64,000 bases of DNA from Yinghuangia soli (lineage in GTDB: Bacteria > Actinomycetota > Actinomycetes > Streptomycetales > Streptomycetaceae), in the NCBI RefSeq assembly GCF_021502675.1, contig NZ_JAKFHA010000017.1, positions 13,542-77,541 on the forward strand, given 5' to 3'. Numbering within the stretch: the first letter of the stretch is position 1; each line of letters opens with the position of its first letter. Positions 1-64,000 of this stretch are shown piece after piece. The notes under the pieces are model-generated. The model did not search any database. It saw only the letters and a list, made by a program, of their open reading frames with translations, and was not told the DNA's origin. Both the position numbers and the translations under genes were made by a program.

Positions 1-51
1 CCGCGCGTCCCGGCTCGCCCCCCCCGTCCACCCGGCCCCTGGGCGCGGGGG

Positions 52-75
52 CCCCCCCCCCCCCCCCCCCCCCCC
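52..75. repeat. 24-base poly-C homopolymer tract
   Basis: An uninterrupted run of 24 C residues (G on the other strand), preceded by a G-rich stretch. It ends seven bases downstream of the stop codon of the acyl-CoA dehydrogenase gene, so it lies outside the coding sequence. Runs this long are unusual even at this GC content. They are prone to slippage and to sequencing error, so the exact length should not be trusted. Confidence 0.9.
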
Positions 76-82
76 ACGGCCG

Positions 83-1993
83 TCATGGCACCGTGCGGTG
101 CACGTTCTCGACCTTGGCGGGGCCGGGGTCGGCGGCCGCGATCCAGGCACCCGGGGTGGACGGGTCGAGGACGCCGTCCTCGAGCCAGCGGTGCCGTCCG
201 GCCATGACCTGGCCGGTCACCTTCACGTCGAGGTCGTCGGTGTTGGTCCACAGCCGGCCGAAGAGCTCCTCGCAGCGCACCCGGGCCTGCCGGCAGAACA
301 AGTCGGCCAGCGCGTACGCCGACTCGCCTTGCGCGGGTTCCTTGCGGCGCAGCTGCTCGGCGCGTACGCAGCAGGCGCTCATCGCGAACAGCTCGGCGCC
401 GATGTCGACGATGCGGCCCAGGAAGCCCTGCTTGCGCTCCATGCGGCCCTGCCAACGGGCCATGCCGTAGAACGTCGACCGGGCCAGCTTGCGCGAGGCG
501 CGCTCGACGTAGCGCAGATGCGCCCCGAGTTCGCCGAACTCGTTGTAGGACGTCGGGACTTGGCCCTTGCCGGCGACGAGCTTGGGGAGCCACTTGGCGT
601 AGAAGCCGCCCGCGTCGACGGCGGCCTTGCCCTTGTCCTTCATGGTCGCGTCGGGGTCGATGATGTCGCCGGCCACCGCGAGGTGCGCGTCGACGGCCTC
701 ACGCGCGATGAGCAGGTGCATGATCTCGGTGGAGCCCTCGAAGATGCGGTTGATGCGCGAGTCGCGCAGCATCTGCTCGGCCGGGACGCCGCGTTCGCCG
801 CGGGCGGCGAGCGAGTCGGCGGTCTCGTAGCCGCGTCCGCCGCGGATCTGGACGAGTTCGTCGGCGACCAGCCAGCCCTTCTCCGAGCCGTACAGCTTGG
901 CCAGCGCGGCCTCGATGCGGATGTCGCGCCGGTCCTCGTCGGCCATCAGCCCGGTCAGGTCGAGCACCGCCTCCAGCGCGAACGCGGTCGCCGCGATGAA
1001 CGCGATCTTCTTGGCCACCGCCTCGTGCCCGGCGATGGACCGGCCCCACTGCTCGCGCTCCGCGGACCACTCGCGGGCGATCTTGAGCGACCATTTGGCG
1101 CCGCCCGCGCACATCGCGGGCAGGGACAGCCGCCCGGTGTTGAGCGTGGTCAGCGCGATCTTGAGGCCGGCGCCCTCGGGGCCGATCCGGTTCGCGGCGG
1201 GGACGCGGACCTGGTGGAAGCGCGTCACGCCGTTCTCGATGCCGCGCAGGCCCATGAACGTGTTGCGGTTCTCGACCGTGATGCCGGGCGAGTCCGCGGC
1301 CACCACGAACGCGGTGATGCCGCCCTTGTGGCCTTCCGACCTGGGCACGCGCGCCATGACCACGACGAGGTCGGCGACCACGCCGTTCGTGGTCCACAGC
1401 TTCACGCCGTCCAGCAGGTACGCCTCGCCGTCCTCGGTCGGCACCGCGGTGGTGGCGAGCCGGGCGGGGTCGCTGCCGACGTCCGGCTCGGTCAGCAGGA
1501 ACGCGGTCACACCGCGCGCCGACGGGGGCAGAAACTCGCGCTTCTGCTCGGGCGTACCGAACATCTTGACCGGCTGCGGTACGCCGATCGACTGGTGCGC
1601 GGACAGCAGTGCGCCGAGCGCGGGGCTGACCGAGCCGACCAGGACCAAGGCCTTGTTGTAGTAGTACTGGCTCAGCCCGAGGCCGCCGTACTCCGCATCG
1701 ACCTTCATGCCGAGCGCGCCGAGCTCGCGCAGCCCCTGCACCACCTCGTCGGGGATCCGGGCCTCGCGCTCGATGACCCCCGGGTCCACCTTGGTCTCCA
1801 GGAACTGCCGCAGCCGCACCAGGAATTCCTCGCCGCGCGCGACTTCTGCGGGATCGGGCTCGGGGTGCGGATGGATCAGGTCGAGGCGGAACCGGCCGAG
1901 GAAGAGCTCCTTGGCGAAGCTGGGCTTGCGCCACTCGCTCTCGCGGGCTTCCTCGGCGACCTTGCGCGCCTCGCGTTCGGTGACGGGGGGCAT
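83..1993 (-). CDS. Acyl-CoA dehydrogenase, long (about 636 aa) type
   Basis: A flavin-dependent acyl-CoA dehydrogenase that introduces the alpha-beta double bond in fatty or branched acyl-CoA during beta-oxidation. It shows the family signatures in order: [13 protein letters not shown] and LWTTNG in the middle region, [10 protein letters not shown], then [16 protein letters not shown] near residue 430. The roughly 200-residue C-terminal extension makes it longer than the usual 380-400 aa enzymes and resembles the large type common in actinomycetes. The ATG at 1993 follows AGGAGG with six bases between. The first 30 residues are charged and not a signal peptide, so it is cytosolic. It is transcribed away from the membrane-protein trio at 2195. 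Substrate chain length cannot be read from the sequence. Confidence 0.93.
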
Positions 1994-2155
1994 GTGTGGC
2001 CTCCTGACGTGCGGGTTCCCGACACGTACCCGGCCTGCCCCGGAGGATGCCGCCCGTTACCGGCCGGTGTTACTGGGCCGTACCTACCCCGGCACGACCA
2101 AGGTCACCCCCGCACTGCCGCTCCGCGGCGGGATGCGCTTCAATGAGCACAAGCT

Positions 2156-2185
2156 TTTGAGCGACTGCTCAAAGCGACTGCTCAA
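2156..2185 (+). promoter_or_regulatory. Inverted repeat and tandem 13-mer upstream of membrane trio
   Basis: TTTGAGC-GACT-GCTCAAA (2156-2173) is a perfect 7+4+7 inverted repeat. It overlaps two perfect tandem copies of the 13-mer AGCGACTGCTCAA (2160-2172 and 2173-2185). The array ends against the AAGGGGG ribosome binding site of the gene starting at 2195. A bound protein or an RNA hairpin here could block translation or transcription of the three genes. Its regulator is unknown. Confidence 0.5.
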
Positions 2186-2194
2186 GGGGGTTCG

Positions 2195-2680
2195 ATGACA
2201 CACTTCACGCCCTACCCGCCTTGGCGGCCAGACCTGGAGCCGACGATGGCAACGGCTGGGGTGGTTGCTCCCGCCCGGACACTGGTCTGGTTCGCCGCGG
2301 CATTCCCCGCAGCCACCGTCCTGTTCTTCGGCCTGATCATCGGCTTCGGCGCCGACGCGCAGAGCCTGTACCTCCTCACCCCGGCAGCTGCGCCCCTGCC
2401 CGCCTTCGCCTGGCTGCTGGCCACCCAGGACGCGACGGCTTTCCGCGGCATCTGCATCGGGATGGGCCTGCTGCTCGGTCCGTACGGGGTCGTCACCGTG
2501 TTCTTCGGCGGCTTCGGCTACCTGCCTTCGATCCCTTTGCTCCTGCTGGCTGCCGCAGCCGCCCGCCGCGACGCGAGCTGGTCGCACAACGGCCCCGCGA
2601 TCCTGGGCCTGATCTACATGGTCACGGTCACCACGTGGATCGCGACATGGCTCGGCCCGGCCTTCGGCCTCGGCTTCTGA
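2195..2680 (+). CDS. Small multi-pass membrane protein, paralogue 1 of 3
   Basis: A 161-aa hydrophobic protein of unknown function. A short polar N-terminus is followed by about four membrane segments (roughly residues 28-50, 56-72, 84-105 and 110-122, plus a final hydrophobic stretch to the C-terminus). The ATG at 2195 has AAGGGGG just upstream; an internal ATG at 2246 is possible. The pattern ARTLVWFAAAFPA, then a LLATQDATAF loop, then NGPAILGL lines up with the corresponding parts of the next two genes, so it looks like a diverged member of the same family. It heads a probable three-gene operon (12 bp to the next gene). Confidence 0.7.
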   Translation: MTHFTPYPPWRPDLEPTMATAGVVAPARTLVWFAAAFPAATVLFFGLIIGFGADAQSLYLLTPAAAPLPAFAWLLATQDATAFRGICIGMGLLLGPYGVVTVFFGGFGYLPSIPLLLLAAAAARRDASWSHNGPAILGLIYMVTVTTWIATWLGPAFGLGF

Positions 2681-2692
2681 CAGGCGCCGAGC

Positions 2693-3100
2693 ATGATGCC
2701 GCCGGAAAGCACGCACGCTCCCCAAGTCCACTGGCCCGCGCGGCTGCTGGTCGTCCTGGCGGGCTTCCCGCCTTGTGCGGTCGCGGCTGTGGTCGCCACC
2801 GCGTACCCGCCCGTGTTCTGGCTTGTGCCCCTGCAACTCGTCCCGTACATATGCCTGCTCTGGCAGCGCGACCCAGAGGGCTTCCTGATATTCGCGATCG
2901 TCGCTGCGGTCATCTGCCTCGTCGAAGGCCTGATGTTCCTCATCGTCGGCGTCGTCTTCGCGCTGCCGACGGCGCTCCTGCTGGCCCTGGCCGTCGCGTC
3001 CACCAAGCGGCCGAGCACGCTCTGGCGCAACGTCCCCGCACTGGCCGGCTTGTGCTTCGCCGGTGTGCTGGCCCTGCTCATCACCACTTCGACGAGGTGA
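2693..3100 (+). CDS. Small multi-pass membrane protein, paralogue 2 of 3
   Basis: A 135-aa membrane protein of unknown function. Blocks shared with the following gene are PARLLVVLAGF-PC near the N-terminus, PYICLL-RDPE in the middle, the EGLM-IVGVV-ALPT segment, and ALAV-STK-PS-LRRNVPALAGL near the C-terminus. Four to five hydrophobic segments fill most of the length, and there is no cleavable signal peptide. It lies 12 bp after the first paralogue and 7 bp before the third. No enzymatic motif is visible. Confidence 0.72.
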   Translation: MMPPESTHAPQVHWPARLLVVLAGFPPCAVAAVVATAYPPVFWLVPLQLVPYICLLWQRDPEGFLIFAIVAAVICLVEGLMFLIVGVVFALPTALLLALAVASTKRPSTLWRNVPALAGLCFAGVLALLITTSTR

Positions 3101-3107
3101 AGCCGAC

Positions 3108-3569
3108 ATGGCCCTGCGCGACTATCTGAAGCGGCCGAGCTTCGAGCCGAAGCCGACCGAACCACCGCCCCGACCGCGAAAGCGCGAAGGACAGGTGCAC
3201 ACCCCGGCCAGGCTGCTGGTCGTGCTGGCGGGGTTCCTGCCCTGCGCACCCGCCGTCCTGATCGCGCTCTACAACCCGCCGCTTGTCTGGTTGGCGCTGC
3301 TGCAAATAGCGCCCTACGCATGGCTGCTCCGTGAACGTGACCCGGACGCGTTCTTCTCGGTCGCGGTCATCGCGGGGGTCATCTGCGTGCTCGAAGGCCT
3401 GATGCTGATGATCGTCGGCGTGGTCCTGGCCTTGCCGACGGTGTTGCTCCTCGCCCTCGCGGTCCAGTCCACGAAGGGCCCGAGTCAGTTGCGGCGCAAC
3501 GTCCCCGCCTTGGCGGGTCTGTGGGCGGTGATCGCGCTCGTGCTGCTGATCGTCGCCCTGGCGCTGTGA
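3108..3569 (+). CDS. Small multi-pass membrane protein, paralogue 3 of 3
   Basis: A 153-aa membrane protein, the closest paralogue of the preceding gene. They share PARLLVVLAGFLPC and the EGLMLMIVGVVLALPT region almost unchanged. This copy carries an additional basic, proline-rich cytosolic N-terminus (about residues 1-32, MALRDYLKRPSFEPKPTEPP) absent from paralogue 2. The ATG at 3108 is chosen because the homologous core begins shortly after it and it lies seven bases beyond the previous stop. Tandem duplication with divergence is the simplest origin. Function is unknown. Confidence 0.75.
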   Translation: MALRDYLKRPSFEPKPTEPPPRPRKREGQVHTPARLLVVLAGFLPCAPAVLIALYNPPLVWLALLQIAPYAWLLRERDPDAFFSVAVIAGVICVLEGLMLMIVGVVLALPTVLLLALAVQSTKGPSQLRRNVPALAGLWAVIALVLLIVALAL

Positions 3570-3647
3570 ACCCTCCCCACGTGCCCAGGAGGCCTGAATG
3601 GCGCTTCGCATCGCAGCCGGATAGGGCTCCCGCTTCCGGGAAAGCGA

Positions 3648-3686
3648 ACGGGCCCGGCGTAACCCACCCCAGGTCGCCGGGCCCGT
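3648..3686. terminator. Bidirectional hairpin terminator
   Basis: A perfect 12-bp stem, ACGGGCCCGGCG (3648-3659) with CGCCGGGCCCGT (3675-3686), and a 15-base loop. It lies between the convergent ends of the membrane trio and the aldehyde dehydrogenase gene. Confidence 0.7.
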
Positions 3687-3701
3687 CGTCTATGGGGATC
3701 T

Positions 3702-5144
<1,443 letters not shown>

Positions 5145-5653
5145 GGGTACTCCATGGATCGCGTACGGGACAGAGGCGGCCCTGCGCCGCCCTTCCAAGG
5201 TAGGCGCGCGAGGCGGGAACCGACCTTGTACGCGACGTCCAAATGGGTGACCGCGGTTAGGACGACTTGTACGGTCCGGGGGACAGCCTGACGGACGTCG
5301 GACTGTCGCAGAGCCGCCAGGGCACGCGCGGCCCATGCGCCGAACCGCCGACTGCGTGGGGCGACGGAACGCAGGGGCGGGGCTCCGAGCGAGGCGCAGG
5401 AGCAGTCTGGCGCGGTCCGAAGCGACGAATGCGAGTGGTCCCCCGGAGGTGGGGGCGGCCGGGCGCAGGGCGATCGGTGGCCATACGCGCGAAGCTCCCG
5501 TCAGGCCCAGGTGCGGGCGGGTCTGGCGACGTCCGAAGCCGGTCCCACGTCAGGGTGGTCTCCCGAAGCTGGGGGCTCGTGTTCGGGGCCGGACGCAGCG
5601 GCGACCGATGGCCCCCGGCGCGGGGGGCCGACCCCGTCCCCGTTCGAAGCGGT
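5145..5653. other. 509-bp intergenic stretch without a supported gene
   Basis: It lies upstream of the aldehyde dehydrogenase and downstream of the PucR gene. The part next to 5144 should hold the dehydrogenase promoter. The rest is G-rich on the + strand, with imperfect GTCCGAAGC-type repeats, and has no convincing start site, homologous protein or strong terminator. Confidence 0.5.
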
Positions 5654-7312
5654 TCAGGCGCGGGGGTGGTCGCCTGGGGGTTGGGGGTGGTGGTCGGGGG
5701 TGGTCAGGCGCAGGGCCAGCCAGAGTTCGGTTCTTGTGTCGGGGTCGTCGAGGCGGCGGCCGAGGATTTCCTCGGCTCGGCGGATGCGGTAGCGGAGGGT
5801 GTGGCGGTGGATGCCGAGGTCGCCGGCGGCGGCGTCCCATTGGCCGTGCCGGGCGAGCCAGGCGCGGACCGAGGCGGTCAGGTCGCCGCGGGAGGAGGCG
5901 TCGTGGGCGTGCAGGGGGGCGAGGAGTTCTTCGGCCCAGCCGCGGACGGCGTCGTCGGCGAGGAGCGGGAGGAGGGAGGCGCCGGCGTGGCCGTAGACGG
6001 TGAGGACGCGGCCGGCGCCCGCGCCGACGCCGTAGGCCTGGCGGGCTTGGCGGTAGGCCTCGGCGGCGGTCTGCGGGGCTTCGCCGTGCGGGCCGGGGGG
6101 TTCGGACACGCCGACGGCGAAGCCGGGCAGGTCGCGGGCGGCGGAGGCGAGGACTGCGGCGTCGTCGTCCAGGAGGCGGGCCGGGACGATCAGGATCGTC
6201 GCGTCGTCGAGTTCGGCGGCGAAGACGCCCGCGGTGGCGGCCGTGACGCGGTCGGTGAAGGTGGTGCGGGCGGTCTCGGGGCCGTGTGCGACGGCGATGG
6301 CGAGCGGCGGCGGGGGCAGCGGGCTGCTCATGTCGCGCGCGATGGAGCGGACGAGGCCGTCGATCGAGGCGGGGCCGGCCGGGTCGCCGGGGTCGGTGGT
6401 GAAGGCGGCGGTGGTGGCTGCGGCATAGGGCGTGCCGTGCGCGGCCGGGGTGGGGGCGCTGAGCCACAGGCGCAGGAGTGCGGTGCGCATGCGGGCCTCG
6501 GCGGCGCCCAGCGCGCGGGACTGTTCGAGCGCCAGGGTGAGGAGCGAGGTCGCCGAGCCGATGATCTGGCGGTCCGCGGGGCCGGGGGCGCGGTCGGTGC
6601 CGACGGCGAGGAAGCCGCGGATGCGGCGGTCCGCGCCGAGGGACTGGAGGACGACGCGTTCGGCCTGCGGTCCGGCGCTCTGGAGCGAGGCGGACGCGGG
6701 CGCGGACAGGCCGCGGAGGCGGGTCACATCGGCGGCGAGCGCGGCGGCGCGGGGGCGGGCCGCGGCGGGGCTGACGTGTATGGGCGCGCCGGACGGGTCG
6801 TACAGGGCCGCCCAGCCGTCCAGGCGGCCGGCGAGGCGGCGGATCAGCGCGGCGGTGCCCTCGCGGCCGAGGACGGCGCGGGTGAGCTCCTGCTGGGCGG
6901 CGAAGCCGGTGGTGACGGACTCGTACTGGTCGGCGGCGAGGGCCGAGGAGACCATCTTGCTGATGGCGATGAACGGTGTCGGGCGCGGTACGGCGAAGAC
7001 CGGCAGCCCGCGTTCCTCGGCGGCCTCGACGACCGCGGCAGGCACCTTGGAGTGCGTCAGGCCGATGCCGAGGCCGAGGCCCACCACGCCCGCGTCCGCG
7101 AGGCGTTCGACGTACGCGCGGCGCTCGGCGGTCGACCGGCCCAGCTTCATGCCGGTGGTCAGCACGAGCTCGCCGCCTTCGAGGTACGGCGTGGGGTCGG
7201 CCAGCTCGCTGGTGTGCACCCAGCGGATCTCGCGCCCGAGGTTGCGCTCCCCGGCCAGCACGAGCAGGTCGAGCGAGGGGGCCCGGACGAGCTGCTCGAG
7301 GGTGGGGGGCAT
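5654..7312 (-). CDS. PucR-family transcriptional regulator
   Basis: A 552-aa DNA-binding regulator with the PucR layout. The N-terminal PucR domain (about residues 1-125) begins PTLEQLVRAPSLDLLVLAGERNLGREIRWVHTSE-type and contains LEGGELVLTTGM. A middle GGDEF-like/CdaR region follows, and a C-terminal PucR helix-turn-helix ends in LARHGQWDAAAGDLGIHRHTLRYRI. The ATG at 7312 starts exactly where the family begins. Members usually respond to purine, GABA or amine metabolites. It lies downstream of, and in the same direction as, the VirD4-like ATPase gene and near gabT, so control of GABA use is a reasonable inference. A pair of dyad repeats 90-136 bp upstream could be its own operator. Confidence 0.9.
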   Translation of the reverse strand: MPPTLEQLVRAPSLDLLVLAGERNLGREIRWVHTSELADPTPYLEGGELVLTTGMKLGRSTAERRAYVERLADAGVVGLGLGIGLTHSKVPAAVVEAAEERGLPVFAVPRPTPFIAISKMVSSALAADQYESVTTGFAAQQELTRAVLGREGTAALIRRLAGRLDGWAALYDPSGAPIHVSPAAARPRAAALAADVTRLRGLSAPASASLQSAGPQAERVVLQSLGADRRIRGFLAVGTDRAPGPADRQIIGSATSLLTLALEQSRALGAAEARMRTALLRLWLSAPTPAAHGTPYAAATTAAFTTDPGDPAGPASIDGLVRSIARDMSSPLPPPPLAIAVAHGPETARTTFTDRVTAATAGVFAAELDDATILIVPARLLDDDAAVLASAARDLPGFAVGVSEPPGPHGEAPQTAAEAYRQARQAYGVGAGAGRVLTVYGHAGASLLPLLADDAVRGWAEELLAPLHAHDASSRGDLTASVRAWLARHGQWDAAAGDLGIHRHTLRYRIRRAEEILGRRLDDPDTRTELWLALRLTTPDHHPQPPGDHPRA

Positions 7313-7401
7313 GGCGGGATCCTGTGCGCCGGGCGGCCCTGGGTGGCCGAAGTGGAGTGGAGGTGTGCCTCCATTCTGCCTCTCCGGCCAGGGGATGCGA
7401 T

Positions 7402-7448
7402 GGCGGGGCGCGTGCACACGCCCTGTGGCGGGGCACGTGCACACGCCC
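7402..7448. promoter_or_regulatory. Twin 22-bp dyad-like repeats upstream of pucR
   Basis: Two 22-bp direct repeats (7402-7423 and 7427-7448) differ at one base and are separated by TGT. Each is centred on GTGCAC with flanking GGGC/GCCC arms and reads as an imperfect palindrome; in the first copy GGGCGCGTG/CACACGCCC pairs at 8 of 9 positions. One spacing unit is 25 bp. They lie in the 206-bp gap between the ATPase stop and the PucR start, where an autoregulatory operator would be expected. Confidence 0.5.
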
Positions 7449-7518
7449 GCCTGCGCCGACCGCCCGCGTCCCGGCGGGTTGCGGGGACCGTCCGACTCGA
7501 CGGTCCCCCGCGTCCCCG

Positions 7519-9909
7519 TCAGCTCGGGTCGAGCTCGATCAGGATCGGTCCCGTGCGGTCCCCGTCGCGCGTGCTCAGGCTGCACAGCACGTGCTTGGCC
7601 TTGAGCTCGCCGGAGATCTCGGACGGCGACCAGTGGAAGCGCTCGACGCTGCGCACCGTGACGCTCTCCGAGCCGCCCGCCGCCTTCTCGCCGAAGAGCG
7701 CGCCCATGACCGCGAAGCGGGCCTTGCGGACCAGGCCGCCCTCGGGTGCGCCGCGGGTCACCGAGCGTTCCTCGACCAGCTTCTTGCCCCAGTGCTCCGC
7801 GAAGGCCTCGGCGTCCCGGGCGCCCGCGCCGGGCAGGACCGCCTTGCAGCCGACCCCGCCGAAGACCGGCGGGCGCAGGCGCAGCGGGAAGTCGTCCATC
7901 GAGCGCACCGCGAGGACCATGCCGGCGTTGCGGCCGCGGATCCAGCCCAGGCCCTGCGCGGCGTAGTCGTCGAGGTAGGCGCCCGCGCCGTCGGCGATCA
8001 GGCAGGCGAACGGGCCGTCCGCCGCGGCCTCCGGGTCGCGGGCCGCGGCGGCCTGCACGAAGTGGCCGACCAGGAGGCGTCCGACGATGCGCGCGGCGTC
8101 CGGGTACGCGGCTTCGTTGAGGGCCACCCGCACCCGGACCGGGCGTCCGATGTGCCGCATCGCGAAGCGTTCCCGGGCCGGATCGAACAGTGCGGCCATG
8201 CCCGGGCGTTCCAGCACGGACAGGCGCTGGACGACGAGCCGTGCGGCGTCGTCGGCGCGGGCCAGGGTGCGCAGGCCGCGCTCGAACTCGGCTTCGCGGC
8301 CGGCCTGGGCCAGCGCGGCACGCAGTGCGCCGAGGGCGTCCTCGTGTCCGTCGAGCAGGTCGAGGAGCGTCGCGAAGGAGGGGTGCCGGCCGTGGGCCGC
8401 GACGTACGCGGTGATGGCCTGGTGGAGTGCGGCGCGGGCGCCATCGCGCAGGCGCGCGTCGTCCTCGTCGGCGCCCAGGGCCGCGGAGGCCAGCCGGGCG
8501 GCGGCCTCCTCGGGCGAGTCGGCGGCGCCGTACGGGTCGATGCCCCACGGCGATTCGGGGTCGCCGAGCAGGATCTCGATGTCGTACGCGCCAGGCCGGG
8601 CGAAGCCGGTGCCCTTGCTGTCCAGCACGACGACCGAGGCGCCGCCGGACAGCGCGGCCAGCCCGAGCGACTCGACGACCGGCCGCAGCAGTGCCTCGGC
8701 CTCGCCGGCGCCGGACGGGCCGACGACCACCATGGAGGTGCCGAGGGTGTCCGGTTCGAGGGCGAAGTCGACGGCGCGCAGCGGCGCGGTGTTGCGTTCG
8801 CTGTCGGCCATCCGGCCGACCTTGACCTGGCCGGTCATCAGGTCGTGGACCGCGCGCCGGGGGCGCAGGTCGCGCGAGCCGGAGCCGTGCACGCAGGCGC
8901 CGGCACCGCGTTCGGCAATCTCGTAGGCGACGTCCTCGAGGTACTCCGGGTCGCCGTCGCTCGCCTCCAGGACGCGGCGCAGGCGCAGGAAGTCGACGTC
9001 GCCGAGGCGGCCGAGCGAGGCTTCTTCCTCCAGCCGGTCGGCGGCCCCGTCGAGGCCGGCGCCGCGCAGCTCGGGCCAAAGTTCCTCGTCGGCGGCGTCG
9101 GCGGTCTCGGCCGCCTCCTCGTCGCGCCGCGGGCGGGTGAAGTACGGCCGCAGCACGGCCGCCCAGCCGCCCCAGTAGGCGGCCGCCGCGATGAACGCGC
9201 CGTTGTAGACGATGCGGATCAGCGGCTGCATTTCGTGCAGCGTGTGGCGGCTGCCCGGGAAGGTCTCGAGGAGCAGCCACACGAACGGGCGCATGAGCAG
9301 CGCCCAGGCGACGACCCCGGCGGCGAGCGCCACGCCGGCGCGCTTCCACTGCTCGGGGGACGGGCGGCCGTTGACCGCGGCCCGCTGGTCCAGGCGCTGG
9401 AACGTCGGACCGAGGTAGTGCATGGCCAGGACGTGCCAGCGGCCCAGATAGGCGAAGAACGCGAAGTAGGTGAGCCAGAAGGGCGAGGCGAAGACCGGCC
9501 ACAGCCATTTCGGCACGACCGTGCCGATGATCCACACGTACGCGACGACGAACCAGCGGCCGGCCAGCACCGACAGCAGCAGCCACAGCGCGGCGCGGCG
9601 GACCAGTGCGGCGTCCGGGCGGCGGCGGGCCCGCTCCTCCAGGGCGCGCAGCTTGATGGCGCCCTCGTCGCGGCCGTACGCGAAGATCCCGGGCGCGTCC
9701 TGGAAGCGCGGTGCGGTGATCCAGCCGCGCAGGTCGAAGCCACCCGAGGCGCCGCCCGCGGGCTTGGCCGGGTGCGGCACTCCGGGGCGTCCGGGAGTGC
9801 CGAAGACCGGTTCCTCGAGCTCCGGGTCGTGCCACCACTCGCCTGCGGTCCCGGTCGCCGCCGCGGCCGATTCGCGGCCGTCCGCACCCCGTCTGCGTTC
9901 CACGTCCAT
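7519..9909 (-). CDS. VirD4/TraG-like membrane ATPase with degenerate P-loop
   Basis: A 796-aa protein. About residues 105-290 contain four or five membrane segments (for example WLLLSVLAGRWFVVAYVWII and PFWLTYFAFFAYLG). The C-terminal half resembles the cytoplasmic ATPase domain of type IV coupling proteins. The Walker A position reads GPSGAGEAE (about residues 397-405), so the essential Lys and Ser/Thr are replaced by Glu and Ala. Walker B-like strands ASVVVLDSKG and FACLIADGAG remain. In relatives that I recall the motif is GPSGAGKT (memory). The ATG at 9909 follows GGTGACGG closely. It lies between pucR and divergent gabT, an arrangement I associate with Streptomyces. There are no conjugation genes nearby, so a transfer role is doubtful and its real job is unknown. 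Confidence 0.82.
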   Translation of the reverse strand: MDVERRRGADGRESAAAATGTAGEWWHDPELEEPVFGTPGRPGVPHPAKPAGGASGGFDLRGWITAPRFQDAPGIFAYGRDEGAIKLRALEERARRRPDAALVRRAALWLLLSVLAGRWFVVAYVWIIGTVVPKWLWPVFASPFWLTYFAFFAYLGRWHVLAMHYLGPTFQRLDQRAAVNGRPSPEQWKRAGVALAAGVVAWALLMRPFVWLLLETFPGSRHTLHEMQPLIRIVYNGAFIAAAAYWGGWAAVLRPYFTRPRRDEEAAETADAADEELWPELRGAGLDGAADRLEEEASLGRLGDVDFLRLRRVLEASDGDPEYLEDVAYEIAERGAGACVHGSGSRDLRPRRAVHDLMTGQVKVGRMADSERNTAPLRAVDFALEPDTLGTSMVVVGPSGAGEAEALLRPVVESLGLAALSGGASVVVLDSKGTGFARPGAYDIEILLGDPESPWGIDPYGAADSPEEAAARLASAALGADEDDARLRDGARAALHQAITAYVAAHGRHPSFATLLDLLDGHEDALGALRAALAQAGREAEFERGLRTLARADDAARLVVQRLSVLERPGMAALFDPARERFAMRHIGRPVRVRVALNEAAYPDAARIVGRLLVGHFVQAAAARDPEAAADGPFACLIADGAGAYLDDYAAQGLGWIRGRNAGMVLAVRSMDDFPLRLRPPVFGGVGCKAVLPGAGARDAEAFAEHWGKKLVEERSVTRGAPEGGLVRKARFAVMGALFGEKAAGGSESVTVRSVERFHWSPSEISGELKAKHVLCSLSTRDGDRTGPILIELDPS

Positions 9910-10185
9910 CCCGTCACCGCCGCGTCGATTCCCGCCACAGGAAACGCACTCAATGTAGTGGACCGCTGCTCGCGCGTGATGATCATTCCGTATCCCGACA
10001 CGATCGTCCGCAGGTCAAATGCGCCGCGCCGGACAGCCCGCCGCGGAGCCCGTCCCAGAGCCCGTCGCGGAGTTGTCCGCACTGGACATGTTCGAGGGGG
10101 TGACTTCTCCGGTGTGGCGCATGCAGCCACCCGTCCCGGGAACCTAGCCTGCGGAGCACACCCCGCCACTCACAAGGAGAACTCG

Positions 10186-11541
10186 ATGGGCGCTTCGCAG
10201 CCCGGCGGGCCGTCGCTTCCGCAGGAGCGCCGGCTTGTCACCGCCATCCCCGGCCCCAAGTCCGTCGAGCTCATGGAGCGCCGGAACAAGGCCGTGGCGC
10301 GTGGCGTCAGCACCACCCTGCCGGTGTTCATCACCCGCTCCGGCGGCGGCGTCGTCGAGGACGTGGACGGCAACTCGCTGATCGACTTCGGCTCCGGCAT
10401 CGCGGTGACCAGCGTCGGCAACAGCGCCGAGGCCGTGGTCCGCCGCGCCACCGAGCAGCTGCAGCGCTTCACCCACACCTGCTTCATGGTGACCCCGTAC
10501 GACTCGTACGTGGCGGTGGCCGAGCAGCTCAACGAGCTCACCCCGGGCGACCACGAGAAGCGCACCGCGCTGTTCAACTCGGGCGCCGAGGCGGTCGAGA
10601 ACGCGGTGAAGATCGCCCGCGCGTACACCAAGCGCAGCGCGGTCGTCGTGTTCGACCACGGCTACCACGGCCGCACCAACCTGACGATGGCCCTGACGGC
10701 GAAGAACATGCCGTACAAGGAGTCGTTCGGCCCGTTCGCGCCCGAGGTCTACCGGGTGCCGGTGGCGTACCCGTACCGCTGGCTGACCGGCGCGGAGAAC
10801 TGCGCCGAGGAGGCCTCGGCGGCCGCGATCGACGCGATCACCAAGCAGATCGGCGCGCACAACGTCGCCGCGGTCGTCATCGAGCCCATCCTGGGCGAGG
10901 GCGGCTTCATCGAGCCGGCCAAGGGCTTCCTGCCGCGCATCGCGGAGTTCTGCCGCGAGAACGGCATCGTGTTCGTCGCGGACGAGATCCAGACCGGCTT
11001 CTGCCGCACCGGCCAGTGGTTCGCGTGCGACGACGAGGGCGTCGTCCCGGACCTCATCACCACCGCCAAGGGCATCGCGGGCGGCCTGCCGCTCGCCGCG
11101 GTGACCGGCCGCGCCGAGATCATGGACGCCGCGCACGCGGGCGGCCTGGGCGGCACGTACGGCGGCAACCCGGTGGCCTGCGCCGCCGCGCTGGGCGCCA
11201 TCGAGACGATGCGCGCGCTGGACCTCAACGCCGCGGCCACCCGCATCGGCGAGGTCATGAAGGCCCGCCTGGGCGCGATGGCCGAGAAGAACCCGGCGAT
11301 CGGCGAGGTCCGCGGCCGCGGCGCGATGATCGCGATCGAGCTGGTCAAGCCCGGCACCAAGGAGGCGAACGCGGAGCTGGCCGGCGCCATCGCCAAGGCC
11401 TGCCACGCCGAGGGCCTGCTGGTGCTGACCGCCGGCACCTACGGCAACGTGCTGCGCTTCCTGCCGCCGCTGGTGATGCCCGAGCACCTCCTCGTCGAGG
11501 GCCTGGACATCCTGGAGAAGGTCATCGGCCAGGTCGCCTGA
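10186..11541 (+). CDS. gabT: 4-aminobutyrate (GABA) aminotransferase
   Basis: A PLP-dependent class-III aminotransferase moving the amino group of GABA to 2-oxoglutarate, giving succinic semialdehyde and glutamate. It has 451 residues. Visible motifs are FNSGAEAVENAVKIAR, the YHGRTNLTMALT loop, EPILGEGGFI, the VADEIQTGF region with the cofactor Asp, and Lys295 in TTAKGIAGG for the Schiff base. The ATG at 10186 has AAGGAGA six bases upstream. It is followed by a strong terminator, so it is probably monocistronic, and it is divergent from the ATPase-pucR pair. It probably takes GABA from the polyamine pathway genes located 10-35 kb away. Confidence 0.95.
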   Translation: MGASQPGGPSLPQERRLVTAIPGPKSVELMERRNKAVARGVSTTLPVFITRSGGGVVEDVDGNSLIDFGSGIAVTSVGNSAEAVVRRATEQLQRFTHTCFMVTPYDSYVAVAEQLNELTPGDHEKRTALFNSGAEAVENAVKIARAYTKRSAVVVFDHGYHGRTNLTMALTAKNMPYKESFGPFAPEVYRVPVAYPYRWLTGAENCAEEASAAAIDAITKQIGAHNVAAVVIEPILGEGGFIEPAKGFLPRIAEFCRENGIVFVADEIQTGFCRTGQWFACDDEGVVPDLITTAKGIAGGLPLAAVTGRAEIMDAAHAGGLGGTYGGNPVACAAALGAIETMRALDLNAAATRIGEVMKARLGAMAEKNPAIGEVRGRGAMIAIELVKPGTKEANAELAGAIAKACHAEGLLVLTAGTYGNVLRFLPPLVMPEHLLVEGLDILEKVIGQVA

Positions 11542-11560
11542 TCCCGGCCTGCCGAGTAAG

Positions 11561-11610
11561 ACACTTCGGCCGCGGCACCCGTCCTTGGGGTGCCGCGGCC
11601 GAAGTGTTTT
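11561..11610 (+). terminator. Rho-independent terminator of gabT
   Basis: A perfect 20-bp stem (11561-11580 with 11588-11607) with a seven-base loop, followed by a short T run ending at 11610. It begins 19 bp after the gabT stop and may also serve the convergent STAS gene. Confidence 0.93.
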
Positions 11611-11657
11611 CGGTACGCGTTTTCCGGCGTGTTCCGGAGTGTTTCCGGGCGGGCGCG

Positions 11658-12158
11658 TCAGGCGCCGCCCGGTTGGCCGATGCGCAGGCCGGCGGCGGTG
11701 TCCCAGCCGCACAGCCGCAAAATGCGCAGCAGTTGGCGGGATGCGCCGACGAGCAGCAAGTAGCCGTCCTGTCTGGCCAGTTCGGCGGCGCTCTCGATCA
11801 CGACGCGGAGCCCCGCGACATCGATGAAGGCCAGTCGCGAGACGTCCACGGTGACCTCGGCGCCGTCGCGGGCGACCGCGCGCAGCGAGTGCCGGACGAT
11901 CTCGACATTGGCCAGGTCGACCTCGCCGTCCAGGCGGATGCCGCGCGGCCGGGCCGTGCGGACCACCCGGAGCTGGCGGTCGCTGGTGATGACCACGCCG
12001 ATGCCCGAGCCGCTCGCGCCGCCGGGACTGCCGCGCTTCTCGCGGGCCGGCGTGCGGGGATCGGAAAATGCCGTGGTGAACCGGCGGACACGCGCCGGTG
12101 CGGCGGGTGCCGGAATCGACGGCACTCGGTGGGACGGGTAGCCGGACTCTTCAACCAC
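11658..12158 (-). CDS. STAS-domain protein, anti-anti-sigma-factor-like
   Basis: A 166-aa protein. The first 55 residues are Pro/Ala/Arg-rich and probably disordered. The STAS fold covers about residues 60-160 (RLDGEVDLANVEIVRHSL, then VDVSRLAFIDVAGLRVVIESA). In antagonists such as SpoIIAA or RsbV the loop reads D-S-S/T-G and the Ser is phosphorylated by an anti-sigma kinase. Here it reads D-V-A-G, so the phospho-acceptor is missing. It could be an unregulated antagonist or a non-signalling STAS protein. No anti-sigma factor or sigma factor gene is adjacent. The start is uncertain; later starts are possible inside the disordered tail. Confidence 0.78.
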   Translation of the reverse strand: MVEESGYPSHRVPSIPAPAAPARVRRFTTAFSDPRTPAREKRGSPGGASGSGIGVVITSDRQLRVVRTARPRGIRLDGEVDLANVEIVRHSLRAVARDGAEVTVDVSRLAFIDVAGLRVVIESAAELARQDGYLLLVGASRQLLRILRLCGWDTAAGLRIGQPGGA

Positions 12159-12547
12159 CTTGGGAACCCTACCTTTGCGGACCGACGGCGGGCGGGGGTC
12201 GGACGACCGTGCGCTGACGTCACGTCACACAACCTCAGGCGGTTCAACGCCTGACTGCCCCCATCGTCGGCCCGGTCCCTGCCATGGTGTGGAGGGCCGG
12301 ATCTCCCGCTCTGTGACGCCGCTCACATCCGGGGCTGACACCGTACATCTCGGACGCCGCACAATCCAGAGTGCGCGGACTTCCGAACAGGGACTCGGTT
12401 GGGCAATTCCCGCTTCGGCGCCATCGCACGATGACAATCCGGCCCCGGACGAGTGCGGACAAGGGCCGTGGAGATGGTGTGCAGGACTTGTGACGACCGC
12501 GGGCACCGGGAACCTGGAATGGGGGGTTCCACGTATCTTCGAGTGAG
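12159..12547. other. Divergent promoter region, 389 bp
   Basis: It separates the STAS gene (-) from the PAP2 phosphatase gene (+) and should carry both promoters. Several stretches are less GC-rich than the average (for example GGCAATTCCCGC near 12400). I see no convincing coding sequence, strong hairpin or tRNA. An open frame on the + strand lacks codon bias and a ribosome binding site. Confidence 0.45.
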
Positions 12548-13372
12548 ATGCACGCGAGGACCCCAGATGCCGGACCCGGCACGCCCCCAAGCCCGGGCAC
12601 CGGCGGACCCCATGCCGGCCTTGAGCAAGCCGGCGACCGCCCCGGGACAACGCCCCCCGTCCCGGGGCGGTGGTCCGCCCTGGCACGGTCCGGTGCACTG
12701 CTCCCCCTCCTTCTGGCCCTGCTGCTGACCGCACTGACCGTCCAGGTCGTCGCGGACGCCGGGCCGCTGATCCCGCTGGACGAGTCGGTCCGCGACGGCA
12801 TGCGCGACCTGGCCGCGGCCTCGGGACTCGGGTGGCTGGACGGCCCGATGCACGGGCTCGCCGACCTGGGCGGTCCGCTGCCCGGCGGGCTCGCGCTGGC
12901 CGCGGCCTATGCATACGCGGTGCAGCGCACTCCCCCGCGCCGGCGCGGGGTCCCCCATGGCGCGCACGTCTTCCGGCTCCGGCTCGCGGCGGTGGCGACG
13001 GCCTCGGTGGCCGTCGTCTCGGTGCTCGTCGTCGTCGGCAAGATGGCCATCGCGCGGCCCGGCACGAACGAGCAGCCGGTGGCGGGCGGCGACTGGGGCT
13101 TCTTCCCGTCCGGGCACACGGCCACATCCGCGGTGTGCTTCGGCGCGGCGGCCCTGCTTCTGGGGTGCGTCCTGGGGTCGCGGGCGCGCAAGCGGGTCTA
13201 TGCAGTGACGATCCTGCTGTGCGGGCTGATCGGATTCTCGCTGCTGTGGTGCGACTACCACTGGCTGGGCGACGTGCTGGCGAGCTGGTGCCTGGTCGGC
13301 ATCGTGCTCTGGTGCGCGGCCCGCTTCCTGCCCCGGGCACCGGAAGAAGAAGCGGACCGCGCAGGCTCGTGA
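12548..13372 (+). CDS. PAP2-family membrane phosphatase
   Basis: A 274-aa integral membrane phosphatidic-acid-phosphatase/bacitracin-resistance-type protein, probably acting on a lipid phosphate or pyrophosphate at the outer face of the membrane. A Pro/Gly-rich cytosolic tail (about residues 1-45) precedes six hydrophobic segments. The three PAP2 motifs are present: KMAIARP (C1), FPSGHT (C2) and SLLWCDYHWLGD (C3). C3 has Leu where the consensus SR-x5-H-x3-D has Arg, while the catalytic His and Asp remain. The ribosome binding site before ATG 12548 is weak, so an internal start is possible. It stands alone, and the substrate is not evident. Confidence 0.85.
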   Translation: MHARTPDAGPGTPPSPGTGGPHAGLEQAGDRPGTTPPVPGRWSALARSGALLPLLLALLLTALTVQVVADAGPLIPLDESVRDGMRDLAAASGLGWLDGPMHGLADLGGPLPGGLALAAAYAYAVQRTPPRRRGVPHGAHVFRLRLAAVATASVAVVSVLVVVGKMAIARPGTNEQPVAGGDWGFFPSGHTATSAVCFGAAALLLGCVLGSRARKRVYAVTILLCGLIGFSLLWCDYHWLGDVLASWCLVGIVLWCAARFLPRAPEEEADRAGS

Positions 13373-13421
13373 GGCGCGCGGCCGGCAAGAAGGCCCGCAG
13401 GCAGGTCAGCAGGTCAGCAGG

Positions 13422-14357
13422 TCAGAACGGCAGCAGGTCGGCGCGCTTGCGGGCCTCGTCCAGGGCTTCCCGGAAGGTCCGCATCGTCTCCTCGATGATC
13501 TCGGCAGCCGGCTGCACCTGGTGCACCAGGCCCACGGACTGGCCCGCGGAGGCCAGCGAGGCCTCCATGTCGCCGCCGAAGTACAGCTGCTTGACCGCCG
13601 CCAGCGAGCCGCCCGCCTGGCCGCCGGTGGCCGCGAGCTCGCTCGAGTACGCGGTCTTGAGCACCCGCATGGTCGGGCTGCCGTTGCGGTTCACCACCAC
13701 GGTGCCGGTCTCGTCGGCGCCGACGACGGCCTGCTTGTAGTTGCCGTGCACGGGGCTCTCGGCGCTCGCCACGAAGCGCGTGCCCATCTGGACCGCCTCG
13801 GCGCCGAGCGCGAACGCGGCGGCCATCCCGCGCCCGTCCACGATGCCGCCCGCGGCGATCAGCGGCAGGTCGGTCAACTCGCGGACGGCCTGGAGCAGCA
13901 CGAGCAGGGAGACCTCGGCGGGGTTCTTGAAGCCGCCGCCCTCCGCGCCTTCCACGACCAGCCCGTCGACGCCGCACTCGACCGCCTTGCGGGCCGCGCG
14001 TACCGACGGGACGACGTGGTAGACGGTCAGCCCGTGCTCCTTGAGCAGCGGCAGGAAGGTCGCCGGGTTGCCCGCGGACGTGGTCACGAAGCGCACCCCC
14101 GCCTCCGCGACGTACCGGACCATCGTGTCGTCGCGCAGGAACATCAGCGGCAGGTTGACGCCGAACGGCAGGCCGGCGGCCACCATCGCGTCGATCTCCG
14201 CCTTGCAGTTGTCGGTCTCGCCGGAGGACGTCTCGATCATGCCGAGGCCGCCCGCCGCGGAGACCGCGGCGGCGAGGCCGGAGCGGGCTATCCAGCCCAT
14301 GGGCGCCTGGACGATCGGCAGGCGCGCACCGGTGTGCGCGAGGACGCGATTGCTCAT
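13422..14357 (-). CDS. Nitronate monooxygenase / 2-nitropropane dioxygenase family
   Basis: A 311-aa FMN-binding TIM-barrel enzyme oxidising alkyl nitronates, or a related enoyl-ACP-reductase-II-like flavoprotein. It shows IVQAPMGWIARSGLAAAVSAAGGLGM at the N-terminus, VVEGAEGGGF, and the phosphate-binding IAAGGIVDGRGMAAAFALGAEAVQMGTRF block. The ATG at 14357 is chosen because the family starts at this point; an upstream extension would be unrelated sequence. It is convergent with the PAP2 gene with only about 50 bp between stops, and divergent from the permease at 14731. Confidence 0.9.
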   Translation of the reverse strand: MSNRVLAHTGARLPIVQAPMGWIARSGLAAAVSAAGGLGMIETSSGETDNCKAEIDAMVAAGLPFGVNLPLMFLRDDTMVRYVAEAGVRFVTTSAGNPATFLPLLKEHGLTVYHVVPSVRAARKAVECGVDGLVVEGAEGGGFKNPAEVSLLVLLQAVRELTDLPLIAAGGIVDGRGMAAAFALGAEAVQMGTRFVASAESPVHGNYKQAVVGADETGTVVVNRNGSPTMRVLKTAYSSELAATGGQAGGSLAAVKQLYFGGDMEASLASAGQSVGLVHQVQPAAEIIEETMRTFREALDEARKRADLLPF

Positions 14358-14730
14358 GCGCCGGACCGTACCGCCCGGGCCGTACGGCCAGAAGGCAGTG
14401 CGACTTGGTGTGACCGCCGTCGCTCCTCCCCGCGGCCCGACCCCTTCCGTCCCGAAGATCACAGGTGTCTCACAGCCGGTAACTTTTTGCCCGGGCAAAA
14501 CGACGGGATCCGTTGCAGGAAATTCCCGCAACCATAGGAAACTGACGTAGTTTCAGTCGTTTGCCTTCGGAATCGGTTGTTGACGGGATCTTGACGCTCG
14601 AACGAACGGCAGATTTCATAACGCAGCACCTTGCAGACGCAGCCGTACGTCCCACGACGCATCACGGCCCCGTCTTGCTCCCGTCTCCGGAGGCGATACC
14701 TCGCACCCCCTGTTGAATCAGGACGCGCCC
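14358..14730. promoter_or_regulatory. Divergent promoter region with two operator-like repeats
   Basis: This 373-bp gap between nitronate monooxygenase (-) and the amino-acid permease (+) is noticeably AT-richer than its surroundings. It contains the perfect 16-bp palindrome TTTTGCCCGGGCAAAA (14485-14500) and an inverted repeat GAAACT-GACGT-AGTTTC (14538-14554). A -35-like TTGACG lies at 14591-14596 with a weak -10 (TTTCAT or CATAAC) about 17-20 bases later. The layout suggests regulated transcription of the permease. Confidence 0.55.
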
Positions 14731-16188
14731 ATGGCTGAAGCAACACTCCCCAAGGTCGACGCGGGATCGCCCCCGAACCCCCCGACCGGCACCACAGGCA
14801 CCGCCGTGCACCCCGACGGACCGAAGCCGCTGAAGCGGTCGATCGGCGTCGTCGGAGGCACTCTGCTCACGCTTTCCTGTCTGACCCCGGCGTCCTCGCT
14901 GTTCGTGATCGTGCCCGGCATGTTCGCGACGCAGGGCACCGGCACCGCACTGACTCTCGTGATCGCCGCCGTGATGTGCGTGCTGGCCGCGTTCTGCTAC
15001 TCCGAACTGGGCACGATGGTGCCGAGCGCGGGCGGCGAGTACGCGATGGTCGGTACGTTCATGGGCCGCTTCGCGGCCTGGATCGCCTTCATCGTCGCGG
15101 GCATCGTGGTGATGGTGGTGCCGCCGATCATCGCGCTCGGCACCGGTGAATACATCACCTCGATCGTCAGTCTCGACGAGACCGGCATCAAGTGGGCCGG
15201 CGCCCTGGTGATGCTCGGCGCGACCGTGATGGGCCTGCTCGACCTGCGCGCCAACGCCTGGGTCACCGGCATCTTCCTGGCCCTCGAGGTCGTCGCGGCC
15301 GCCCTGGTCGCGTTCCTCGGCTTCGGCCACACCGAGCGCGGCGCGTCGACGCTGATCAAGCCCGAGGTGCTCACCGAGGGCGGCGGCATGAGCCCGCTGA
15401 CCATGGGTGTGCTGATCTCCGGCCTGGCCGTCGCGCTGTTCGCCCTGCAGGGCTTCTCGACCGCGGTCTACCTGGCCGAGGAGATGGACCAGCCGCGCCG
15501 CACCGTCTCGCGCACCGTCCTGTGGACGCTGGGCCTGGGCGCCGCGATCCTGATCATCCCGACGATCGCCATCACCCTCGGCGCCTCCGACATGGAGACG
15601 CTGACCGCGGGCGACCTGCCGAGCATGATCGAGGGCTGGAGCAACTCCGGCATGGCGACGTTCATCAGCCTGTGCATCGCGCTCGCCATCATCAACGCGG
15701 CGATCGTCATGGTCATCCAGAACTCCCGCGTCCTGTACGCCTCGGCGCGCGACCGCGCGTGGCCGACCCCGGTCAACAAGGCGTTCGGCACCGTCAACCG
15801 CTTCGGCGCCCCGTGGGTCTCCACCCTCGCGGTCGGCGTCCCGGGTGCGGTCCTGTGCTTCGTCGACCTGACGCTGCTGGGCCTCGTGACCTCGGTCGCG
15901 GTCACCCTGCTCTACCTGGTCGTCGCAGTCGCCGCCCTGTTCTCGCGCCGCGGCCACCACAAGCACACCCCGGCTTGGCGCATGCCGCTGTGGCCGGCCG
16001 TCCCGATCGTGCTCATCGGCGGCCTGCTGTACGTCATGTACGAACTGGCCAAGTCCGACATGGAGCCGGTGTACTACACCCTCGGCATCGTCGCAGTCGC
16101 CGCGGTCTACTACGTGGCGTACCTCTACCCGCGTCAGCAGAAGCGCTGGGTCATCACCCTCGCCGACGAGGGCACCCCGAAGGACTGA
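14731..16188 (+). CDS. APC-superfamily amino acid/polyamine permease
   Basis: A 485-aa membrane transporter with about twelve transmembrane helices. A polar Pro-rich cytosolic tail (about residues 1-35) leads into the typical first helix GVVGGTLLTLSCLTPASSLFV and the YSELGTMVPSAGGEYAMVG segment. Later signatures include GFSTAVYLAEEMDQPRRTV and a NSRVLYASARD loop. The ATG at 14731 is preferred over a TTG at 14713 because TCAGGA is suitably placed before it. Proton-coupled uptake of an amino acid or amine is the expected role. It is monocistronic and ends at a strong terminator. Amine uptake would fit the surrounding catabolic genes, but the substrate is not visible. Confidence 0.9.
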   Translation: MAEATLPKVDAGSPPNPPTGTTGTAVHPDGPKPLKRSIGVVGGTLLTLSCLTPASSLFVIVPGMFATQGTGTALTLVIAAVMCVLAAFCYSELGTMVPSAGGEYAMVGTFMGRFAAWIAFIVAGIVVMVVPPIIALGTGEYITSIVSLDETGIKWAGALVMLGATVMGLLDLRANAWVTGIFLALEVVAAALVAFLGFGHTERGASTLIKPEVLTEGGGMSPLTMGVLISGLAVALFALQGFSTAVYLAEEMDQPRRTVSRTVLWTLGLGAAILIIPTIAITLGASDMETLTAGDLPSMIEGWSNSGMATFISLCIALAIINAAIVMVIQNSRVLYASARDRAWPTPVNKAFGTVNRFGAPWVSTLAVGVPGAVLCFVDLTLLGLVTSVAVTLLYLVVAVAALFSRRGHHKHTPAWRMPLWPAVPIVLIGGLLYVMYELAKSDMEPVYYTLGIVAVAAVYYVAYLYPRQQKRWVITLADEGTPKD

Positions 16189-16204
16189 GCAGCACCTGAC
16201 ACAC

Positions 16205-16242
16205 CAGCAGGGCCCCGGCGGATTTCCGCCGGGGCCCTGCTG
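16205..16242 (+). terminator. Terminator of the permease gene
   Basis: A perfect 17-bp GC-rich stem (16205-16221 with 16226-16242) and a four-base loop ATTT, 17 bp past the permease stop. There is no T tract, as is common in actinomycetes. Confidence 0.9.
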
Positions 16243-16343
16243 CATGTGCGGGAGAAGGGCGGGATTTGGCCTTGGCTTGAGGTTGGCGGTGGATGGCTGC
16301 GGCTACGAAGAGTGGTACGGGGAGGGTCGGTTCGGAGGGGGCC

Positions 16344-17495
16344 ATGGCCGGGAAGCGTGCGGCGGGGCGGTTACGGGTGCTGGTTGCGGGGGTGCTGGTC
16401 GCGACGCTTGCGTTGAGCGGGTGCGACAGCATCAAGCGGGCGGTCGACAAGGGCAGTGGGGCGTCGAACTCGCCCGGGAGTTCGGGTGGTTCCTCGTCCG
16501 ATCCGGGGGTGTCGCCGGACGGGGCGACCGTCGAGCAGGCCGCCGAGTTGTTCGATACGACGTTGGGGCGGGTCGTCGGGAACGTGCGGGACCTGGGCGA
16601 TACGGCCGGGCAGTTGCTGCTGCAGAAGTACTGGACGCCGCAGCGCCTCGGCGCGGCCACGGAGCGCGAACCGGTCGTGGACGAGTCCGTGCAGGCTTCC
16701 GCCGAGGCGAGTGCGACGGCCGGTCCTGCGGGTCCGGAGCAGGTCGGCGGTCCGGCTGCGGCACCGTCGGCGGGAAGTGCCGGGCGCGGTGTGCCGGGGC
16801 TGCCGTCGAGCGGCGGGGCGATTCCGCAGGCTTCGGGGAAGGTCTTCTTCCGTGATCCGGGGGACGGGAAAGACCACAAGTGCTCCGCCGCCGCGGTCAA
16901 CAGCGGTACGCGGCGGCTTCTGGCCACCGCGGCGCACTGCGTGCATTCCGGGAAGGACGGCCGGTGGATGCAGAACTGGGTGTTCATCTCGCAATACCAA
17001 GCCGGCAGCACGCTCAACGCGTTGAGCGCCTTCCCGGCCCGGACGCTGCGCACGTTCGACGTGTGGATCGCCGAGGGCAACGGCGACAAGTACACCACCG
17101 ACAAGGCGTTCAGCCACGACGTCGCCTTCGTGACCACCGCGAACGGATTCTCCGGCAAGCGCATCGTGGACCAGTACGGCGGCTACGGAATCCGCACCGG
17201 CGGCTACCCGGTCCGCCCGGCCGACGTACGCGTCCTGGGCTATCCGAAGAACATGGACGGCGGGAACGTCGAACAGGAATGCGTCGCCCCGCTGATCCCC
17301 CGCAAGGTGTTCGTCGAGGTGGCCTGCAACTACGGCCCCGGATCGAGCGGCGGCCCCTGGGTCTGGCGGTTCCCCGAGATCGGCTGGCTCGTCGGCGTCA
17401 CCTCGACGGCCGACAGTTCCCGCTTCAGGCGCAACTACAGCCCGCGCTTCGGGTCCGACGTGTGGGCGATGTACCAGGCCACCGCCCGCGATTGA
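16344..17495 (+). CDS. Secreted lipoprotein trypsin-like serine protease
   Basis: A 383-aa predicted lipoprotein. The signal peptide MAGKRAAGRLRVLVAGVL-type ends in lipobox LSGC with Cys27 for lipidation. A Ser/Gly-rich linker and an Ala/Pro-rich stretch precede the S1-family protease domain. The triad is visible as His198 (TAAHC), Asp259 (HDVAF) and Ser335 (GSSGGPW). The ATG at 16344 is chosen over one at 16293 because GGAGG lies five bases before it and it gives a normal-length signal peptide. It is expected to be anchored on the outer face of the membrane. It stands alone between two strong terminators. Its substrate is unknown. Confidence 0.88.
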   Translation: MAGKRAAGRLRVLVAGVLVATLALSGCDSIKRAVDKGSGASNSPGSSGGSSSDPGVSPDGATVEQAAELFDTTLGRVVGNVRDLGDTAGQLLLQKYWTPQRLGAATEREPVVDESVQASAEASATAGPAGPEQVGGPAAAPSAGSAGRGVPGLPSSGGAIPQASGKVFFRDPGDGKDHKCSAAAVNSGTRRLLATAAHCVHSGKDGRWMQNWVFISQYQAGSTLNALSAFPARTLRTFDVWIAEGNGDKYTTDKAFSHDVAFVTTANGFSGKRIVDQYGGYGIRTGGYPVRPADVRVLGYPKNMDGGNVEQECVAPLIPRKVFVEVACNYGPGSSGGPWVWRFPEIGWLVGVTSTADSSRFRRNYSPRFGSDVWAMYQATARD

Positions 17496-17505
17496 CCGAG
17501 CAGGT

Positions 17506-17547
17506 ACGCCGACGGCGCCGGAGCACGGACTCCGGCGCCGTCGGCGT
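17506..17547. terminator. Hairpin between convergent protease and WxL-like genes
   Basis: A perfect 18-bp stem (17506-17523 with 17530-17547) with a six-base loop, starting 10 bp after the protease stop and ending 15 bp before the stop of the opposite gene. It can act in both directions. Confidence 0.9.
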
Positions 17548-17561
17548 GAGCGGTACACGGG

Positions 17562-19175
17562 TCAGGCGAGGGTGAGAGTGAGTGTTCCTGTGTAGGCGCC
17601 TGCTGCGGCGAACTTGGGCGTGGTCAGGACGAGTTCGGCATCCGCGGTGAACTTGCCGCCGGTCGTCGCGCCGGTGGGTGCGGCGCTGCACAGGGTGGCG
17701 GCGGTCGCGCCGAGGGGACCCGGGGAGCCGTCGGCGACCGGGTTGAGGCTGGCTGCCGAGGCGGCGCAGGACGGGGTCCAGGCGATGTTGCCCGCGGGGA
17801 TCTTGTCCACTCCGTTCGCCGCGGTCAGATCGGTCATGGTGCCGGTGAGCGACCAGCCGAGGTTGCCGCCGCGCGTGTCCAGGACGGTCACCCGGTTCAG
17901 GTCCGCCTTGGCGGTCTGCGCCTCGCCGTTCAGGGTCACCGCGCCGAAGTCGAGGCCGGTGCCGGCCTGGGACATCGTGAGCGTGCCGGGCGCCAGCGTC
18001 ACCGCGGCGTTCTGCGTCGCGGGCGGCGGGCCCTCGGTGAGAGTGAACGGGAGGGTGACGGAACGGTCGTCGTAGGTGCCTTCGCGGACGAGCAGCCCCT
18101 TGACCCACGGCGAGTCGATCGTGAACTGCGTGGTGAACGTGCCGTCGTACCCCACGTCGAAGTTGTGGGTGGGCCACAATTCGAAGCCGTCGGAGTCCAG
18201 TTGCGTGACGTTGGCGCCGACGTTCGGCGTCCAGTTCCGTCCGGTGATGTGCACGACGGTGCCGAGGCCGCCGGACGACGTGCTCAGGGTGGCCTCGCGC
18301 GGTCCGGTCACCACGAACGGCTTGACGGAGATGCCGGCCTGGGCTTCCTTCTCGCCGCCGACCACCTTGACGATGTACGCGCCTTCCGGCAGTCCGGTCG
18401 GCGCGAGGGTGGCCGTACCGGTCAGGACGCCGGCGCCGTCGACCGCCAGCGTGTCCGCGGTGAAGCGCGACGCGGCACAGCCGCTGCCGTCGCCGTTGCA
18501 CAACTGGACCTGCACGGCCCCGTTCGGGGTGAACTTGCTGCCGCCGAGGGCGATCGGCTGCCCGGGGTGCAAGTCGCCGCCCGGCGCGGTCAGTACGGCC
18601 GGCTCGCCGCCGCTCCCCTCGACCGCGACGTCCGCCACGACGGCGTCGCCGCCCGCGTCGACGGTGCACGTGGTCGGGAAGACCATCCCGCCGGGCGCCA
18701 GCGTGGTGTCCGTGACCATCTTGACGACGGTGAACTCGATCCGGCCGCCCGCGGTCGCAGATACCGGGATGTTGAACTTCCCGCTGTACGCCGCGATCGG
18801 CACCGGCTCGTCCTTCACCGCGATGATCGTCTGCTCGGTTCCGGTGACCGTCACCTCGCCGGTGGCCGCGCCCTTCATCGCCAGCGTGATGGACGGGGTG
18901 GCGTAAATGGTCAGGCTGAGCGAGCTCTTGGCCGGGCTCACGCCCAGCGTGACGGTCCCGGTCAGCTGGCCGCCGGCCGGCACCGCGGACTTGTCCAGCG
19001 TGACGGTGACGTCCTGCGGGCCGGTGAACGTGCCCTGCCCGGCGGGCAGTACGCATGTCACGGTCGGCCGCACGGTGCCCGCGCCCGCGGCAGGGGCCAG
19101 AGCGACAAGTCCCGAGACGGCGACCAGTCCGGCGGACGCTGCCGCGACCGCACGTCGGAGGTAAGTGCGTGGCAC
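17562..19175 (-). CDS. Secreted multi-domain surface protein with WxL-like C-terminus
   Basis: A 537-aa exported protein. The GTG at 19175 follows GGAG by seven bases and starts a signal peptide ending near residue 31 (AAGAG). The body is a series of beta-sandwich-like segments: a Cys-containing repeat-like region to about residue 190, then two IPT/Ig-like segments (PGQPIALGGSKFTP and LGTVVHITGRNWTP). The last 150 residues (LDTRGGNLGWSLTGT to AGAYTGTLTLTLA) resemble a WxL-type wall-binding domain, with a G-W-x-L core. No sortase motif or membrane anchor follows. A role in cell-wall attachment or adhesion is inference. It is transcribed alone, and a perfect palindrome lies 122 bp upstream. Confidence 0.78.
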   Translation of the reverse strand: MPRTYLRRAVAAASAGLVAVSGLVALAPAAGAGTVRPTVTCVLPAGQGTFTGPQDVTVTLDKSAVPAGGQLTGTVTLGVSPAKSSLSLTIYATPSITLAMKGAATGEVTVTGTEQTIIAVKDEPVPIAAYSGKFNIPVSATAGGRIEFTVVKMVTDTTLAPGGMVFPTTCTVDAGGDAVVADVAVEGSGGEPAVLTAPGGDLHPGQPIALGGSKFTPNGAVQVQLCNGDGSGCAASRFTADTLAVDGAGVLTGTATLAPTGLPEGAYIVKVVGGEKEAQAGISVKPFVVTGPREATLSTSSGGLGTVVHITGRNWTPNVGANVTQLDSDGFELWPTHNFDVGYDGTFTTQFTIDSPWVKGLLVREGTYDDRSVTLPFTLTEGPPPATQNAAVTLAPGTLTMSQAGTGLDFGAVTLNGEAQTAKADLNRVTVLDTRGGNLGWSLTGTMTDLTAANGVDKIPAGNIAWTPSCAASAASLNPVADGSPGPLGATAATLCSAAPTGATTGGKFTADAELVLTTPKFAAAGAYTGTLTLTLA

Positions 19176-19296
19176 AGAAAGTCTCCTCGTCCCATGGGTG
19201 GGCCCGCCCGGAAGAGTCGAGCCGACGTGCGCATGAGCATCGGAAATGTGCCGCTCCGAAAGAATCAAGTCAATAGCCGATGACATCGAAACGCGT

Positions 19297-19308
19297 TGAC
19301 ACGTGTCA
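19297..19308. promoter_or_regulatory. 12-bp palindrome upstream of the surface protein gene
   Basis: TGACACGTGTCA is a perfect 12-bp palindrome in the 194-bp gap upstream of the WxL-like gene, at a promoter-compatible distance. It is an operator candidate, with no known regulator nearby. Confidence 0.4.
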
Positions 19309-19318
19309 CCGAACGACC

Positions 19319-19348
19319 AAGGCCCCGACGGGAGTTCGCCGGGGCCTT
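19319..19348 (-). terminator. Terminator of the MptpB-like phosphatase gene
   Basis: A 9-bp stem AAGGCCCCG/CGGGGCCTT (19319-19327 with 19340-19348) around a 12-base loop, 21 bp beyond the phosphatase stop on the minus strand. Confidence 0.6.
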
Positions 19349-19369
19349 GCAGACTTGCGGGTGCCGCGC

Positions 19370-20173
19370 TCAGTCCTCCAGGAGGAGTTCGCGCAGGCGC
19401 TTCTGCTTGTCCTCGTCGAACTCCAGGCCCTCGGCGAGGTACGCCTCGAAGGATCCCCAGTGGGTGTCCATGACTTCGAGGGAACCCACCAGGTACTCCT
19501 CGCGCACTTCGAGGAACGGCTGGAACAGCGCCATGAGTTCGGGCCGCGCCGCGAGCTTGTCGGTGCTCGGCGCGTAGCGGCGCTCCGGGTCGTTGCTCTC
19601 CAGGTAGTTCGCCAGGATCGCGTCGTCCGGCACGCCCGCGATGCGCTGGACCAGGGCGGCGGCGATGCCCGCGCGGTCCTTGCCCGCCGAGCAGTGCACG
19701 ACGACCGGCAGGCCGTCCGCCTCGATCAGCGCGTTGAGCAGCGTGACGTGGTTGGCGCGGCGGCTCACCACCTGGTCGCGGTAGTCGTGCGCGATGGCCT
19801 TCTCGGCCTTGCCGTCGCCGAGGCGCTCGCGGAGGACGGCCATGTCCCCGGCCTTGATGTCCGACCAGAAGTCGGACGTGCGCGCCGGGTCGGACATCGG
19901 CAGGTTGATCCACCGCGCGCCGTCGGGGAGGACGTCCGCACCGTCGAGTTCGATGTCGGCCGGGCTGCGCAGGTCGACGACCAGCCGGATGCCGAGCGCG
20001 GCAAGCGCCTCGCGGTCGGCCTCGGTCGGCTTGGCCAGGTGTCCGCTGCGGAAGTAGCGGCCGGGCCGGATACGGCGTCCGTCGGCGGTCGGCAGTCCGC
20101 CGATGTCCCGGAAGTTGCGGATGCCTTCGAGGGCGATGGTGCCGTCCTCGGCATCCGCGTGCTGGTGCCCCAC
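19370..20173 (-). CDS. Tyrosine-specific protein phosphatase, MptpB-like (first copy)
   Basis: A 267-aa Y_phosphatase3-family protein. The N-terminal IRNFRDIGGLPTADGRRIRPGRYFRSG element is typical. The active-site loop HCSAGKDRAG holds Cys161 and Arg167 (C-x5-R). Substrates in this family include phosphotyrosine, phosphoserine and phosphoinositides. The GTG at 20173 is preferred because GGAG lies five bases upstream and the family begins just after it. It is probably cytosolic, although Mycobacterium homologues are secreted. It is followed by its own terminator. Immediately upstream is a perfect 20-bp palindrome that could control it. The metallophosphoesterase lies 110 bp upstream in the same direction. 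Confidence 0.88.
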   Translation of the reverse strand: MGHQHADAEDGTIALEGIRNFRDIGGLPTADGRRIRPGRYFRSGHLAKPTEADREALAALGIRLVVDLRSPADIELDGADVLPDGARWINLPMSDPARTSDFWSDIKAGDMAVLRERLGDGKAEKAIAHDYRDQVVSRRANHVTLLNALIEADGLPVVVHCSAGKDRAGIAAALVQRIAGVPDDAILANYLESNDPERRYAPSTDKLAARPELMALFQPFLEVREEYLVGSLEVMDTHWGSFEAYLAEGLEFDEDKQKRLRELLLED

Positions 20174-20190
20174 ACGTGCTCCTCTCACAC

Positions 20191-20210
20191 GTACGTACGC
20201 GCGTACGTAC
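20191..20210. promoter_or_regulatory. Perfect 20-bp palindrome upstream of phosphatase gene
   Basis: GTACGTACGC followed directly by its exact complement GCGTACGTAC. It starts 18 bp upstream of the phosphatase GTG and is flanked by two direct copies of TCACACGTAC (20185-20194 and 20211-20220). The position fits an operator or a structured 5' leader. Confidence 0.55.
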
Positions 20211-20282
20211 TCACACGTACTTCGGGCCCCGCGTGGTTCTGCGGGACCCGTACTGCTCACGCGGCGGGGGGACGCGTGCGGT

Positions 20283-21230
20283 CTAGGCGCCGCGGGTCGG
20301 GCGCGGCTCGCCGAAGCGCTCTTCGAATTCGGCGTCGGTCAGCTCACGCATCTCTTCGAGCGTGATCCGGCCCATCATCAGGTCGGTCAGGAACTTCGGC
20401 GCGGGCTTGGCGCGCATCGTGTCGGTGATGTCCCCCGGGACGGTGAGGGCTTCCGATTCGACAGTGCCGTCCGCGTGGAGAGTGTAGGTGCGGTAGCTGG
20501 GTCCGTCGAAGACCCGCCCCGCGTAGTCGATGCTGTACGTGGTGGACGGGCACACGAACACCGGCCGCCCCTCGAAGGTGCCGTGCAGGTCGCCGTGCAG
20601 GTGACCGGCACCCAGCGCCCGGATCTTGGGGAAGTCGCGGACCAGCTTTGCCAGTTCGGTGTCGCCCTGGGCGTCCGGTGCGATGTCGGGCAGCGGCGGG
20701 TGGTGCAGCCACACGAAGACGTGCTCGGCGGAGGTCGCCTCCAGGATCGCGCGGGCCTGCGCGGCCTCGGCGGGGGTGAGCTCGGGCTGCTCGGCGGCCG
20801 TCATGCGGTCGTCGCGGTCGCGGTACGTGCCGTCGCCGGCGTCCTCGCGGCCGCGGGCGTTGCTGTCCAGGAAGAGCATCAGCCAGGAGCCGACGCGGAC
20901 CGCGGTCTCCAGGTGCACGTTGCGGCGCGGCAGGCAGGCCCGGTAGGCGTCGTTCCTGTCGTGGTTGCCGGACAGGCAGTAGACGGGCGCCGGAACGGCG
21001 TCCAGGACGTCGCCGAGGCGCTCGTAGGCCCCGGGCTCCCCCAGGTCGGCGAGGTCGCCGGTGGCCACCACGAGGGACGCCGCGGCTATCGCGCCGGCGG
21101 CGTGGCCGAGGACGGCGGCGAGGCCGGCGTCCGGGTCGTGCTGCACGAATCCGCGGACACCTGCGGTGTCGGGGAAGTGCAGGTCGGAGATCTGGACGAG
21201 GGTGACCGGGTCCGCAGCCGTCGTGCTCAT
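20283..21230 (-). CDS. Calcineurin-like metallophosphoesterase, CpdA-like
   Basis: A 315-aa binuclear-metal phosphoesterase. The five metal-binding motifs are present in order: SDLHF (D-x-H), GDLAD (G-D), GNHDRND (GNHD), WLHHPP and GHLHGDLHG. The closest functional analogues are class III cyclic-nucleotide phosphodiesterases, although general phosphodiesterase activity is equally possible. The ATG at 21230 is the natural start. There is no signal peptide. It lies 110 bp before the tyrosine phosphatase on the same strand, and the intervening palindrome suggests separate control. No cyclase gene is nearby. Confidence 0.88.
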   Translation of the reverse strand: MSTTAADPVTLVQISDLHFPDTAGVRGFVQHDPDAGLAAVLGHAAGAIAAASLVVATGDLADLGEPGAYERLGDVLDAVPAPVYCLSGNHDRNDAYRACLPRRNVHLETAVRVGSWLMLFLDSNARGREDAGDGTYRDRDDRMTAAEQPELTPAEAAQARAILEATSAEHVFVWLHHPPLPDIAPDAQGDTELAKLVRDFPKIRALGAGHLHGDLHGTFEGRPVFVCPSTTYSIDYAGRVFDGPSYRTYTLHADGTVESEALTVPGDITDTMRAKPAPKFLTDLMMGRITLEEMRELTDAEFEERFGEPRPTRGA

Positions 21231-21539
21231 GCGCCTCTTCGTTCGGTGGTTCGAAGGGTTCAGGTCGTGCCGGCTCGCTCAGCGTCGATCATCTGACGAG
21301 TCGTCACGCATGGTGCCACCCCGGGCGCGCAACGGGAATGGCCGCGGCAAAGATCTGTGGACGTATTCCGGAAAGCTATGGCGGATGCGTTACATACGCA
21401 TGAGTATGGAAGTCCGATCGGGGGAACGGGCACAGCCCCGCCGGACGACGCCATTGGCGTCCGGCGGGGCTGTGGAAGACCGCAGAAGGCGGATCAGCTG
21501 CGGGTACTGCAGTACTGCGCGGGCTCGCTCGACCGGTGA
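21231..21539. other. 309-bp intergenic stretch
   Basis: It holds the promoter region of the metallophosphoesterase gene next to 21231 and the mmsA terminator at 21431-21474. A locally AT-richer stretch (about 21340-21420, with TACATACGCATGAGTATG) may be the promoter. No gene is visible. Confidence 0.5.
21431..21474 (-). terminator. mmsA terminator
   Basis: A 17-bp perfect stem (21431-21447 with 21458-21474) around a ten-base loop, 66 bp downstream of the mmsA stop on the minus strand. An alternative inner pairing, GACGCC-ATT-GGCGTC, is possible. Confidence 0.85.
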
Positions 21540-23042
21540 TCAGCTGTTGGTCGGGAAGCCCAGGTTGATGCCGCCGTGCGAGGGGTCGAGCCAGCGCTGC
21601 GTGACGACCTTGCCGCGCGTGAAGAAGTGCACGCCCTCGGCGCCGTACGCGTGGGTGTCGCCGAACAGCGAGGCCTTCCAGCCGCCGAACGAGTAGTAGG
21701 CCACCGGCACCGGGATCGGCACGTTGATGCCGACCATGCCGACCTCGACCTCGTTCTGGAACTTGCGGGCCGCGCCGCCGTCGTTCGTGAAGATCGCGGT
21801 GCCGTTGCCGTACGGGTTGGCGTTGATGAGCGCCAGGCCCTCGTCGTACGACTCGACGCGCACGACCGACAGCACCGGGCCGAAGATCTCGTCCGTGTAG
21901 ATGGACATCTCCGGGGTGACCTTGTCGAACAGCGTCGGACCGAGCCAGAAGCCGTCCGCGGTGTCGTCGCCGTCGATCGGGTGCAGGCGGCCGTCGACGA
22001 CCAGCTCGGCACCCTCCTTGACGCCCGCCTCGACGTACGAGATGACCTTGTCGGCGTGCTGGCGGGTGACCAGCGGGCCCATCTCGGAGGTGGCGTTGCA
22101 GCCGGCGCCGACGCGCAGGCCCGCGATGCGCTCCTTGATCTTGGCGATCAGCTCGTCCGCGATCGGCTCGACCGCGACCAGCGCGGAGATGGCCATGCAG
22201 CGCTCGCCCGCGGCACCGAAGCCGGCGTTGACCGCGGCGTCGGCGACCAGGTCGAGGTCGGCGTCCGGGAGCACCAGCATGTGGTTCTTGGCGCCGCCCA
22301 GGGCCTGCACGCGCTTGCCGTAGCGGGTGCCGTTCTCGTACACGTACTTGGCGATCGGGGTCGAGCCCACGAACGACACGGACTTGACGTCCGGGTGCTC
22401 GAGCAGGCGGTCGACCGAGACCTTGTCGCCGTGCACGACGTTGAAGACGCCGTCCGGCAGGCCGGCCTGCTTCCACAGCTCGGCCAGGAACTGCGCGGCC
22501 GACGGGTCCTTCTCGGACGGCTTGAGGATGACGGTGTTGCCGGTCGCGATGGCGAGCGGGAAGAACCACATCGGGACCATCGCCGGGAAGTTGAACGGCG
22601 AGATGATCGCGACCGGGCCGAGCGGCTGGCGGATCGAGTAGACGTCGATGCCGGTCGAGGCCTGCTCCGAGAAGCCGCCCTTCTGCAGCTGCGGCACGCC
22701 GCACGCGAACTCCACGACCTCCTGGCCGCGGGCGATCTCGCCGAGCGCGTCGGAGTGCACCTTGCCGTGCTCTTCGACGATGATCGCGGCCAGCTCGTCC
22801 TTCTTGGCGTCGAGCAGCTCGCGGAACTTGAACAGCACCTGCGAGCGCTTGGCGAGCGACGCGTTGCGCCAGGACGCGAAGGCCTCGACAGCGGCGCCCA
22901 CGGCAGCGTCCACCTCGGCGACCGAGGCGAAGTCGACGGTGCCGGTCACCTTGCCGGTGGCGGGGTTGTAGATGTCGCCGCGGCGCTCGGAGGTGCCGGT
23001 CCAGGCGGCGCCGCCGATCCAGTGGGTGATGTGCTTGCTCAA
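21540..23042 (-). CDS. mmsA: Methylmalonate-semialdehyde dehydrogenase (CoA-acylating)
   Basis: A 500-aa CoA-dependent aldehyde dehydrogenase converting methylmalonate semialdehyde to propionyl-CoA (valine and myo-inositol breakdown) or malonate semialdehyde to acetyl-CoA (beta-alanine/propane-diamine route). It begins THWIGGAAW and ends with the family-typical FFTRGKVVTQRW. The catalytic Cys282 is in FGAAGERCMAIS, with GGAKNHMLVLPDADLD before it. The start is TTG at 23042: GGAGG lies seven bases upstream and the conserved N-terminus follows at once. It precedes the FAD oxidase gene's terminator, so it is its own unit. Next to aminotransferases and amine genes, a role in beta-alanine breakdown is possible. 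Confidence 0.93.
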   Translation of the reverse strand: MSKHITHWIGGAAWTGTSERRGDIYNPATGKVTGTVDFASVAEVDAAVGAAVEAFASWRNASLAKRSQVLFKFRELLDAKKDELAAIIVEEHGKVHSDALGEIARGQEVVEFACGVPQLQKGGFSEQASTGIDVYSIRQPLGPVAIISPFNFPAMVPMWFFPLAIATGNTVILKPSEKDPSAAQFLAELWKQAGLPDGVFNVVHGDKVSVDRLLEHPDVKSVSFVGSTPIAKYVYENGTRYGKRVQALGGAKNHMLVLPDADLDLVADAAVNAGFGAAGERCMAISALVAVEPIADELIAKIKERIAGLRVGAGCNATSEMGPLVTRQHADKVISYVEAGVKEGAELVVDGRLHPIDGDDTADGFWLGPTLFDKVTPEMSIYTDEIFGPVLSVVRVESYDEGLALINANPYGNGTAIFTNDGGAARKFQNEVEVGMVGINVPIPVPVAYYSFGGWKASLFGDTHAYGAEGVHFFTRGKVVTQRWLDPSHGGINLGFPTNS

Positions 23043-23261
23043 GTGAGGGCCTCCGGTGACGGCGCCGAACATGCGCGTCGGCGGCGAAGAACTCGAGTAC
23101 GGGGCCGGGGCGGACCAAACGGGTCGAACCGCGCACCGCACCCCTACGTACGCCAGTCTCATCAACCGCGGGGCCGCACTCAACCTGCACCCTGTCGGCC
23201 GTTCGGCGCACAGCCTTACAGGTCGTCGTGCGGAGCCGCCCGGCATGCCCTGACAAGCCGG

Positions 23262-23302
23262 AAAAAGCCGTCAGGCGGCACCCTTTCGGGTGCCGCCTGA
23301 CG
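23262..23302 (-). terminator. Rho-independent terminator with U tract
   Basis: A perfect 15-bp stem (23269-23283 with 23288-23302), a TTTC loop, and on the minus strand a following run GCTTTTTCC (23262-23268 area). It closes the potABC-oxidase unit. Confidence 0.93.
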
Positions 23303-23335
23303 AGTGACCGCCGCGCGGGGTACGCGCAGCGCAGA

Positions 23336-24748
23336 TCAGCTGTCGAAGCCCATACCGGCCTTGTCGAGCGCCTTGAGCCACAGGTTGCGCTTGCCGCCGT
23401 TGGCGTCGGCGCGGGTCAGCGCGCGCTGGGTGAGCTCGATGCCGACCCAGCGGACCGGCTCCGGCGGGAACGGGATCGGCTTGGTCTTGACCATCTTGAG
23501 CTCGGTGCGCTCGGTGGAACGGCCGTCCAGCTTGTCGAGCATGACCTCGGCGCCGAAGCGGGTGGCGCCGACGCCCAGGCCGGTGTAGCCCATCGCGTAC
23601 GCGACCTTGCCCTTGTACGCGGTGCCGAAGAACGCCGAGAAGCGGCTGCACGTGTCGATCGCGCCGCCCCACGTGTGCGTGAAGCGCAGGCCTTCGAGCT
23701 GCGGGAACGTCTCGAAGAAGTGCCCGGCGAGCTTGGCGAAGGTGGCCGGCCGCTGGTCGTGGTCGGCGGAGACCTTCTGGTTGAAGTCGTAGACCGCGTC
23801 GTAGCCGCCCCACAGGATCCGGTTGTCCGCGGACAGCCGGTAGTAGTGGAAGTGGTTGGCGCTGTCGCCGATGCCCTGGCGGTTCTTCCAGCCGATCGAG
23901 TCGAGCTGCTCCTCGCTCAGCGGCTCGGTCATCATCGCGTAGTCGTAGACCGGCACGACGAACGAGCGCAGGCGCTTGACCAGGTTCGGGAACACGTTGG
24001 TGCCCAGCGCGACGCGGCCCGCGTAGAGCTTGCCGTAGCCGGTGGTCAGCACCATGCCGGCGCCGTGCGCCTTCAGGTCGGTGGCCTGGGTGTGCTCGTA
24101 GATGCGGACGCCGAGCTTGAGGCATGCGGCCTTGAGGCCCCAGGCCAGCTTGGCCGGGTTCACGATCGCGCAGCCGTTCTTGTCCCACAGGCCGGCCTGG
24201 TACGTCGGCGAGTGGACCTCGGCCTGCACCTGGTCGCGGTCCAGGAACTCGGCGTCGATGCCGTGCTCCTGCATGATCGCGACGCCTTCGCGCAGCTCGT
24301 CGGCCTGCCACTGCTGGGTGGCCACCGCGAGCTCGCCGGTGCGGCGGTAGTCGCAGTCGATGCCGTACCGCTTGACCGCGGCCTCGATCTCGTCGAGGTT
24401 CTCCTCGCCGAGCTGCTCCAGGCGGCGGATGTCGTCCGGCCAGCGGTCCAGGCCGTTCCAGAAGCCGTGCGTGAGGCTGGCCGCGCAGAAACCGCCGTTG
24501 CGGCCCGAGGCCGCCCAGCCGATCTCCTGGCCCTCGATCAGCACGACGTCGCGCGAGGGGTTGCGCTCCTTGGCGATCAGCGCGGTCCACAGGCCCGAGT
24601 AGCCGCCGCCGACCACCGCGAGGTCGGCGTGGTCGTCGCCGATCAGCGCGGGCAGCGCCGCCGGGCGGGCCGGGTCGTCGAGCCAGAACGGGACCGGCGT
24701 CGCGTCCGCGAGGGACCGGGTGGGATCCAGAGACTTCGCGGGATCCAT
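23336..24748 (-). CDS. FAD-dependent amine oxidoreductase, PuuB/DAO-like (first copy)
   Basis: A 470-aa flavoprotein. The Rossmann motif VVGGGYSGLW is near residue 45, followed by the conserved AASGRNGGFC and, near the C-terminus, YTGLGVGATRFGAE. This architecture (DAO domain) matches gamma-glutamylputrescine oxidase PuuB and related amine or amino-acid oxidases, which make an aldehyde, ammonia and H2O2. The ATG at 24748 lies 65 bp after the potC stop. It is the last gene of the potA-potB-potC unit, which suggests it acts on the imported amine. A second, similar oxidase is at 44322. The exact substrate is inferred only. Confidence 0.87.
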   Translation of the reverse strand: MDPAKSLDPTRSLADATPVPFWLDDPARPAALPALIGDDHADLAVVGGGYSGLWTALIAKERNPSRDVVLIEGQEIGWAASGRNGGFCAASLTHGFWNGLDRWPDDIRRLEQLGEENLDEIEAAVKRYGIDCDYRRTGELAVATQQWQADELREGVAIMQEHGIDAEFLDRDQVQAEVHSPTYQAGLWDKNGCAIVNPAKLAWGLKAACLKLGVRIYEHTQATDLKAHGAGMVLTTGYGKLYAGRVALGTNVFPNLVKRLRSFVVPVYDYAMMTEPLSEEQLDSIGWKNRQGIGDSANHFHYYRLSADNRILWGGYDAVYDFNQKVSADHDQRPATFAKLAGHFFETFPQLEGLRFTHTWGGAIDTCSRFSAFFGTAYKGKVAYAMGYTGLGVGATRFGAEVMLDKLDGRSTERTELKMVKTKPIPFPPEPVRWVGIELTQRALTRADANGGKRNLWLKALDKAGMGFDS

Positions 24749-24813
24749 CGGTTTCCACAACCTCTCTTGTGCGGCCCGGCCGGAGAGGCCGGGCCGCTCG
24801 CACTGCCTACTTG

Positions 24814-25710
24814 TCAGGAAGCCTTTTGCTTCCTGCGGTTCGTCCGCACTTGGCCGACGATGACGACCGCGATCGCGATGAAGAACATCGCGGACCCGAT
24901 CACGTTGATCTGCGGCGGAGTACCCCGCTGCGCCGCGCCCCACACGAACATCGGGAAGGTGACGGTGTCGCCCGAGTTGAAGTTCGTGATGACGAAGTCG
25001 TCGAAGGACAGCGAGAACGCGAGGAGGGCGCCGGCGCCGATGCCGGGGGCGGCGATCGGCAGGGTGACGCGCAGGAAGGTCTGCGTCGGGGACGCGTACA
25101 GGTCCTGCGCGGCCTCTTCCAGCTTGGGGTCCATGCCCAGCACGCGCGCCTTGACCGCGACGACGACGAAGCTGAGGCAGAACATCACGTGCGCGATCAG
25201 GATCGTCCAGAAGCCGAACGAGATGCGCATGTTGAGGAACAGCGTGCCGAGCGAGGCGCCCATGACGACCTCGGGCATCGACATCGGCACGAACAGCAGC
25301 GTGTTGGTCAGGCCGCGGCCGCGGAAGCGGTAGCGGCCCAGCGCGAACGCCACGGCGGTGCCGAGCACGGTCGCGAACAGCGTGGACAGGAAGGCGATCT
25401 CCAGGCTGGTGATCAGCGAGTCCTTGATGCCCGCGACGCCGAACGGGTCCTTCCACGCGTCGAGCGTGAAGCCGTTCCAGGTGTAGTTGAACTTGCCGTT
25501 CGGGTCGTTGAACGAGAACAGCAGCACGACCAGGTTCGGCAGCGTCATGTACGCGAGCGCCAGGATGCCGAACAGCGTCACGACGTTGCGGCGCAGCCAG
25601 CGCAGCGCGCGGGCCGGGGCGGACAGCTGGTGGGCCGCGGGCGGGGTGGCCCGGCGGTGCGACCCGCCTGCGTGCGAGCCGCCGGTCTGCGGGGTGAGGG
25701 TCGCGGTCAT
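24814..25710 (-). CDS. potC: Polyamine-type ABC transporter permease
   Basis: A 298-aa inner-membrane permease with six hydrophobic segments after a His/Pro-rich cytosolic tail (about residues 1-35). The binding-protein-dependent transport (EAA) loop reads LEEAAQDLYASPTQTFLRVTLP, which contacts the ATPase. The FDDFVITNF stretch near the C-terminal segments is typical of PotC. The ATG at 25710 overlaps the potB stop by one base (TGATG), so translation is coupled. It functions with PotA and PotB, and with PotD encoded about 13 kb away. Confidence 0.92.
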   Translation of the reverse strand: MTATLTPQTGGSHAGGSHRRATPPAAHQLSAPARALRWLRRNVVTLFGILALAYMTLPNLVVLLFSFNDPNGKFNYTWNGFTLDAWKDPFGVAGIKDSLITSLEIAFLSTLFATVLGTAVAFALGRYRFRGRGLTNTLLFVPMSMPEVVMGASLGTLFLNMRISFGFWTILIAHVMFCLSFVVVAVKARVLGMDPKLEEAAQDLYASPTQTFLRVTLPIAAPGIGAGALLAFSLSFDDFVITNFNSGDTVTFPMFVWGAAQRGTPPQINVIGSAMFFIAIAVVIVGQVRTNRRKQKAS

Positions 25711-26639
25711 CAGACGAGTTCCTCCGTCCCGGCCTTGCGGATGTACGCCGACACCATCAGCACGATGAGCAGCATGAGGATGAACGACAGGGCGGCTGCG
25801 GTCGGGTAGTCCAGGACGCGCAGGAACTGCGTCTGGATCACGTTGCCCGCCATGCCGGTGTCCGGCGAGCCGAGCCACGCGGCGTTCACGTAGTCGCCGG
25901 ACGCCGGGATGAAGGTCAGCAGCGTGCCGGAGACCACGCCGGGCAGCGACAGCGGGAAGGTGACCTTGCGGAAGGTCGTCTTCGGGTCCGCGTACAGGTC
26001 GTTCGCGGCCTCGTGCAGGCGCGGGTCGATGCGCTCCAGCGAGGCGTACAGCGGCAGCACCATGAACGGCAGGAAGTTGTACGTCAGACCGCAGATCACC
26101 GCGAGCGGCGTGGCCAGCACGCGGTCGCCCTCGGTCAGCCCGAGCAGCGCGGTGACGTCGGTGAAGTGCAGCGTGTTGAGGACGTCGACCACGATGCCGT
26201 TGTCGGCCAGGATCGTCTTCCAGGCCAGCGTGCGGACCAGGAAGCTGGTGAAGAACGGCGCGATGACCAGGACCAGCCACAGGCCGCGCCACTTGCCGGC
26301 CTTGAAGGCGATGGCGTACGCGAGCGGGTAGCCGATGACCAGGCACATGACCGTCGCGGCCGCGGCGTACCCGAAGGACCGCAGGAACTGCGGGTAGTAC
26401 GTCTGCAGCGCGTCCCAGTAAGTGGAGAAGTGCCACGTGAACTCGTAGCCCTTCTCCAGGCCGCCGGTCTGGAGCGAGGTGCCGCCCTGGACCAGCATCG
26501 GGATCAGGAAGAAGACGACCAGCCAGATCATGCCGGGCGCGAGCAGGGCGTACGGGACCCAGCGGCCGCGCTTCGGCGGCTCCTTCAGGTCGTCCGTCCC
26601 GCCGCCGCCACCGCCGCCGGTGGGGGCGAGAGCGTTCAT
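25710..26639 (-). CDS. potB: Polyamine-type ABC transporter permease
   Basis: A 309-aa inner-membrane permease. A Gly-rich stretch (residues 7-14) precedes the first helix VPYALLAPGMIWLVVFFLIP. The EAA loop is LHEAANDLYADPKTTFRKVTFP, followed by FIPASGDYVNAAWLG as in PotB. The ATG at 26639 overlaps the potA stop (ATGA), so it is the second gene of a coupled operon. It probably forms a heterodimer with PotC. Confidence 0.92.
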   Translation of the reverse strand: MNALAPTGGGGGGGTDDLKEPPKRGRWVPYALLAPGMIWLVVFFLIPMLVQGGTSLQTGGLEKGYEFTWHFSTYWDALQTYYPQFLRSFGYAAAATVMCLVIGYPLAYAIAFKAGKWRGLWLVLVIAPFFTSFLVRTLAWKTILADNGIVVDVLNTLHFTDVTALLGLTEGDRVLATPLAVICGLTYNFLPFMVLPLYASLERIDPRLHEAANDLYADPKTTFRKVTFPLSLPGVVSGTLLTFIPASGDYVNAAWLGSPDTGMAGNVIQTQFLRVLDYPTAAALSFILMLLIVLMVSAYIRKAGTEELV

Positions 26640-27775
26640 GCCTTCACCGCCGCCGATGCCGTCGCGGGCTCGGGCGCGAGGCCGAAGCCGTGGTCCGGGT
26701 TCCAGTGCAGGACGACGGGCGCGCCGGGCACGAGGCGGTGGTCGCGCTCCATGTTCTGCTCGAACACGGTGATCTCCTGTGCCCACGGCATGCGGACGGT
26801 GTACTGCGTGGAGACGCCGATGAAGCTGGAGTCGACGATGACGCCGCCGTCTATTCGGTTCCGGTTCCCGTTCGAGTCGGCCGCCGAGGCGTGCTGGATG
26901 GCGATCTTCTCCGGGCGGATGCCCATGACGACCTGGTCGCCCTGCGCGGCGGTGCGGTCGACCGGGAGCGCCATGCGGGTGCCGTGCACGTCCATGAGCA
27001 GGTAGCCGCCGCTGGTGCCGGTGATCCGGGTGTCCAGCAGATTGGACTGGCCGAGGAAGTTCGCCACGAACTTGGTGCGCGGCGACTCGTACAGGTCGGC
27101 CGGCGAACCGAGTTGCTCGACGACCCCGCCGTTCATGACGGCGATGGTGTCGGCCATGGTCATGGCCTCTTCCTGGTCGTGCGTGACGTGCACGAAGGTG
27201 ATGCCGACCTCGGTCTGGATGCGCTTGAGCTCGAGCTGCATCTGGCGGCGCAGCTTCAGGTCGAGCGCGCCCAGCGGCTCGTCCAGGAGCAGGACCTGCG
27301 GGTGGTTGATGAGCGCCCGGGCCACCGCGACACGCTGCTGCTGGCCGCCCGAGAGCTGAGCGGGCTTGCGGCCGCCCAGGTGCCCGAGCTCGACCAGCTC
27401 CAGCATCTCCTTGACCGGGCCGTCGACGTCCTTGCGGCCCTTGCGGCGCAGACCGAACGCGACGTTCTCCGCGACGCTGAGGTGCGGGAACAGCGCGTAG
27501 TTCTGGAAAACGGTGTTGACCGGCCGCTTGTAGGGCGGCAGACCGGTGACGTCCTGGCCGCCGATGAGCACCTGTCCGGTGGTCGGCTCCTCCAGGCCGG
27601 CGATCATCCGCAGCGTGGTCGTCTTGCCGCACCCGGAGGCGCCGAGGACCGCGAAGAATGAGCCCGCGGGGATCGTCAGATCCGTGGGCTGGACGACGGT
27701 GTTGCTGCCGAAGCTCTTGCTCAGGCCCACCAGGTTGACGTCGCCGGACGCGCCGGCCCGCTGCTGCTCGCTCAT
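26636..27775 (-). CDS. potA: Polyamine-type ABC transporter ATP-binding protein
   Basis: A 379-aa ATPase energising import. Walker A GASGCGKTTT is at about residues 45-54, the Q-loop at VFQNYALFPHLSV, the signature LSGGQQQRVAVARAL, Walker B LLLDEPLGAL and the switch His in VTHDQEEA. The C-terminal third is the TOBE-type regulatory domain (GIRPEKIAI). The ATG at 27775 (MSEQQRAG) is preferred over one at 27826 because the core domain follows shortly and AGAGGG precedes it. It heads potA-potB-potC-oxidase; no binding-protein gene is in this operon. It lies 162 bp downstream of the aldehyde dehydrogenase gene, separated by a long hairpin. Confidence 0.94.
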   Translation of the reverse strand: MSEQQRAGASGDVNLVGLSKSFGSNTVVQPTDLTIPAGSFFAVLGASGCGKTTTLRMIAGLEEPTTGQVLIGGQDVTGLPPYKRPVNTVFQNYALFPHLSVAENVAFGLRRKGRKDVDGPVKEMLELVELGHLGGRKPAQLSGGQQQRVAVARALINHPQVLLLDEPLGALDLKLRRQMQLELKRIQTEVGITFVHVTHDQEEAMTMADTIAVMNGGVVEQLGSPADLYESPRTKFVANFLGQSNLLDTRITGTSGGYLLMDVHGTRMALPVDRTAAQGDQVVMGIRPEKIAIQHASAADSNGNRNRIDGGVIVDSSFIGVSTQYTVRMPWAQEITVFEQNMERDHRLVPGAPVVLHWNPDHGFGLAPEPATASAAVKA

Positions 27776-27841
27776 GTTCCCTCTGGACAGCACCGGCCGG
27801 CCGCCCGGCTCCCGGGCGGCGGGCAAGCGCCTTGGTACGTA

Positions 27842-27924
27842 CCGCGGTCCGTGCGGCGGGCGGGCCGGCCGAGGTCGCTCGGAGACGACTCGGCCGGCCC
27901 GCCCGCCGCGCTCACGGACCGCGG
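27842..27924. terminator. Very long GC-rich hairpin between aldehyde dehydrogenase and potA
   Basis: An inner stem of 20 perfect bp (27854-27873 with 27889-27908) is extended by an outer perfect 12-bp stem (27842-27853 with 27913-27924), with a four-base bulge on one side and a 15-base loop. It is probably a terminator for the upstream dehydrogenase gene. It also sits in the leader/promoter gap of potA, so attenuation is possible. Confidence 0.75.
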
Positions 27925-27937
27925 CGGATGGGTGTGA

Positions 27938-29434
27938 TTACCGGTCTCCAAAAATGGTCCGGTGCCAGTCCTTCTTGGCGGCGGCGGTGATGTCGTACAT
28001 CACGTGCTTGATGTTCGTGTACTCGTCGAACGAGTACTGCGACATGTCCTTGCCGAAGCCGGAGGCCTTGTAGCCGCCGTGCGGCATGTCGCTGATGATC
28101 GGGATGTGGTCGTTGACCCACACGCAGCCCGCCTGGATCTCGCGGGTGGCGCGGCCGGCCCGGAACACGTCGCGGGTCCAGGCCGAGGCGGCCAGGCCGT
28201 ACGGCGTGTCGTTGGCGAGGCGGATGCCCTCTTCGTCGCTGTCGAAGGGCAGCACGACCAGGACCGGGCCGAAGATCTCGTCCTGCACGATCTCGGAGTC
28301 CTGGGACACGCCGGTGACCAGGGTCGGGCGGTAGAACGCGCCGTCCGCCAGGGCGCCGCCGGGGGCCTCGCCGCCGACCACGATCTTGGCGCCGTAGCCG
28401 CGGGCGCGGTCGATGAAGCCGGCCACCGACTCCTGCTGGCGGCGCGAGACGAGCGGGCCGTTGTCGGTCGACGGGTCCATCGTGTCGCCGTGCCGGACCG
28501 CGGCGTACAGCTCCGCGACGCCCTCGACGAACGCGTCGAAGAGCGGGCGCTGGACGTACGCGCGGGTCGCCGCGGTGCAGTCCTGGCCGGAGTTGATGAG
28601 CGAGGCGGCGACCGCGCCGTTGATTGCGGCGTCCAGGTCCGCGTCGTCGAAGACCACGAACGGGGCCTTGCCGCCCAGTTCGAGGTGCATGCGCTTGACG
28701 GTGCCCATGGCGACCTCGGCGACGCGCTTGCCGACGCCGGTCGAGCCGGTGAACGAGATCATCGACACGTCGCGGTGGCCCATGAGGTACTCGCCGACCG
28801 TGCGGCCCTTGCCGGTGACCACGTTGACGACACCGTCGGGGATGCCCGCGTCGGTGCACGCCTGGGCGAACATCAGCGAGGTCAGCGGGGTGATCTCGGC
28901 CGGCTTGAGGACGATCGTGTTGCCCGCGGCGATGGCCGGGAGGATCTTCCAGGCGGCCATCTGCAGCGGGTAGTTCCACGGCGCGATGGAGCCGACGACG
29001 CCGATCGCCTCGCGGCGGATCGACGAGGTGTGGTCGGCGCTGTACTCGGCGGACGCCTTGCCCTCGAGGTTGCGCGCGGCACCGGCGAAGTACGAGACGT
29101 TGTCGATCGTGCCGGGCACGTCGAACTCGCGGGTCAGCTTGATCGGCTTGCCGGCCTGCGCGGTCTCGGCGCGCGCGAAGTCCTCGGCGCGCTCCTCGAG
29201 CACCGCGGCGAGGCGGTTCAGGGCGCCCGCGCGGTCCGCCGGAGCGGCCTTCGACCACTCCGGGAACGCCGCCGACGCACTCGCTACCGCGGCATCCACA
29301 TCGGCGGTGTCCGCCAGGGTGACGGTCTCGACGACCTGTCCGTTCGCGGGGTTGGTGACGTCGAACGTCTCACCGGACGATCCGGGGCGCAGGCGGCCCC
29401 CGATGAACTGGTGACCCTCGGCGAAGTCCTGCAT
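27938..29434 (-). CDS. Aminobutyraldehyde-type aldehyde dehydrogenase (first copy)
   Basis: A 498-aa NAD(P)-dependent aldehyde dehydrogenase. The catalytic Cys286 sits in NSGQDCTAATRA, the Glu in HLELGGKAPFVVF, with APWNYPLQMAAWK and FTGSTGVGKRV earlier. The GQDCTA form is typical of gamma-aminobutyraldehyde dehydrogenases (YdcW/PatD type) and related PuuC enzymes. The ATG at 29434 has GGAGG five bases upstream. It lies directly upstream of potABC and the FAD oxidase and is divergent from a PucR regulator, so it probably oxidises the amino-aldehyde made from imported putrescine. A succinate-semialdehyde role is less likely but not excluded. Confidence 0.9.
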   Translation of the reverse strand: MQDFAEGHQFIGGRLRPGSSGETFDVTNPANGQVVETVTLADTADVDAAVASASAAFPEWSKAAPADRAGALNRLAAVLEERAEDFARAETAQAGKPIKLTREFDVPGTIDNVSYFAGAARNLEGKASAEYSADHTSSIRREAIGVVGSIAPWNYPLQMAAWKILPAIAAGNTIVLKPAEITPLTSLMFAQACTDAGIPDGVVNVVTGKGRTVGEYLMGHRDVSMISFTGSTGVGKRVAEVAMGTVKRMHLELGGKAPFVVFDDADLDAAINGAVAASLINSGQDCTAATRAYVQRPLFDAFVEGVAELYAAVRHGDTMDPSTDNGPLVSRRQQESVAGFIDRARGYGAKIVVGGEAPGGALADGAFYRPTLVTGVSQDSEIVQDEIFGPVLVVLPFDSDEEGIRLANDTPYGLAASAWTRDVFRAGRATREIQAGCVWVNDHIPIISDMPHGGYKASGFGKDMSQYSFDEYTNIKHVMYDITAAAKKDWHRTIFGDR

Positions 29435-29902
29435 TCGGCCCTCCACTGGCACTTCTGCTCGAAGCAGCTCGGAGCTGCCCCGGTTCCGGCGGACTGCGGC
29501 GGTCCGGCAGTCCCGACGTGCGCGTTCCCCCACAATCTTGCGGGATGCACGGCCGGAACTGCGTTGCGCTGTGATGCGCTGTCGAGATGCCACCCGGACG
29601 GATGGTCTCCACAGAATCGGCCGTTGTTTGCGATGGAATCCGTCGTCTGCTGCCATTCTGGCTGAGGTATCCATCGGATCGGCGCGTCTACCGCGTCAGC
29701 GTAGGACGATGCCGCGCCGACACCAGGTGCCGCAACTGCCACGGCGACAGGCCAGAGCCCAGTGGCTTTACACATCGGCAAAGGTGCCCTGTCTGTTTTG
29801 GGGGACCCGCAGCCGTTCGGCCCTGCCGTCGTGTGTCGGGCGAAACCTGTCACGATGGAAGCGGTGCGCCGATGCGCATTTACAGGTTGGGGAGGTCAGC
29901 CA
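29435..29902. promoter_or_regulatory. 468-bp divergent control region
   Basis: The shared upstream region of the aldehyde dehydrogenase (-) and the PucR regulator (+). Some stretches are AT-richer than average (for example GAATCGGCCGTTGTTTGCGA at about 29615-29634 and the area around 29770-29810). No strong terminator or reading frame with codon bias is seen. The regulator and the amine pathway genes are probably co-controlled from here. Confidence 0.5.
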
Positions 29903-31516
29903 GTGTTTCCCACGGTCGCCGACGTAGTGGCCCTCGATGCCGTGCGCCGCGGAATGCCCCAGGTGGTCGCGGGCGAGCGCGGGCTGTCCCGACCGGTCCG
30001 CTGGGTGCACATCAGCGAGATCCCGGACGCCGCCCGGCTGCTGCGCGGCGGCGAGCTGGTCCTGGCCACCGGCATCGCGCTGCCCGAGGAGCGCGAGGGA
30101 CTGCAGCGCTACGTCCGCGACCTGGTGGACGTGGACGCGGCGGGCCTGGTCATCGAGCTCGGCCGGCGGTACGCCGACCAGCTCCCCCGGGCCCTGGTCG
30201 CGGCCGCCGAGCAGGCCGGCCTCCCGGTCGTCACGCTGCGCCACGAGACGCACTTCGTGGGCATCACCGAGGCCGTGCACGGGCTGATCATCGACGCCCA
30301 GCTGGCCGAGCTGCAGGCCTCCGAGGCGGTGCACCAGGCGTTCAACGAACTGGCCGTGGAGGGCGCCGAGCCGGCCGACGTGGTGCGCCAGGCGTCCCGC
30401 ATGTCCGGCCGCCCGGTGGTGCTGGAGAACCTCGCCCACCAGGTGCTCGCGTACGACGCCGCCGGGGTGCGCGCCGAGTCGCTCCTCGACCACTGGGAGG
30501 ACCGCTCCCGGCAGGTGCGCCTCGGCGCCCGGACCGGCTTCGACGAGCGGGCCGGCTGGCTGGTCACCATGGTCGGCGCGCGCGGGCACGACTGGGGCCG
30601 GCTGATCCTGGTCGGCGACGGCGGCAACCCGCCGCCGCAGCAGACCATGCTGCTGGAGCGCGCGGCGTCCACGCTGGCGCTGAACCGGCTGGTGGTGCGC
30701 GACCGCGAGACGCTGGAGCGGCAGACCCACCGGACGCTGCTGTCCGGCATCCTGACGCACTCGTACACGGTCGCCGAGGTGACGCTGCGGGCCCGCGCGC
30801 TGGGCGTGCAGCTGGAGGGGCGGCGGCTGGTCGGCGTGGTGCTGCGGCTGCGCCGCGGGGTGACCCCGGCGGCCCTGGAATCCCAGGCCCGGCTGCGCGA
30901 CTTCACCGAGACCGCGGCGGCCGCGGTCCGCGAGCGGCGGCTCGCCGCGCTGGTCGGCGGGCTCGACGACGACAGCGTCGGGCTGCTGGTCGCGCTCAAC
31001 GCGCAGGACACCGAGGACGCCGCCCTCGAGGGCTTCTCGGCCGCGCTGCGCAAGCTCGCCCCGGACTTGGCCGCGGACATCGTCATCGCGGTCGGCTCGT
31101 CGGTCGGCGCGGTGCGCGATGCGCGGCGGTCACTCCTCGAGGCCACCCAGGTCGCGGACGCCGCGGTGCACCAGGGCGGCGGGGCGGCGTTCTACCGGCT
31201 GCCCGACGTGCGGTTGCGCGGCCTGCTGCACCTGCTGCGCGACGATGCGCGGCTGCAGACGTACGTGGAGCGCGAGTTGGGCCCGCTGCTGGCGTACGAC
31301 GCGCAGCACGGAACGCAGTTGGTGCAGATGCTCGGCATCTACCTGGAGCACGGCCGCAACAAGTCGGCGGCGGCGGACGCCGCACACCTGTCGCGGCCGT
31401 CGTTCTACGAACGCCTGCACCGCATCGAGCGGGTGCTGTCGGTGGATCTGGACCAGGTGGAGAGCTGCCTGTCCCTGCATGTCGCACTGCTGGGACTGGA
31501 AGCGCTGCGGCGCTGA
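29903..31516 (+). CDS. PucR-family transcriptional regulator (second copy)
   Basis: A 537-aa regulator. The N-terminal PucR domain starts at once (VFPTVADVVALDAVRRGMPQVVAG, then PVRWVHISEI and LLRGGELVLATGIA). The CdaR/GGDEF-like middle part follows, and the C-terminal HTH reads GRNKSAAADAAHLSRPSFYERLHRIERVL-type. The GTG at 29903 is preferred over an ATG at 29855 because GGAGG lies seven bases before it and the conserved domain begins immediately. Divergent transcription from the aminobutyraldehyde-type dehydrogenase and potABC makes it the likely regulator of that unit. Whether it activates or represses is not visible. The first PucR protein is encoded at 5654. Confidence 0.9.
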   Translation: MFPTVADVVALDAVRRGMPQVVAGERGLSRPVRWVHISEIPDAARLLRGGELVLATGIALPEEREGLQRYVRDLVDVDAAGLVIELGRRYADQLPRALVAAAEQAGLPVVTLRHETHFVGITEAVHGLIIDAQLAELQASEAVHQAFNELAVEGAEPADVVRQASRMSGRPVVLENLAHQVLAYDAAGVRAESLLDHWEDRSRQVRLGARTGFDERAGWLVTMVGARGHDWGRLILVGDGGNPPPQQTMLLERAASTLALNRLVVRDRETLERQTHRTLLSGILTHSYTVAEVTLRARALGVQLEGRRLVGVVLRLRRGVTPAALESQARLRDFTETAAAAVRERRLAALVGGLDDDSVGLLVALNAQDTEDAALEGFSAALRKLAPDLAADIVIAVGSSVGAVRDARRSLLEATQVADAAVHQGGGAAFYRLPDVRLRGLLHLLRDDARLQTYVERELGPLLAYDAQHGTQLVQMLGIYLEHGRNKSAAADAAHLSRPSFYERLHRIERVLSVDLDQVESCLSLHVALLGLEALRR

Positions 31517-31521
31517 GCCGG

Positions 31522-31547
31522 GGCGGCCGGCAGTCTCAGCGGCCGCC
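31522..31547. terminator. Short hairpin between convergent genes
   Basis: An 8-bp stem GGCGGCCG/CGGCCGCC (31522-31529 with 31540-31547) with a ten-base loop, between the PucR stop and the kinase stop. Confidence 0.5.
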
Positions 31548-31576
31548 TGTCCGCCCCCTGCGCCCCCTGCCCTGGC

Positions 31577-33577
31577 TCAGCCGCCGGCCAGCTTGAGGTT
31601 CTGCAGCGCCCAGAAGAACAGCGCCTGGTCGCGCTCCCAGTTGGCCGCGTTGCTCCGGACGTCGACCTCGACGTACAGGCCGTTCTCGATGAACGCGGTG
31701 AGCACGGCGTGGAGTTCGTCGCCGCCCTCGGTCCAGGTGTACTCCCACACCACGCCGGGGTTGCCGCGGATCGTGCGCTCCTCGAAGCGGATCAGCTTGT
31801 AGCCGGAGAACACCGCGACCGACCGCTGCTCCTGCGGACGCCACTGCTCCAGCAGGTCGTCGGTCTGCTTGAAGGCGGTGCGCGCGGCCAGCATCGACGG
31901 CGGGCTCGGGGCGTCGTAGCGCACCACGCCGTCCTGCTCGTTGCGCCGCCAGCCTTGGGGCACCGGCCAGGCGAAGCGCTTCTCGTCCGCGGTGGCGACC
32001 GGGATCGGCGCCGCGGCGACGACCGTGGCCTCGGCTGGGTAGACGGGGGCCTTCGGTGCCTGGGTGGCCGGTGCGCTGGTCGGCGGGCCTGCGGAGGCAC
32101 TCGGCCCGGCGCCGTCCGTCGGGTCCTGCGATGCCGAGACGGAACTCCCGGTCTGCGCCTGGTTCTTCGCCTTGTCGTCGTCGCCCCCGCCGGACGCCAG
32201 CACGGCGCCGATCACGATCGCCGCGACGACCGCGGCCGCGCTCGGCCCCACCACGACGGGCTTCCGCCACCACGGGCGCGCGGCCGGCGGGCCGACCTCG
32301 CGGGTCGGCGTCGCGGTGCCCGGCAGGACGGTGGCGGGGGTGGTGTCCCCCGGCATCGGCGACAGCGTCACCGGTACCTCGTCGCGGGGCGGCGGGGCCG
32401 GTACGCGGGGCAGTTCCTCGGTCACCTGCCCGGGCGGGGGCCCGACCGGCGGTCGGGCGGCGGGCATCAGCAGCGAAGCGGTGGCGTCCTCGCCGCGCGG
32501 TGCGGCGGGCGCCTGCTGGGCCGCCGGGTTCAGGACCGTGCGCAGGTCCTGAGTGCCGTCACCGGGTGCGCCGGGCCCCGCGGACTCGTCGAGTTCCGGC
32601 GCCTGCGCCGGTGCGGCGGTGCCGGACGCGGCGGCCTCGGGAGCGGCGCCGCCGGCCACGGCCCCCGGTTCGAGCTGCCAGGTCGGGGCGTCCGCGGCGA
32701 GGGCGACGACCTCCCGGGTGGGGTCGTTGCTGTGCCGCCTGGCCTCGGCGTCGAGCACGGTCTGCAGGCCGGCCATCACCGCGGCGGCGTCCGGGCGGGC
32801 CTCCGGGTCGCGCGCGAAGAGGGCGCGCACCAGCGGCTCCAACGGACCCGTGGCGTCCGGTACTTCGGGTTCCGCGATGACGATCGCGGCGAGCGTGGCG
32901 ACCGGCGTGGAGCGGCGGAACGGCGAGCTGCCGGTGACCGCGGCGCACAGCGTGACACCCAGCGACCACAGGTCGGATGCGGGGCCCGGGCTGTCGCTCT
33001 CGATGCGCTCGGGGGCCATGAACTCCGGCGAGCCGACGATCGCCCCGGTGCCGGTGAGGCCGGTGCTGCCCTCCAGCGCGGCGATGCCGAAGTCGGTGAG
33101 GACGGCGTGCCCGTCGGCCTCGATCATCACGTTGCCGGGCTTCACGTCGCGGTGCAGCACGCCGTGCTCGTGGACCACCCGCAGGGCCCGGGCGATTTGC
33201 ACGCCTATGGCTGCCGCGTCCTGCGGAGTCAGCGGGCCGTCTTCGTCCAAAACCGCATCAAGGGAACGAGCGGCGAGAAGTTCCATGACGATCCACAGAC
33301 GATCGTCGTCCTCGACATAGTCGTAGACCCGCACCACATTCGGATGGTTGATGCGCGCCGTGGCGCGCGCCTCGCGAAGCGACCGCTCACGCCGGTTCTG
33401 GTCCTCGGAATGGTGGCCGAAAACCACATTGAGCACCTTGGCCGCCACCGGCCGGTCCAGGAGCTCGTCGTGGGCCCGCCAGACGGTACCCATCCCTCCG
33501 CTCCCGATGACGCTGACCAGCCGATACCGGCCACCGACCACGTGGCCTCTCTCGGCGTGCTCCTGCCCGCGCGGCAT
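31577..33577 (-). CDS. Transmembrane Ser/Thr protein kinase (Hanks type)
   Basis: A 666-aa receptor-like kinase. The kinase domain (about residues 17-278) has the glycine loop IGSGGMGTVW, Lys47 (VAAKV), HRDVKPGN with catalytic Asp145, DFG at 163-165 and the activation segment ending SPEFMAPER. A long Pro/Ala-rich linker leads to one membrane helix (about 441-463). The outside part has an Ala/Pro/Ser-rich stalk and a C-terminal domain (about 535-666) that is not a PASTA repeat. I do not recognise that sensor domain; it contains FAWPVPQGWRRNEQDGVVRY and WEYTWTEG. The start at 33577 is uncertain; ATG 33607 is an alternative. It is divergent from the LPxTG protein gene. Targets are unknown. Confidence 0.88.
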   Translation of the reverse strand: MPRGQEHAERGHVVGGRYRLVSVIGSGGMGTVWRAHDELLDRPVAAKVLNVVFGHHSEDQNRRERSLREARATARINHPNVVRVYDYVEDDDRLWIVMELLAARSLDAVLDEDGPLTPQDAAAIGVQIARALRVVHEHGVLHRDVKPGNVMIEADGHAVLTDFGIAALEGSTGLTGTGAIVGSPEFMAPERIESDSPGPASDLWSLGVTLCAAVTGSSPFRRSTPVATLAAIVIAEPEVPDATGPLEPLVRALFARDPEARPDAAAVMAGLQTVLDAEARRHSNDPTREVVALAADAPTWQLEPGAVAGGAAPEAAASGTAAPAQAPELDESAGPGAPGDGTQDLRTVLNPAAQQAPAAPRGEDATASLLMPAARPPVGPPPGQVTEELPRVPAPPPRDEVPVTLSPMPGDTTPATVLPGTATPTREVGPPAARPWWRKPVVVGPSAAAVVAAIVIGAVLASGGGDDDKAKNQAQTGSSVSASQDPTDGAGPSASAGPPTSAPATQAPKAPVYPAEATVVAAAPIPVATADEKRFAWPVPQGWRRNEQDGVVRYDAPSPPSMLAARTAFKQTDDLLEQWRPQEQRSVAVFSGYKLIRFEERTIRGNPGVVWEYTWTEGGDELHAVLTAFIENGLYVEVDVRSNAANWERDQALFFWALQNLKLAGG

Positions 33578-33747
33578 CCCGCCCCCACTCCCCGGTATGC
33601 GGCCCATCCCGGTTTCGGGCGATACCGCTCCCGGGAGTCCGTCAGAATTCCCGGCGGTCCATGGTAAAACAAAGCGACACGGCCATTGGATATGGGTGGG
33701 GAAAAACAAGATCCAATATCCGGCCAATCCTTCCTAGGGGGCTACGC

Positions 33748-34980
33748 GTGGCCATCCCACGCAATTTCCGATCAGAATCGGTCAAAAGGGCAGCAGTCAT
33801 TGTCGCCTTCCCGGTCGGCCTGGCGCTGACGCTGCAGGCGGGGCTCGCGTTCGCGCATACCGGCGGCGACGGCAGGCCCGGGGGGCACCACCACGGCGGC
33901 TACACGCGCACCGCCACCGGCACCCAGCCGGGCGGGCCGTCCACCACGAGCAGCCCCGGGGGCGAGAACCCCGGGGGCGAGAATCCCGGCGGCGAAAGCC
34001 CCGGCGGGGAGAACCCGGGCGGGGAGACCCCCGGCGGCGAAAGCCCGAGCACGCGTACGACACGGCCGTCGACCGGGCCCACCACGCCCACGTACACGCC
34101 GTCGACCCGTACGACGAGTCCGAACACCTCGCCGACGGCGACCACGACGCCGACCACGGCACCGACCACGGCCACTCCCACCGGACCCACCGGTCCGACC
34201 ACGGGCGCCCCCACCACGGGGCCGGCCACGGCGATGCCCTCCGCCATCGTGCGCAGCTACGGCGTGGGCATCAGCCGCAAGATCACGTTCGACGCGAACG
34301 GTGTCGGGACCATCCCGTTCACGGTGTCCAACACCACGAACAAGACCCAACCGGCCCGTGACGTCTACGCGTTCAGCACCAACAAGCTCCAGATCCTGGC
34401 GGTGCCCGGCTGCGTCAGCGCACCGGCCATCGGCGAGGGCTGGCGGGACAGCTACCGCTGTACGCTGCCGTCCCTCAAGCCGGGCGAATCGCGCTCCTGG
34501 AACGCCCAGGTGCGCTACCTGCCCGCACTGGAGCGCGGTGCGGGCTCCGGCGGCGGCCAGGCCGGCCGTGCGGCCCCGGCGCGCCTGCCGGTGATCGAAG
34601 AGATCGACGTCTCCACGTTCTGCGTCATCGTCGTGCCCGCGGGCGCGAAGAACCTGAGCGTGGTGCTCGGCCAGGACGGCCCGCTGCGGTTCGTCTTCGG
34701 CAGCAGCAACGACCCGAACGTCATCAGCTTCACGGTCACCCCCAAGGCGACCTCGGCCGGCGGTACGGGCGGCAACGGCGGTACGGGCAGCGGCTCCAAC
34801 GGGGGCAACGACCCCGTCACGCCGACCGCACTGCCCAAGACCGGTGCGGCCCCGTCGATCCTGTCCATGGCAGGCGGTGCACTGGGCCTGCTGATCCTCG
34901 GCTTCGGCCTCGTCGGCGCGGCCAGATTGCGCGCCCAGGCGCAGGTCCTGCGCGAGGCGTCGGAAGGCTCGACCGCCTGA
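33748..34980 (+). CDS. LPxTG-anchored cell-wall surface protein
   Basis: A 410-aa exported protein. A signal peptide (about residues 1-36, ending AFAHT) is followed by a short Gly/His patch and six pentapeptide repeats PGGE(N/S/T) at residues 70-99. A Thr/Pro-rich stalk resembling a glycosylated spacer runs to about residue 168, then a globular domain of about 190 residues with the Cys residues VPGCVS, YRCTLP and TFCVIV. Near the end comes a sortase motif LPKTG, a hydrophobic helix and a tail with Arg residues. The GTG at 33748 follows AGGGGG by six bases. It would be covalently attached by sortase; no sortase gene is in the window. It is divergent from the receptor kinase, so a functional link is possible but unproven. 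Confidence 0.88.
   Translation: MAIPRNFRSESVKRAAVIVAFPVGLALTLQAGLAFAHTGGDGRPGGHHHGGYTRTATGTQPGGPSTTSSPGGENPGGENPGGESPGGENPGGETPGGESPSTRTTRPSTGPTTPTYTPSTRTTSPNTSPTATTTPTTAPTTATPTGPTGPTTGAPTTGPATAMPSAIVRSYGVGISRKITFDANGVGTIPFTVSNTTNKTQPARDVYAFSTNKLQILAVPGCVSAPAIGEGWRDSYRCTLPSLKPGESRSWNAQVRYLPALERGAGSGGGQAGRAAPARLPVIEEIDVSTFCVIVVPAGAKNLSVVLGQDGPLRFVFGSSNDPNVISFTVTPKATSAGGTGGNGGTGSGSNGGNDPVTPTALPKTGAAPSILSMAGGALGLLILGFGLVGAARLRAQAQVLREASEGSTA
33955..34044 (+). repeat. Six-copy 15-bp coding tandem repeat
   Basis: Six consecutive 15-bp units encoding PGGEN, PGGEN, PGGES, PGGEN, PGGET and PGGES within the LPxTG protein gene. The units differ at the third codon positions and last residue. Slippage could change stalk length between strains. 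Confidence 0.9.
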
Positions 34981-35002
34981 CGGACAGCGGACGGTCGAAA
35001 AC

Positions 35003-35042
35003 AGTGCGGGTCGCCAACCAACCCTGGCGACCCGCACTTTTC
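35003..35042. terminator. Rho-independent terminator with T tract
   Basis: A perfect 14-bp stem (35003-35016 with 35025-35038), an eight-base loop and a TTTT run ending at 35042. It lies between the convergent LPxTG protein gene and the small membrane protein gene. Confidence 0.93.
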
Positions 35043-35058
35043 CGTCTCCGCTCCGGTA

Positions 35059-35247
35059 TCAGGCAGCCTGCCTGCGGGACTTGGTCGCGATGCGGAAGAT
35101 GCCGAAGAGCAGGTCGAGCGCGCCGACCGCGACCAGGATGAGCCCGAGCTTGTCGAGCGCGATCCCCGGCAGGTCCACGTCGCCTGCGTACAGCTTGAGC
35201 ACCAGCCCGAGCACGATCCCCAGCGTCCCGATCACCACGTCGCGCAT
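35059..35247 (-). CDS. Small two-helix membrane protein
   Basis: A 62-aa protein of unknown function. The ATG at 35247 is preceded by AAGGGGGCAGGG. Two hydrophobic helices (about residues 3-20 and 31-52) are joined by a short polar loop, and a basic tail KSRRQAA ends the protein, so both ends are probably cytosolic. It resembles small conserved actinomycete membrane proteins that lack assigned functions; I cannot name its family. It ends 17 bp from the terminator shared with the LPxTG gene. Confidence 0.75.
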   Translation of the reverse strand: MRDVVIGTLGIVLGLVLKLYAGDVDLPGIALDKLGLILVAVGALDLLFGIFRIATKSRRQAA

Positions 35248-35359
35248 CCCTGCCCCCTTTTCGCCGTGTCCGAGTTCGTCCCGAAGTAAAACCATTCGCA
35301 GGGGTGAACTCCAGCCCGAATCCTCGCGAACTGGCTTACCCAGACCTAGCGTTCCGCCC

Positions 35360-35740
35360 ATGGTCACCTCGAAACACGAGGCGTCGCACCGGATCTTCCA
35401 GGAACGGCCTGAGCTCCTCAGGCCGGTCTTCGAGATCTTGGTGCCGAGGCGCTGGCGGCCGCGGACGACGATACGGCCAAGTACTTCGGGCAATTCCTGG
35501 ACATCGGTCTGACCGATACGCCGGCGAGCAAGATCTGGAGGAACCTCATGACCGTGCGCGACTACTTCCCGCATCGGGACACGCTCATCGGCAGGACCAT
35601 TCGCGAGAGCCTCGCGCAGGGACGCGAGGAAGGGCGCGAAGAAGGGGTCGTCGCCGGGCGGGCGGAGCGAGGTCCTGGATGCGTGGCTGGACCGTGCGCT
35701 GTCCGTCGGCGAGGCCGAGGATCTGTTCGCCGGCCAGTGA
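35360..35740 (+). pseudogene. Remnant of a conserved actinomycete Rpn/PD-(D/E)XK-like protein
   Basis: The first part (from ATG 35360) encodes MVTSKHEASHRIFQERPELL then RPVFEIL, the typical start of a roughly 300-aa family abundant in Streptomyces. After about 30 codons the frame shifts straight to a piece of the C-terminal half: DDDTAKYFGQFLDIGLTDTP, ASKIWRNLMTVRDYFPH, then REEGREEGVVAGRAE. A second shift is needed to continue EVLDAWLDRALSVGEAEDLF to the stop at 35738-35740. The central nuclease-like region is deleted. At least one large deletion and two frame changes make it non-functional. The family identification is from memory; the broken frames are seen directly. Confidence 0.8.
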
Positions 35741-35771
35741 GTGACGGGCCCTCGCCCGACTCGTGCCGCGG

Positions 35772-36983
35772 TCAGCGGGCGAGGCGGGTGAGGGCCTTTT
35801 TGACGGCGGGGCGGTCGACGTAGTCGGCGAGGGTCTTGGTGCCGCGCACGATGTTGCGGAAGGCGGACCAGGCCTTGGGGACGGTGGCGATGGCGGTGTG
35901 GAAGACCGCGGGGCGGCGTTCGAAGGCGGCGAGCATGAGGCGGCCGGCGCGCATTTCGCGGCCGAGGGTGCTCTCGATGCGGGTGCGGTACGCCTCGGCG
36001 GCTTCCTTGACGTCGGCGTCGGTGGCGGCGGCCGCGATGCGGGCGGCGGATTCGCCGGCCGCGCGGCCGCTGCGGAGGGCGAAGGAGATGCCTTCGCGGG
36101 TCCAGGGTTCGAGGAGGCCCGCGGCGTCGCCGGCGACGAGGACGCGGCCGCGGGCGAGCGGGGATTCGTCGGTGCGGCAGCGGGTGAGGTGGCCTGAGGT
36201 GAGGTGCGGGCGGAAGCCGGAGAGGGCCTGGCTCGCGATGAAGTCGCGGAGGTAGGCGCGGGTGGCCTCGCCGTTGCCGCGGGCGCAGATGACGCCGACG
36301 GTGAGCACGTCGTCCTTGGGGAAGACCCAGGCGTACGAGCCGGGCACCGGGCCCCAGTCGATGAGGACGCGGCCGCGCCAGTGGTCGGCGACCTCGCGCG
36401 GGACCGGGATCTCGGCTTCGAGGCCGAGGTCGACCTGGGCGAAGGAGACGCCGACGTACGCGCTGCTGCGGCCCGCGCTGCCGTCGGCGCCGACCAGGGC
36501 GCGGGCGCGCAGGGTGCTGCCGTCGGCGAGGGTGAGGACCGCGGTGTCGGCGTCCTGGTCGATGCGCTGGACGGTGGTGTCCTGGCGGATCTCGGCGCCG
36601 GCCGCACGGGCCGCGCCGACCAGGGCGGCGTCGAATTCGGGGCGGTTGACCAGGGCGAACAGCGGGGCGCGGGAGCGCAGTTGCCGGGAGCGGTGCCAGC
36701 GGCCGCGGACGGTGAAGTCGACGGTGTGCACGTAGCCCTTGAGCGGCGGCCGGAAGTCGCGCGGCAGCGCGTCCGCGGAGGGGCCGATGATGCCGCCGCC
36801 GCAGGTCTTGTAGCGGGGCAGGACGGCCTTCTCGACCAGCAGCACGCTGCGGCCCGCCTCGGCGGCGGCGAGGGCCGCGGTGGCGCCCGCGGGGCCCGCT
36901 CCGACGACCACGACGTCCCAGGTCCGCTCGTCGTCGGCAGGCGCGGGGATGGGCTGTTCGGGGGTGCCGGGGGTGCTGGTCAT
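35772..36983 (-). CDS. Geranylgeranyl reductase family flavoprotein
   Basis: A 403-aa FAD-dependent oxidoreductase. The N-terminal dinucleotide-binding motif VVVGAGPAGATAA is followed by KAVLPRYKTCGGGI (typical of GGR/CrtI-like reductases), GADGSAGRSS in the middle and AGDAAGLLEPWTREGISFAL for FAD binding. Such enzymes reduce isoprenoid double bonds, for example in menaquinone or lipid side chains. The ATG at 36983 starts a short Pro-rich tail before the Rossmann fold. It is divergent from the antiporter gene and convergent with the pseudogene. No quinone or carotenoid genes are nearby, so the substrate is undecided. Confidence 0.87.
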   Translation of the reverse strand: MTSTPGTPEQPIPAPADDERTWDVVVVGAGPAGATAALAAAEAGRSVLLVEKAVLPRYKTCGGGIIGPSADALPRDFRPPLKGYVHTVDFTVRGRWHRSRQLRSRAPLFALVNRPEFDAALVGAARAAGAEIRQDTTVQRIDQDADTAVLTLADGSTLRARALVGADGSAGRSSAYVGVSFAQVDLGLEAEIPVPREVADHWRGRVLIDWGPVPGSYAWVFPKDDVLTVGVICARGNGEATRAYLRDFIASQALSGFRPHLTSGHLTRCRTDESPLARGRVLVAGDAAGLLEPWTREGISFALRSGRAAGESAARIAAAATDADVKEAAEAYRTRIESTLGREMRAGRLMLAAFERRPAVFHTAIATVPKAWSAFRNIVRGTKTLADYVDRPAVKKALTRLAR

Positions 36984-37089
36984 GGGCCCTGAGCTTATCG
37001 AGCGGCGGCAGCGGGCCGTGCCGGGCGGTCGCCGCCGCGGCCTGCCGGAGCAACCCGCGAGGCTGCGGTGATTTGTCGGATTTCTTACG

Positions 37090-37119
37090 TATGATCGCCA
37101 GTCGTCCGACCGTCGGACG
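37090..37119 (+). promoter_or_regulatory. -10 element followed by palindromic operator candidate
   Basis: TATGAT at 37090-37095 matches a -10 hexamer, with a weak -35 (GGTGAT, 37067-37072) at 17-bp spacing. Downstream, CGTCCGAC-C-GTCGGACG (37103-37119) is a perfect 8+1+8 inverted repeat, ending just before the GGGGAGG ribosome binding site of the antiporter gene. A repressor bound there would block transcription start or elongation. Confidence 0.6.
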
Positions 37120-37134
37120 GGTGGGGGAGGTTCG

Positions 37135-38385
37135 ATGAGCGACACCGCCGATCTGGTCGTGGTCGTGGTGCTGGTGGCCCTCGCGCCGATGGCCACCGCG
37201 GCGTGCGCGCGCTGGATCCCGGTGCCGACCGTGGTGGTCGAGATCCTGCTCGGGGTGCTGGCCGGGCCCGCGCTGCTGGGCTGGATCGGCCGTAACGGCG
37301 ACATCGTCAACGACCTGTCCGAGTTCGGGCTGGTCATGCTGATGTTCCTGGCCGGCTACGAGATCGACGTGCCGCGCATCAAGGGCCGGCCGCTGACGTC
37401 GGCGGCCGTGGGCTGGGGCGCCTCGCTGGTGCTCGGACTCGGCGCGGGCCTGCTGATGACGGTGGCAGTAGGCGGCGAGACCATGGCCGGGGTCGCCATC
37501 GGCCTGGCCCTGACCACGACCGCATTGGGCACGATCCTGCCGATCGTGCGGGACGCCGGGCTGCTGCCCACGCCGCTGGGGGCGAACATCATGGCGATCG
37601 GCACGGTCGGCGAGTTCGCCCCGATCGTGGCCATCGCGCTGCTGCTGAGCGGCCGGCATCCAGGGGCGACGGTGGCGGCGCTGGCGGTGTTCGCGATCCT
37701 CGCCGCGGTCGCGCTGCTGCTCGCGGTCAGGCCCAATCCGCGCTGGCTGGACCGGCTGGTGGTCAAGACGCTGCATTCCAGCGGTCAGCTGGCGGTACGC
37801 CTCGCCATGGTCATCATGGTGCTGCTGGTCTGGTTCGCCGACGAGCTCGAACTGGACAACCTGATGGGCGCATTCACTGCCGGACTGGTGCTGCGCCTGT
37901 CCCTGTGGCACGCGCCCGGCGATCTGGTGGAGACGATCTCGGCGAAGCTGGACGGCATCGGCTTCGGCTTCTTCATCCCGATCTTCTTTGTGATGAGCGG
38001 CGTGAAGTTCGACCTGGACGCGCTGCTCGACAAGCCCGGGCTGCTGGCCCTGATCCCGTTGTTCCTGGTGCTGTTCCTGCTGGTCCGCGGCCTTCCGACG
38101 TTCGTGCTCGCGGGTCGCGGCGAGGTGGCCGGGCGGCGGCGCGAGCTGGCCCTGTTCGCCTCGACCGCGCTGCCGCTCGTGGTCGTGATCACCAACATCG
38201 CGGTGGAGAACGGGTACTTGAGCTCCGGCAAGGCCGCCGCGCTGGTCGGCGCGGGGATGATCTCGGTGATGGCCTTCCCGCAGCTGGCCCTGCGTACTGC
38301 GGGGGACGCCACCGGCACGCGGGCCGAGGAATTCGACGGCGAGCCGCCCGGTGAGAACGAGGACGAGGTCCTCAAGGACCGGTGA
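37135..38385 (+). CDS. Cation/proton antiporter, CPA2 (KefB/Na-H exchanger) type
   Basis: A 416-aa integral membrane protein with about twelve hydrophobic segments. It shows the CPA pattern: VPTVVVEILLGVLAGPALLGW, FGLVMLMFLAGYEID, ALTTTALGTILPIVRD, and MAIGTVGEFAPIVAIALLLSG. Sodium or potassium would be exchanged for protons. It lacks the C-terminal RCK/TrkA domain of full-length KefB; its tail is short and acidic (GEPPGENEDEV). The ATG at 37135 has GGGGAGG upstream. It is monocistronic, and a promoter with palindrome precedes it. Confidence 0.9.
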   Translation: MSDTADLVVVVVLVALAPMATAACARWIPVPTVVVEILLGVLAGPALLGWIGRNGDIVNDLSEFGLVMLMFLAGYEIDVPRIKGRPLTSAAVGWGASLVLGLGAGLLMTVAVGGETMAGVAIGLALTTTALGTILPIVRDAGLLPTPLGANIMAIGTVGEFAPIVAIALLLSGRHPGATVAALAVFAILAAVALLLAVRPNPRWLDRLVVKTLHSSGQLAVRLAMVIMVLLVWFADELELDNLMGAFTAGLVLRLSLWHAPGDLVETISAKLDGIGFGFFIPIFFVMSGVKFDLDALLDKPGLLALIPLFLVLFLLVRGLPTFVLAGRGEVAGRRRELALFASTALPLVVVITNIAVENGYLSSGKAAALVGAGMISVMAFPQLALRTAGDATGTRAEEFDGEPPGENEDEVLKDR

Positions 38386-38417
38386 CGGGCGGCCCGGCGG
38401 CCCTCGGCCGCCCCGTC
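38384..38417. terminator. Hairpin between convergent antiporter and potD genes
   Basis: An imperfect 11-bp stem, GACGGGCGGCC (38384-38394) with GGCCGCCCCGTC (38406-38417, one bulged C), around an 11-base loop, overlapping the antiporter stop codon. Confidence 0.5.
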
Positions 38418-38430
38418 GGGCCCGGCGGCC

Positions 38431-39645
38431 TCAGAGGCCGATGATGCCGCCCCAGGTCTTCTCCCACCCGCGGCTCTCGTCCACGCCGACCTCGCGCATG
38501 GTGTGCAGCCGGGCCTGGGTCTCGTCGCTCGGGAACATCAGCTCGTTCTCGGCGAGCCCGGCGATCTCTTCGTCCTCGTTCTTGGCGATGATCTCGCGCG
38601 CGGCCGGCACCGGGCAGATGTACTGCACGGACGCGGCCAGCTCGGCGGCGATCTCCGGGTCGTAGTAGAAGTCCATCAGGGCCTCGGCGTTGGCCTTGTG
38701 GGACGCCCGGTTGGGGATCATCAGATTCTCCGACCAGAGCTCGGCGCCCTCCTCGGGCACCACGAACTCGATGTCGGGGTTGTCGAGCTGCAGCTGCAGC
38801 ACGTCGCCGGAGTACGCCATGCAGGCCAGCACGTCGCCGGAGGCCAGGCCCGAGGTGTAGTCGTTGCCGGTGAAGCTGCGGATGTGCTTGTTGTCGACGA
38901 GCTTCTGGACGCGCTCCATGACCTTGTCCACGTCCTGCTCGGTGAACTTGGTGACGTCCGCGCCCTCGCCGATCATCAGCAGGGTGACGGCCTCCATGAA
39001 GCCGGAGAAGAGCGTCACGCGGCCCGCGAGGTCCTTGGCCCACAGGTCGCTCACGTGCTTGATCTCGCGGCCGACCAGCTTCTTGTTGTACGCGATGCCG
39101 GTGATGCCGCTCGCCCACGGCACGGTGTGCTTGCGCTCCGGGTCGTAGCCGGGGCTGCGCAGCGACTCGGCGAGGTTGGCGCGCACGTTCGGCAGGTTCT
39201 TCTGGTCCAGGGTCTGCACCCAGCCCAGGCCCACGAAGCGGGTGCACATCCAGTCGGAGATGACGATGAGGTCGCGGCCCGGCTCCTTGCCCGCCTGGAT
39301 GGCGGGGTGGATCTTGCCGAAGAACTCGTCGTTGTCGTTGATCTCCTCGGTGTACCTGACCTCGATGCCGGTCTTCTCGGTGAACGCGTCGAGAGTGGGG
39401 TGCTTCTCCTCGTCGTCCTCGTCGACGTCGATGTAGAGCGCCCAGTTGGAGAAGCGGACGCTCTTGTCGTCCTCGCTCTTGTCGACGCCGGTGCGCTTGT
39501 CCTCGGGGACGTATGCGGACGGCACGCCGCAGGCGGCCAGGGTGCCGGCCGCGGCGAGGGCGCCGCCGCCGCGCAGCAGCGTCCGCCGGTCGAAGCCCTT
39601 TCCGCCGATCCGCGAGGTGGGCACAGCAGCGCGGTTGCGGATCAT
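38431..39645 (-). CDS. potD: Polyamine-binding lipoprotein (ABC transporter)
   Basis: A 404-aa extracytoplasmic binding protein for putrescine/spermidine-type substrates. The N-terminus carries a twin-arginine motif (FDRRTLLRGG) and a lipobox LAAC (near residue 39), so it is probably exported folded by Tat and then lipidated. PotD/PotF-like segments include RFSNWALYIDVDED, YTEEINDNDEFFGKI, PWASGITGIAYNKK and QYICPVPAAREII. The ATG at 39645 follows AAGGAG by eight bases. It lies about 13 kb from potABC, in the segment with the third dehydrogenase, separated from it by a terminator-like hairpin, and may be transcribed alone. Confidence 0.9.
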   Translation of the reverse strand: MIRNRAAVPTSRIGGKGFDRRTLLRGGGALAAAGTLAACGVPSAYVPEDKRTGVDKSEDDKSVRFSNWALYIDVDEDDEEKHPTLDAFTEKTGIEVRYTEEINDNDEFFGKIHPAIQAGKEPGRDLIVISDWMCTRFVGLGWVQTLDQKNLPNVRANLAESLRSPGYDPERKHTVPWASGITGIAYNKKLVGREIKHVSDLWAKDLAGRVTLFSGFMEAVTLLMIGEGADVTKFTEQDVDKVMERVQKLVDNKHIRSFTGNDYTSGLASGDVLACMAYSGDVLQLQLDNPDIEFVVPEEGAELWSENLMIPNRASHKANAEALMDFYYDPEIAAELAASVQYICPVPAAREIIAKNEDEEIAGLAENELMFPSDETQARLHTMREVGVDESRGWEKTWGGIIGL

Positions 39646-39767
39646 GGGCGGAGCTCCTTCGATGTTGGACCTCGTGCATCCTCCCTGCGGGCCCTGACCT
39701 GGGACAACACACACGCTGTCAGCTCTGCGCCGGTCCCCTTGACAGCCTGGATCGCCCCCGGGCACGG

Positions 39768-39805
39768 CGATGCCCGCCCCGGCCTGGCGGCCGGAGCGGG
39801 CATCG
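39768..39805 (-). terminator. Terminator downstream of aldehyde dehydrogenase gene
   Basis: A 15-bp stem with one mismatch (39768-39782 with 39791-39805) and an eight-base loop, in the gap between the dehydrogenase stop and the potD start on the minus strand. Confidence 0.7.
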
Positions 39806-39851
39806 GTGGTGCTGCGGGGACCCGTGCGGATCCTGCGGGAATCCTGCGGGA

Positions 39852-41288
39852 TCAGCCCTCGATGGCGGACATCACGTGCTTGATGCGCGTGTAGTCCTCG
39901 AAGCCGTACGCCGACAGGTCCTTGCCGTAGCCGGAGTGCTTGAAGCCGCCGTGCGGCATCTCGGCGACCAGCGGGATGTGGGTGTTGATCCACACGCAGC
40001 CGAAGTCGAGCTTCTTCGACAGGCGCATCGCGCGGGCGTGGTCCTTGGTCCACACCGAGGAGGCCAGCGCGTACTGCACGTCGTTGGCGTTCTCCAGGGC
40101 CTCGGCCTCGTCGGCGAACTTCTGCACGGTGATGACCGGGCCGAAGACCTCGTTCTGGACGATCTCGTCGTCCTGGTTCAGGCCGGAGACGACGGTGGCG
40201 GCGTAGAAGTAGCCCTTCTCGCCGACCCGGTGGCCGCCCGCCTCGACCTTGGCGTGCTCCGGGAGCCGCTCGATGAAGCCGGTGACCTGGGCGAGCTGGT
40301 TGGCGTTGTTGACCGGGCCGAAGTCGGCGTCCTCGACCTCGGGGCCCGCGGTCTTGAGCGCGGACGCGGCGGCCGCCAGCTTGGCGACGAACTCGTCGTG
40401 GATGCTCTCGTGCACCAGCACCCGGGTGGCCGCGGTGCAGTCCTGGCCGGCGTTGAAGTAGCCGGCGCCCGAGATGCCCTCGACCGCGCCGTCGATGTCG
40501 GCGTCCTCGAACACCAGGACGGGGGCCTTGCCGCCGAGCTCCAGGTGCACGCGCTTGAGGTCGCGCGACGCGGTCTCGGCGACCGCCATGCCGGCCCGCA
40601 CCGAGCCGGTGATGGAGGCCATCGCCGGGATCTTGTGCTGGACCATCAGGCTGCCGGTCTCGCGGTCGCCGCAGATGACGTTGAAGACGCCGGGCGGGAG
40701 GATCTCGCCCATGACCTCGGCGAGCAGCACGGTGGACTCCGGGGTGGTGTCCGACGGCTTGAGCACGACGCAGTTGCCCGCGGCGATGGCCGGCGCGAAC
40801 TTCCACACGGCCATGAGCATCGGGTAGTTCCACGGCGCCACCTGGGCGCAGACGCCGACCGGCTCGCGGCGTACGAAGGAGGTGTGGCCGGCCATGTACT
40901 CGCCCGCCGACTTGCCCTCCAGCATGCGCGCGGCGCCCGCGAAGAAGCGGATCTGGTCCACCATCGGGGGGACCTCTTCGGACGCGGTCAGGCCGCGCGG
41001 CTTGCCGGTGTTGCGCGACTCCGCGGCGACGAACTCCTCGGCGCGCTTCTCGATCGCGTCGGCGATCTTGAGCAGCGCCAGCTGGCGCTCGGACGGCGTG
41101 GTCTCGCTCCAGGACTCGAAGGCGTTCGCGGCCGCCTGCATGGCCGCGTCGACGTCCGCCTCGCGGGACAGCGGAGAGGTCGCGTAGACCTCGCCGGTGG
41201 CGGGGTCGATCACGTCCAGGGTCCGGCCGTCGGCCGCGTCGACGAACTTGCCGTCGATGAAATTGCGCAGGGTCCGCAGTTCGCTCAT
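39852..41288 (-). CDS. Aminobutyraldehyde-type aldehyde dehydrogenase (second copy)
   Basis: A 478-aa aldehyde dehydrogenase with Cys284 in NAGQDCTAATRV, Glu in HLELGGKAPVLVFED, APWNYPMLMAVWK, and ITGSVRAGMAVAE. It is close to the enzyme at 27938 in the same motifs and probably also oxidises 4-aminobutyraldehyde or gamma-glutamyl-aminobutyraldehyde to GABA derivatives (PuuC/PatD type). The ATG at 41288 follows AAGGAG by nine bases. It is divergent from the Lrp/AsnC gene that precedes the aminotransferase, which suggests a common regulator. It may supply product from the aminotransferase or FAD oxidase encoded on the other side. Confidence 0.9.
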   Translation of the reverse strand: MSELRTLRNFIDGKFVDAADGRTLDVIDPATGEVYATSPLSREADVDAAMQAAANAFESWSETTPSERQLALLKIADAIEKRAEEFVAAESRNTGKPRGLTASEEVPPMVDQIRFFAGAARMLEGKSAGEYMAGHTSFVRREPVGVCAQVAPWNYPMLMAVWKFAPAIAAGNCVVLKPSDTTPESTVLLAEVMGEILPPGVFNVICGDRETGSLMVQHKIPAMASITGSVRAGMAVAETASRDLKRVHLELGGKAPVLVFEDADIDGAVEGISGAGYFNAGQDCTAATRVLVHESIHDEFVAKLAAAASALKTAGPEVEDADFGPVNNANQLAQVTGFIERLPEHAKVEAGGHRVGEKGYFYAATVVSGLNQDDEIVQNEVFGPVITVQKFADEAEALENANDVQYALASSVWTKDHARAMRLSKKLDFGCVWINTHIPLVAEMPHGGFKHSGYGKDLSAYGFEDYTRIKHVMSAIEG

Positions 41289-41544
41289 GTCCCCAGTCTC
41301 CTTGACTTTCGTCCCAGTGGTCGTACGCCGGTCCTGACAGCGCGGGAGGATGCCGTCACCTTGCGGTATCCGGGTGAACCTCACGCGGGTGCGCAGGGAC
41401 CCTGCTCACACGCGCCCAAGAGTAACCCCATACCTGCCGGGATCATCAGCCTGAACCCGCCAGGACGACTGAATCAGTTGTGAGTAGGACCAAAGTCAAC
41501 GGAATCCCTTGCAAAAGACCCGACAGATAAGGCAGAGTGACGCC
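41289..41544. promoter_or_regulatory. Divergent control region of the amine genes
   Basis: A 256-bp gap between the dehydrogenase gene (-) and the Lrp/AsnC gene (+). It contains ACTGA-A-TCAGT, an 11-bp inverted repeat at 41467-41477, and a locally AT-richer stretch (41465-41530). It is the likely binding region for the Lrp/AsnC protein, though no precise site can be assigned. Confidence 0.45.
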
Positions 41545-42018
41545 GTGGCCAGTCGAGACAGGAACCCGGGCGGATCGCTGGACTCCGTGTCCATGGCGAT
41601 CATCGAGCAGCTCCAGGAGGACGGACGCCGCTCGTACGCCGCCATCGGGAAGGCCGTGGGCCTGTCCGAGGCAGCGGTGCGCCAGCGCGTGCAGCGCCTG
41701 CTCGACCAGGGCGTCATGCAGATCGTCGCGGTCACCGACCCGCTCACCGTGGGCTACCACCGGCAGGCGATGGTCGGCATGCGCGTCGAGGGCGATATCG
41801 AGCCGGTTGCGGACATCCTTGCGACCATGGACGAGGTGGACTACGTCGTCATCACGGCTGGTTCGTTCGACCTGATCGCCGAGCTCGTCTGCGAGGACGA
41901 CGACCACCTGCTCGAGATCATCAACAAGAGGATCCGAGCGATCCCCGGAGTACGGAGCACCGAGAGCTTCGTCTACCTCAAGCTCCGGAAGCAGACCTAC
42001 ACATGGGGTACTCGATGA
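41545..42018 (+). CDS. Lrp/AsnC-family transcriptional regulator
   Basis: A 157-aa regulator. After a short polar N-terminus, the HTH (about residues 31-52, YAAIGKAVGLSEAAVRQRVQ) is followed by the RAM/AsnC ligand-binding domain (residues 65-157), including VVITAGSFDLIAELVCEDDD and IPGVRSTESFVYLKL. Start: GTG 41545 is preferred over TTG 41509, although the ribosome binding site is not clear. It overlaps the aminotransferase start (ATGA), giving translational coupling, and is divergent from the aldehyde dehydrogenase gene. By location it probably senses a polyamine or amino acid and controls both directions. It resembles the regulator I remember from the SCO5656 locus, but that is unverified. 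Confidence 0.9.
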   Translation: MASRDRNPGGSLDSVSMAIIEQLQEDGRRSYAAIGKAVGLSEAAVRQRVQRLLDQGVMQIVAVTDPLTVGYHRQAMVGMRVEGDIEPVADILATMDEVDYVVITAGSFDLIAELVCEDDDHLLEIINKRIRAIPGVRSTESFVYLKLRKQTYTWGTR

Positions 42019-43397
42019 CAGAACAGCTCGACACCGCCGCTATGTCGAAGAAGGCGTACGACCACCTGTGGATGCACTTCACCCGCATGTCGTCGTACGA
42101 GAACGCGCCCGTTCCGACGATCGTCCGCGGTGAGGGCGTCCACATCTGGGACGCCAACGGCCGCAAGTACATCGACGGCCTCGCCGGCCTGTTCGTGGTG
42201 CAGGCCGGCCACGGCCGCGCCGAACTGGCCGAGGTCGCGCGCAAGCAGGCCGAGGAGCTGGCCTTCTTCCCGGTGTGGAGCTACGCCCACCCGAAGGCGA
42301 TCGAGCTGGCCGAGCGCATCGCCAATTACGCGCCCGGCGACCTGAACAAGGTCTTCTTCACCACCGGCGGCGGCGAGGCCGTCGAGTCCGCGTGGAAGCT
42401 GGCCAAGCACTACTTCAAGCTCAAGGGCATGCCGACCAAGCACAAGGTGCTGTCGCGCTCCACGGCTTACCACGGCACCCCGCAGGGCGCCCTGTCGATC
42501 ACCGGCCTGCCGGGCCTGAAGGCCCCGTACGAGCCGCTGGTGCCGTCCACCTTCCGGGTGCCGAACACCAACATCTACCGCGCGCCGGCCTTCCTCGCGG
42601 ACGCCTCCCCGGAGGCCTTCGGCCGCTGGGCCGCGGACCAGATCGAGGTCCAGATCCTCAACGAGGGCCCCGAGACCGTCGCCGCGGTCTTCCTCGAGCC
42701 GGTGCAGAACGCCGGCGGCTGCTTCCCGCCGCCGCCCGGATACTTCCAGCGCGTGCGCGAGATCTGCGACAAGTACGACGTCCTCATGGTGTCGGACGAG
42801 GTCATCTGCGCCTTCGGCCGCCTGGGCACCATGTTCGGCTGCGAGAAGTTCGGCTACGTGCCGGACATCATCACCTGCGCCAAGGGCATGACCTCGGGCT
42901 ACTCCCCGATCGGCGCGATGATCGTGTCCGACAAGCTCGCCGAGCCCTTCTACAAGGGCGAGGAGATGTTCCTGCACGGCTACACCTTCGGCGGCCACCC
43001 GGTCTCGTCGGCGGTCGCGCTGGCCAACCTGGACATCTTCGAGCGCGAGGGCCTGAACCAGCACGTGCTGGACAACGAGGGCAAGTTCCTCGCCACCCTG
43101 CAGAAGCTGCTCGACCTGCCCATCGTCGGCGACGTCCGCGGCAACGGGTACTTCTACGGCATCGAGCTCGTCAAGGACAAGGCCTCCAAGGAGACCTTCA
43201 ACGACGACGAGATCGAGCGCGTCCTGTACGGCTTCCTGTCGAAGGCGCTCTTCGACGCCGGCCTGTACTGCCGCGCCGACGACCGCGGCGACCCGGTCAT
43301 CCAGCTGTCCCCGCCGCTGATCTCGGACCAGGGCACGTTCGACGAGATCGAGCAGATCCTGCGCTCCGTCCTCACCGAGGCGTGGACCAAGCTCTGA
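42015..43397 (+). CDS. Class-III aminotransferase, putrescine/diamine type
   Basis: A 460-aa PLP enzyme. Landmarks are TGGGEAVESAWKLAKHYFKL, the STAYHGTPQGALSITG segment, EPVQNAGGCFPPP, the VSDEVICAFGRLG region with the cofactor Asp, and Lys290 in ITCAKGMTSGYSPIG. These features match the putrescine- or beta-alanine-pyruvate transaminase group (SpuC-like), not GabT. The ATG at 42015 overlaps the regulator stop (ATGA); an ATG at 42003 is possible but lacks support. The product of putrescine transamination is 4-aminobutyraldehyde, which the divergent dehydrogenase could oxidise. Cadaverine or beta-alanine are alternatives. Confidence 0.9.
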   Translation: MTEQLDTAAMSKKAYDHLWMHFTRMSSYENAPVPTIVRGEGVHIWDANGRKYIDGLAGLFVVQAGHGRAELAEVARKQAEELAFFPVWSYAHPKAIELAERIANYAPGDLNKVFFTTGGGEAVESAWKLAKHYFKLKGMPTKHKVLSRSTAYHGTPQGALSITGLPGLKAPYEPLVPSTFRVPNTNIYRAPAFLADASPEAFGRWAADQIEVQILNEGPETVAAVFLEPVQNAGGCFPPPPGYFQRVREICDKYDVLMVSDEVICAFGRLGTMFGCEKFGYVPDIITCAKGMTSGYSPIGAMIVSDKLAEPFYKGEEMFLHGYTFGGHPVSSAVALANLDIFEREGLNQHVLDNEGKFLATLQKLLDLPIVGDVRGNGYFYGIELVKDKASKETFNDDEIERVLYGFLSKALFDAGLYCRADDRGDPVIQLSPPLISDQGTFDEIEQILRSVLTEAWTKL

Positions 43398-43427
43398 TCC
43401 GGCAGACCGCCGGCTCCGGCCGGCCGC

Positions 43428-43459
43428 GCACCGGGATCCGATCGTCGGGATCCCGGTGC
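43428..43459 (+). terminator. Hairpin terminator after the aminotransferase
   Basis: A perfect 12-bp stem GCACCGGGATCC/GGATCCCGGTGC (43428-43439 with 43448-43459) with an eight-base loop, 30 bp past the stop. Confidence 0.75.
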
Positions 43460-43499
43460 CGCCCGGGCAGCACCCAGAACCACTACTGACGAACCCTCA

Positions 43500-43544
43500 C
43501 GAATGTGTCGTCGGTGCGCCCCGAGCGCGCCGGCGGCACATTCG
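43500..43544. other. Long hairpin in leader of PNPOx-like gene
   Basis: A 20-bp stem (43500-43519 with 43525-43544), closed by CGAATGTG/CACATTCG ends and a five-base loop. Three mismatches in DNA become G-U pairs if the + strand is transcribed, so it folds better as RNA. It lies about 125 bases upstream of the next start. Confidence 0.6.
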
Positions 43545-43668
43545 CGTATCCGGGCCGGGTCCCGGCGCTTCCCGTCCCAAACGATCTTGGCAGTCCGCGC
43601 CACGACCTAAGCTCGTCCCGCCGCATCCGCTGCACCGCTTCTCCACCCGCTCGAGAAAGCACGGACCC

Positions 43669-44325
43669 TTGGCACTGCCCGCACCCGGTTCCACCGACCG
43701 CACCCGCGTCCGCCGCCTGCCCGACAAGGCCGTCACCGACCGCGAGGTCCTGCACCGCGTCCTGGACGCCGGGCTCGTCGGGCACCTCTCGGTCGCCGAC
43801 GACCAAGGGCGCCCGTACGTCCTGCCGGTCGCCTACGCCCGCGACGGCGACCGCGTCCTGATCCACGGCTCGACCGGCAGCCGGCTGTTCCGCTCGCTGG
43901 CCGCCGGGGCGCCCACCTGCCTGACCGTGACGCTCCTCGACGGCCTGGTGGTGGCCCGCTCGGCGTTCGAGTCGTCGATGAACTACCGCTGCGCGATGGT
44001 GCTCGGCACCTGCGAGGTCGTGGACGGCGAGGCGAAGACCGCCGCGCTGGACCTGCTCACCGACCACCTCATGCCGGGCCGCCGGGCCGAGCTGCGCGCG
44101 CACAAGAACAAGGAACTGGCCGCGACACTCGTCCTCGCGCTGCCGCTCGACGAGGCCTCGGTGAAGATATCCGCCGGAGTCCCGGACGACGACGAGGACG
44201 ACCTCGACACCGAAGTCTGGGCCGGTGTGGTCCCGCTCGCGGAGACCTACTGCGACCCGGTCCCCGCCCCCGACCTGCGCTTCGAGCTGCCGGTCCCCGA
44301 TTACGTGAGGACGTGGCGCCGGTGA
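43669..44325 (+). CDS. PNPOx-like flavin-binding split-barrel protein
   Basis: A 218-aa protein of the pyridoxamine 5'-phosphate oxidase-like superfamily. The typical core is DAGLVGHLSVADDQGRPYVLPVAYARDGDRVLIHGSTGSRL, followed by YRCAMVLGTCEVVDGE and an Arg/Lys-rich helix. The C-terminal part has the acidic loop DDDEDDLDTE. It may bind FMN or F420. Start: TTG 43669 is inferred, with no strong ribosome binding site, and other starts in the leader are possible. Its stop overlaps the next oxidase gene (GTGA), so the two are translationally coupled. A detoxifying or amine-related role is plausible, but the substrate is unknown. Confidence 0.83.
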   Translation: MALPAPGSTDRTRVRRLPDKAVTDREVLHRVLDAGLVGHLSVADDQGRPYVLPVAYARDGDRVLIHGSTGSRLFRSLAAGAPTCLTVTLLDGLVVARSAFESSMNYRCAMVLGTCEVVDGEAKTAALDLLTDHLMPGRRAELRAHKNKELAATLVLALPLDEASVKISAGVPDDDEDDLDTEVWAGVVPLAETYCDPVPAPDLRFELPVPDYVRTWRR

Positions 44326-45698
44326 GCGGCTACCGCGATCTGTCCCTGTGGTTCGACACGCTCGGCGAAGAGGTCGCGCCGCGGCCCGCCCTCGCCGGCG
44401 ACCTCGACGTGGACGTGGCGATCGTCGGGGCCGGCTACACCGGCCTGTGGACCGCGTACTACCTCGCCGAGGCCGACCCCACGCTGCGGATCGCGGTCCT
44501 GGAGCGCGAGTTCGCCGGCTTCGGCGCCTCCGGCCGCAACGGCGGCTGGTGCTCCAACCTGTTCCCGGCCAGCCTCGCCAAGGTGGCCCGGACCAGCACG
44601 CGCGAACGCGCCGTCGCCCAGCAGCGGGCCATGAACGCCACCGTCGACGAGGTCGGCCGGGTCGTCGAAGCCGAGGGCATCGACTGCGACTTCGCCAAGG
44701 GCGGCATGATGATGCTGGCCCGCACGCACGTCCAGATGCGGCGCGCCTACGCCGCGGTCCAGGACGAGCAGTCCTGGGGCTTCGGCGACGACGACATCCG
44801 GCTCATGCTCGCCGACGAGGCCCGCGCCCGGGTCGGCGCCACCGACGTGCTCGGCGGCATCTACACCCCGCACTGCGCGGCCATCCAGCCCGCCAAGCTG
44901 GCCCGCGGGCTGGCCGCGGCGGTCGAGCGGCGCGGCGTGGCCATCTACGAAGGCACCCCGGTCACGCTGATCGAGGACGGCCGGGCGGTCACCCCGTACG
45001 GGACCGTACGCGCCGAGGTCGTGGTGCGGGCCACCGAGGGCTACACCCCCGAACTCCCGGGATTCCGGCGGGACCTGGTGCCGGTGTACTCGCTCATGGT
45101 GGCCACCGAGCCGCTCCCGGACAGCTTCTGGGACGAGGTGGGGCTGGCCGCGCGCGAGACGTTCACCGACCTGCGCCACCTGATCATCTACGGGCAGCGC
45201 ACCGCGGACGGGCGGCTGGCGTTCGGCGGCCGCGGCGCGCCGTACCACTTCGGGTCCGGCATCAAGGCCGAATACGACCGCGACGAGCGCGTGTTCGGCG
45301 AGCTGCGCAAGGTGCTCCGGGAGCTGTTCCCGGCGCTCGGCGACGCGAAGTTCACGCACGCCTGGGGCGGTGCGCTCGGCGTGCCGCGCGACTGGTTCGC
45401 GAGCTGCGGCCTGGACCGGTCGCGCAAGTTGGCGTGGGCGGGCGGGTATGTCGGCGACGGCGTCGGCACCGCGAACCTGGCCGGGCGCACCCTGGCCGAC
45501 CTGGTCCGCGACCGGTACACCGACCTGACCCGGCTGCCCTGGGTGCAGCACCGCTCGCCGCGCTGGGAGCCGGAACCGCTGCGCTGGCTCGGCACGAACG
45601 TCGGGCTGCGGGTGATGTCGGCGGCGGACGGCGAGGAGCAGCGCACCGGGAAGGACTCGCGGCTGGCGGGCGCGTTCGGGCGGTTCCTCGGGCACTGA
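44322..45698 (+). CDS. FAD-dependent amine oxidoreductase, PuuB/DAO-like (second copy)
   Basis: A 458-aa flavoprotein. VAIVGAGYTGLWTAYYLAE is the dinucleotide-binding motif, followed by GASGRNGGWCSN, and WAGGYVGDGVGTANLAGRTL near the C-terminus. It shares layout with the oxidase at 23336 and with gamma-glutamylputrescine oxidase. The GTG at 44322 overlaps the upstream stop by four bases; a GTG at 44313 is an alternative with a poorly spaced binding site. It terminates the regulator-aminotransferase-PNPOx-oxidase direction. Together with the dehydrogenases it would give an oxidative route parallel to transamination. The true substrate is not established. Confidence 0.88.
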   Translation: MSGYRDLSLWFDTLGEEVAPRPALAGDLDVDVAIVGAGYTGLWTAYYLAEADPTLRIAVLEREFAGFGASGRNGGWCSNLFPASLAKVARTSTRERAVAQQRAMNATVDEVGRVVEAEGIDCDFAKGGMMMLARTHVQMRRAYAAVQDEQSWGFGDDDIRLMLADEARARVGATDVLGGIYTPHCAAIQPAKLARGLAAAVERRGVAIYEGTPVTLIEDGRAVTPYGTVRAEVVVRATEGYTPELPGFRRDLVPVYSLMVATEPLPDSFWDEVGLAARETFTDLRHLIIYGQRTADGRLAFGGRGAPYHFGSGIKAEYDRDERVFGELRKVLRELFPALGDAKFTHAWGGALGVPRDWFASCGLDRSRKLAWAGGYVGDGVGTANLAGRTLADLVRDRYTDLTRLPWVQHRSPRWEPEPLRWLGTNVGLRVMSAADGEEQRTGKDSRLAGAFGRFLGH

Positions 45699-45731
45699 GG
45701 CCCCCGTGGGCAGCGGCATGCAGAACGGACT

Positions 45732-45763
45732 TGCGGGGCGGGTGCATGCGCACGCGCCCCGCA
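45732..45763. terminator. Hairpin between convergent oxidase and phosphatase genes
   Basis: A 14-bp stem with one mismatch (45732-45745 with 45750-45763), loop ATGC, in the 90-bp gap between the oxidase stop and the phosphatase stop. Confidence 0.7.
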
Positions 45764-45788
45764 GTCGCGTCCGGGCGGCGTCGCGCGG

Positions 45789-46601
45789 TCAGGCGTCCAG
45801 GAAGCGCTCGCGCCAGCGCTCGATCCAGACCGGCTGCGCACCGGCCTTGAGGAAGAACTCGGCGGCGGTGCCGTAGCGTTCGGCCAGCCCGTCGAGGAAC
45901 GTCTCCATCGACTGCGGAGCCGCGTCGCGCAGTGCGGCGGAGGCGGGCGCACCCGGCTTGAGGCGGGGCTGGCGCGGGAGTTCGTCGATGCGCCGGAACA
46001 TCTCGACGAGATTGGTCTGCGTCGCGGAGTAGTCGGCGACGATCGCGTCGCGGTCGACGTCGACCAGGAGCAGCAGCATCGCGACGAGGATGCCGGTGCG
46101 GTCCTTGCCGGCCGTGCAGTGCACGATCGTCGGGCCGGAGTCGTCGTCGGTGAGGAGTTCGAGGGCGCGCGCGAAGGACTCGCGGCCGCGTTCGGCCATC
46201 CGCAGGTAGAGCCGGCCGGCCCCGTAGACGTCGACGTCGCCCAGGTCGAAGCCCTCTTCGCCGTCCGCGACGTCGACCTGGCCGGCCGAGATGTCGCCGA
46301 CCTCGCGCGCCGCGGCATCCGCGGCCTCGCCCGCGCGGCGGCCGAGCAGCGGCAGGTGGTGCCGGGTCAGTCCAGCCCACTCGGCCCGCTCCAGCCCCTC
46401 GCCGTGCGACCTCAGGTCGAAGACGTGCCGCACCCCGTAGGCGGTGTGCAGCCGCACCACGGATTCCGGGGTGAGCAGGTCCGGCGTCTCGCAGCGCATC
46501 AGGACGCCCGAGCGGGTCCGTCCGCCGCCCGCGACCGGCAGTCCGCCGACGTCCCGTGCGTTGACCTGGTTCGGCAGATCGAGCCAGTCGATCGTGTGCA
46601 T
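45789..46601 (-). CDS. Tyrosine-specific protein phosphatase, MptpB-like (second copy)
   Basis: A 270-aa Y_phosphatase3-family protein. It begins with VNARDVGGLPVAGGGRTRSG and has HCTAGKDRTG with Cys162 and Arg168. It is a different protein from the one at 19370: the loop and central region diverge clearly. The ATG at 46601 is used. There is no signal peptide. It is divergent from the ABC ATPase gene and convergent with the FAD oxidase gene. The substrate (phosphotyrosine or a phosphoinositide-like lipid) is not visible. Confidence 0.87.
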   Translation of the reverse strand: MHTIDWLDLPNQVNARDVGGLPVAGGGRTRSGVLMRCETPDLLTPESVVRLHTAYGVRHVFDLRSHGEGLERAEWAGLTRHHLPLLGRRAGEAADAAAREVGDISAGQVDVADGEEGFDLGDVDVYGAGRLYLRMAERGRESFARALELLTDDDSGPTIVHCTAGKDRTGILVAMLLLLVDVDRDAIVADYSATQTNLVEMFRRIDELPRQPRLKPGAPASAALRDAAPQSMETFLDGLAERYGTAAEFFLKAGAQPVWIERWRERFLDA

Positions 46602-46971
46602 GGATGTGCCCCGCCCTCCGTGAACCCCCGGCCCGCGCCCCGCACGGGCCCTGAATCGCCATCATCGCCGCAGGAACCGGAGGTGACCAGGCACAAGAGG
46701 CCGAATCACGGATGGCGGGGAGGGTGCGGACAGGGGGCGGGCAGGGGCGGACCGGAGGCTGACCGGGGCACGGCCGGCCGCCCCGGGCGGGACGGACGGG
46801 TTCCGCGCGGCTGTCCACGGGCGGTCCGGCCGTTCGGGCTGCCGGGGTCACTCGTCCGTGGACTTTTCCACTCGCGCGGAGCAGTAGCGGGCCCGGCCGT
46901 GCCCTCTCATCGGCGCGGCTCGTTGCACTGGACGGTACGGGGGCGGACAGTCCTGTCCCGGAGGTATCGAT
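46602..46971. other. 370-bp divergent intergenic region
   Basis: It should hold the promoters of the phosphatase (-) and ABC transporter (+) genes. It contains the inverted repeat GTGGA-CTTT-TCCAC near 46859 and is G-rich on the + strand between 46715 and 46800. TTGCAC at about 46923 could be a -35 for the ABC gene. No coding region is visible. Confidence 0.4.
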
Positions 46972-47790
46972 ATGGCCCTTTCACCCCGGTCGGCTCTTTC
47001 GCCTCGTTCGCCTCGTTCGACGCGGTCGACCCGGTCTGCGGGTTCCGAGGATGCGGTGCCGCACACCCCCGGCACCGGATTCGCCACCGACGAGGACGGC
47101 ACCCGCAATCCCGACAACGACGTGCTGCGCGCCCAGGACGTCACCGTCACGCGCGGACCCGCCACGATCCTGCGCCGCCTCTCGGTGGGCGTGCGGGCCG
47201 ACGAGACGTTCGCGGTCACCGGCCCGCCGGGCGCCGGGAAGTCGGCGCTCGTCGCGGTGCTGTCCGGGGTGCTCGCCCCGGACGCCGGGCAGGTGTGGTT
47301 CAACAGCCGCCCGCTGCACACCCTCGGCGGCCGCGCCCGGGCCGAACTGCGCCGCACGCACTTCGGGATGATGGACGGGCGGGCCCGGCTCATGCCCGAA
47401 CTCACCGTGCTGGAGAACGTCGCGCTGCCGCTGCTACTCGAACCCGCTGCGCGCGACTCGGCGTTCGCCGCGGCCCGGCACTGGATGGGGCGCCTCGACG
47501 TACTCGACCAGGCCGACCGGCGGCCGCACGGGCTCCCGGTCGCGCTGCTGCGCCGCGCCGCGGTGGCCCGGGCCCTGGTGGCCCGGCCGGACGTGGTGTT
47601 CGCCGACGAGCCCGCCCTGGGCCTCGAAGGCGCCGAACTGGACCATCTGATGCGCATCCTGGTCACCGCGTCCCGCTCGCACGGCATCGCGCTCGTGCTG
47701 GCCACCGACGACCCCAAGGTCGCGGTGCACGCCGACCGGCAGCTCGAACTCCGCGACGGACGCCCCGCCCCGGTGCGTGCCGACGCCTGA
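46972..47790 (+). CDS. ABC transporter ATPase, MacB/LolD-like, with degenerate signature
   Basis: A 272-aa ATPase. Residues 4-25 are a Ser/Pro/Arg repeat encoded by a period-9 DNA array. Walker A GPPGAGKS is at 84-91, the Q-loop position has Asp instead of Gln (FGMMDGRARL), and Walker B VVFADEP is at 208-214. The usual LSGGQ is replaced by HGLPVALLRR (186-195), so ATP sandwich formation may be weak. The ATG at 46972 has GGAGG seven bases upstream. It is followed 18 bp later by the FtsX-like permease, with which it would form one exporter or regulatory complex. The role is unknown; peptide, lipid or resistance export are typical for the family. Confidence 0.87.
   Translation: MALSPRSALSPRSPRSTRSTRSAGSEDAVPHTPGTGFATDEDGTRNPDNDVLRAQDVTVTRGPATILRRLSVGVRADETFAVTGPPGAGKSALVAVLSGVLAPDAGQVWFNSRPLHTLGGRARAELRRTHFGMMDGRARLMPELTVLENVALPLLLEPAARDSAFAAARHWMGRLDVLDQADRRPHGLPVALLRRAAVARALVARPDVVFADEPALGLEGAELDHLMRILVTASRSHGIALVLATDDPKVAVHADRQLELRDGRPAPVRADA
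46986..47048 (+). repeat. Period-9-bp degenerate tandem array (ABC ATPase 5' end)
   Basis: Six to seven consecutive 9-bp units of the form nnnnTCGnC (for example TCGTTCGCC, TCGTTCGAC, GCGGTCGAC), encoding the SPR/STR repeats at the start of the ABC ATPase. It belongs with the similar arrays at 51822, 57742, 59299 and 62341. Confidence 0.7.
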
Positions 47791-47808
47791 CGACGGCCGG
47801 AGGGCCAC

Positions 47809-49137
47809 GTGATCCGGATCGTGCTCGGGAATCTGCGCGGGAATTCGCGCGCGGACCACATCAGGCTCCTCGGCACCGCGTGCGTCGCGGCCGTCGGGAC
47901 CGTGCTGCTGCTGTGCGTGATGGCGTACGCGGCGGCCGGGCGCGGCGGTGGGCCGCTCCGGCCGCTGTTCGCGGGCCTGCTGGTGCTCGGCGTCACCGCG
48001 CAGCTCGCCGCGGTCGGGTCCCGGCTGACCGCATCGGCCCGGGCGGCGCGTACCGAACTCCTGGTCGGACCCGGCTCGGAGCCCTGCCAGGTGCGCGAAC
48101 TGGCGGCCACCGAGGCGGCGTTGGCAGGCTCCCTGGGTGCGGTCGGCGGCCTCCAGGCGCACTTGATCGCCCGGGCCGTGTTCGAAAGCGATCTGCCGGG
48201 CAGCGGGGTGATCGGCGACGTGCTCGCGGTCGGCACGGAAGTCCCGCTGCTCGGACTGGCGTTCGTCCTCGGTGTGGTGCCGCTGGCGACCGTGGTGGCG
48301 TCCACGTCGGTCCTGCCCGGACCGGAGCGCACGGCGCTGCCGCGGCTGCTGCCGTCCGCGCACACGGTCGGCATCGCCGGACCGGCCCTGATCGGGGCCG
48401 GGCTGGTCGCGGAGGTGCTGCCGCACGCGATCACCGGGCCGGTCGAACTGCCCGGCGGCCTCGGCATGGTCCATCCGCTGGCCGCGCTCGGCTTCGCGAT
48501 GGTGGTGGCCGGGGCCGGGCTGTCGGTGCCGTGGCTGGTGCACCGGGCCGCCCGGTCGGTCCTGGCCTATACCCGGCACCCGGCGCTGCTGTGCGCGGCC
48601 CGGCGCATGGAGGCGGACACCGTCGCTTTGGCCGTACCGCTCGGCCTGCTGGCCGCCAGCACCACGCTGCTGGTCACCTCGCGCACGCTGCGGGCCCCCG
48701 GCCCGGGTGCCGCGGCCGGCGACCTGCCGCTGCTGGCGCTGGTCACCGCGGCGACCATCAGCGCAGCCGCGGGGCTGCTCGCGGTGCTGGTGGAGAACGC
48801 GCACGAGCGCAAGGACGCGGCCCGCACCCTCTACATCCTGGGCGCCGGGCCGTGGGTCGAGCGCAGCACGCGCGCGCTCGCGGTGCTGCTGCCCATCGGC
48901 GTCGCGTGGGGCGGCGCGGCCACGCTCGGCGTGGTCGCCACCTGGCCGCTGGAGGTCGGCGGGCACCATCCGTCGGTGCCGGTGTCCGAGCAGGCGGTCT
49001 CCGCGGGGCTGACCTTCGCGCTGGTACTGGCGGCCGCGGTGGCGCTTGCCACCGCCGGGGTCACCCGGCGGCTGGGCCGCGACGGGGTGACGGGCTGGGG
49101 ACGGCCGACGGCCGCGGCCCTGCCGCCGGCCCAGTAG
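47809..49137 (+). CDS. FtsX-like ABC transporter permease
   Basis: A 442-aa membrane protein with about ten hydrophobic segments, including two four-helix groups and an intervening loop (about residues 70-105, ARTELLVGPGSEPCQVRELAATE) as in FtsX/MacB-type permeases. The C-terminal FtsX-like region contains NAHERKDAARTLYILGAGP. The GTG at 47809 follows GGAGG by five bases. It pairs with the upstream ATPase. No periplasmic partner is encoded next to it. The substrate is unknown. Confidence 0.85.
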   Translation: MIRIVLGNLRGNSRADHIRLLGTACVAAVGTVLLLCVMAYAAAGRGGGPLRPLFAGLLVLGVTAQLAAVGSRLTASARAARTELLVGPGSEPCQVRELAATEAALAGSLGAVGGLQAHLIARAVFESDLPGSGVIGDVLAVGTEVPLLGLAFVLGVVPLATVVASTSVLPGPERTALPRLLPSAHTVGIAGPALIGAGLVAEVLPHAITGPVELPGGLGMVHPLAALGFAMVVAGAGLSVPWLVHRAARSVLAYTRHPALLCAARRMEADTVALAVPLGLLAASTTLLVTSRTLRAPGPGAAAGDLPLLALVTAATISAAAGLLAVLVENAHERKDAARTLYILGAGPWVERSTRALAVLLPIGVAWGGAATLGVVATWPLEVGGHHPSVPVSEQAVSAGLTFALVLAAAVALATAGVTRRLGRDGVTGWGRPTAAALPPAQ

Positions 49138-49152
49138 CCGACCGACACGCGG

Positions 49153-49187
49153 AAAAGCCCGGACCGTCTGACACGGTCCGGGCTTTT
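49153..49187 (+). terminator. Rho-independent terminator of the ABC operon
   Basis: A 15-bp perfect stem AAAAGCCCGGACCGT with its complement (49153-49167 and 49173-49187), a five-base loop and a terminal TTTT, starting 16 bp after the permease stop. Confidence 0.93.
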
Positions 49188-49484
49188 GCTGCAACACTGC
49201 CGGACCGCCGCGGCGTCCCCTTCCGCGACGGCCCGGTCGTGTTGTCGCCTCCGGGGGCCACGCACTGCCCCGGGACGCTTTCATCGCCGGGCCGGGCCCG
49301 CATCCTGCTGACGGGCGGCCTGGTCGTGCCGCCGCCTGCAGAGCTCCGTACGGGGGTTGCGGAGGCCCGCAATGCGGCGGCACTGACTCCACTTTCCCCG
49401 ATCGGACCTAAGAGGGCGATAAGCGTCCGGGCGGTTGGCCGGATCGCGCGGGCGAGCCGCGCAGCCCCATCGGATCGCGCGCGC
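49188..49484. other. 297-bp intergenic stretch
   Basis: It lies between the ABC terminator and the rlmN stop. A weak long-range pairing (AACAC-GTGTT ends, about 49193-49246) is visible, but no convincing coding sequence, promoter or RNA gene. Confidence 0.4.
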
Positions 49485-50588
49485 TCAGCCCTCGGCGGCG
49501 GCGAGCTGGCCGCAGGCGCCGTCGATGTCGCGGCCCCGGGTGTCGCGTACCGTCACCGGGACGCCGTGCGCTTCCAGGAGCCGCACGAAGTCGTCCTGGC
49601 GCTCCTGCGTGGACGCGGTCCACTTGGAACCCGGGGTCGGGTTGAGCGGGATCAGGTTCACGTGCGCGTTGTGGTTGCGCAGCAGCTTGCCGAGCCGGTC
49701 GGCCCGCCAGGCGTGGTCGTTGATGTCCTTGATCAGCGCGTACTCGATCGACACGCGGCGGCCGGTGCGGGCCTCGTAGCGCCACGCGGCCTCCAGGACC
49801 TCGCGCACCGGCCAGCGGGTGTTGACCGGCACGAGCGTGTCGCGCAGCTCGTCGTCGGGCGCGTGCAGCGACACCGCGAGCGTGACGTTGAGGCCCTCGT
49901 CGGTCAGCTTGTCGATGGCCGGCACCAGGCCGACCGTGGACATCGTGACCGAGCGCTGCGAGATGCCCAGGCCGTCCGGCGACGGGTCGGTGATGCGGCG
50001 CACCGCGCCGATGACCGCCTTGTAGTTCGCCAGCGGCTCGCCCATGCCCATGAAGACGATGTTGCTGACCCGGCCCGGTCCGCCCGGGACCTCGCCGCGG
50101 TGCAGCGCGCGGGCGCCCGCGACGATCTGCTCGACGATCTCCGCGGTCGACAGGTTGCGGGTCAGGCCGGCCTGGCCGGTCGCGCAGAACGGGCAGTTCA
50201 TGCCGCAGCCGGCCTGCGAGGAGACGCAGATCGTGGCGCGGTCCGGGTAGCGCATCAGGACCGACTCGACGAGCGTGCCGTCGAACAGCTTCCACAGCGA
50301 CTTGCGGGTGGCGCCGCCGTCGCACGAGATGTCCCGCACCGACGTCATCAGCTCCGGCATCAGCTCGCCGGCCAGCCGCTCGCGCAGCGCGGGCGGCATG
50401 TCGGTCCACTGCGCGGGGTCGTCCGCGAGCCGGGTGAAGTAGTGCCGGGACAGCTGCCCGGCCCGGAACGGCTTCTCGCCCAGGGCGGCCACCGCTTCGC
50501 GGCGCTCGGCGGGCGAGAGGTCGGCAAGGTGGCGCGGCGGCTTGGCGCGGCGCGGGGCGACGAAGGTGAGCTCTCCAGGCTTGGGCAT
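49485..50588 (-). CDS. rlmN: Dual-specificity 23S rRNA/tRNA (adenine-C2) methyltransferase
   Basis: A 367-aa radical-SAM enzyme that methylates A2503 of 23S rRNA and A37 of some tRNAs. The cluster-binding Cys residues are C128, C132 and C135 in CGMNCPFC. Other family elements are the [11 protein letters not shown] motif and [17 protein letters not shown]. The resolving Cys residue near the C-terminus appears in GACGQL. The ATG at 50588 is the natural start. In Streptomyces this gene stands next to cdsA, as here, with about 150 bp between. Confidence 0.96.
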
Positions 50589-50632
50589 GATCTGTCCAGT
50601 GTCTCAGGTCCGGACGGGTGCCCGGTACGCGG

Positions 50633-50668
50633 CGAAGCCCGGCGGGCCGGGGGGCCTGCCGGGCTTCG
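50633..50668 (-). terminator. Terminator between cdsA and rlmN
   Basis: A stem of 16 bp (50633-50648 with 50653-50668, one G-U pair and the rest perfect), with a GGGG loop, in the 152-bp gap downstream of cdsA on the minus strand. Confidence 0.8.
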
Positions 50669-50740
50669 AGGTTCCGTGTGCGGGCTGGTTGCGCGGTCCG
50701 CGGTTCTGTACGTGCTGCCGGTGCAGCCGATGCTGCGCGG

Positions 50741-52042
50741 CTAGAGGTAGAGCTCCAGGAGCAGCCAGACCACCGGCGCGGAGGCCAGCAGCGAGTCCAG
50801 CCGGTCCATCAGGCCGCCGTGCCCGGGGAGCAGGTCGCCCATGTCCTTGACGCCGAGGTCGCGCTTGATCATCGACTCGACCAGGTCGCCCAGCGCCGCG
50901 GTCGCCGCGACCGCGGCCCCCAGCAGCGCGCCCTGCCACCACTGGCCGTCCAGCAGCAGCGTCAGGCACAGGGCACCGGCCACCGCACAGGTCGCGACCG
51001 CGCCCGCGAAGCCCTCCCAGGTCTTCCCCGGGCTGATCTTCGGCGCCATCTTGTGCTTGCCGAACGCGACACCCGCGGCGTACGCACCGGTGTCGCTGCA
51101 GACCACCACGATCATGAACGCCAGGACCCGCTTGGCCCCGTCGTCCGCGGCCAGCATCAGCACCGCGAAACCGGCCAGGAACGGCAGGTAGAACGCGGCG
51201 AAGACGCCCGTGGCCATGTCTCTGAGGTAATCCTCGGGGCCCTCGGTCATCCGCCAGACCATCACCGCGAGCGCGGTCAGCGCCGTGGCGATGCCCAGCC
51301 CCTCGGGGCCGCGCTCGTACGCCGCGATCAGCATCGCGACCGCACCGACCGCGAGCGGGATCAGCGGCAGGCGCACCGGCCCGGGGCCGCCCGGCGCGGT
51401 CCGCGCCCGGCCCAGCGCACCGGAGAACTCCCACAGGCCCACCAGGACCGCGGCCAGCACGATGCCGACGAAGATCACCGGGACGGTCAGCAGCGACCCG
51501 ACGATCGCCCCGCCGAGCAGCAGCGCCACGCCGATCGCGGCGGGCAGGTTGCGGCCCGCCCGGCTCTTCTTCGGCTGCTGCGGCTGCGCGGTGCCGTTCC
51601 CGTGGTCGCCGGTCACCGGCCGCTCCTGGGCGGCCGGGGCCGGGCGCACGCCGGGGTCGGCGACGGGCAGGTACGCCGTGTGCCCGCCATCGCCGTCCGC
51701 CTCGTCGTCGGGGGCACCGAAGTACGGGGCACCGCCGGTCTGGGTCGTACCACCGTGGAGATGTACCCCGTCGGCGGTGTCCGGGTGCTGCTGCGCCCGG
51801 GTGGAACCGGAGCCGAATCCGGCAGGCCGGCCTGCCGGACCGGCCTGCTCGGCCAGTTCGGCCAGGCCCGCCAGGTCGGCGGGCATGGCCGGTATCACCT
51901 GGGTGCGCAGCGCGTCCGCATCCTGCGCCGGGTGCGGACCCGGCGCCTGCACGGCCTGGCCCGCCCACGGGTCGTACGGTTCGAACGGGTCGGCGACGTG
52001 CCGCTCGGGCTCCGGCGCACCGCCCCAGGTGGAGTTGTTCAT
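50741..52042 (-). CDS. cdsA: Phosphatidate cytidylyltransferase (CDP-diacylglycerol synthase)
   Basis: A 433-aa membrane enzyme making CDP-diacylglycerol from phosphatidic acid and CTP, the precursor of all phospholipids here. The N-terminal 160 residues are Pro/Ala/Gly-rich and polar, longer than in E. coli CdsA (about 285 aa). Eight or nine hydrophobic segments follow. The family signature is clear: SDTGAYAAGVAFGKHKMAPKISPGKTWEG and GDLVESMIKRDLGVKDMGDLLPGHGGLMDRLDS-type. The ATG at 52042 overlaps the frr stop (TGATG), so it is coupled. The N-terminal tail contains a period-9 repeat array. Confidence 0.95.
   Translation of the reverse strand: MNNSTWGGAPEPERHVADPFEPYDPWAGQAVQAPGPHPAQDADALRTQVIPAMPADLAGLAELAEQAGPAGRPAGFGSGSTRAQQHPDTADGVHLHGGTTQTGGAPYFGAPDDEADGDGGHTAYLPVADPGVRPAPAAQERPVTGDHGNGTAQPQQPKKSRAGRNLPAAIGVALLLGGAIVGSLLTVPVIFVGIVLAAVLVGLWEFSGALGRARTAPGGPGPVRLPLIPLAVGAVAMLIAAYERGPEGLGIATALTALAVMVWRMTEGPEDYLRDMATGVFAAFYLPFLAGFAVLMLAADDGAKRVLAFMIVVVCSDTGAYAAGVAFGKHKMAPKISPGKTWEGFAGAVATCAVAGALCLTLLLDGQWWQGALLGAAVAATAALGDLVESMIKRDLGVKDMGDLLPGHGGLMDRLDSLLASAPVVWLLLELYL
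51822..51893 (-). repeat. Period-9-bp degenerate tandem array inside cdsA
   Basis: Eight 9-bp units (for example TCGGCCAGT, TCGGCCAGG, CCCGCCAGG, TCGGCGGGC) encode the LAGLAELAEQAGPAGRPAG stretch of the disordered CdsA N-terminus. It is the same kind of periodicity as in the intergenic array at 59299. Confidence 0.7.
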
Positions 52043-52599
52043 CAGACCTCGAGCAGCTCGGCTTCCTTGTGCTTCAGCAGCTCGTCCACCTGGACCACGT
52101 AGCGGTGGGTGACGTCGTCCAGCTCCTTCTCCGCGCGGCGCACGTCGTCCTCGCCCGACTCGCCGTCCTTGACGAGCTTGTCGAGCGTCTCCTTGGCCTT
52201 GCGGCGCACGCTGCGGATGGAGATGCGGGAGTCCTCGGCCTTGCCGCGGGCCACCTTGATGAACTCCTTGCGGCGCTCCTCGGTGAGCTGCGGGAACACC
52301 ACGCGGATGACCTTGCCGTCGTCGGTCGGGTTGACACCCAGGTCCGAGTCGCGGATGGCCTTGATGACCGCGTTGGTGGAGCCCTTGTCGAAGGGCGTGA
52401 TGAGCACCATGCGCGGCTCGGGCACGGTGAACGAGGCCAGCTGGTTCACCGGGGTCATCGCACCGTAGTAGTCGACGACGATCTTGTTGAACATCGCCGG
52501 GGTGGCCCGCCCGGTGCGGATCGCCGAGAAGTCCTCCTTGGCGACCGTAACGGCCTTCTCCATCTTCTCCTCGGCCTCGAGGAGGATTTCATCGATCAC
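52042..52599 (-). CDS. frr: Ribosome recycling factor
   Basis: A 185-aa factor that splits post-termination ribosomes together with EF-G. It spans the whole family: [17 protein letters not shown] at the start, [23 protein letters not shown] in the middle and the long [32 protein letters not shown] helix-type end. The length is normal. It is cotranscribed with pyrH upstream (about 36 bp) and cdsA downstream (1-bp overlap), the usual order in this group. Confidence 0.97.
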
Positions 52600-52635
52600 G
52601 TCTCGGCTCCTGTCCCGGTCCGGTGTCGCCGTGGA

Positions 52636-53556
<921 letters not shown>

Positions 53557-54390
53557 TCAGACGCCGACCTTGATGCGCGCGAAGCGCTTCAGGGTCACGC
53601 CGGCCTCGTCCAGGACCTTCTGGACGGTCTTCTTGCTGTCCTTCGCGGAGGACTGCTCGAGGACGACGTTCTCCTTGTAGAAGCCCGTCACGCGGCCCTC
53701 GACGATGCGGGCGAGCGCGGCCTCCGGCTTGCCCTCCTCGCGGGCGGTGGCCTCGGCGACGCGGCGCTCGTTCTCGACGATCTCGGCCGGGACGTCCTCG
53801 CGGCTCAGGTAGGTCGGCGCGAACGCGGCGATGTGCTGCGCGATGTCCTTGGCGACCTCGGCGTTGTCGCCGGAGAGCTCGACCAGCACGCCGATCTGCG
53901 GGGGCAGGTCCGGGCTGGTCTTGTGCAGGTACGCGGCGACGAAACCGTCGGCGAACTGCGCGAAGCGGTCCAGCACGATCTTCTCGCCGAGCGTGGCGTT
54001 GGCCTCGTCCACGTACACCTGGACGGTCTTGCCGGCCTCGATCTCGCTCGCCAGCAGGGCGTCGAGGTCGGCCGGGGAGGTCGCGGCGACGTGGTTGGCG
54101 ATCGCGTCGGCGACGGCGATGAACTTGTCGCCCTTGGCGACGAAGTCGGTCTCGCACTTGAGCTCGACGAGGACGCCGGACTTGTTGCCGTCGAGGACGG
54201 CGACGACGGCACCGTTGGAGGCCGAGCGGCCCTCGCGCTTGGTGACGCCCTTCTGGCCCTTGACGCGCAGGATCTCGACGGCCTTGTCCAGGTCGCCGTT
54301 CGCCTCTTCGAGGGCCTTCTTGCAGTCCATCATGCCGGCGGCGGTGAGCTCGCGGAGCTTCTTGACGTCCGCGGCGGTGAAGTTCGCCAT
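53557..54390 (-). CDS. tsf: Translation elongation factor Ts
   Basis: A 277-aa nucleotide exchange factor for EF-Tu. It starts [20 protein letters not shown] and carries the [12 protein letters not shown]-like and [12 protein letters not shown] signatures expected of EF-Ts. The ATG at 54390 is exactly where the family begins, about 150 bp after the rpsB stop. As in most bacteria it follows rpsB and is probably cotranscribed with it. Confidence 0.97.
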
Positions 54391-54542
54391 GTCAGATCTC
54401 TTCTTCTCGCGTGTCGTCTCGCGGTGGGTTCTTGCGGATTCGCGCGGACGCCTGCCGGCTGCCGGGAACACCGGCACGGACACAGCCCGCACGAATGCGA
54501 GGGGCACGCTCGGATTCCCGGCGTACCCCCCGCATTACGGCG

Positions 54543-55439
54543 TCAGGACTGCTCGGACTCGGCGACCTTCTCGGTCTCGGCCGACTCCTGGACCTCGGCC
54601 TCGGCCGCGGCCTCGGCGACCGGAGCCTCGGCGGCGGGCGCCTCGGCGTCGTCGGCCTTCTTCTCGCCCTGCAGCTGCTCGAGCTCCCACTCGGCGAGCG
54701 GCTCGCCGGCGGCGACCTCGGGGGCCTTCACGTCGGCCTGCGACGCACCGGCGCGGGCCATGAGGCCCTCGGCGACGGCGTCGGCGATCACGCGGGTCAG
54801 CAGCGTGACGGAGCGGATCGCGTCGTCGTTGCCCGGGATCTTGTAGTCGACCTCGTCCGGGTCGCAGTTGGTGTCGAGGATCGCGACGACCGGGATGTTG
54901 AGCTTCCGGGCCTCGCCGACGCCGATGTGCTCCTTCTTGGTGTCGACGATCCACACCGCGGAGGGCACGCGCTGCATGTCGCGGATGCCGCCGAGGGTCT
55001 TGTCGAGCTTGTCCTTCTCGCGCTTGAGGACGAGGAGTTCCTTCTTCGTCATGCCCGAGCCGGCCACGTCGTCGAAGTCGATCTCCTCGAGCTCCTTCAG
55101 GCGCTGCAGGCGCTTGTGGACCGTCGAGAAGTTGGTGAGCATGCCGCCCAGCCAGCGCTGGTTGACGTAGGGCATCCCGACCCGGGTCGCCTGCTCGGCG
55201 ATGGCCTCCTGGGCCTGCTTCTTCGTACCGACGAAGAGGACGGTGCCGCCGTGCGCGACCGTCTCCTTGACGAACTCGTAGGCCCGGTCGATGTAACCCA
55301 GCGACTGGATGAGGTCGATGATGTAGATGCCGTTGCGCTCCGTGAAGATGAAGCGCTTCATCTTCGGGTTCCAACGGCGGGTCTGGTGCCCGAAGTGGAC
55401 GCCGCTCTCCAGCAGCTCCCGCATCGTGACGACGGCCAT
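54543..55439 (-). CDS. rpsB: Small-subunit ribosomal protein S2
   Basis: A 298-aa S2 protein. The N-terminus [22 protein letters not shown] and the [13 protein letters not shown] and [20 protein letters not shown] regions are typical. The last 65 residues are an Ala/Glu-rich acidic tail ([17 protein letters not shown]), common in actinomycete S2. The ATG at 55439 follows GAGGAG by seven bases. Two inverted repeats upstream may form its leader. Confidence 0.97.
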
Positions 55440-55741
55440 GGCCGTGCTCCTCGTGGTACGCCCCGCGAACTTGCCCGGGGCCTGCTCGGTTGTCCGCACC
55501 GGCGGGTGCCGGCGCGCCTGACGCCCGTGACACCGCGCCGGGATGGACTCCCGGACCGAGAGGTGTCCCACCGGATCCGACATCGGATCTTTGCTGGTCA
55601 CGACGTGACCGGCAGAGCGCCGGAGGACCCGTAGGTGGGCGTGCGAAGTCGACCCGGAGGTCCGGGCCGCTGTCGGAAGTGTACGGGACCCGGCGACCAG
55701 GCGGCCAACCACGCTCCCGCACCCCCGCGAGCAGGCCTGCG
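55440..55741. promoter_or_regulatory. rpsB promoter/leader with two adjacent inverted repeats
   Basis: The 302-bp region upstream of rpsB, downstream of the GH71 gene. It contains GATCCGA-CA-TCGGATC (55574-55589) and GGTCAC-GAC-GTGACC (55596-55610), six bases apart. On the rpsB sense strand they would form two hairpins about 135-170 bases before the start. S2 autoregulates through its leader in other bacteria, so a regulatory RNA role is possible. A role as a DNA operator is the alternative. Confidence 0.5.
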
Positions 55742-57394
55742 TCACGGGCGCGCGCTGCCGGCCGCCACATATTGGAGGTCTTGTATGGACGTGTTCTGCG
55801 TCAGCGGAAAGGGTGATGTCACGGTCGCGACCGCCGCCGTGCCCCGGGTCGCGGTCGCGGTCTGCGCGCCGTAACCGAGCGGCACCAGATGGGCACTCGG
55901 GCCGGCCGGGGCCTGGACGTCGCGGACCTGAGTGCCGGACTGCGCACGTATCGCGGCCGGTGCGGTCAGGAAGGCCAGGACCTCGGCGGTGTCGCGGGGT
56001 GGCGTGCTGCCGCCGCGCGGTGCCATGAACTTGGTCTGGCCTGCCGCGCCGGGCCGGGTCGCGGCGAATTGCTTGCGGTGCGTCAGGTATATGACGTCCC
56101 GCACGACGGCCGGCTGCTTTCCGGTCTTGAACCACGTCAGGTAGTACGCGGATATATCCAGGTAGACACGGCCGTTATGGACGGAGGGCGCGAACTGCGT
56201 TCCTTCCGAATAGTCGTTCCAGGTGGTGAGCTGCACCCAGTCGGCACCCTTGTCGATCGCACCCTGCCAGGTGGCCCGGAGATTCTCGGTGTTGCCGGCC
56301 TCGTCGAAGATTCCCTGATTCGGCCGCTCGTCCTGCACCGATACCGGCTGCATCCAGATCTTGCCGAGCCCGTGCGCCTTGGCCGCATCACCGGCTATCC
56401 CCGCCTGGGCCTTCGGACTGCGGTTCCCCCAGACGGAGAAGCCGTGGCTGATCGGCGCGAACGCGTCCGCATTGGCCCCGAGATTGAGGAACACCGGGAC
56501 CAGGGCGACCTTCTTGCCGTGGTTCGCCTCCATCGCGGCCATGAAGTCCCGCCACCACTGCGCCGGGCGCTCCTCGGCCTTGAACGGCGAGACCACCAAG
56601 CGCCCGTCGCCCAGCGTCTGCACGGACTTGGACCCGGCCAGACCCGCCAGCGCGGCCGCGAGGCCGGCCGGGTCCAGTCCCTTCACCTGCGTCGCGGTCA
56701 TGTCCGGCATGAGCACGATCCGGAAGCCGGGGTCGACTCGTTCCGCCGCCTTCACGAGCAGTTCGACGCGCTTGCGGTGCGGTGTCCCCGGCGCGAGGTT
56801 GAGCAGGTCCACCGTGAAGCCGTCGATCCCCGCGGAGACCGCGGTGCGGACTTCGGTCTCCATGTCCTGCAGTTCCCAGTCGCCGGGCAGCGGCGCCCGC
56901 GGCACCGGGCGGTCGCGCAGCAGCCCTCCGTACGGCTGGTGCTTGCCGTTCTCGCCTGCCGGGTTGAGGTAGTGCTTGGTGTAGTAGTCGTCGGCGCCCT
57001 GCGCGTTGTTGAGCGAGATCGGGTACGGCGTGAAGTAGTGCGCGAACACCTTCTTGGGCGAGGACCGCAGGGCCGCGGTGCCCGGCATGTCGAAGGGCAG
57101 CGGGCCCGATGCGGCAGGCGGGGTGCCGGGCGCCGGAGTGGACGCAGGCGGCGTGGCGGGCGCGGTGGTGCCGGCCGGCGACGAAGGGCCGCCGGTGGGA
57201 ACGGTGGTGCCGCCGCCGGAGGTGCCGGTGGCGGTCGGGCGCGCACTGCCGGAAGGCGCAGGGGCCGACGAACTCCCGCCCTTGGGCGGTGACTCCGGAT
57301 CGCAGGCGGTCGCGGCGGCCAGGGAGGCGAGTGCGAGGCCCACCGCGGCGGAGGCAAGGCGGCGCCGGCGGACGCGTGCGGGTGTGGCGGGCAT
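55742..57394 (-). CDS. Secreted GH71-family alpha-1,3-glucanase-like lipoprotein
   Basis: A 550-aa exported protein. The signal peptide ends in a lipobox-like ATAC (near residue 31), giving a probable lipoprotein, followed by a Pro/Thr/Gly-rich linker to about residue 105. The catalytic region shows the GH71 pattern: [39 protein letters not shown] and [15 protein letters not shown]71 enzymes cleave alpha-1,3-glucan. The C-terminal 100 residues are a separate segment without a recognised domain. The ATG at 57394 follows GGGGA. It is divergent from the M23 peptidase gene, and both might act on the wall or on fungal/bacterial polysaccharide. Specificity is not proven. Confidence 0.8.
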
Positions 57395-57706
57395 GGGTGA
57401 TTCCCCGTTCTTTCGCTGCGCAGGTGATGGAAGCAGTCGGGACATGCGACCAGTGCAAGCGGAAACCCAGAACCTATGACTCGTGGCGCCGGCGGAATAT
57501 CCGCCCGGCGCGAAACAGCGGGAAAGCGGACCTGATTGCGTCCCTCGTGCTCGTCCCGCTCCGCACGTCTTCGACATTACGCGAGCCGAAGTCCGGGGCG
57601 GTGCGCGGCGATCGAGTTGTCCACAGCCCGGAAGCGGCGGAACCGTTTCTCCACAGATTTCCCGGCATTTGCGGTCGGCCTCGGGAAAATCCCGCATTCT
57701 CAGGTC
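57395..57706. promoter_or_regulatory. 312-bp divergent region with DnaA-box-like sequences
   Basis: The region between GH71 (-) and M23 (+). It contains TTGTCCACA (57617-57625), an exact match to the Streptomyces DnaA-box consensus I know, and TTCTCCACA (57647-57655), one mismatch away, 30 bp apart in the same orientation. Promoters for both flanking genes should lie here. No gene is seen. Confidence 0.45.
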
Positions 57707-58495
57707 ATGACGCCCGATACGCCGAAGCCCGGCAGGCCGTTCCAGGCCGTTCAGTCCGCTCGATCCGCTCGATCCGTTCAATCCGCTCGGTGCACTGTGC
57801 CCATGCGGTCCGCCCGTGGGTGCCTCCGCCTCGTTCGCGGTTCACCCGCGGCAGTCGCGGTGGGTGCCCTCGTGGTGTGCGCGCTCGCTGCCGCGGCCGC
57901 GGGGGTGCCGCTTGCGGTCGTCGCGCTGGCGGTCGCGGACACCGGCCTCGGGCCTGGTCCCGCGGCGCCCGCCTCTCCCTCCGCGGGAGCCCGCGCGGGA
58001 GCGTCCGGCCCTTGGGTGTGGCCGCTGGCGCCGCGCCCGGAGGTGCTGCGGCCCTTCGCGCCGCCCGAGCACGACTGGCTGGCCGGGCATCGCGGCGTCG
58101 ACCTGGCCGGGTCCGCGGCGCAGCCGGTGCGGTCGGCGGGGGCCGGGGTGGTCGCGTTCGCCGGGGTCATCGGCGGCAAGGGCGTGGTCGCGGTGCGCCA
58201 CGGGCGTCTGCAGACCACGTACGAACCGGTCGCGGCCGCGGTCCGAGCCGGAGACGTCGTGCCGGTCGGCGGCACCTTGGGGACCCTCGCGTCGGCACCG
58301 CCGCACTGCGCGCAGGTGTGCCTGCACTGGGGGCTGATCGACGGCCCCTCGGGCGCAGCGGCGCACGGGCCGCCGCGCTACGCGGATCCGCTGGCGCTGC
58401 TGCGCGGCCGCAGGGTCCGCTTGTATCCGCCGTACGGGCCGTTGCCGACCCTGCCGCTGCGAGGGCTCCCGGCGCCTGCGGGCACCGGACGTGCA
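57707..58495 (+). CDS. M23-family (LytM-like) peptidase, 3' end not closed
   Basis: A secreted cell-wall peptidase. A hydrophobic signal-like segment (VAVGALVVCALAAAAAG) precedes the LytM domain with GHRGVDLAG (metal-binding His and Asp), GKGVVAVRHG, and the C-terminal PHCAQVCLHWGLI (HxxxxxxH-type end). The expected protein finishes near 58495, but no stop codon appears in this frame for about 4 kb more; the frame runs on antisense to TetR and ppdK. The given end is therefore approximate. A frameshift just before the end would give a stop at 58648-58650. Start is uncertain: ATG 57707 is followed by a period-9 repeat, and ATG 57803 would start directly at the signal peptide. Confidence 0.65.
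57742..57789 (+). repeat. Period-9-bp degenerate tandem array (M23 5' end)
   Basis: About five units of nine bases (TCAGTCCGC, TCGATCCGC, TCGATCCGT, TCAATCCGC, then TCGGTGCAC). If translated from 57707 they give the QSARSARSVQSAR repeats. This is in phase with the upstream start but may be untranslated if ATG 57803 is used. Confidence 0.7.
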
Positions 58496-58504
58496 CGCCG
58501 CCGG

Positions 58505-59179
58505 TCAGCCGGCGGTCGGCACCGGCTCTTCGCTGTCGGCGTCGGTGCCGGCGGCCGGGTCGGCGGTGTCGGCCGGGTCCGCGGCGGGCGGGTCCGGCAG
58601 CCGGACCTCCGCGACACCGCCGAGCACCAGGCCCAGGGTCGCGGCGGTGACCTCGGCGCCGTCCGCACCGCACTCGATGCGGCGGACCGCGGAGTCGACC
58701 ATGCCCTGCACGAGCGAGGCGACCAGCATGGGGTCCGGGTGGCCGAGGTCGGCCAGCGCGTTGACCACCAGCTCGACGATGCGGCCGTGCGCGGCGCGGA
58801 TCCGCTCGCGGGCGTTGGCGTCCAGTTCGCCGGTGGAGATCGCCACGACCACGCGGTGCGTGCGGTCCCCGACCAGTTCGAGCTGCCGGTGGACGTACGC
58901 CGCGATCTTCTGGGCGGGGTCGTCCACCGCGGCCATCGCGTCCTCGACCTCGGCGACCCAGGCGGGCAGGTCGACCGCGCAGAGTTCCTCGACGACGGCG
59001 GCGCGCGAACGGAAGTACTCGTAGACGGAGGAACGGGCCAGGCCGGTGCGCTCGGCGAGGGCGGGGAAGGTCAGTGCGGCGAACCCGCCCTCGTCCAGAA
59101 GCGCACGGGCGGCATCGAGCAGCGCGGCATGTTGCATGGCGCGGTGCTCGGCGACGGATGCTGCTCGTATCTTCGGCAC
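58505..59179 (-). CDS. TetR-family transcriptional regulator
   Basis: A 224-aa repressor-type regulator. The N-terminal HTH has ALLDAARALLDEGGFAALTF, then LAERTGLARSSVYEYFRSRAAVV. The C-terminal ligand domain ends in a Pro/Ala/Asp-rich tail (residues 195-224). The GTG at 59179 is preferred over an upstream ATG at 59248 because the conserved domain starts near it and upstream codons look unlike the gene. No Shine-Dalgarno is obvious. It lies antisense to the unclosed M23 frame and next to the period-9 array. Its ligand and targets are unknown. Confidence 0.85.
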   Translation of the reverse strand: MPKIRAASVAEHRAMQHAALLDAARALLDEGGFAALTFPALAERTGLARSSVYEYFRSRAAVVEELCAVDLPAWVAEVEDAMAAVDDPAQKIAAYVHRQLELVGDRTHRVVVAISTGELDANARERIRAAHGRIVELVVNALADLGHPDPMLVASLVQGMVDSAVRRIECGADGAEVTAATLGLVLGGVAEVRLPDPPAADPADTADPAAGTDADSEEPVPTAG

Positions 59180-59298
59180 GGGATCACTGTAGAGCGTCGG
59201 CGCGGCAGGGTTCCAAGGGTGGCCGCATCGCGCATGTTTTGCGGCCAAGCCGACGGATTCCCCCCGAAAGTGTCGGCATCCGAGCGAGCAGGGCCCGA
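59180..59298. other. Short gap between TetR and the period-9 array
   Basis: It should contain the TetR promoter. The bases just upstream of 59179 (CTCTACAGTGATCCC on the minus strand) show no clear Shine-Dalgarno. Nothing else is recognised. Confidence 0.4.
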
Positions 59299-59590
59299 CG
59301 AACCGGTGAAGCCGACGAAGCCGGCGGGCTCGTCGGCGTCGAGGGGGTCGGTGAAGTCCGCGGGCTCGGCCTGGTCGACGAGGTCGGCGGGGTTGGTGGA
59401 GTCGGAGGGCCTGGTGGGGTCCGCGGAGCCGGAGGGCCCGACGGTCACGAAGGAGTCGGCGCGGTCGGCGGACCGGGTGGGGTCCGTCGAGTCGGCGATC
59501 ACCGCAGGGCCGGTCTCGTCGGTAGGCGCTGCGGGGTCGGCCCGGCCGGCGCAGGTGGCGGGGCCACGCGGGCCGGCCGGGCCGTCGGTG
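59299..59590. repeat. Intergenic period-9-bp degenerate tandem array, about 32 units
   Basis: From 59299 the sequence divides cleanly into 9-bp units with consensus close to GGGGTCGGC (for example GGGGTCGGT, GAGGTCGGC, GGAGTCGGC, GCGGTCGGC) without any change of phase for about 290 bp. It stops at the ppdK stop codon (59591). Read on the minus strand it would encode three-residue repeats rich in S/A/D/P (ADS-TDP-TRS style). Copies are diverged, so the array is old or not perfectly slippage-made. It fills nearly the whole TetR-ppdK gap, 411 bp. Confidence 0.85.
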
Positions 59591-62413
59591 TCAGCGTGTG
59601 TCGCCTCCTCCGCGGGCTGCGTCCCCCATGACTGCGGCCCGCCCGGCCTCCAGCCGGGCGACCGGCAGGCGGAAGGGCGAGCAGGAGACGTAGTCCAGGC
59701 CGGTCTCGTGGAAGAACCGGACCGATTCGGGGTCGCCGCCGTGCTCGCCGCACACGCCGAGCCCGAGCCCGGGCCGGGCGGCCCGGCCTTCCTCGGCGGC
59801 CAGCGCGACCAGGCGGCCGACACCGTCGCGGTCCAGCGTCTCGAAGGGCGACACCCCGAAGATGCCGGCCGCGAGGTAGGCGGTGAAGAACGACGCCTCC
59901 ACGTCGTCGCGCGAGAAGCCCCAGGTCGTCTGCGTCAGGTCGTTGGTGCCGAACGAGAAGAACTCGGCGGCCTCGGCGATCTGGCCCGCGGTCAGGGCCG
60001 CACGCGGCAGCTCGATCATCGTGCCGACCGGGAAGGACAGAAGGGCGGCGTCGAGGCCGGTCTCCGCGGCGACCGCGGCGAAGACCTGCTGCGCCTCGTC
60101 GCGGATGATCTCCAGCTCCTGCACGCCGCCGACCAGCGGGACCATGATCTCGGGGTGCGGCATGCCGCCCTCGCGGAGGCGTTCGGCGGCGGCCTCGGCC
60201 ACCGCCCGGATCTGCATCGCGAACAGGCCCGGGATCACCAGGCCGAGGCGGACGCCGCGCAGTCCGAGCATGGGGTTCTGCTCGTGCAGCCGGCGTACCG
60301 CGGCAAGGAGCGTGCGGTCCTCCGCGCGGTCGTCGCCGCGGGCCTCGGCGAGGGCGACCCGGACGGACAGTTCGGTGAGGTCCGGCAGGAACTCGTGCAG
60401 CGGCGGGTCGAGCAGCCGGATGGTGACCGGCAGGCCGTCCATGGCGGCCAGGATCCCGGCGAAGTCGCGGCGCTGCAGCGGGAGGAGGGACTCCAGTGCG
60501 GCGGCGCGGCCGTCGTCACTGTCGGCGAGGACCAACCGCTCGACGTACTTGCGGCGTTCGCCCAGGAACATGTGCTCGGTGCGCAGGAGTCCGATGCCCT
60601 GCGCACCGAACCGCCGGGCCCGGGCGGCGTCTTCGGCGGTGTCGGCGTTGGCGCGGACGAGCAGGCGGCGGGACCGGTCGGCGTGCGCCATCATCCGGTG
60701 CACGGCGCCGACCAGCCCGTCCGGTTCGTCGTCCGCCGCGCTGCGGTGCCCTTCGAAGTAGTCGACGACCGGGGACGGGACGACCGGGGCCTCGCCCAGG
60801 TAGACGTGTCCGCTGGTGCCGTCCACGGAGATCAGGTCGCCTTCGGCGACCTCCACGCCGCCGGGTGCGGTGAAGCGCCGCTGCACCGGGTCGACGGTGA
60901 GCGCCTCGGCCCCGCACACGCAGGTCTTGCCCATGCCGCGGGCGACCACCGCGGCGTGCGAGGTCTTGCCGCCGCGGCTGGTGAGGATGCCCTCGGCGGC
61001 GACCATGCCGGCGAGGTCGTCCGGATTCGTCTCCCGGCGGACCAGGATCACCCGGTCCCCGCGCTCGGCCCAGCGGACCGCGGTCTCCTGGTCGAAGACG
61101 GCGCGGCCGACCGCGGCCCCGGGGGACGCGGCGATGCCCTGGGCGATGCGGCGGACCGGCGCCTCGGCCGCGGCGGACTCCGCAGCTTCGCCGGTGTCGT
61201 CGGCGAAGCGGGGGAACATCAGCTGGGCGAGCTGGGCTCCGGTGACCCGGCGCAGCGCCTCGTCCTCGCCGATGAGCCCCTGGTCGACCAACTGGGCGGC
61301 GATACGGAACGCCGCCTCGGCGGTGCGCTTGCCGACGCGGGTCTGCAGCATCCACAGGGTGCCGCGTTCGATGGTGAACTCGATATCGCAGAGGTCGCGG
61401 TAGTGCGCTTCGAGGGTCGCCATGATGCGCAGGAGGTGGTCGTAGGACGCCTTGTCGAGGCGTTCGAGTTCGGCGAGCGGGACCGTGTTGCGGATGCCCG
61501 CGACGACGTCCTCCCCCTGCGCATTGGCGAGGTAGTCGCCGTACACCCCCTGCTTGCCGGTCGCCGGGTCGCGGGTGAAGGCGACGCCGGTGCCGGAGTC
61601 GGGTCCGAGGTTGCCGAAGACCATCGCGACGATGTTGACCGCGGTGCCCAAGTCGTCCGGGATCCGCTCCTGCCGCCGGTACAACCGCGCCCGGTCGCCG
61701 TGCCAGGACGAGAAGACCGCCCGGACCGCCAGGTCGAGTTGGACGCGCGGATCCTGCGGGAAGTCCTCCCCCGCCTCCTTCGCGACCAGGTCCTTGTAGA
61801 CCGCGACCAGCGTGCGCAGGTCCGCGGTGTCCAGGTCCAGGTCCGACGCCGCCCCCTTGGCGCGCTTCGCCGCCTCCAGGCGCTCCTCGAACAACTCCCC
61901 GTCCACGTGCAGGACGGTCTTGCCGAACATCTGGATGAGCCGCCGGTAGGAGTCCCACGCGAACCGCTCGTCGCCGGCCTGCGCGGCCAGCCCGGCCACG
62001 GAGGCGTCGGACAGCCCGATGTTGAGGACGGTGTCCATCATCCCGGGCATGGAGAACGCGGCCCCGGAGCGCACCGACACCAGCAGCGGGTCGTCGGGCT
62101 GCCCCAGCGTGCGGCCCATCTCGCGTTCCAGGTCGGCCAGATGGGCGTCCACTTCGGCCCGCAGGCCGGCGGGCTCCCGGCCGGCCTCGAGGAAGGCGCG
62201 GCAAGCCTCGGTGGTGATGGTGAACCCGGGCGGCACGGGCAGTCCGAGGTTGGTCATCTCGGCAAGGTTCGCGCCCTTGCCGCCGAGCAGGTCCTTGAGG
62301 TCCTTGTTGCCTTCGGCGAAGGCGTAGACGAGCTTGGGAGGGTTCGGGGTGTTCGTGGTTCGCGGAGCGCCGGTGATGCCGGGAGCGCTCGGATTGTTCG
62401 GGGTGTTCGGCAC
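59591..62413 (-). CDS. ppdK: Pyruvate, phosphate dikinase
   Basis: A 940-aa enzyme interconverting pyruvate, ATP and phosphate with PEP, AMP and pyrophosphate. The N-terminal nucleotide-binding part begins LVYAFAEGNKDLKDLLGGKGANLAEM; the swivelling phospho-histidine domain has GGKTSHAAVVARGMGKTCVCG with His486; the C-terminal TIM barrel ends with the CGEHGGDPESV motif. The GTG at 62413 follows GAGGGGG by six bases. Compared with usual PPDK (870-900 aa), about 28 extra residues at the N-terminus (TPNNPSAPGITG-type) are encoded by a period-9 array. The gene stands alone in its direction. Confidence 0.95.
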   Translation of the reverse strand: MPNTPNNPSAPGITGAPRTTNTPNPPKLVYAFAEGNKDLKDLLGGKGANLAEMTNLGLPVPPGFTITTEACRAFLEAGREPAGLRAEVDAHLADLEREMGRTLGQPDDPLLVSVRSGAAFSMPGMMDTVLNIGLSDASVAGLAAQAGDERFAWDSYRRLIQMFGKTVLHVDGELFEERLEAAKRAKGAASDLDLDTADLRTLVAVYKDLVAKEAGEDFPQDPRVQLDLAVRAVFSSWHGDRARLYRRQERIPDDLGTAVNIVAMVFGNLGPDSGTGVAFTRDPATGKQGVYGDYLANAQGEDVVAGIRNTVPLAELERLDKASYDHLLRIMATLEAHYRDLCDIEFTIERGTLWMLQTRVGKRTAEAAFRIAAQLVDQGLIGEDEALRRVTGAQLAQLMFPRFADDTGEAAESAAAEAPVRRIAQGIAASPGAAVGRAVFDQETAVRWAERGDRVILVRRETNPDDLAGMVAAEGILTSRGGKTSHAAVVARGMGKTCVCGAEALTVDPVQRRFTAPGGVEVAEGDLISVDGTSGHVYLGEAPVVPSPVVDYFEGHRSAADDEPDGLVGAVHRMMAHADRSRRLLVRANADTAEDAARARRFGAQGIGLLRTEHMFLGERRKYVERLVLADSDDGRAAALESLLPLQRRDFAGILAAMDGLPVTIRLLDPPLHEFLPDLTELSVRVALAEARGDDRAEDRTLLAAVRRLHEQNPMLGLRGVRLGLVIPGLFAMQIRAVAEAAAERLREGGMPHPEIMVPLVGGVQELEIIRDEAQQVFAAVAAETGLDAALLSFPVGTMIELPRAALTAGQIAEAAEFFSFGTNDLTQTTWGFSRDDVEASFFTAYLAAGIFGVSPFETLDRDGVGRLVALAAEEGRAARPGLGLGVCGEHGGDPESVRFFHETGLDYVSCSPFRLPVARLEAGRAAVMGDAARGGGDTR
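62341..62412 (-). repeat. Period-9-bp degenerate tandem array (ppdK 5' end)
   Basis: Eight 9-bp units (for example GGTTCGGGG, TGTTCGTGG, CGCTCGGAT, TGTTCGGGG, TGTTCGGCA) encode the TPN-NPS-APG-ITG-APR-TTN-TPN pattern of the extra PpdK N-terminus. The array begins exactly at the start codon side and ends where the conserved domain starts. Confidence 0.8.
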
Positions 62414-62671
62414 GGGTATCCCCCTCGCGCACGACGGAGGGCCGCCTGACCACCGCCGCACGAAGCCGAGGGAGGCTTCGTCCAAGAACCGGCGGTGCCC
62501 GCGCGGCCCAATTGCCCTGATGGCCCGGAGCGTACCCGTCCGGACCGGCGGGCCACGCCCTCCCCTCAGGATCGCGCCACCGCCGACGTCCGGCATCCCG
62601 AGCGGCCTGCGGTCAGGACCGGCGGGCCGCGGGCCGGCGCCGGAGCGGGCGCGGAGGGGGCGCGGAGGGGG
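62414..62671. other. Gap between ppdK and dusB
   Basis: It holds the ppdK promoter and the dusB 3' region. GACCGGCGGGCC occurs twice (near 62540 and 62618) and a GC-rich GCGCGGAGGG repeat adjoins the dusB stop. A weak hairpin could terminate dusB. No gene is seen. Confidence 0.4.
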
Positions 62672-63850
62672 TCAGCCGCCGGAGTGGTCGAGTTCGGCGT
62701 CGCTGGGCGGGATGGCGCATTCGGGGTCGTCGAGCCAGCCTTCGGGGAGGACGACCTTCTTGCCGCCTGCGGTGCGGCCGCGGGGGCCGTCGGCGCCGGC
62801 CGGCCAGGGCTGGTCGAGGTGCAGGCCGGCGATGAGCTCGTCCAGCTGGGCGAGGTTGCCGACCATGGCGAGGCCGCGGCGCATCTCGGAGCCGACCGAG
62901 AAGCCCTTGGTGTACCAGGCGACGTGCTTGCGGAAGTCGGTGACGCCGCGCTCCTCGCCCATCCACTCGCCGAGCAGTTCGGCATGCCGGCGCATGACGG
63001 AGGCGACCTCGCGCAGGGCGGGCCGGGCGCGGTCCTCGCTGCCCTCGAAGATCGAGACGAGGTCGCGGAACAGCCACGGGCGGCCGAGGCAGCCGCGGCC
63101 GACCACGACGCCGTCGCAGCCGGTCTCGCGCAGCATGCGCAGGGCGTCGTCGGCGTCCCAGATGTCGCCGTTGCCGAGCACCGGGATGTCGACGGACTCC
63201 TTGAGCCGGGCGATCGAGCTCCAGTCGGCGTTGCCGCCGTAGTGCTGCTGCGCGGTGCGGCCGTGCAGCGCGACCCAGGTGACGCCTTCGTCCTGGGCGA
63301 TGCGGCCGGCGTCCAGGTAGGTCAGGTGGTCGTCGTCGATGCCCTTGCGCATCTTCATGGTGACCGGCAGATGCCGGGCGTTCTTGACCGCGGAGCGCAG
63401 GATGTCGCGCAGCAGGTTGCGCTTGTACGGCAGTGCGGAACCGCCGCCCTTGCGGGTGACCTTGGGTACCGGGCAGCCGAAGTTGAGGTCGATGTGGTCG
63501 GCCAGGTCCTCGTCGACGATCATCGCGACGGCCCGGCCGACGACGTCGGGGTGCACGCCGTACAGCTGGATGCTGCGCGGGCGTTCGGTCTCGGCGAAGC
63601 GGATCAGCCGCATGGTCTTGTCGTCGCGCTCGACGAGCGCGCGCGTGGTGATCATCTCGCTGACGTAGAGCCCCGCCGGCCGGGCTTCGGTGGCCATTTC
63701 GGCCTGCTCCTGGCACAGCGTGCGGAACGGCGCGTTCGTGATGCCTGCCATCGGGGCCAGGACGACGGGCGGCCACACCTCGACCGGGCCGAGGCGCAGC
63801 GGCGCGAACTCGGTCGCCGCAGGGGTCGCGGCGGCGGGAGTCGTGGTCAT
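62672..63850 (-). CDS. dusB: tRNA-dihydrouridine synthase
   Basis: A 392-aa FMN-dependent enzyme reducing uridine in tRNA. FMN-barrel motifs include VVLAPMAGITNAPFR, QLYGVHPD, and DLNFGCPVPKVTRKGGGSALP with catalytic Cys126. VALHGRTAQQHYGG and VLGNGDIWDADDALRMLRETGCDGVVVGRGCLGRPWLF-type sequence follow. The C-terminal tail (LAGLHLDQPWPAGADG) is somewhat extended. The ATG at 63850 is preferred over starts at 63892-63898 because it matches the family start; GGAG lies 11 bases upstream. It is in the same orientation as ppdK, 258 bp upstream of it, and probably a separate unit. Confidence 0.93.
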   Translation of the reverse strand: MTTTPAAATPAATEFAPLRLGPVEVWPPVVLAPMAGITNAPFRTLCQEQAEMATEARPAGLYVSEMITTRALVERDDKTMRLIRFAETERPRSIQLYGVHPDVVGRAVAMIVDEDLADHIDLNFGCPVPKVTRKGGGSALPYKRNLLRDILRSAVKNARHLPVTMKMRKGIDDDHLTYLDAGRIAQDEGVTWVALHGRTAQQHYGGNADWSSIARLKESVDIPVLGNGDIWDADDALRMLRETGCDGVVVGRGCLGRPWLFRDLVSIFEGSEDRARPALREVASVMRRHAELLGEWMGEERGVTDFRKHVAWYTKGFSVGSEMRRGLAMVGNLAQLDELIAGLHLDQPWPAGADGPRGRTAGGKKVVLPEGWLDDPECAIPPSDAELDHSGG

Positions 63851-64000
63851 GGCGGTGGCAGCTCCGGATCGGCGGCGGACGGATCCCTCCATTGTCACCC
63901 ACGTGGTCCATCCGGTTTCGCACCCGCGATGCGCAAGTTGTCCTCAGATCGAGAAAAACCAGTGGCGAGGCGTCGGGACGCGCTGCCACGATGAGAGCGC

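Follow-up and report, generated by a model that had tools for sequence, protein, structure and literature searches.

A chromosomal VirD4/TrwB-fold protein with a degenerate nucleotide-binding site beside gabT in Yinghuangia soli, and its possible partnership with the Cmd machinery

Genes and features of the locus

The analyzed stretch of DNA (hereafter the window) covers 64,000 nucleotides of the Yinghuangia soli genome. An open reading frame on its minus strand, starting with an ATG codon, encodes the membrane protein studied here, and its features are collected in Table 1 together with those of the neighboring genes. As an earlier sequence-only reading of this DNA had pointed out, the protein carries GPSGAGEA in place of GPSGAGKT at the Walker A position. 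Among the best 80 of 577 loci, its closest named relatives come from Yinghuangia seranimata (73%) and Embleya (56-57%).

Table 1. Positions of the gene under study, its internal features and its neighbors in the window
Feature	Position	Strand	Basis or remark
VirD4/TrwB-fold membrane protein, 796 aa, degenerate nucleotide-binding site	7519..9909	-	ORF, structure model, fold matches; putative SCO5677 orthologue
N-terminal membrane region, residues 100-246	9172..9612	-	Model and hydropathy
Walker A position GPSGAGEA, residues 397-404	8698..8721	-	Catalytic Lys replaced by Glu403 (8701-8703)
DSKG, residues 430-433, DPKG-type motif after the P-loop	8611..8622	-	Alignment
Helical insert, residues 466-567, in place of the coupling-protein all-alpha domain	8209..8514	-	Model secondary structure
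Walker B position FACLIADGA, residues 634-642	7984..8010	-	Second acid lost; alignment
Arg669, at the outgroups' conserved Gln after strand 4	7903..7905	-	Alignment
Hairpin with 10-bp stem, directly 3' of the gene	7483..7508	-	Folding z -2.39; no U tract
gabT-type class-III aminotransferase, divergent neighbor	10195..11541	+	PF00202, E 7.6e-126
PucR-type regulator, downstream neighbor	5654..7315	-	PF07905, PF13556
Aldehyde dehydrogenase, same conserved neighborhood	3702..5336	-	Pfam scan and neighborhood comparison

A Pfam scan of 33 frames of the window revealed no family of type IV secretion systems (T4SS), relaxases or other conjugation functions and hence no linked conjugation module in these frames, in agreement with the sequence-only reading, which had noted no conjugation genes nearby. 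An Rfam scan over the window found nothing. The window carries core genes, such as those for ribosomal protein S2 and EF-Ts. No consensus terminator was found 3' of the gene, and the hairpin at this place is a possible end of the transcript. Since gabT is divergent and this hairpin follows the gene, nothing indicates an operon with gabT. Farther along the window, positions 21540-49137 hold a second catabolic group with three aldehyde dehydrogenases, a second PucR regulator, a class-III aminotransferase and an FAD oxidoreductase, a content that suggests polyamine or GABA degradation.

Fold and family assignment

The structure model of the 796-aa protein was built from 50 sequences and reached a pLDDT of 87 and a pTM of 0.81. 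Its best solved match, at rank 1 in Foldseek (E 7.5e-11), is the coupling protein TrwB of plasmid R388, with a structural alignment over 368 residues at Z 22.2, rmsd 3.3 and 14% identity. Further predicted fold matches after TrwB include DndH, HerA, VirB4, Cag-beta, FtsK and EccC. The nucleotide-binding domain predicted by the model is therefore RecA-like and of the TrwB type. The helices of residues 466-567 lie between the two Walker motifs and are spanned by the TrwB match; they would correspond to the all-alpha domain, which has the same position in TrwB (PMC7434980). The N-terminal region comprises four long helices in the model, and two stretches in it reach a mean hydropathy of 1.5. The hydrophobic stretches at residues 110-128 and 195-213 are predicted to form the N-terminal transmembrane domain, in line with the membrane part proposed from sequence.

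Profile searches with the window protein itself gave little. No Pfam model recognizes it (PF02534, PF10412 and PF12696 included), NCBIfam and Pfam together returned nothing but one chance-level match, and sequence searches of the PDB returned chance-level matches only. Two distant homologues pass Pfam cut-offs: L238 for TraG-D_C (25.3 bits, cut-off 22) and L161 for TrwB_AAD_bind (25.3 bits, cut-off 20.5). Together with the TrwB-like fold, these outgroup matches show that the initial VirD4/TraG family call was right. Weak PADLOC matches to mad8 were seen in 4 of 24 rows (best 1.2e-5) and not for the window protein; we took them as shared P-loop similarity and rejected a role in defense. An N-terminal DUF2510 domain was found in three homologues from another family of the order (f3, see below; L092, L160, L161), and was not reported for the scanned members from Streptomycetaceae.

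The protein shares with T4SS coupling proteins of the TrwB/VirD4 type the fold, the helical insert and the N-terminal membrane region, but differs from them in having lost the Walker A lysine, the second acid of Walker B and the glutamine after strand 4. In addition, its gene belongs to the core genome and is vertically inherited, and the window frames scanned contain neither a T4SS gene nor one for a relaxase. A P-loop fold is also shared with EccC, one of the fold matches. EccC is an example of a secretion ATPase with degenerate modules, which have kept the fold while catalysis was lost. However, it has several ATPase modules within one chain, whereas the 796-aa protein is a single module.

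Distribution, neighborhood and selection

Genomes were grouped by family, with f1 denoting Streptomycetaceae, f2 and f3 other families of the same order, and f21 a family outside the order. A homologue of the 796-aa protein was found in 199 of 200 genomes of the family and in 290 of 293 genomes of the order, including all three genomes of Yinghuangia. Three of the four misses are fragmented assemblies (G033, G225 and G226, with 800, 910 and 710 contigs), while the fourth, G200, is a good assembly from another family; a repeat search of these four genomes yielded no homologue. Outside the order, 14 genomes of f21 have a strong homologue.

The neighborhood is conserved too, as the sequence-only reading had stated for Streptomyces genomes. 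The gabT gene is the divergent neighbor in all 18 chosen regions of the family. Of 10 further regions, nine have gabT next to the homologue, among them 7/7 from the order outside the family; the exception is genome G016. Among named loci, gabT adjoins in 67 of the 68 with enough flank (the locus counted without it, L130, has a gabT match below the cut-off used), and PucR lies downstream in 73 of 75. The near-universal presence in the family, the fixed neighbors and the core genes in the window led us to reject a recent conjugative element.

In Streptomyces coelicolor, gabT is SCO5676 (PMC3293853). The adjacent locus number and the same arrangement in the 18 family regions make SCO5677 the putative orthologue of the Yinghuangia gene, an assignment based on synteny and on locus numbers from the literature. 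According to passages of PMC6585502, insertions in SCO5677 affect antibiotic production, and the gene is said to act in the formation of aerial hyphae.

The constant company of gabT, PucR and aldehyde dehydrogenase genes could mean that the protein works for the GABA pathway, for instance as a membrane sensor or organizer. We regard this as very unlikely, despite the adjacency to gabT in all family regions, in the seven order regions outside the family and in nearly all named loci. In f21, none of the six regions analyzed has gabT near the homologue, G016 retains a homologue without gabT beside it, and the phenotype reported for SCO5677 is developmental (PMC6585502). Because the f21 homologues lie away from gabT and because of this phenotype, we rejected GABA metabolism as the main reading, and GABA is probably a positional neighbor only. 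Of the two non-transfer roles raised in the sequence-only reading, the link to GABA metabolism is therefore not supported, whereas a non-transfer role as such is likely and membrane organization comes nearer to the evidence. Two f21 homologues with the full set of motifs, L238 and L239, are adjoined in both regions listed by a membrane protease of the M48 (HtpX-like) type, in the place of gabT.

We estimated dN/dS by simple pairwise counting; the comparison leaves out the PucR and aldehyde dehydrogenase rows for Embleya and the own-E1 row for aldehyde dehydrogenase, which are apparently in a wrong frame. The ratio is 0.29-0.33 among the three Yinghuangia copies and 0.17 between two Embleya copies, compared with 0.13-0.18 and 0.06, respectively, for gabT. 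The reading frame is open in all Yinghuangia and Embleya copies. By these estimates, the gene evolves faster than gabT, yet is clearly constrained by purifying selection. We tentatively regard it as a chromosomal gene, passed on vertically, whose product descends from the VirD4/TrwB family of coupling ATPases and no longer serves conjugation.

Loss of the Walker A lysine

The P-loop alignment comprised 139 rows with 128 distinct homologues, a sample that leans towards the Yinghuangia/Embleya clade. The P-loops were read in the best-scoring loci (the best 30 per genome search and the best 80 of 577), so that further losses may have escaped notice. At the Walker A position, 119 distinct homologues have Lys (in GKT or GKS), seven have Glu and two have Arg. 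The Glu proteins are exactly the seven distinct proteins from Yinghuangia and Embleya, three and four genomes respectively. Found in all seven, Glu403 cannot be put down to chance or to a sequencing error. Of the observations named in the sequence-only reading as refuting it, retention of the lysine by orthologues applies to most of them, whereas an isolated error in this sequence does not apply. The threonine that follows the lysine is also replaced, by Ala, Ser or Pro, in most Yinghuangia/Embleya rows.

The lysine state changed at least four times on the FastTree phylogeny. The two Arg proteins, from S. californicus (L050, identical to L110) and Actinacidiphila alni (L105), lie apart on this tree, and in G016 (L167) the P-loop is gone, the sequence reading GPLEGPRR. 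These three loci sit on long branches (0.38 for L050, 0.35 for L105 and 1.29 for L167, against a median of 0.068). The two Arg proteins have the same altered P-loop, ending in G-[SA]-D-R-T, in two separate lineages.

In TrwB, the substitution K136T leaves the protein without ATPase activity and without transfer, as described in passages of PMC7431656. Loss of ATPase activity in the Yinghuangia/Embleya protein is well supported by its sequence, and we strongly infer that the protein does not act as an ATPase. In the Streptomyces group of the putative orthologue SCO5677, the situation differs: apart from S. californicus, the sampled proteins of this genus retain the lysine of Walker A.

Stepwise erosion of other catalytic motifs

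The motif table has 142 rows, namely six from f21, seven from f3, six from Yinghuangia/Embleya and 123 from other Streptomycetaceae; the window protein (L001), two partial sequences (L007 and L056) and identical copies were left out. The 13 outgroup rows of f21 and f3 have a complete set: the Walker A lysine, the Asp of DPxG, a D-E or D-D pair in Walker B and the Gln after strand 4 are each present in 13/13. In all 129 rows of Streptomycetaceae, the Gln is replaced by Arg. The Asp of DPxG is found in none of the 123 rows outside Yinghuangia/Embleya, of which 120 keep the Walker A lysine; conversely, D-x-K-G is kept and the lysine lost in 6/6 rows of Yinghuangia/Embleya. The Streptomyces proteins of the SCO5677 group that were read have thus lost the DxKG that Yinghuangia keeps. 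The second acid of Walker B is lost in Yinghuangia (G, G and N), the window protein having D-G at residues 640-641.

In the alignment with the outgroups, the stretch SVVVLDSKG (residues 425-433) lines up with the DPKG motif located behind the P-loop. Of the two strands that had been read as Walker B-like and intact, one is therefore this DPKG-type motif, and the other is a Walker B that is damaged. As read from these rows, the order of erosion is as follows: outgroups with GKT, DPxG, D(E/D) and Q; then Streptomycetaceae with R for Q; and then Yinghuangia/Embleya, which lost K.

Co-occurrence of D430 and K432 in all six Yinghuangia/Embleya rows that lack K403, and in none of the 123 other Streptomycetaceae rows, might indicate that ATPase activity persists, with Lys432 of DSKG standing in from a displaced position for the Walker A lysine. 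We consider this extremely unlikely. The Walker B acid and the Gln are lost too, and all six f21 outgroup rows carry both lysines, which makes K432 ancestral rather than compensatory. Strand 2 sits at the edge of such sheets, away from the phosphates, which also counts against the exchange.

A rather more serious, though still unlikely, explanation is relaxed constraint, in which the Streptomycetaceae proteins are slowly losing the ATPase as an ancestral function fades, with Yinghuangia further along and no positive role for a pseudo-ATPase. Every Streptomycetaceae row shows eroded motifs (Gln to Arg throughout, and the DPxG Asp lost in 123/123 outside Yinghuangia/Embleya), and the repeated changes of the lysine state, three of them on long branches, could arise in this way, as could a dN/dS above that of gabT in Yinghuangia. 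However, the ratios of 0.17-0.33 and the open frames in the lysine-less clade, the retention of the gene in all but one of the family genomes and the phenotype of SCO5677 insertions (PMC6585502) argue against a fading function.

Co-occurrence with the cmd and tgdA genes

SCO5677 mutants share phenotypes with mutants of another gene set. According to passages of PMC6585502, which names Gehring 2000 and Xu 2017 as sources, insertions in SCO5677, cmdBCDEF and tgdA of S. coelicolor raised actinorhodin to the same levels and prodiginine was reported as raised in all of these mutants; the paper ascribes to all three a role in aerial-hypha formation and groups them as ‘DNA transaction genes’. Cmd, known since 2009, is a complex for sporulation and antibiotic control. 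Its VirB4-like component CmdB is located in the membrane, mutation of its conserved lysines abolishes complementation, and its authors proposed a possible type-IV-like channel (all in passages of PMC2782261). CmdB (SCO4127) belongs to the same ATPase superfamily as the protein studied here. Among the papers listed by our literature searches, we saw none linking SCO5677 to Cmd as a coupling protein.

The Y. soli genome contains cmdB, neighboring membrane-protein genes and an SLT/NlpC transglycosylase gene, arranged as cmd/tgdA genes would be; further cmd-like genes are present, with CmdE and CmdF not told apart. By its letters, the CmdB of this genome appears to hold both lysine contexts of the mutagenesis primers given in PMC2782261. 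The cmd-like genes lie on contig C12 and the 7519-9909 gene on contig C9, hence outside the cmdABCDEF operon, and a homologue of the 796-aa protein inside a cmd operon was never seen in the loci examined. Unlike this protein, the VirB4-like CmdB is encoded in its own operon and retains its P-loop, GESGNGKS being present in 39/39 loci, Yinghuangia and Embleya included.

In a sample of 22 family genomes, every one had CmdB at more than 780 bits, as did 29 of 30 additional genomes of the order. It is kept in Yinghuangia, Embleya and G016, the genome in which the P-loop is gone. It is missing from G230 (S. californicus, with the Arg P-loop), as judged from one search of a 100-contig assembly that was chosen for its P-loop; as the sole Streptomyces genome tested in which the lysine is lost, G230 speaks for relaxed constraint. 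Conversely, G200 has CmdB without a homologue of the 796-aa protein, and a CmdB orthologue was found in 0 of the 14 f21 genomes with a strong homologue (six without a match and eight with distant VirB4 matches). Since co-occurrence is not strict in G200 and f21, the link with Cmd rests mainly on the shared mutant phenotypes and on a type-IV-like set that has no coupling ATPase. We place the odds of a partnership with Cmd at about even or below.

The f21 homologues, which occur without CmdB and beside the M48 membrane protease in both neighborhoods listed, are also compatible with a role in envelope homeostasis, alone or with another partner and independent of Cmd, where the effects on antibiotics and aerial growth would be a shared outcome of envelope stress. 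Many other envelope genes likewise alter actinorhodin output, according to PMC6585502. This explanation is unlikely in our view, given that the effects of tgdA, cmdBCDEF and SCO5677 on actinorhodin are reported in the same source as equally strong, and that the cmd set is otherwise type-IV-like but lacks a coupling ATPase.

Two additional observations concern related genes. Contig C878 of G430, a fragmented genome of another family with 6% contamination, has a 77% match to CmdB, which suggests either that the contig is foreign or that cmd is more widely distributed. The Y. soli genome (G000) also encodes other coupling-protein-like genes, L178 and L179 on contig C12 (331-347 kb) and L180 and L181 on contig C14 (128-134 kb), one of those on C14 being near a VirB4-like gene. 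As far as can be read from their letters, these genes keep the P-loop lysine, the VirD4-like L180 having GATGSGKS.

Proposed role and implications

Our preferred reading, to which we assign a probability of roughly 45%, is that a coupling protein has turned into a pseudo-ATPase within the non-conjugative, type-IV-like Cmd machine. In Yinghuangia and Embleya, the change would have come about by the Lys to Glu replacement, the change of the adjacent Thr and, in Yinghuangia, the loss of the Walker B acid, on top of the family-wide Gln to Arg replacement. At the cell membrane, the protein would serve as an ATP-independent docking or gating subunit. Its partner would be the VirB4-driven Cmd machine, composed of CmdA-F and the lytic transglycosylase TgdA and acting in the formation of aerial hyphae and spores, for which CmdB would supply the ATPase. 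Besides the incomplete co-occurrence with CmdB and the position outside cmd operons, two points weigh against this proposal. The phenotypes come from Streptomyces, whose proteins, among those read, keep the lysine with one exception, and we know of no mutant of a Yinghuangia copy; in addition, repeated loss of the lysine could also result from relaxed constraint.

The lysine lost here is the one whose mutation stops ATP hydrolysis and DNA transfer by TrwB, as described in PMC7431656. Its natural loss on more than one occasion, with the gene kept under purifying selection in one lineage, would reveal what such a coupling protein does in the absence of ATP, and would point to a part of the Cmd machine that is still missing. 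For Streptomycetales as a whole, it is a doubtful but conceivable extension that these bacteria have domesticated a type-IV-like machine that is non-conjugative and serves sporulation and aerial growth, its genes being divided between the cmd/tgdA locus and a distant one for the coupling protein, next to gabT. The family would then preserve, as a natural series, the intermediate stages through which a secretion ATPase is retired. In such a machine, the coupling protein would have been shifting from a motor to an ATP-free scaffold, a shift that would be complete in Yinghuangia and Embleya, with CmdB left as the motor.

Follow-up and report, generated by a model that had tools for sequence, protein, structure and literature searches.

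In the 64,000-nucleotide stretch of Yinghuangia soli DNA analysed here (the window), the gap between ppdK and a gene for a TetR-family regulator holds 32 consecutive in-phase 9-mers with zero indels (59299-59586). We consider it probable that this array is a minisatellite that expanded in situ and has since decayed, and that it has no function of its own beyond a hairpin and the spacing it provides. In such a course of events one 9-bp word of the GCCGACCCC/GGGGTCGGC type would have undergone a minisatellite-type expansion in place, immediately downstream of the ppdK stop codon and most likely later than the split from the two sequenced congeners. Growth may have proceeded by replication slippage or unequal exchange, and the copies would then have diverged through point substitution to about 30% off the consensus. 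The ppdK-proximal units would now form a long hairpin, which is predicted and which probably stops ppdK transcription, and the remaining units may act as a spacer before the intact, leaderless TetR promoter. A sequence-specific function of the 9-mers would not be required.

The consensus of the unit is SGRSYCGGY on the plus strand and RCCGRCYCC on the transcript strand. Identity at lag 9 across 59299-59590 is 0.54, as against 0.35 +/- 0.026 in 2000 dinucleotide shuffles, and the comparison with shuffled sequence, named in a preliminary description of this DNA as able to refute the array, thus came out far in its favour. The value tops that of every 290-bp stretch in the 64-kb window, the runner-up reaching 0.47. 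Over lags 9-45 the full array has a mean of 0.548 (z = 16.6, dinucleotide shuffles), and the 27-unit core alone (59299-59541) gives z = 16.4. The phase breaks at 59290/59299 on one flank; on the opposite flank it holds as far as the ppdK stop, at about 59590. The roughly 32 units that were described as keeping phase over some 290 bp are therefore borne out, but the array is degenerate and not "pure", as 73 of the 243 core bases (about 30%) are off the consensus. The distance between units is flat, at 0.40-0.49 for separations of 1 to 20 units, and identity is still about 0.5 at lags up to 252. Since the distance does not rise with separation, the units look like independent diverged copies from one ancestor. 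Recent unit-by-unit slippage is not visible in this flat profile, which counts against the minisatellite reading, but an old decayed array would give the same. An Rfam search of the window returned no match, and the G-run pattern of a three-tetrad G-quadruplex is absent from the array.

Read along the minus strand, the order of elements is ppdK stop, hairpin, 27-unit core, 119 bp of ordinary sequence, TetR promoter and TetR GTG. The pyruvate phosphate dikinase gene ppdK (59591-62413, minus strand, start approximate) matches TIGR01828 with 1249 bits, and its stop codon at 59591-59593 bounds the array. Of the 411-bp gap between this stop and the TetR GTG, the array takes up about 71%; the earlier statement that it fills nearly the whole gap was thus too generous, and its end at the ppdK stop stands. 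The five units at the ppdK-proximal end (59542-59590) are weaker than those of the core, keep the same phase and are mostly folded into a hairpin; their phase score of 19.5 is matched by 0.26% of GC-rich intergenic 45-mers. This hairpin (59538-59584, minus strand), which the preliminary description had missed, sits a few nucleotides past the ppdK stop and is built of these last five units, still in phase. It has a perfect 13-bp outer stem of G+C and an inner GTGGC/GCCAC stem, and its predicted energy of about -43.6 kcal/mol ranks among the strongest 4% of 1502 post-stop regions. The predicted fold is likely a U-less terminator and probably ends ppdK transcription. The array beyond the hairpin would be a spacer ahead of the intact TetR promoter, and the spacer role that had been proposed stands as a reading. 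The promoter, read from the sequence as TTGGAA-N19-TACAGT (59186-59216, minus strand), lies six bases ahead of the GTG start at 59179, for which reason the TetR mRNA is probably leaderless. An element of the TACAGT type before the TetR gene recurs across the family, and the array therefore leaves the TetR promoter undisturbed. The TetR gene itself (58505-59179, minus strand) has matches in 121 of the 121 family genomes searched.

The comparison with close relatives speaks to the origin of the array. In two congeners with the same gene order the ppdK-TetR gap measures 120 and 93 bp, and the array is missing from both, hence it is not constant among relatives. Subtracting it shrinks the 411-bp gap to 119 bp (59180-59298), so the length of the remainder is unchanged relative to the 120 bp of the whole gap in congener G001. 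Among 87 conserved gaps compared with this congener, the ppdK-TetR gap shows the largest gain; lengthened gaps are generally not period-9 arrays. The ppdK stop of G001 is embedded in homologous sequence, indicating that the stop is ancestral and that the array entered behind it. In these comparisons the array is lineage-specific, and the coincidence of the boundaries with the phase of the array supports expansion in place. We class it as a minisatellite since its units are head-to-tail copies above chance (z = 16.4-16.6), since its presence differs among relatives, and since it lies in a noncoding position between the ppdK stop and the TetR start, with no frame that has its own start and stop. 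Among the family members whose upstream region was read, ppdK adjoins TetR only in this genus; in most of them TetR is preceded by the end of a different, sigma-factor-like gene, presumably whiG. The adjacency of ppdK and TetR in this genus is a local rearrangement (58505-59593). In a sister genus (L201-L204), the region upstream of the orthologous TetR gene holds 4, 2 or 0 copies of a different 9-mer, CCGGGAAAT.

The 9-mer of the ppdK-TetR array itself is expanded at other loci in the family. Of 298 family genomes, 19 carry an array of at least four copies of GCCGACCCC with no more than one mismatch, as against 2 genomes for the reversed control, and these arrays occupy unrelated, separate loci. 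Fifteen of the 19 arrays lie within called genes and mostly encode Ala-Asp-Pro (ADP) repeats, with Ala-Gly-Ser (AGS), Gly-Val-Gly (GVG) and Thr-Pro-Pro (TPP) arising from other frames or strands; four lie outside called genes. That the 9-bp unit has multiplied in several reading frames and also outside genes indicates an event at the level of DNA, and such expansions, genic and non-genic, have arisen repeatedly and independently of one another within the family. A clean intergenic array of 10 copies, GGGGTCGGC, separates convergent genes of a different genus in the family (L291/L312), and one of 4 copies (L309) starts 8 nt after a stop codon, with the placement and strand of the ppdK-TetR array. 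These intergenic arrays of other genera share the unit but are shorter, clean and probably younger, and their loci are unrelated. Likewise, the Ala-Asp-Pro segments of Streptomycetaceae proteins share the 9-mer and its phase relative to the codon-like frame, but they stand in open genes and are mostly near-perfect, whereas the array is intergenic and has no usable frame. In prokaryotes at large, Streptomyces coelicolor included, units of short satellites and minisatellites are predominantly multiples of three, and many are amino-acid repeats in genes (PMC6749651). The array is likewise made of tandem copies of a short unit whose length is a multiple of three; in contrast to those minisatellites it is noncoding, more degenerate and free of indels across 32 units. 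The ppdK-TetR array is then an older, decayed case of GCCGACCCC expansion; it has the appearance of a common type of repeat growth that occurs throughout the family and does not look like a new regulatory system. Its wider significance is that in Streptomycetaceae one 9-mer suited to the codon usage of high-GC genomes expands time after time, giving protein tripeptide repeats inside genes and spacer DNA outside them, of which the array is a decayed example.

A different history, to which we give a clearly smaller though still appreciable chance, is that the array derives from translated tripeptide-repeat DNA, (A/T)-(D/G)-(P/S) on the minus strand, that was inserted or was formerly a gene tail or a small ORF; codon-like third bases and the lack of frame-breaking indels would follow from this. 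The composition of the array is indeed codon-like, since unit positions 1/4/7 are 95% G/C and up to 100% in parts. Core variants at positions 1, 4 and 7 are G<->C exchanges in 16 of 20 cases, whereas variants of G at positions 2, 3 and 8 go to A/T in 24 of 27 (p = 2.4e-6, the phase class having been picked after the data were seen). Neutral decay alone does not predict this bias, and zero indels in 32 units with 73 core substitutions is unusual for freely decaying DNA; both observations count against the minisatellite reading. At 0.26 per codon, which corresponds to the 25th percentile of genes, the minus-strand frame scores as a weak gene would, and the same unit is used in the same frame in genes of other genomes, one of which (L294) has a similarly degenerate stretch. 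Long in-phase arrays elsewhere are, moreover, nearly all genic, with period lengths that are multiples of three.

Against a coding origin, the minus frame is shifted by +1 relative to ppdK and is not that of TetR, it shows no start signal, and it stays open until 59071, inside TetR; the plus frame runs through the antisense of ppdK. No open frame with a start and a stop encloses the array in any of the frames. The homology of the ppdK stop in G001 indicates that ppdK had no tail, and a DNA search of the genome for an array-like donor stretch gave only weak matches, at most about 75% over 60 bp. A simpler ranking, which asks whether the three positions with least A/T share a codon phase, is worth no more than a chance of 3/84. 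Pfam found nothing in three translations of the array (the codon-like minus frame and two plus frames), and a protein search with the minus-frame translation gave low-complexity matches only. A present-day gene over the array is disfavoured for want of a usable frame. A programmed +1 frameshift at the ppdK stop, where the array frame is +1 and the stop context UGA-C, was rejected as well, given that the P-site codon CGC permits no re-pairing and that no stop occurs before TetR. The relic of coding repeats that the preliminary description had listed thus draws indirect support from the Ala-Asp-Pro use of the 9-mer in genes of relatives and from the codon-like GC pattern, and is weakened by the missing gene in every frame here and by the congeners, which do not have the sequence. 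The G/C bias at every third base resembles that of codon third positions and lies in a frame without a plausible gene. The relevance to annotation is modest: in GC-frame plots, arrays of this sort can receive coding-like scores.

It is improbable that the array serves as a Rho-utilisation region, in which the 3' RNA of ppdK, rich in regularly spaced C and poor in G, would recruit Rho and insulate TetR. The best 78 nt of the transcript strand have a C/G ratio of 2.87, reached by 2.7% of 812 3' regions, and the sense strand of arrays in co-directional gaps tends to be C-rich (10 arrays strongly skewed this way, 1 the other way), but this lean is weak (p = 0.04) and C-rich 3' regions are plentiful in a genome above 70% GC. 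A strong hairpin already stands between the ppdK stop and the core, and the congeners manage without the array.

Still less credence is due to an operator of head-to-tail 9-bp direct repeats for an oligomerising protein, whether BldC or another nucleoid or regulator protein. BldC does bind head-to-tail direct repeats of 9 bp, and its operators at whiI and smeA-ssfA resemble the array in having 9-bp direct repeats in a single orientation (PMC5859096); the array, too, consists of 9-bp direct repeats that all point one way, and its neighbour is a regulator gene. The BldC operators, however, consist of few repeats of the unit AATTXXXX(C) and require its AT-rich core, since a swap of AATT to GGCC abolished binding (PMC5859096), and no unit of the array contains AATT. 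Elsewhere in this genome the array unit shows little enrichment (16 matches, the control giving 8), the congeners have not conserved the array, and gap arrays have no clear common unit, period 6 giving a comparable similarity z. A candidate motif common to gap arrays was discarded as word bias for the same comparable order signal at period 6. It is just as doubtful that the 27-unit core would be a GC-rich counterpart of the BldC sites, an operator for head-to-tail protein assembly that insulates TetR from ppdK transcription and in which the 9-bp phase and the S/R/Y pattern form a recognition code. The regulatory or nucleoid-binding role raised earlier is therefore not upheld, there being no AT-rich motif, no dispersed family of the unit and no conservation. 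The counts of 16 against 8 and the DNA matches of only about 75% likewise speak against a REP-like dispersed repeat, and a CRISPR was correctly dismissed at the outset, the units being contiguous 9-mers without spacers.

Within this genome, period-9 arrays are a feature of certain gaps. The genome-wide counts rest on samples, which covered 1.79 Mb. Strong period-9 arrays were found in 21 of 685 gaps of at least 100 bp; periods 6 and 12 gave 8, and periods that are not multiples of three gave 0-5, which makes period 9 the commonest short array in the gaps (other periods 0-8). Streptomyces loci show the same lean more weakly, and a stricter repeat finder gave a milder period-9 excess, with periods 9 to 14 all common. 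Intergenic autocorrelation overall has no special peak at lag 9, so period 9 belongs to some arrays and not to every gap. The ppdK-TetR array is one of three long noncoding period-9 arrays in the 1.79 Mb. Part of the period-9 excess in gaps is coding termini missed by the simple gene caller, an instance being the array at 46950-47055 of the window. Among the proteins of this genome and of G001, tripeptide repeats are a frequent feature (ADPADPADP, AGHAGHAGH and AEAVEAVEA, for example).

A few minor observations concern other repeats. This array at 46950-47055 encodes an N-terminal SPR/STR tripeptide repeat, and the gene to which it belongs has a GGAGG ribosome site in front; by eye, the array appears one 9-mer longer here than in the orthologous gene of G001. 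The N-terminus of ppdK (62330-62413) is 9-bp periodic too, NTPNNPSAPGITGAPRTTNTPNPP, and period-9 DNA is thus present at both ends of this gene. A run of 24 C at window positions 52-75 is either a phase-variable tract or an assembly artefact, and the same applies to other long G or C runs in gaps, at G000:C9:104267-104743 in this genome and at G001:C113:118536-118828 in the congener.
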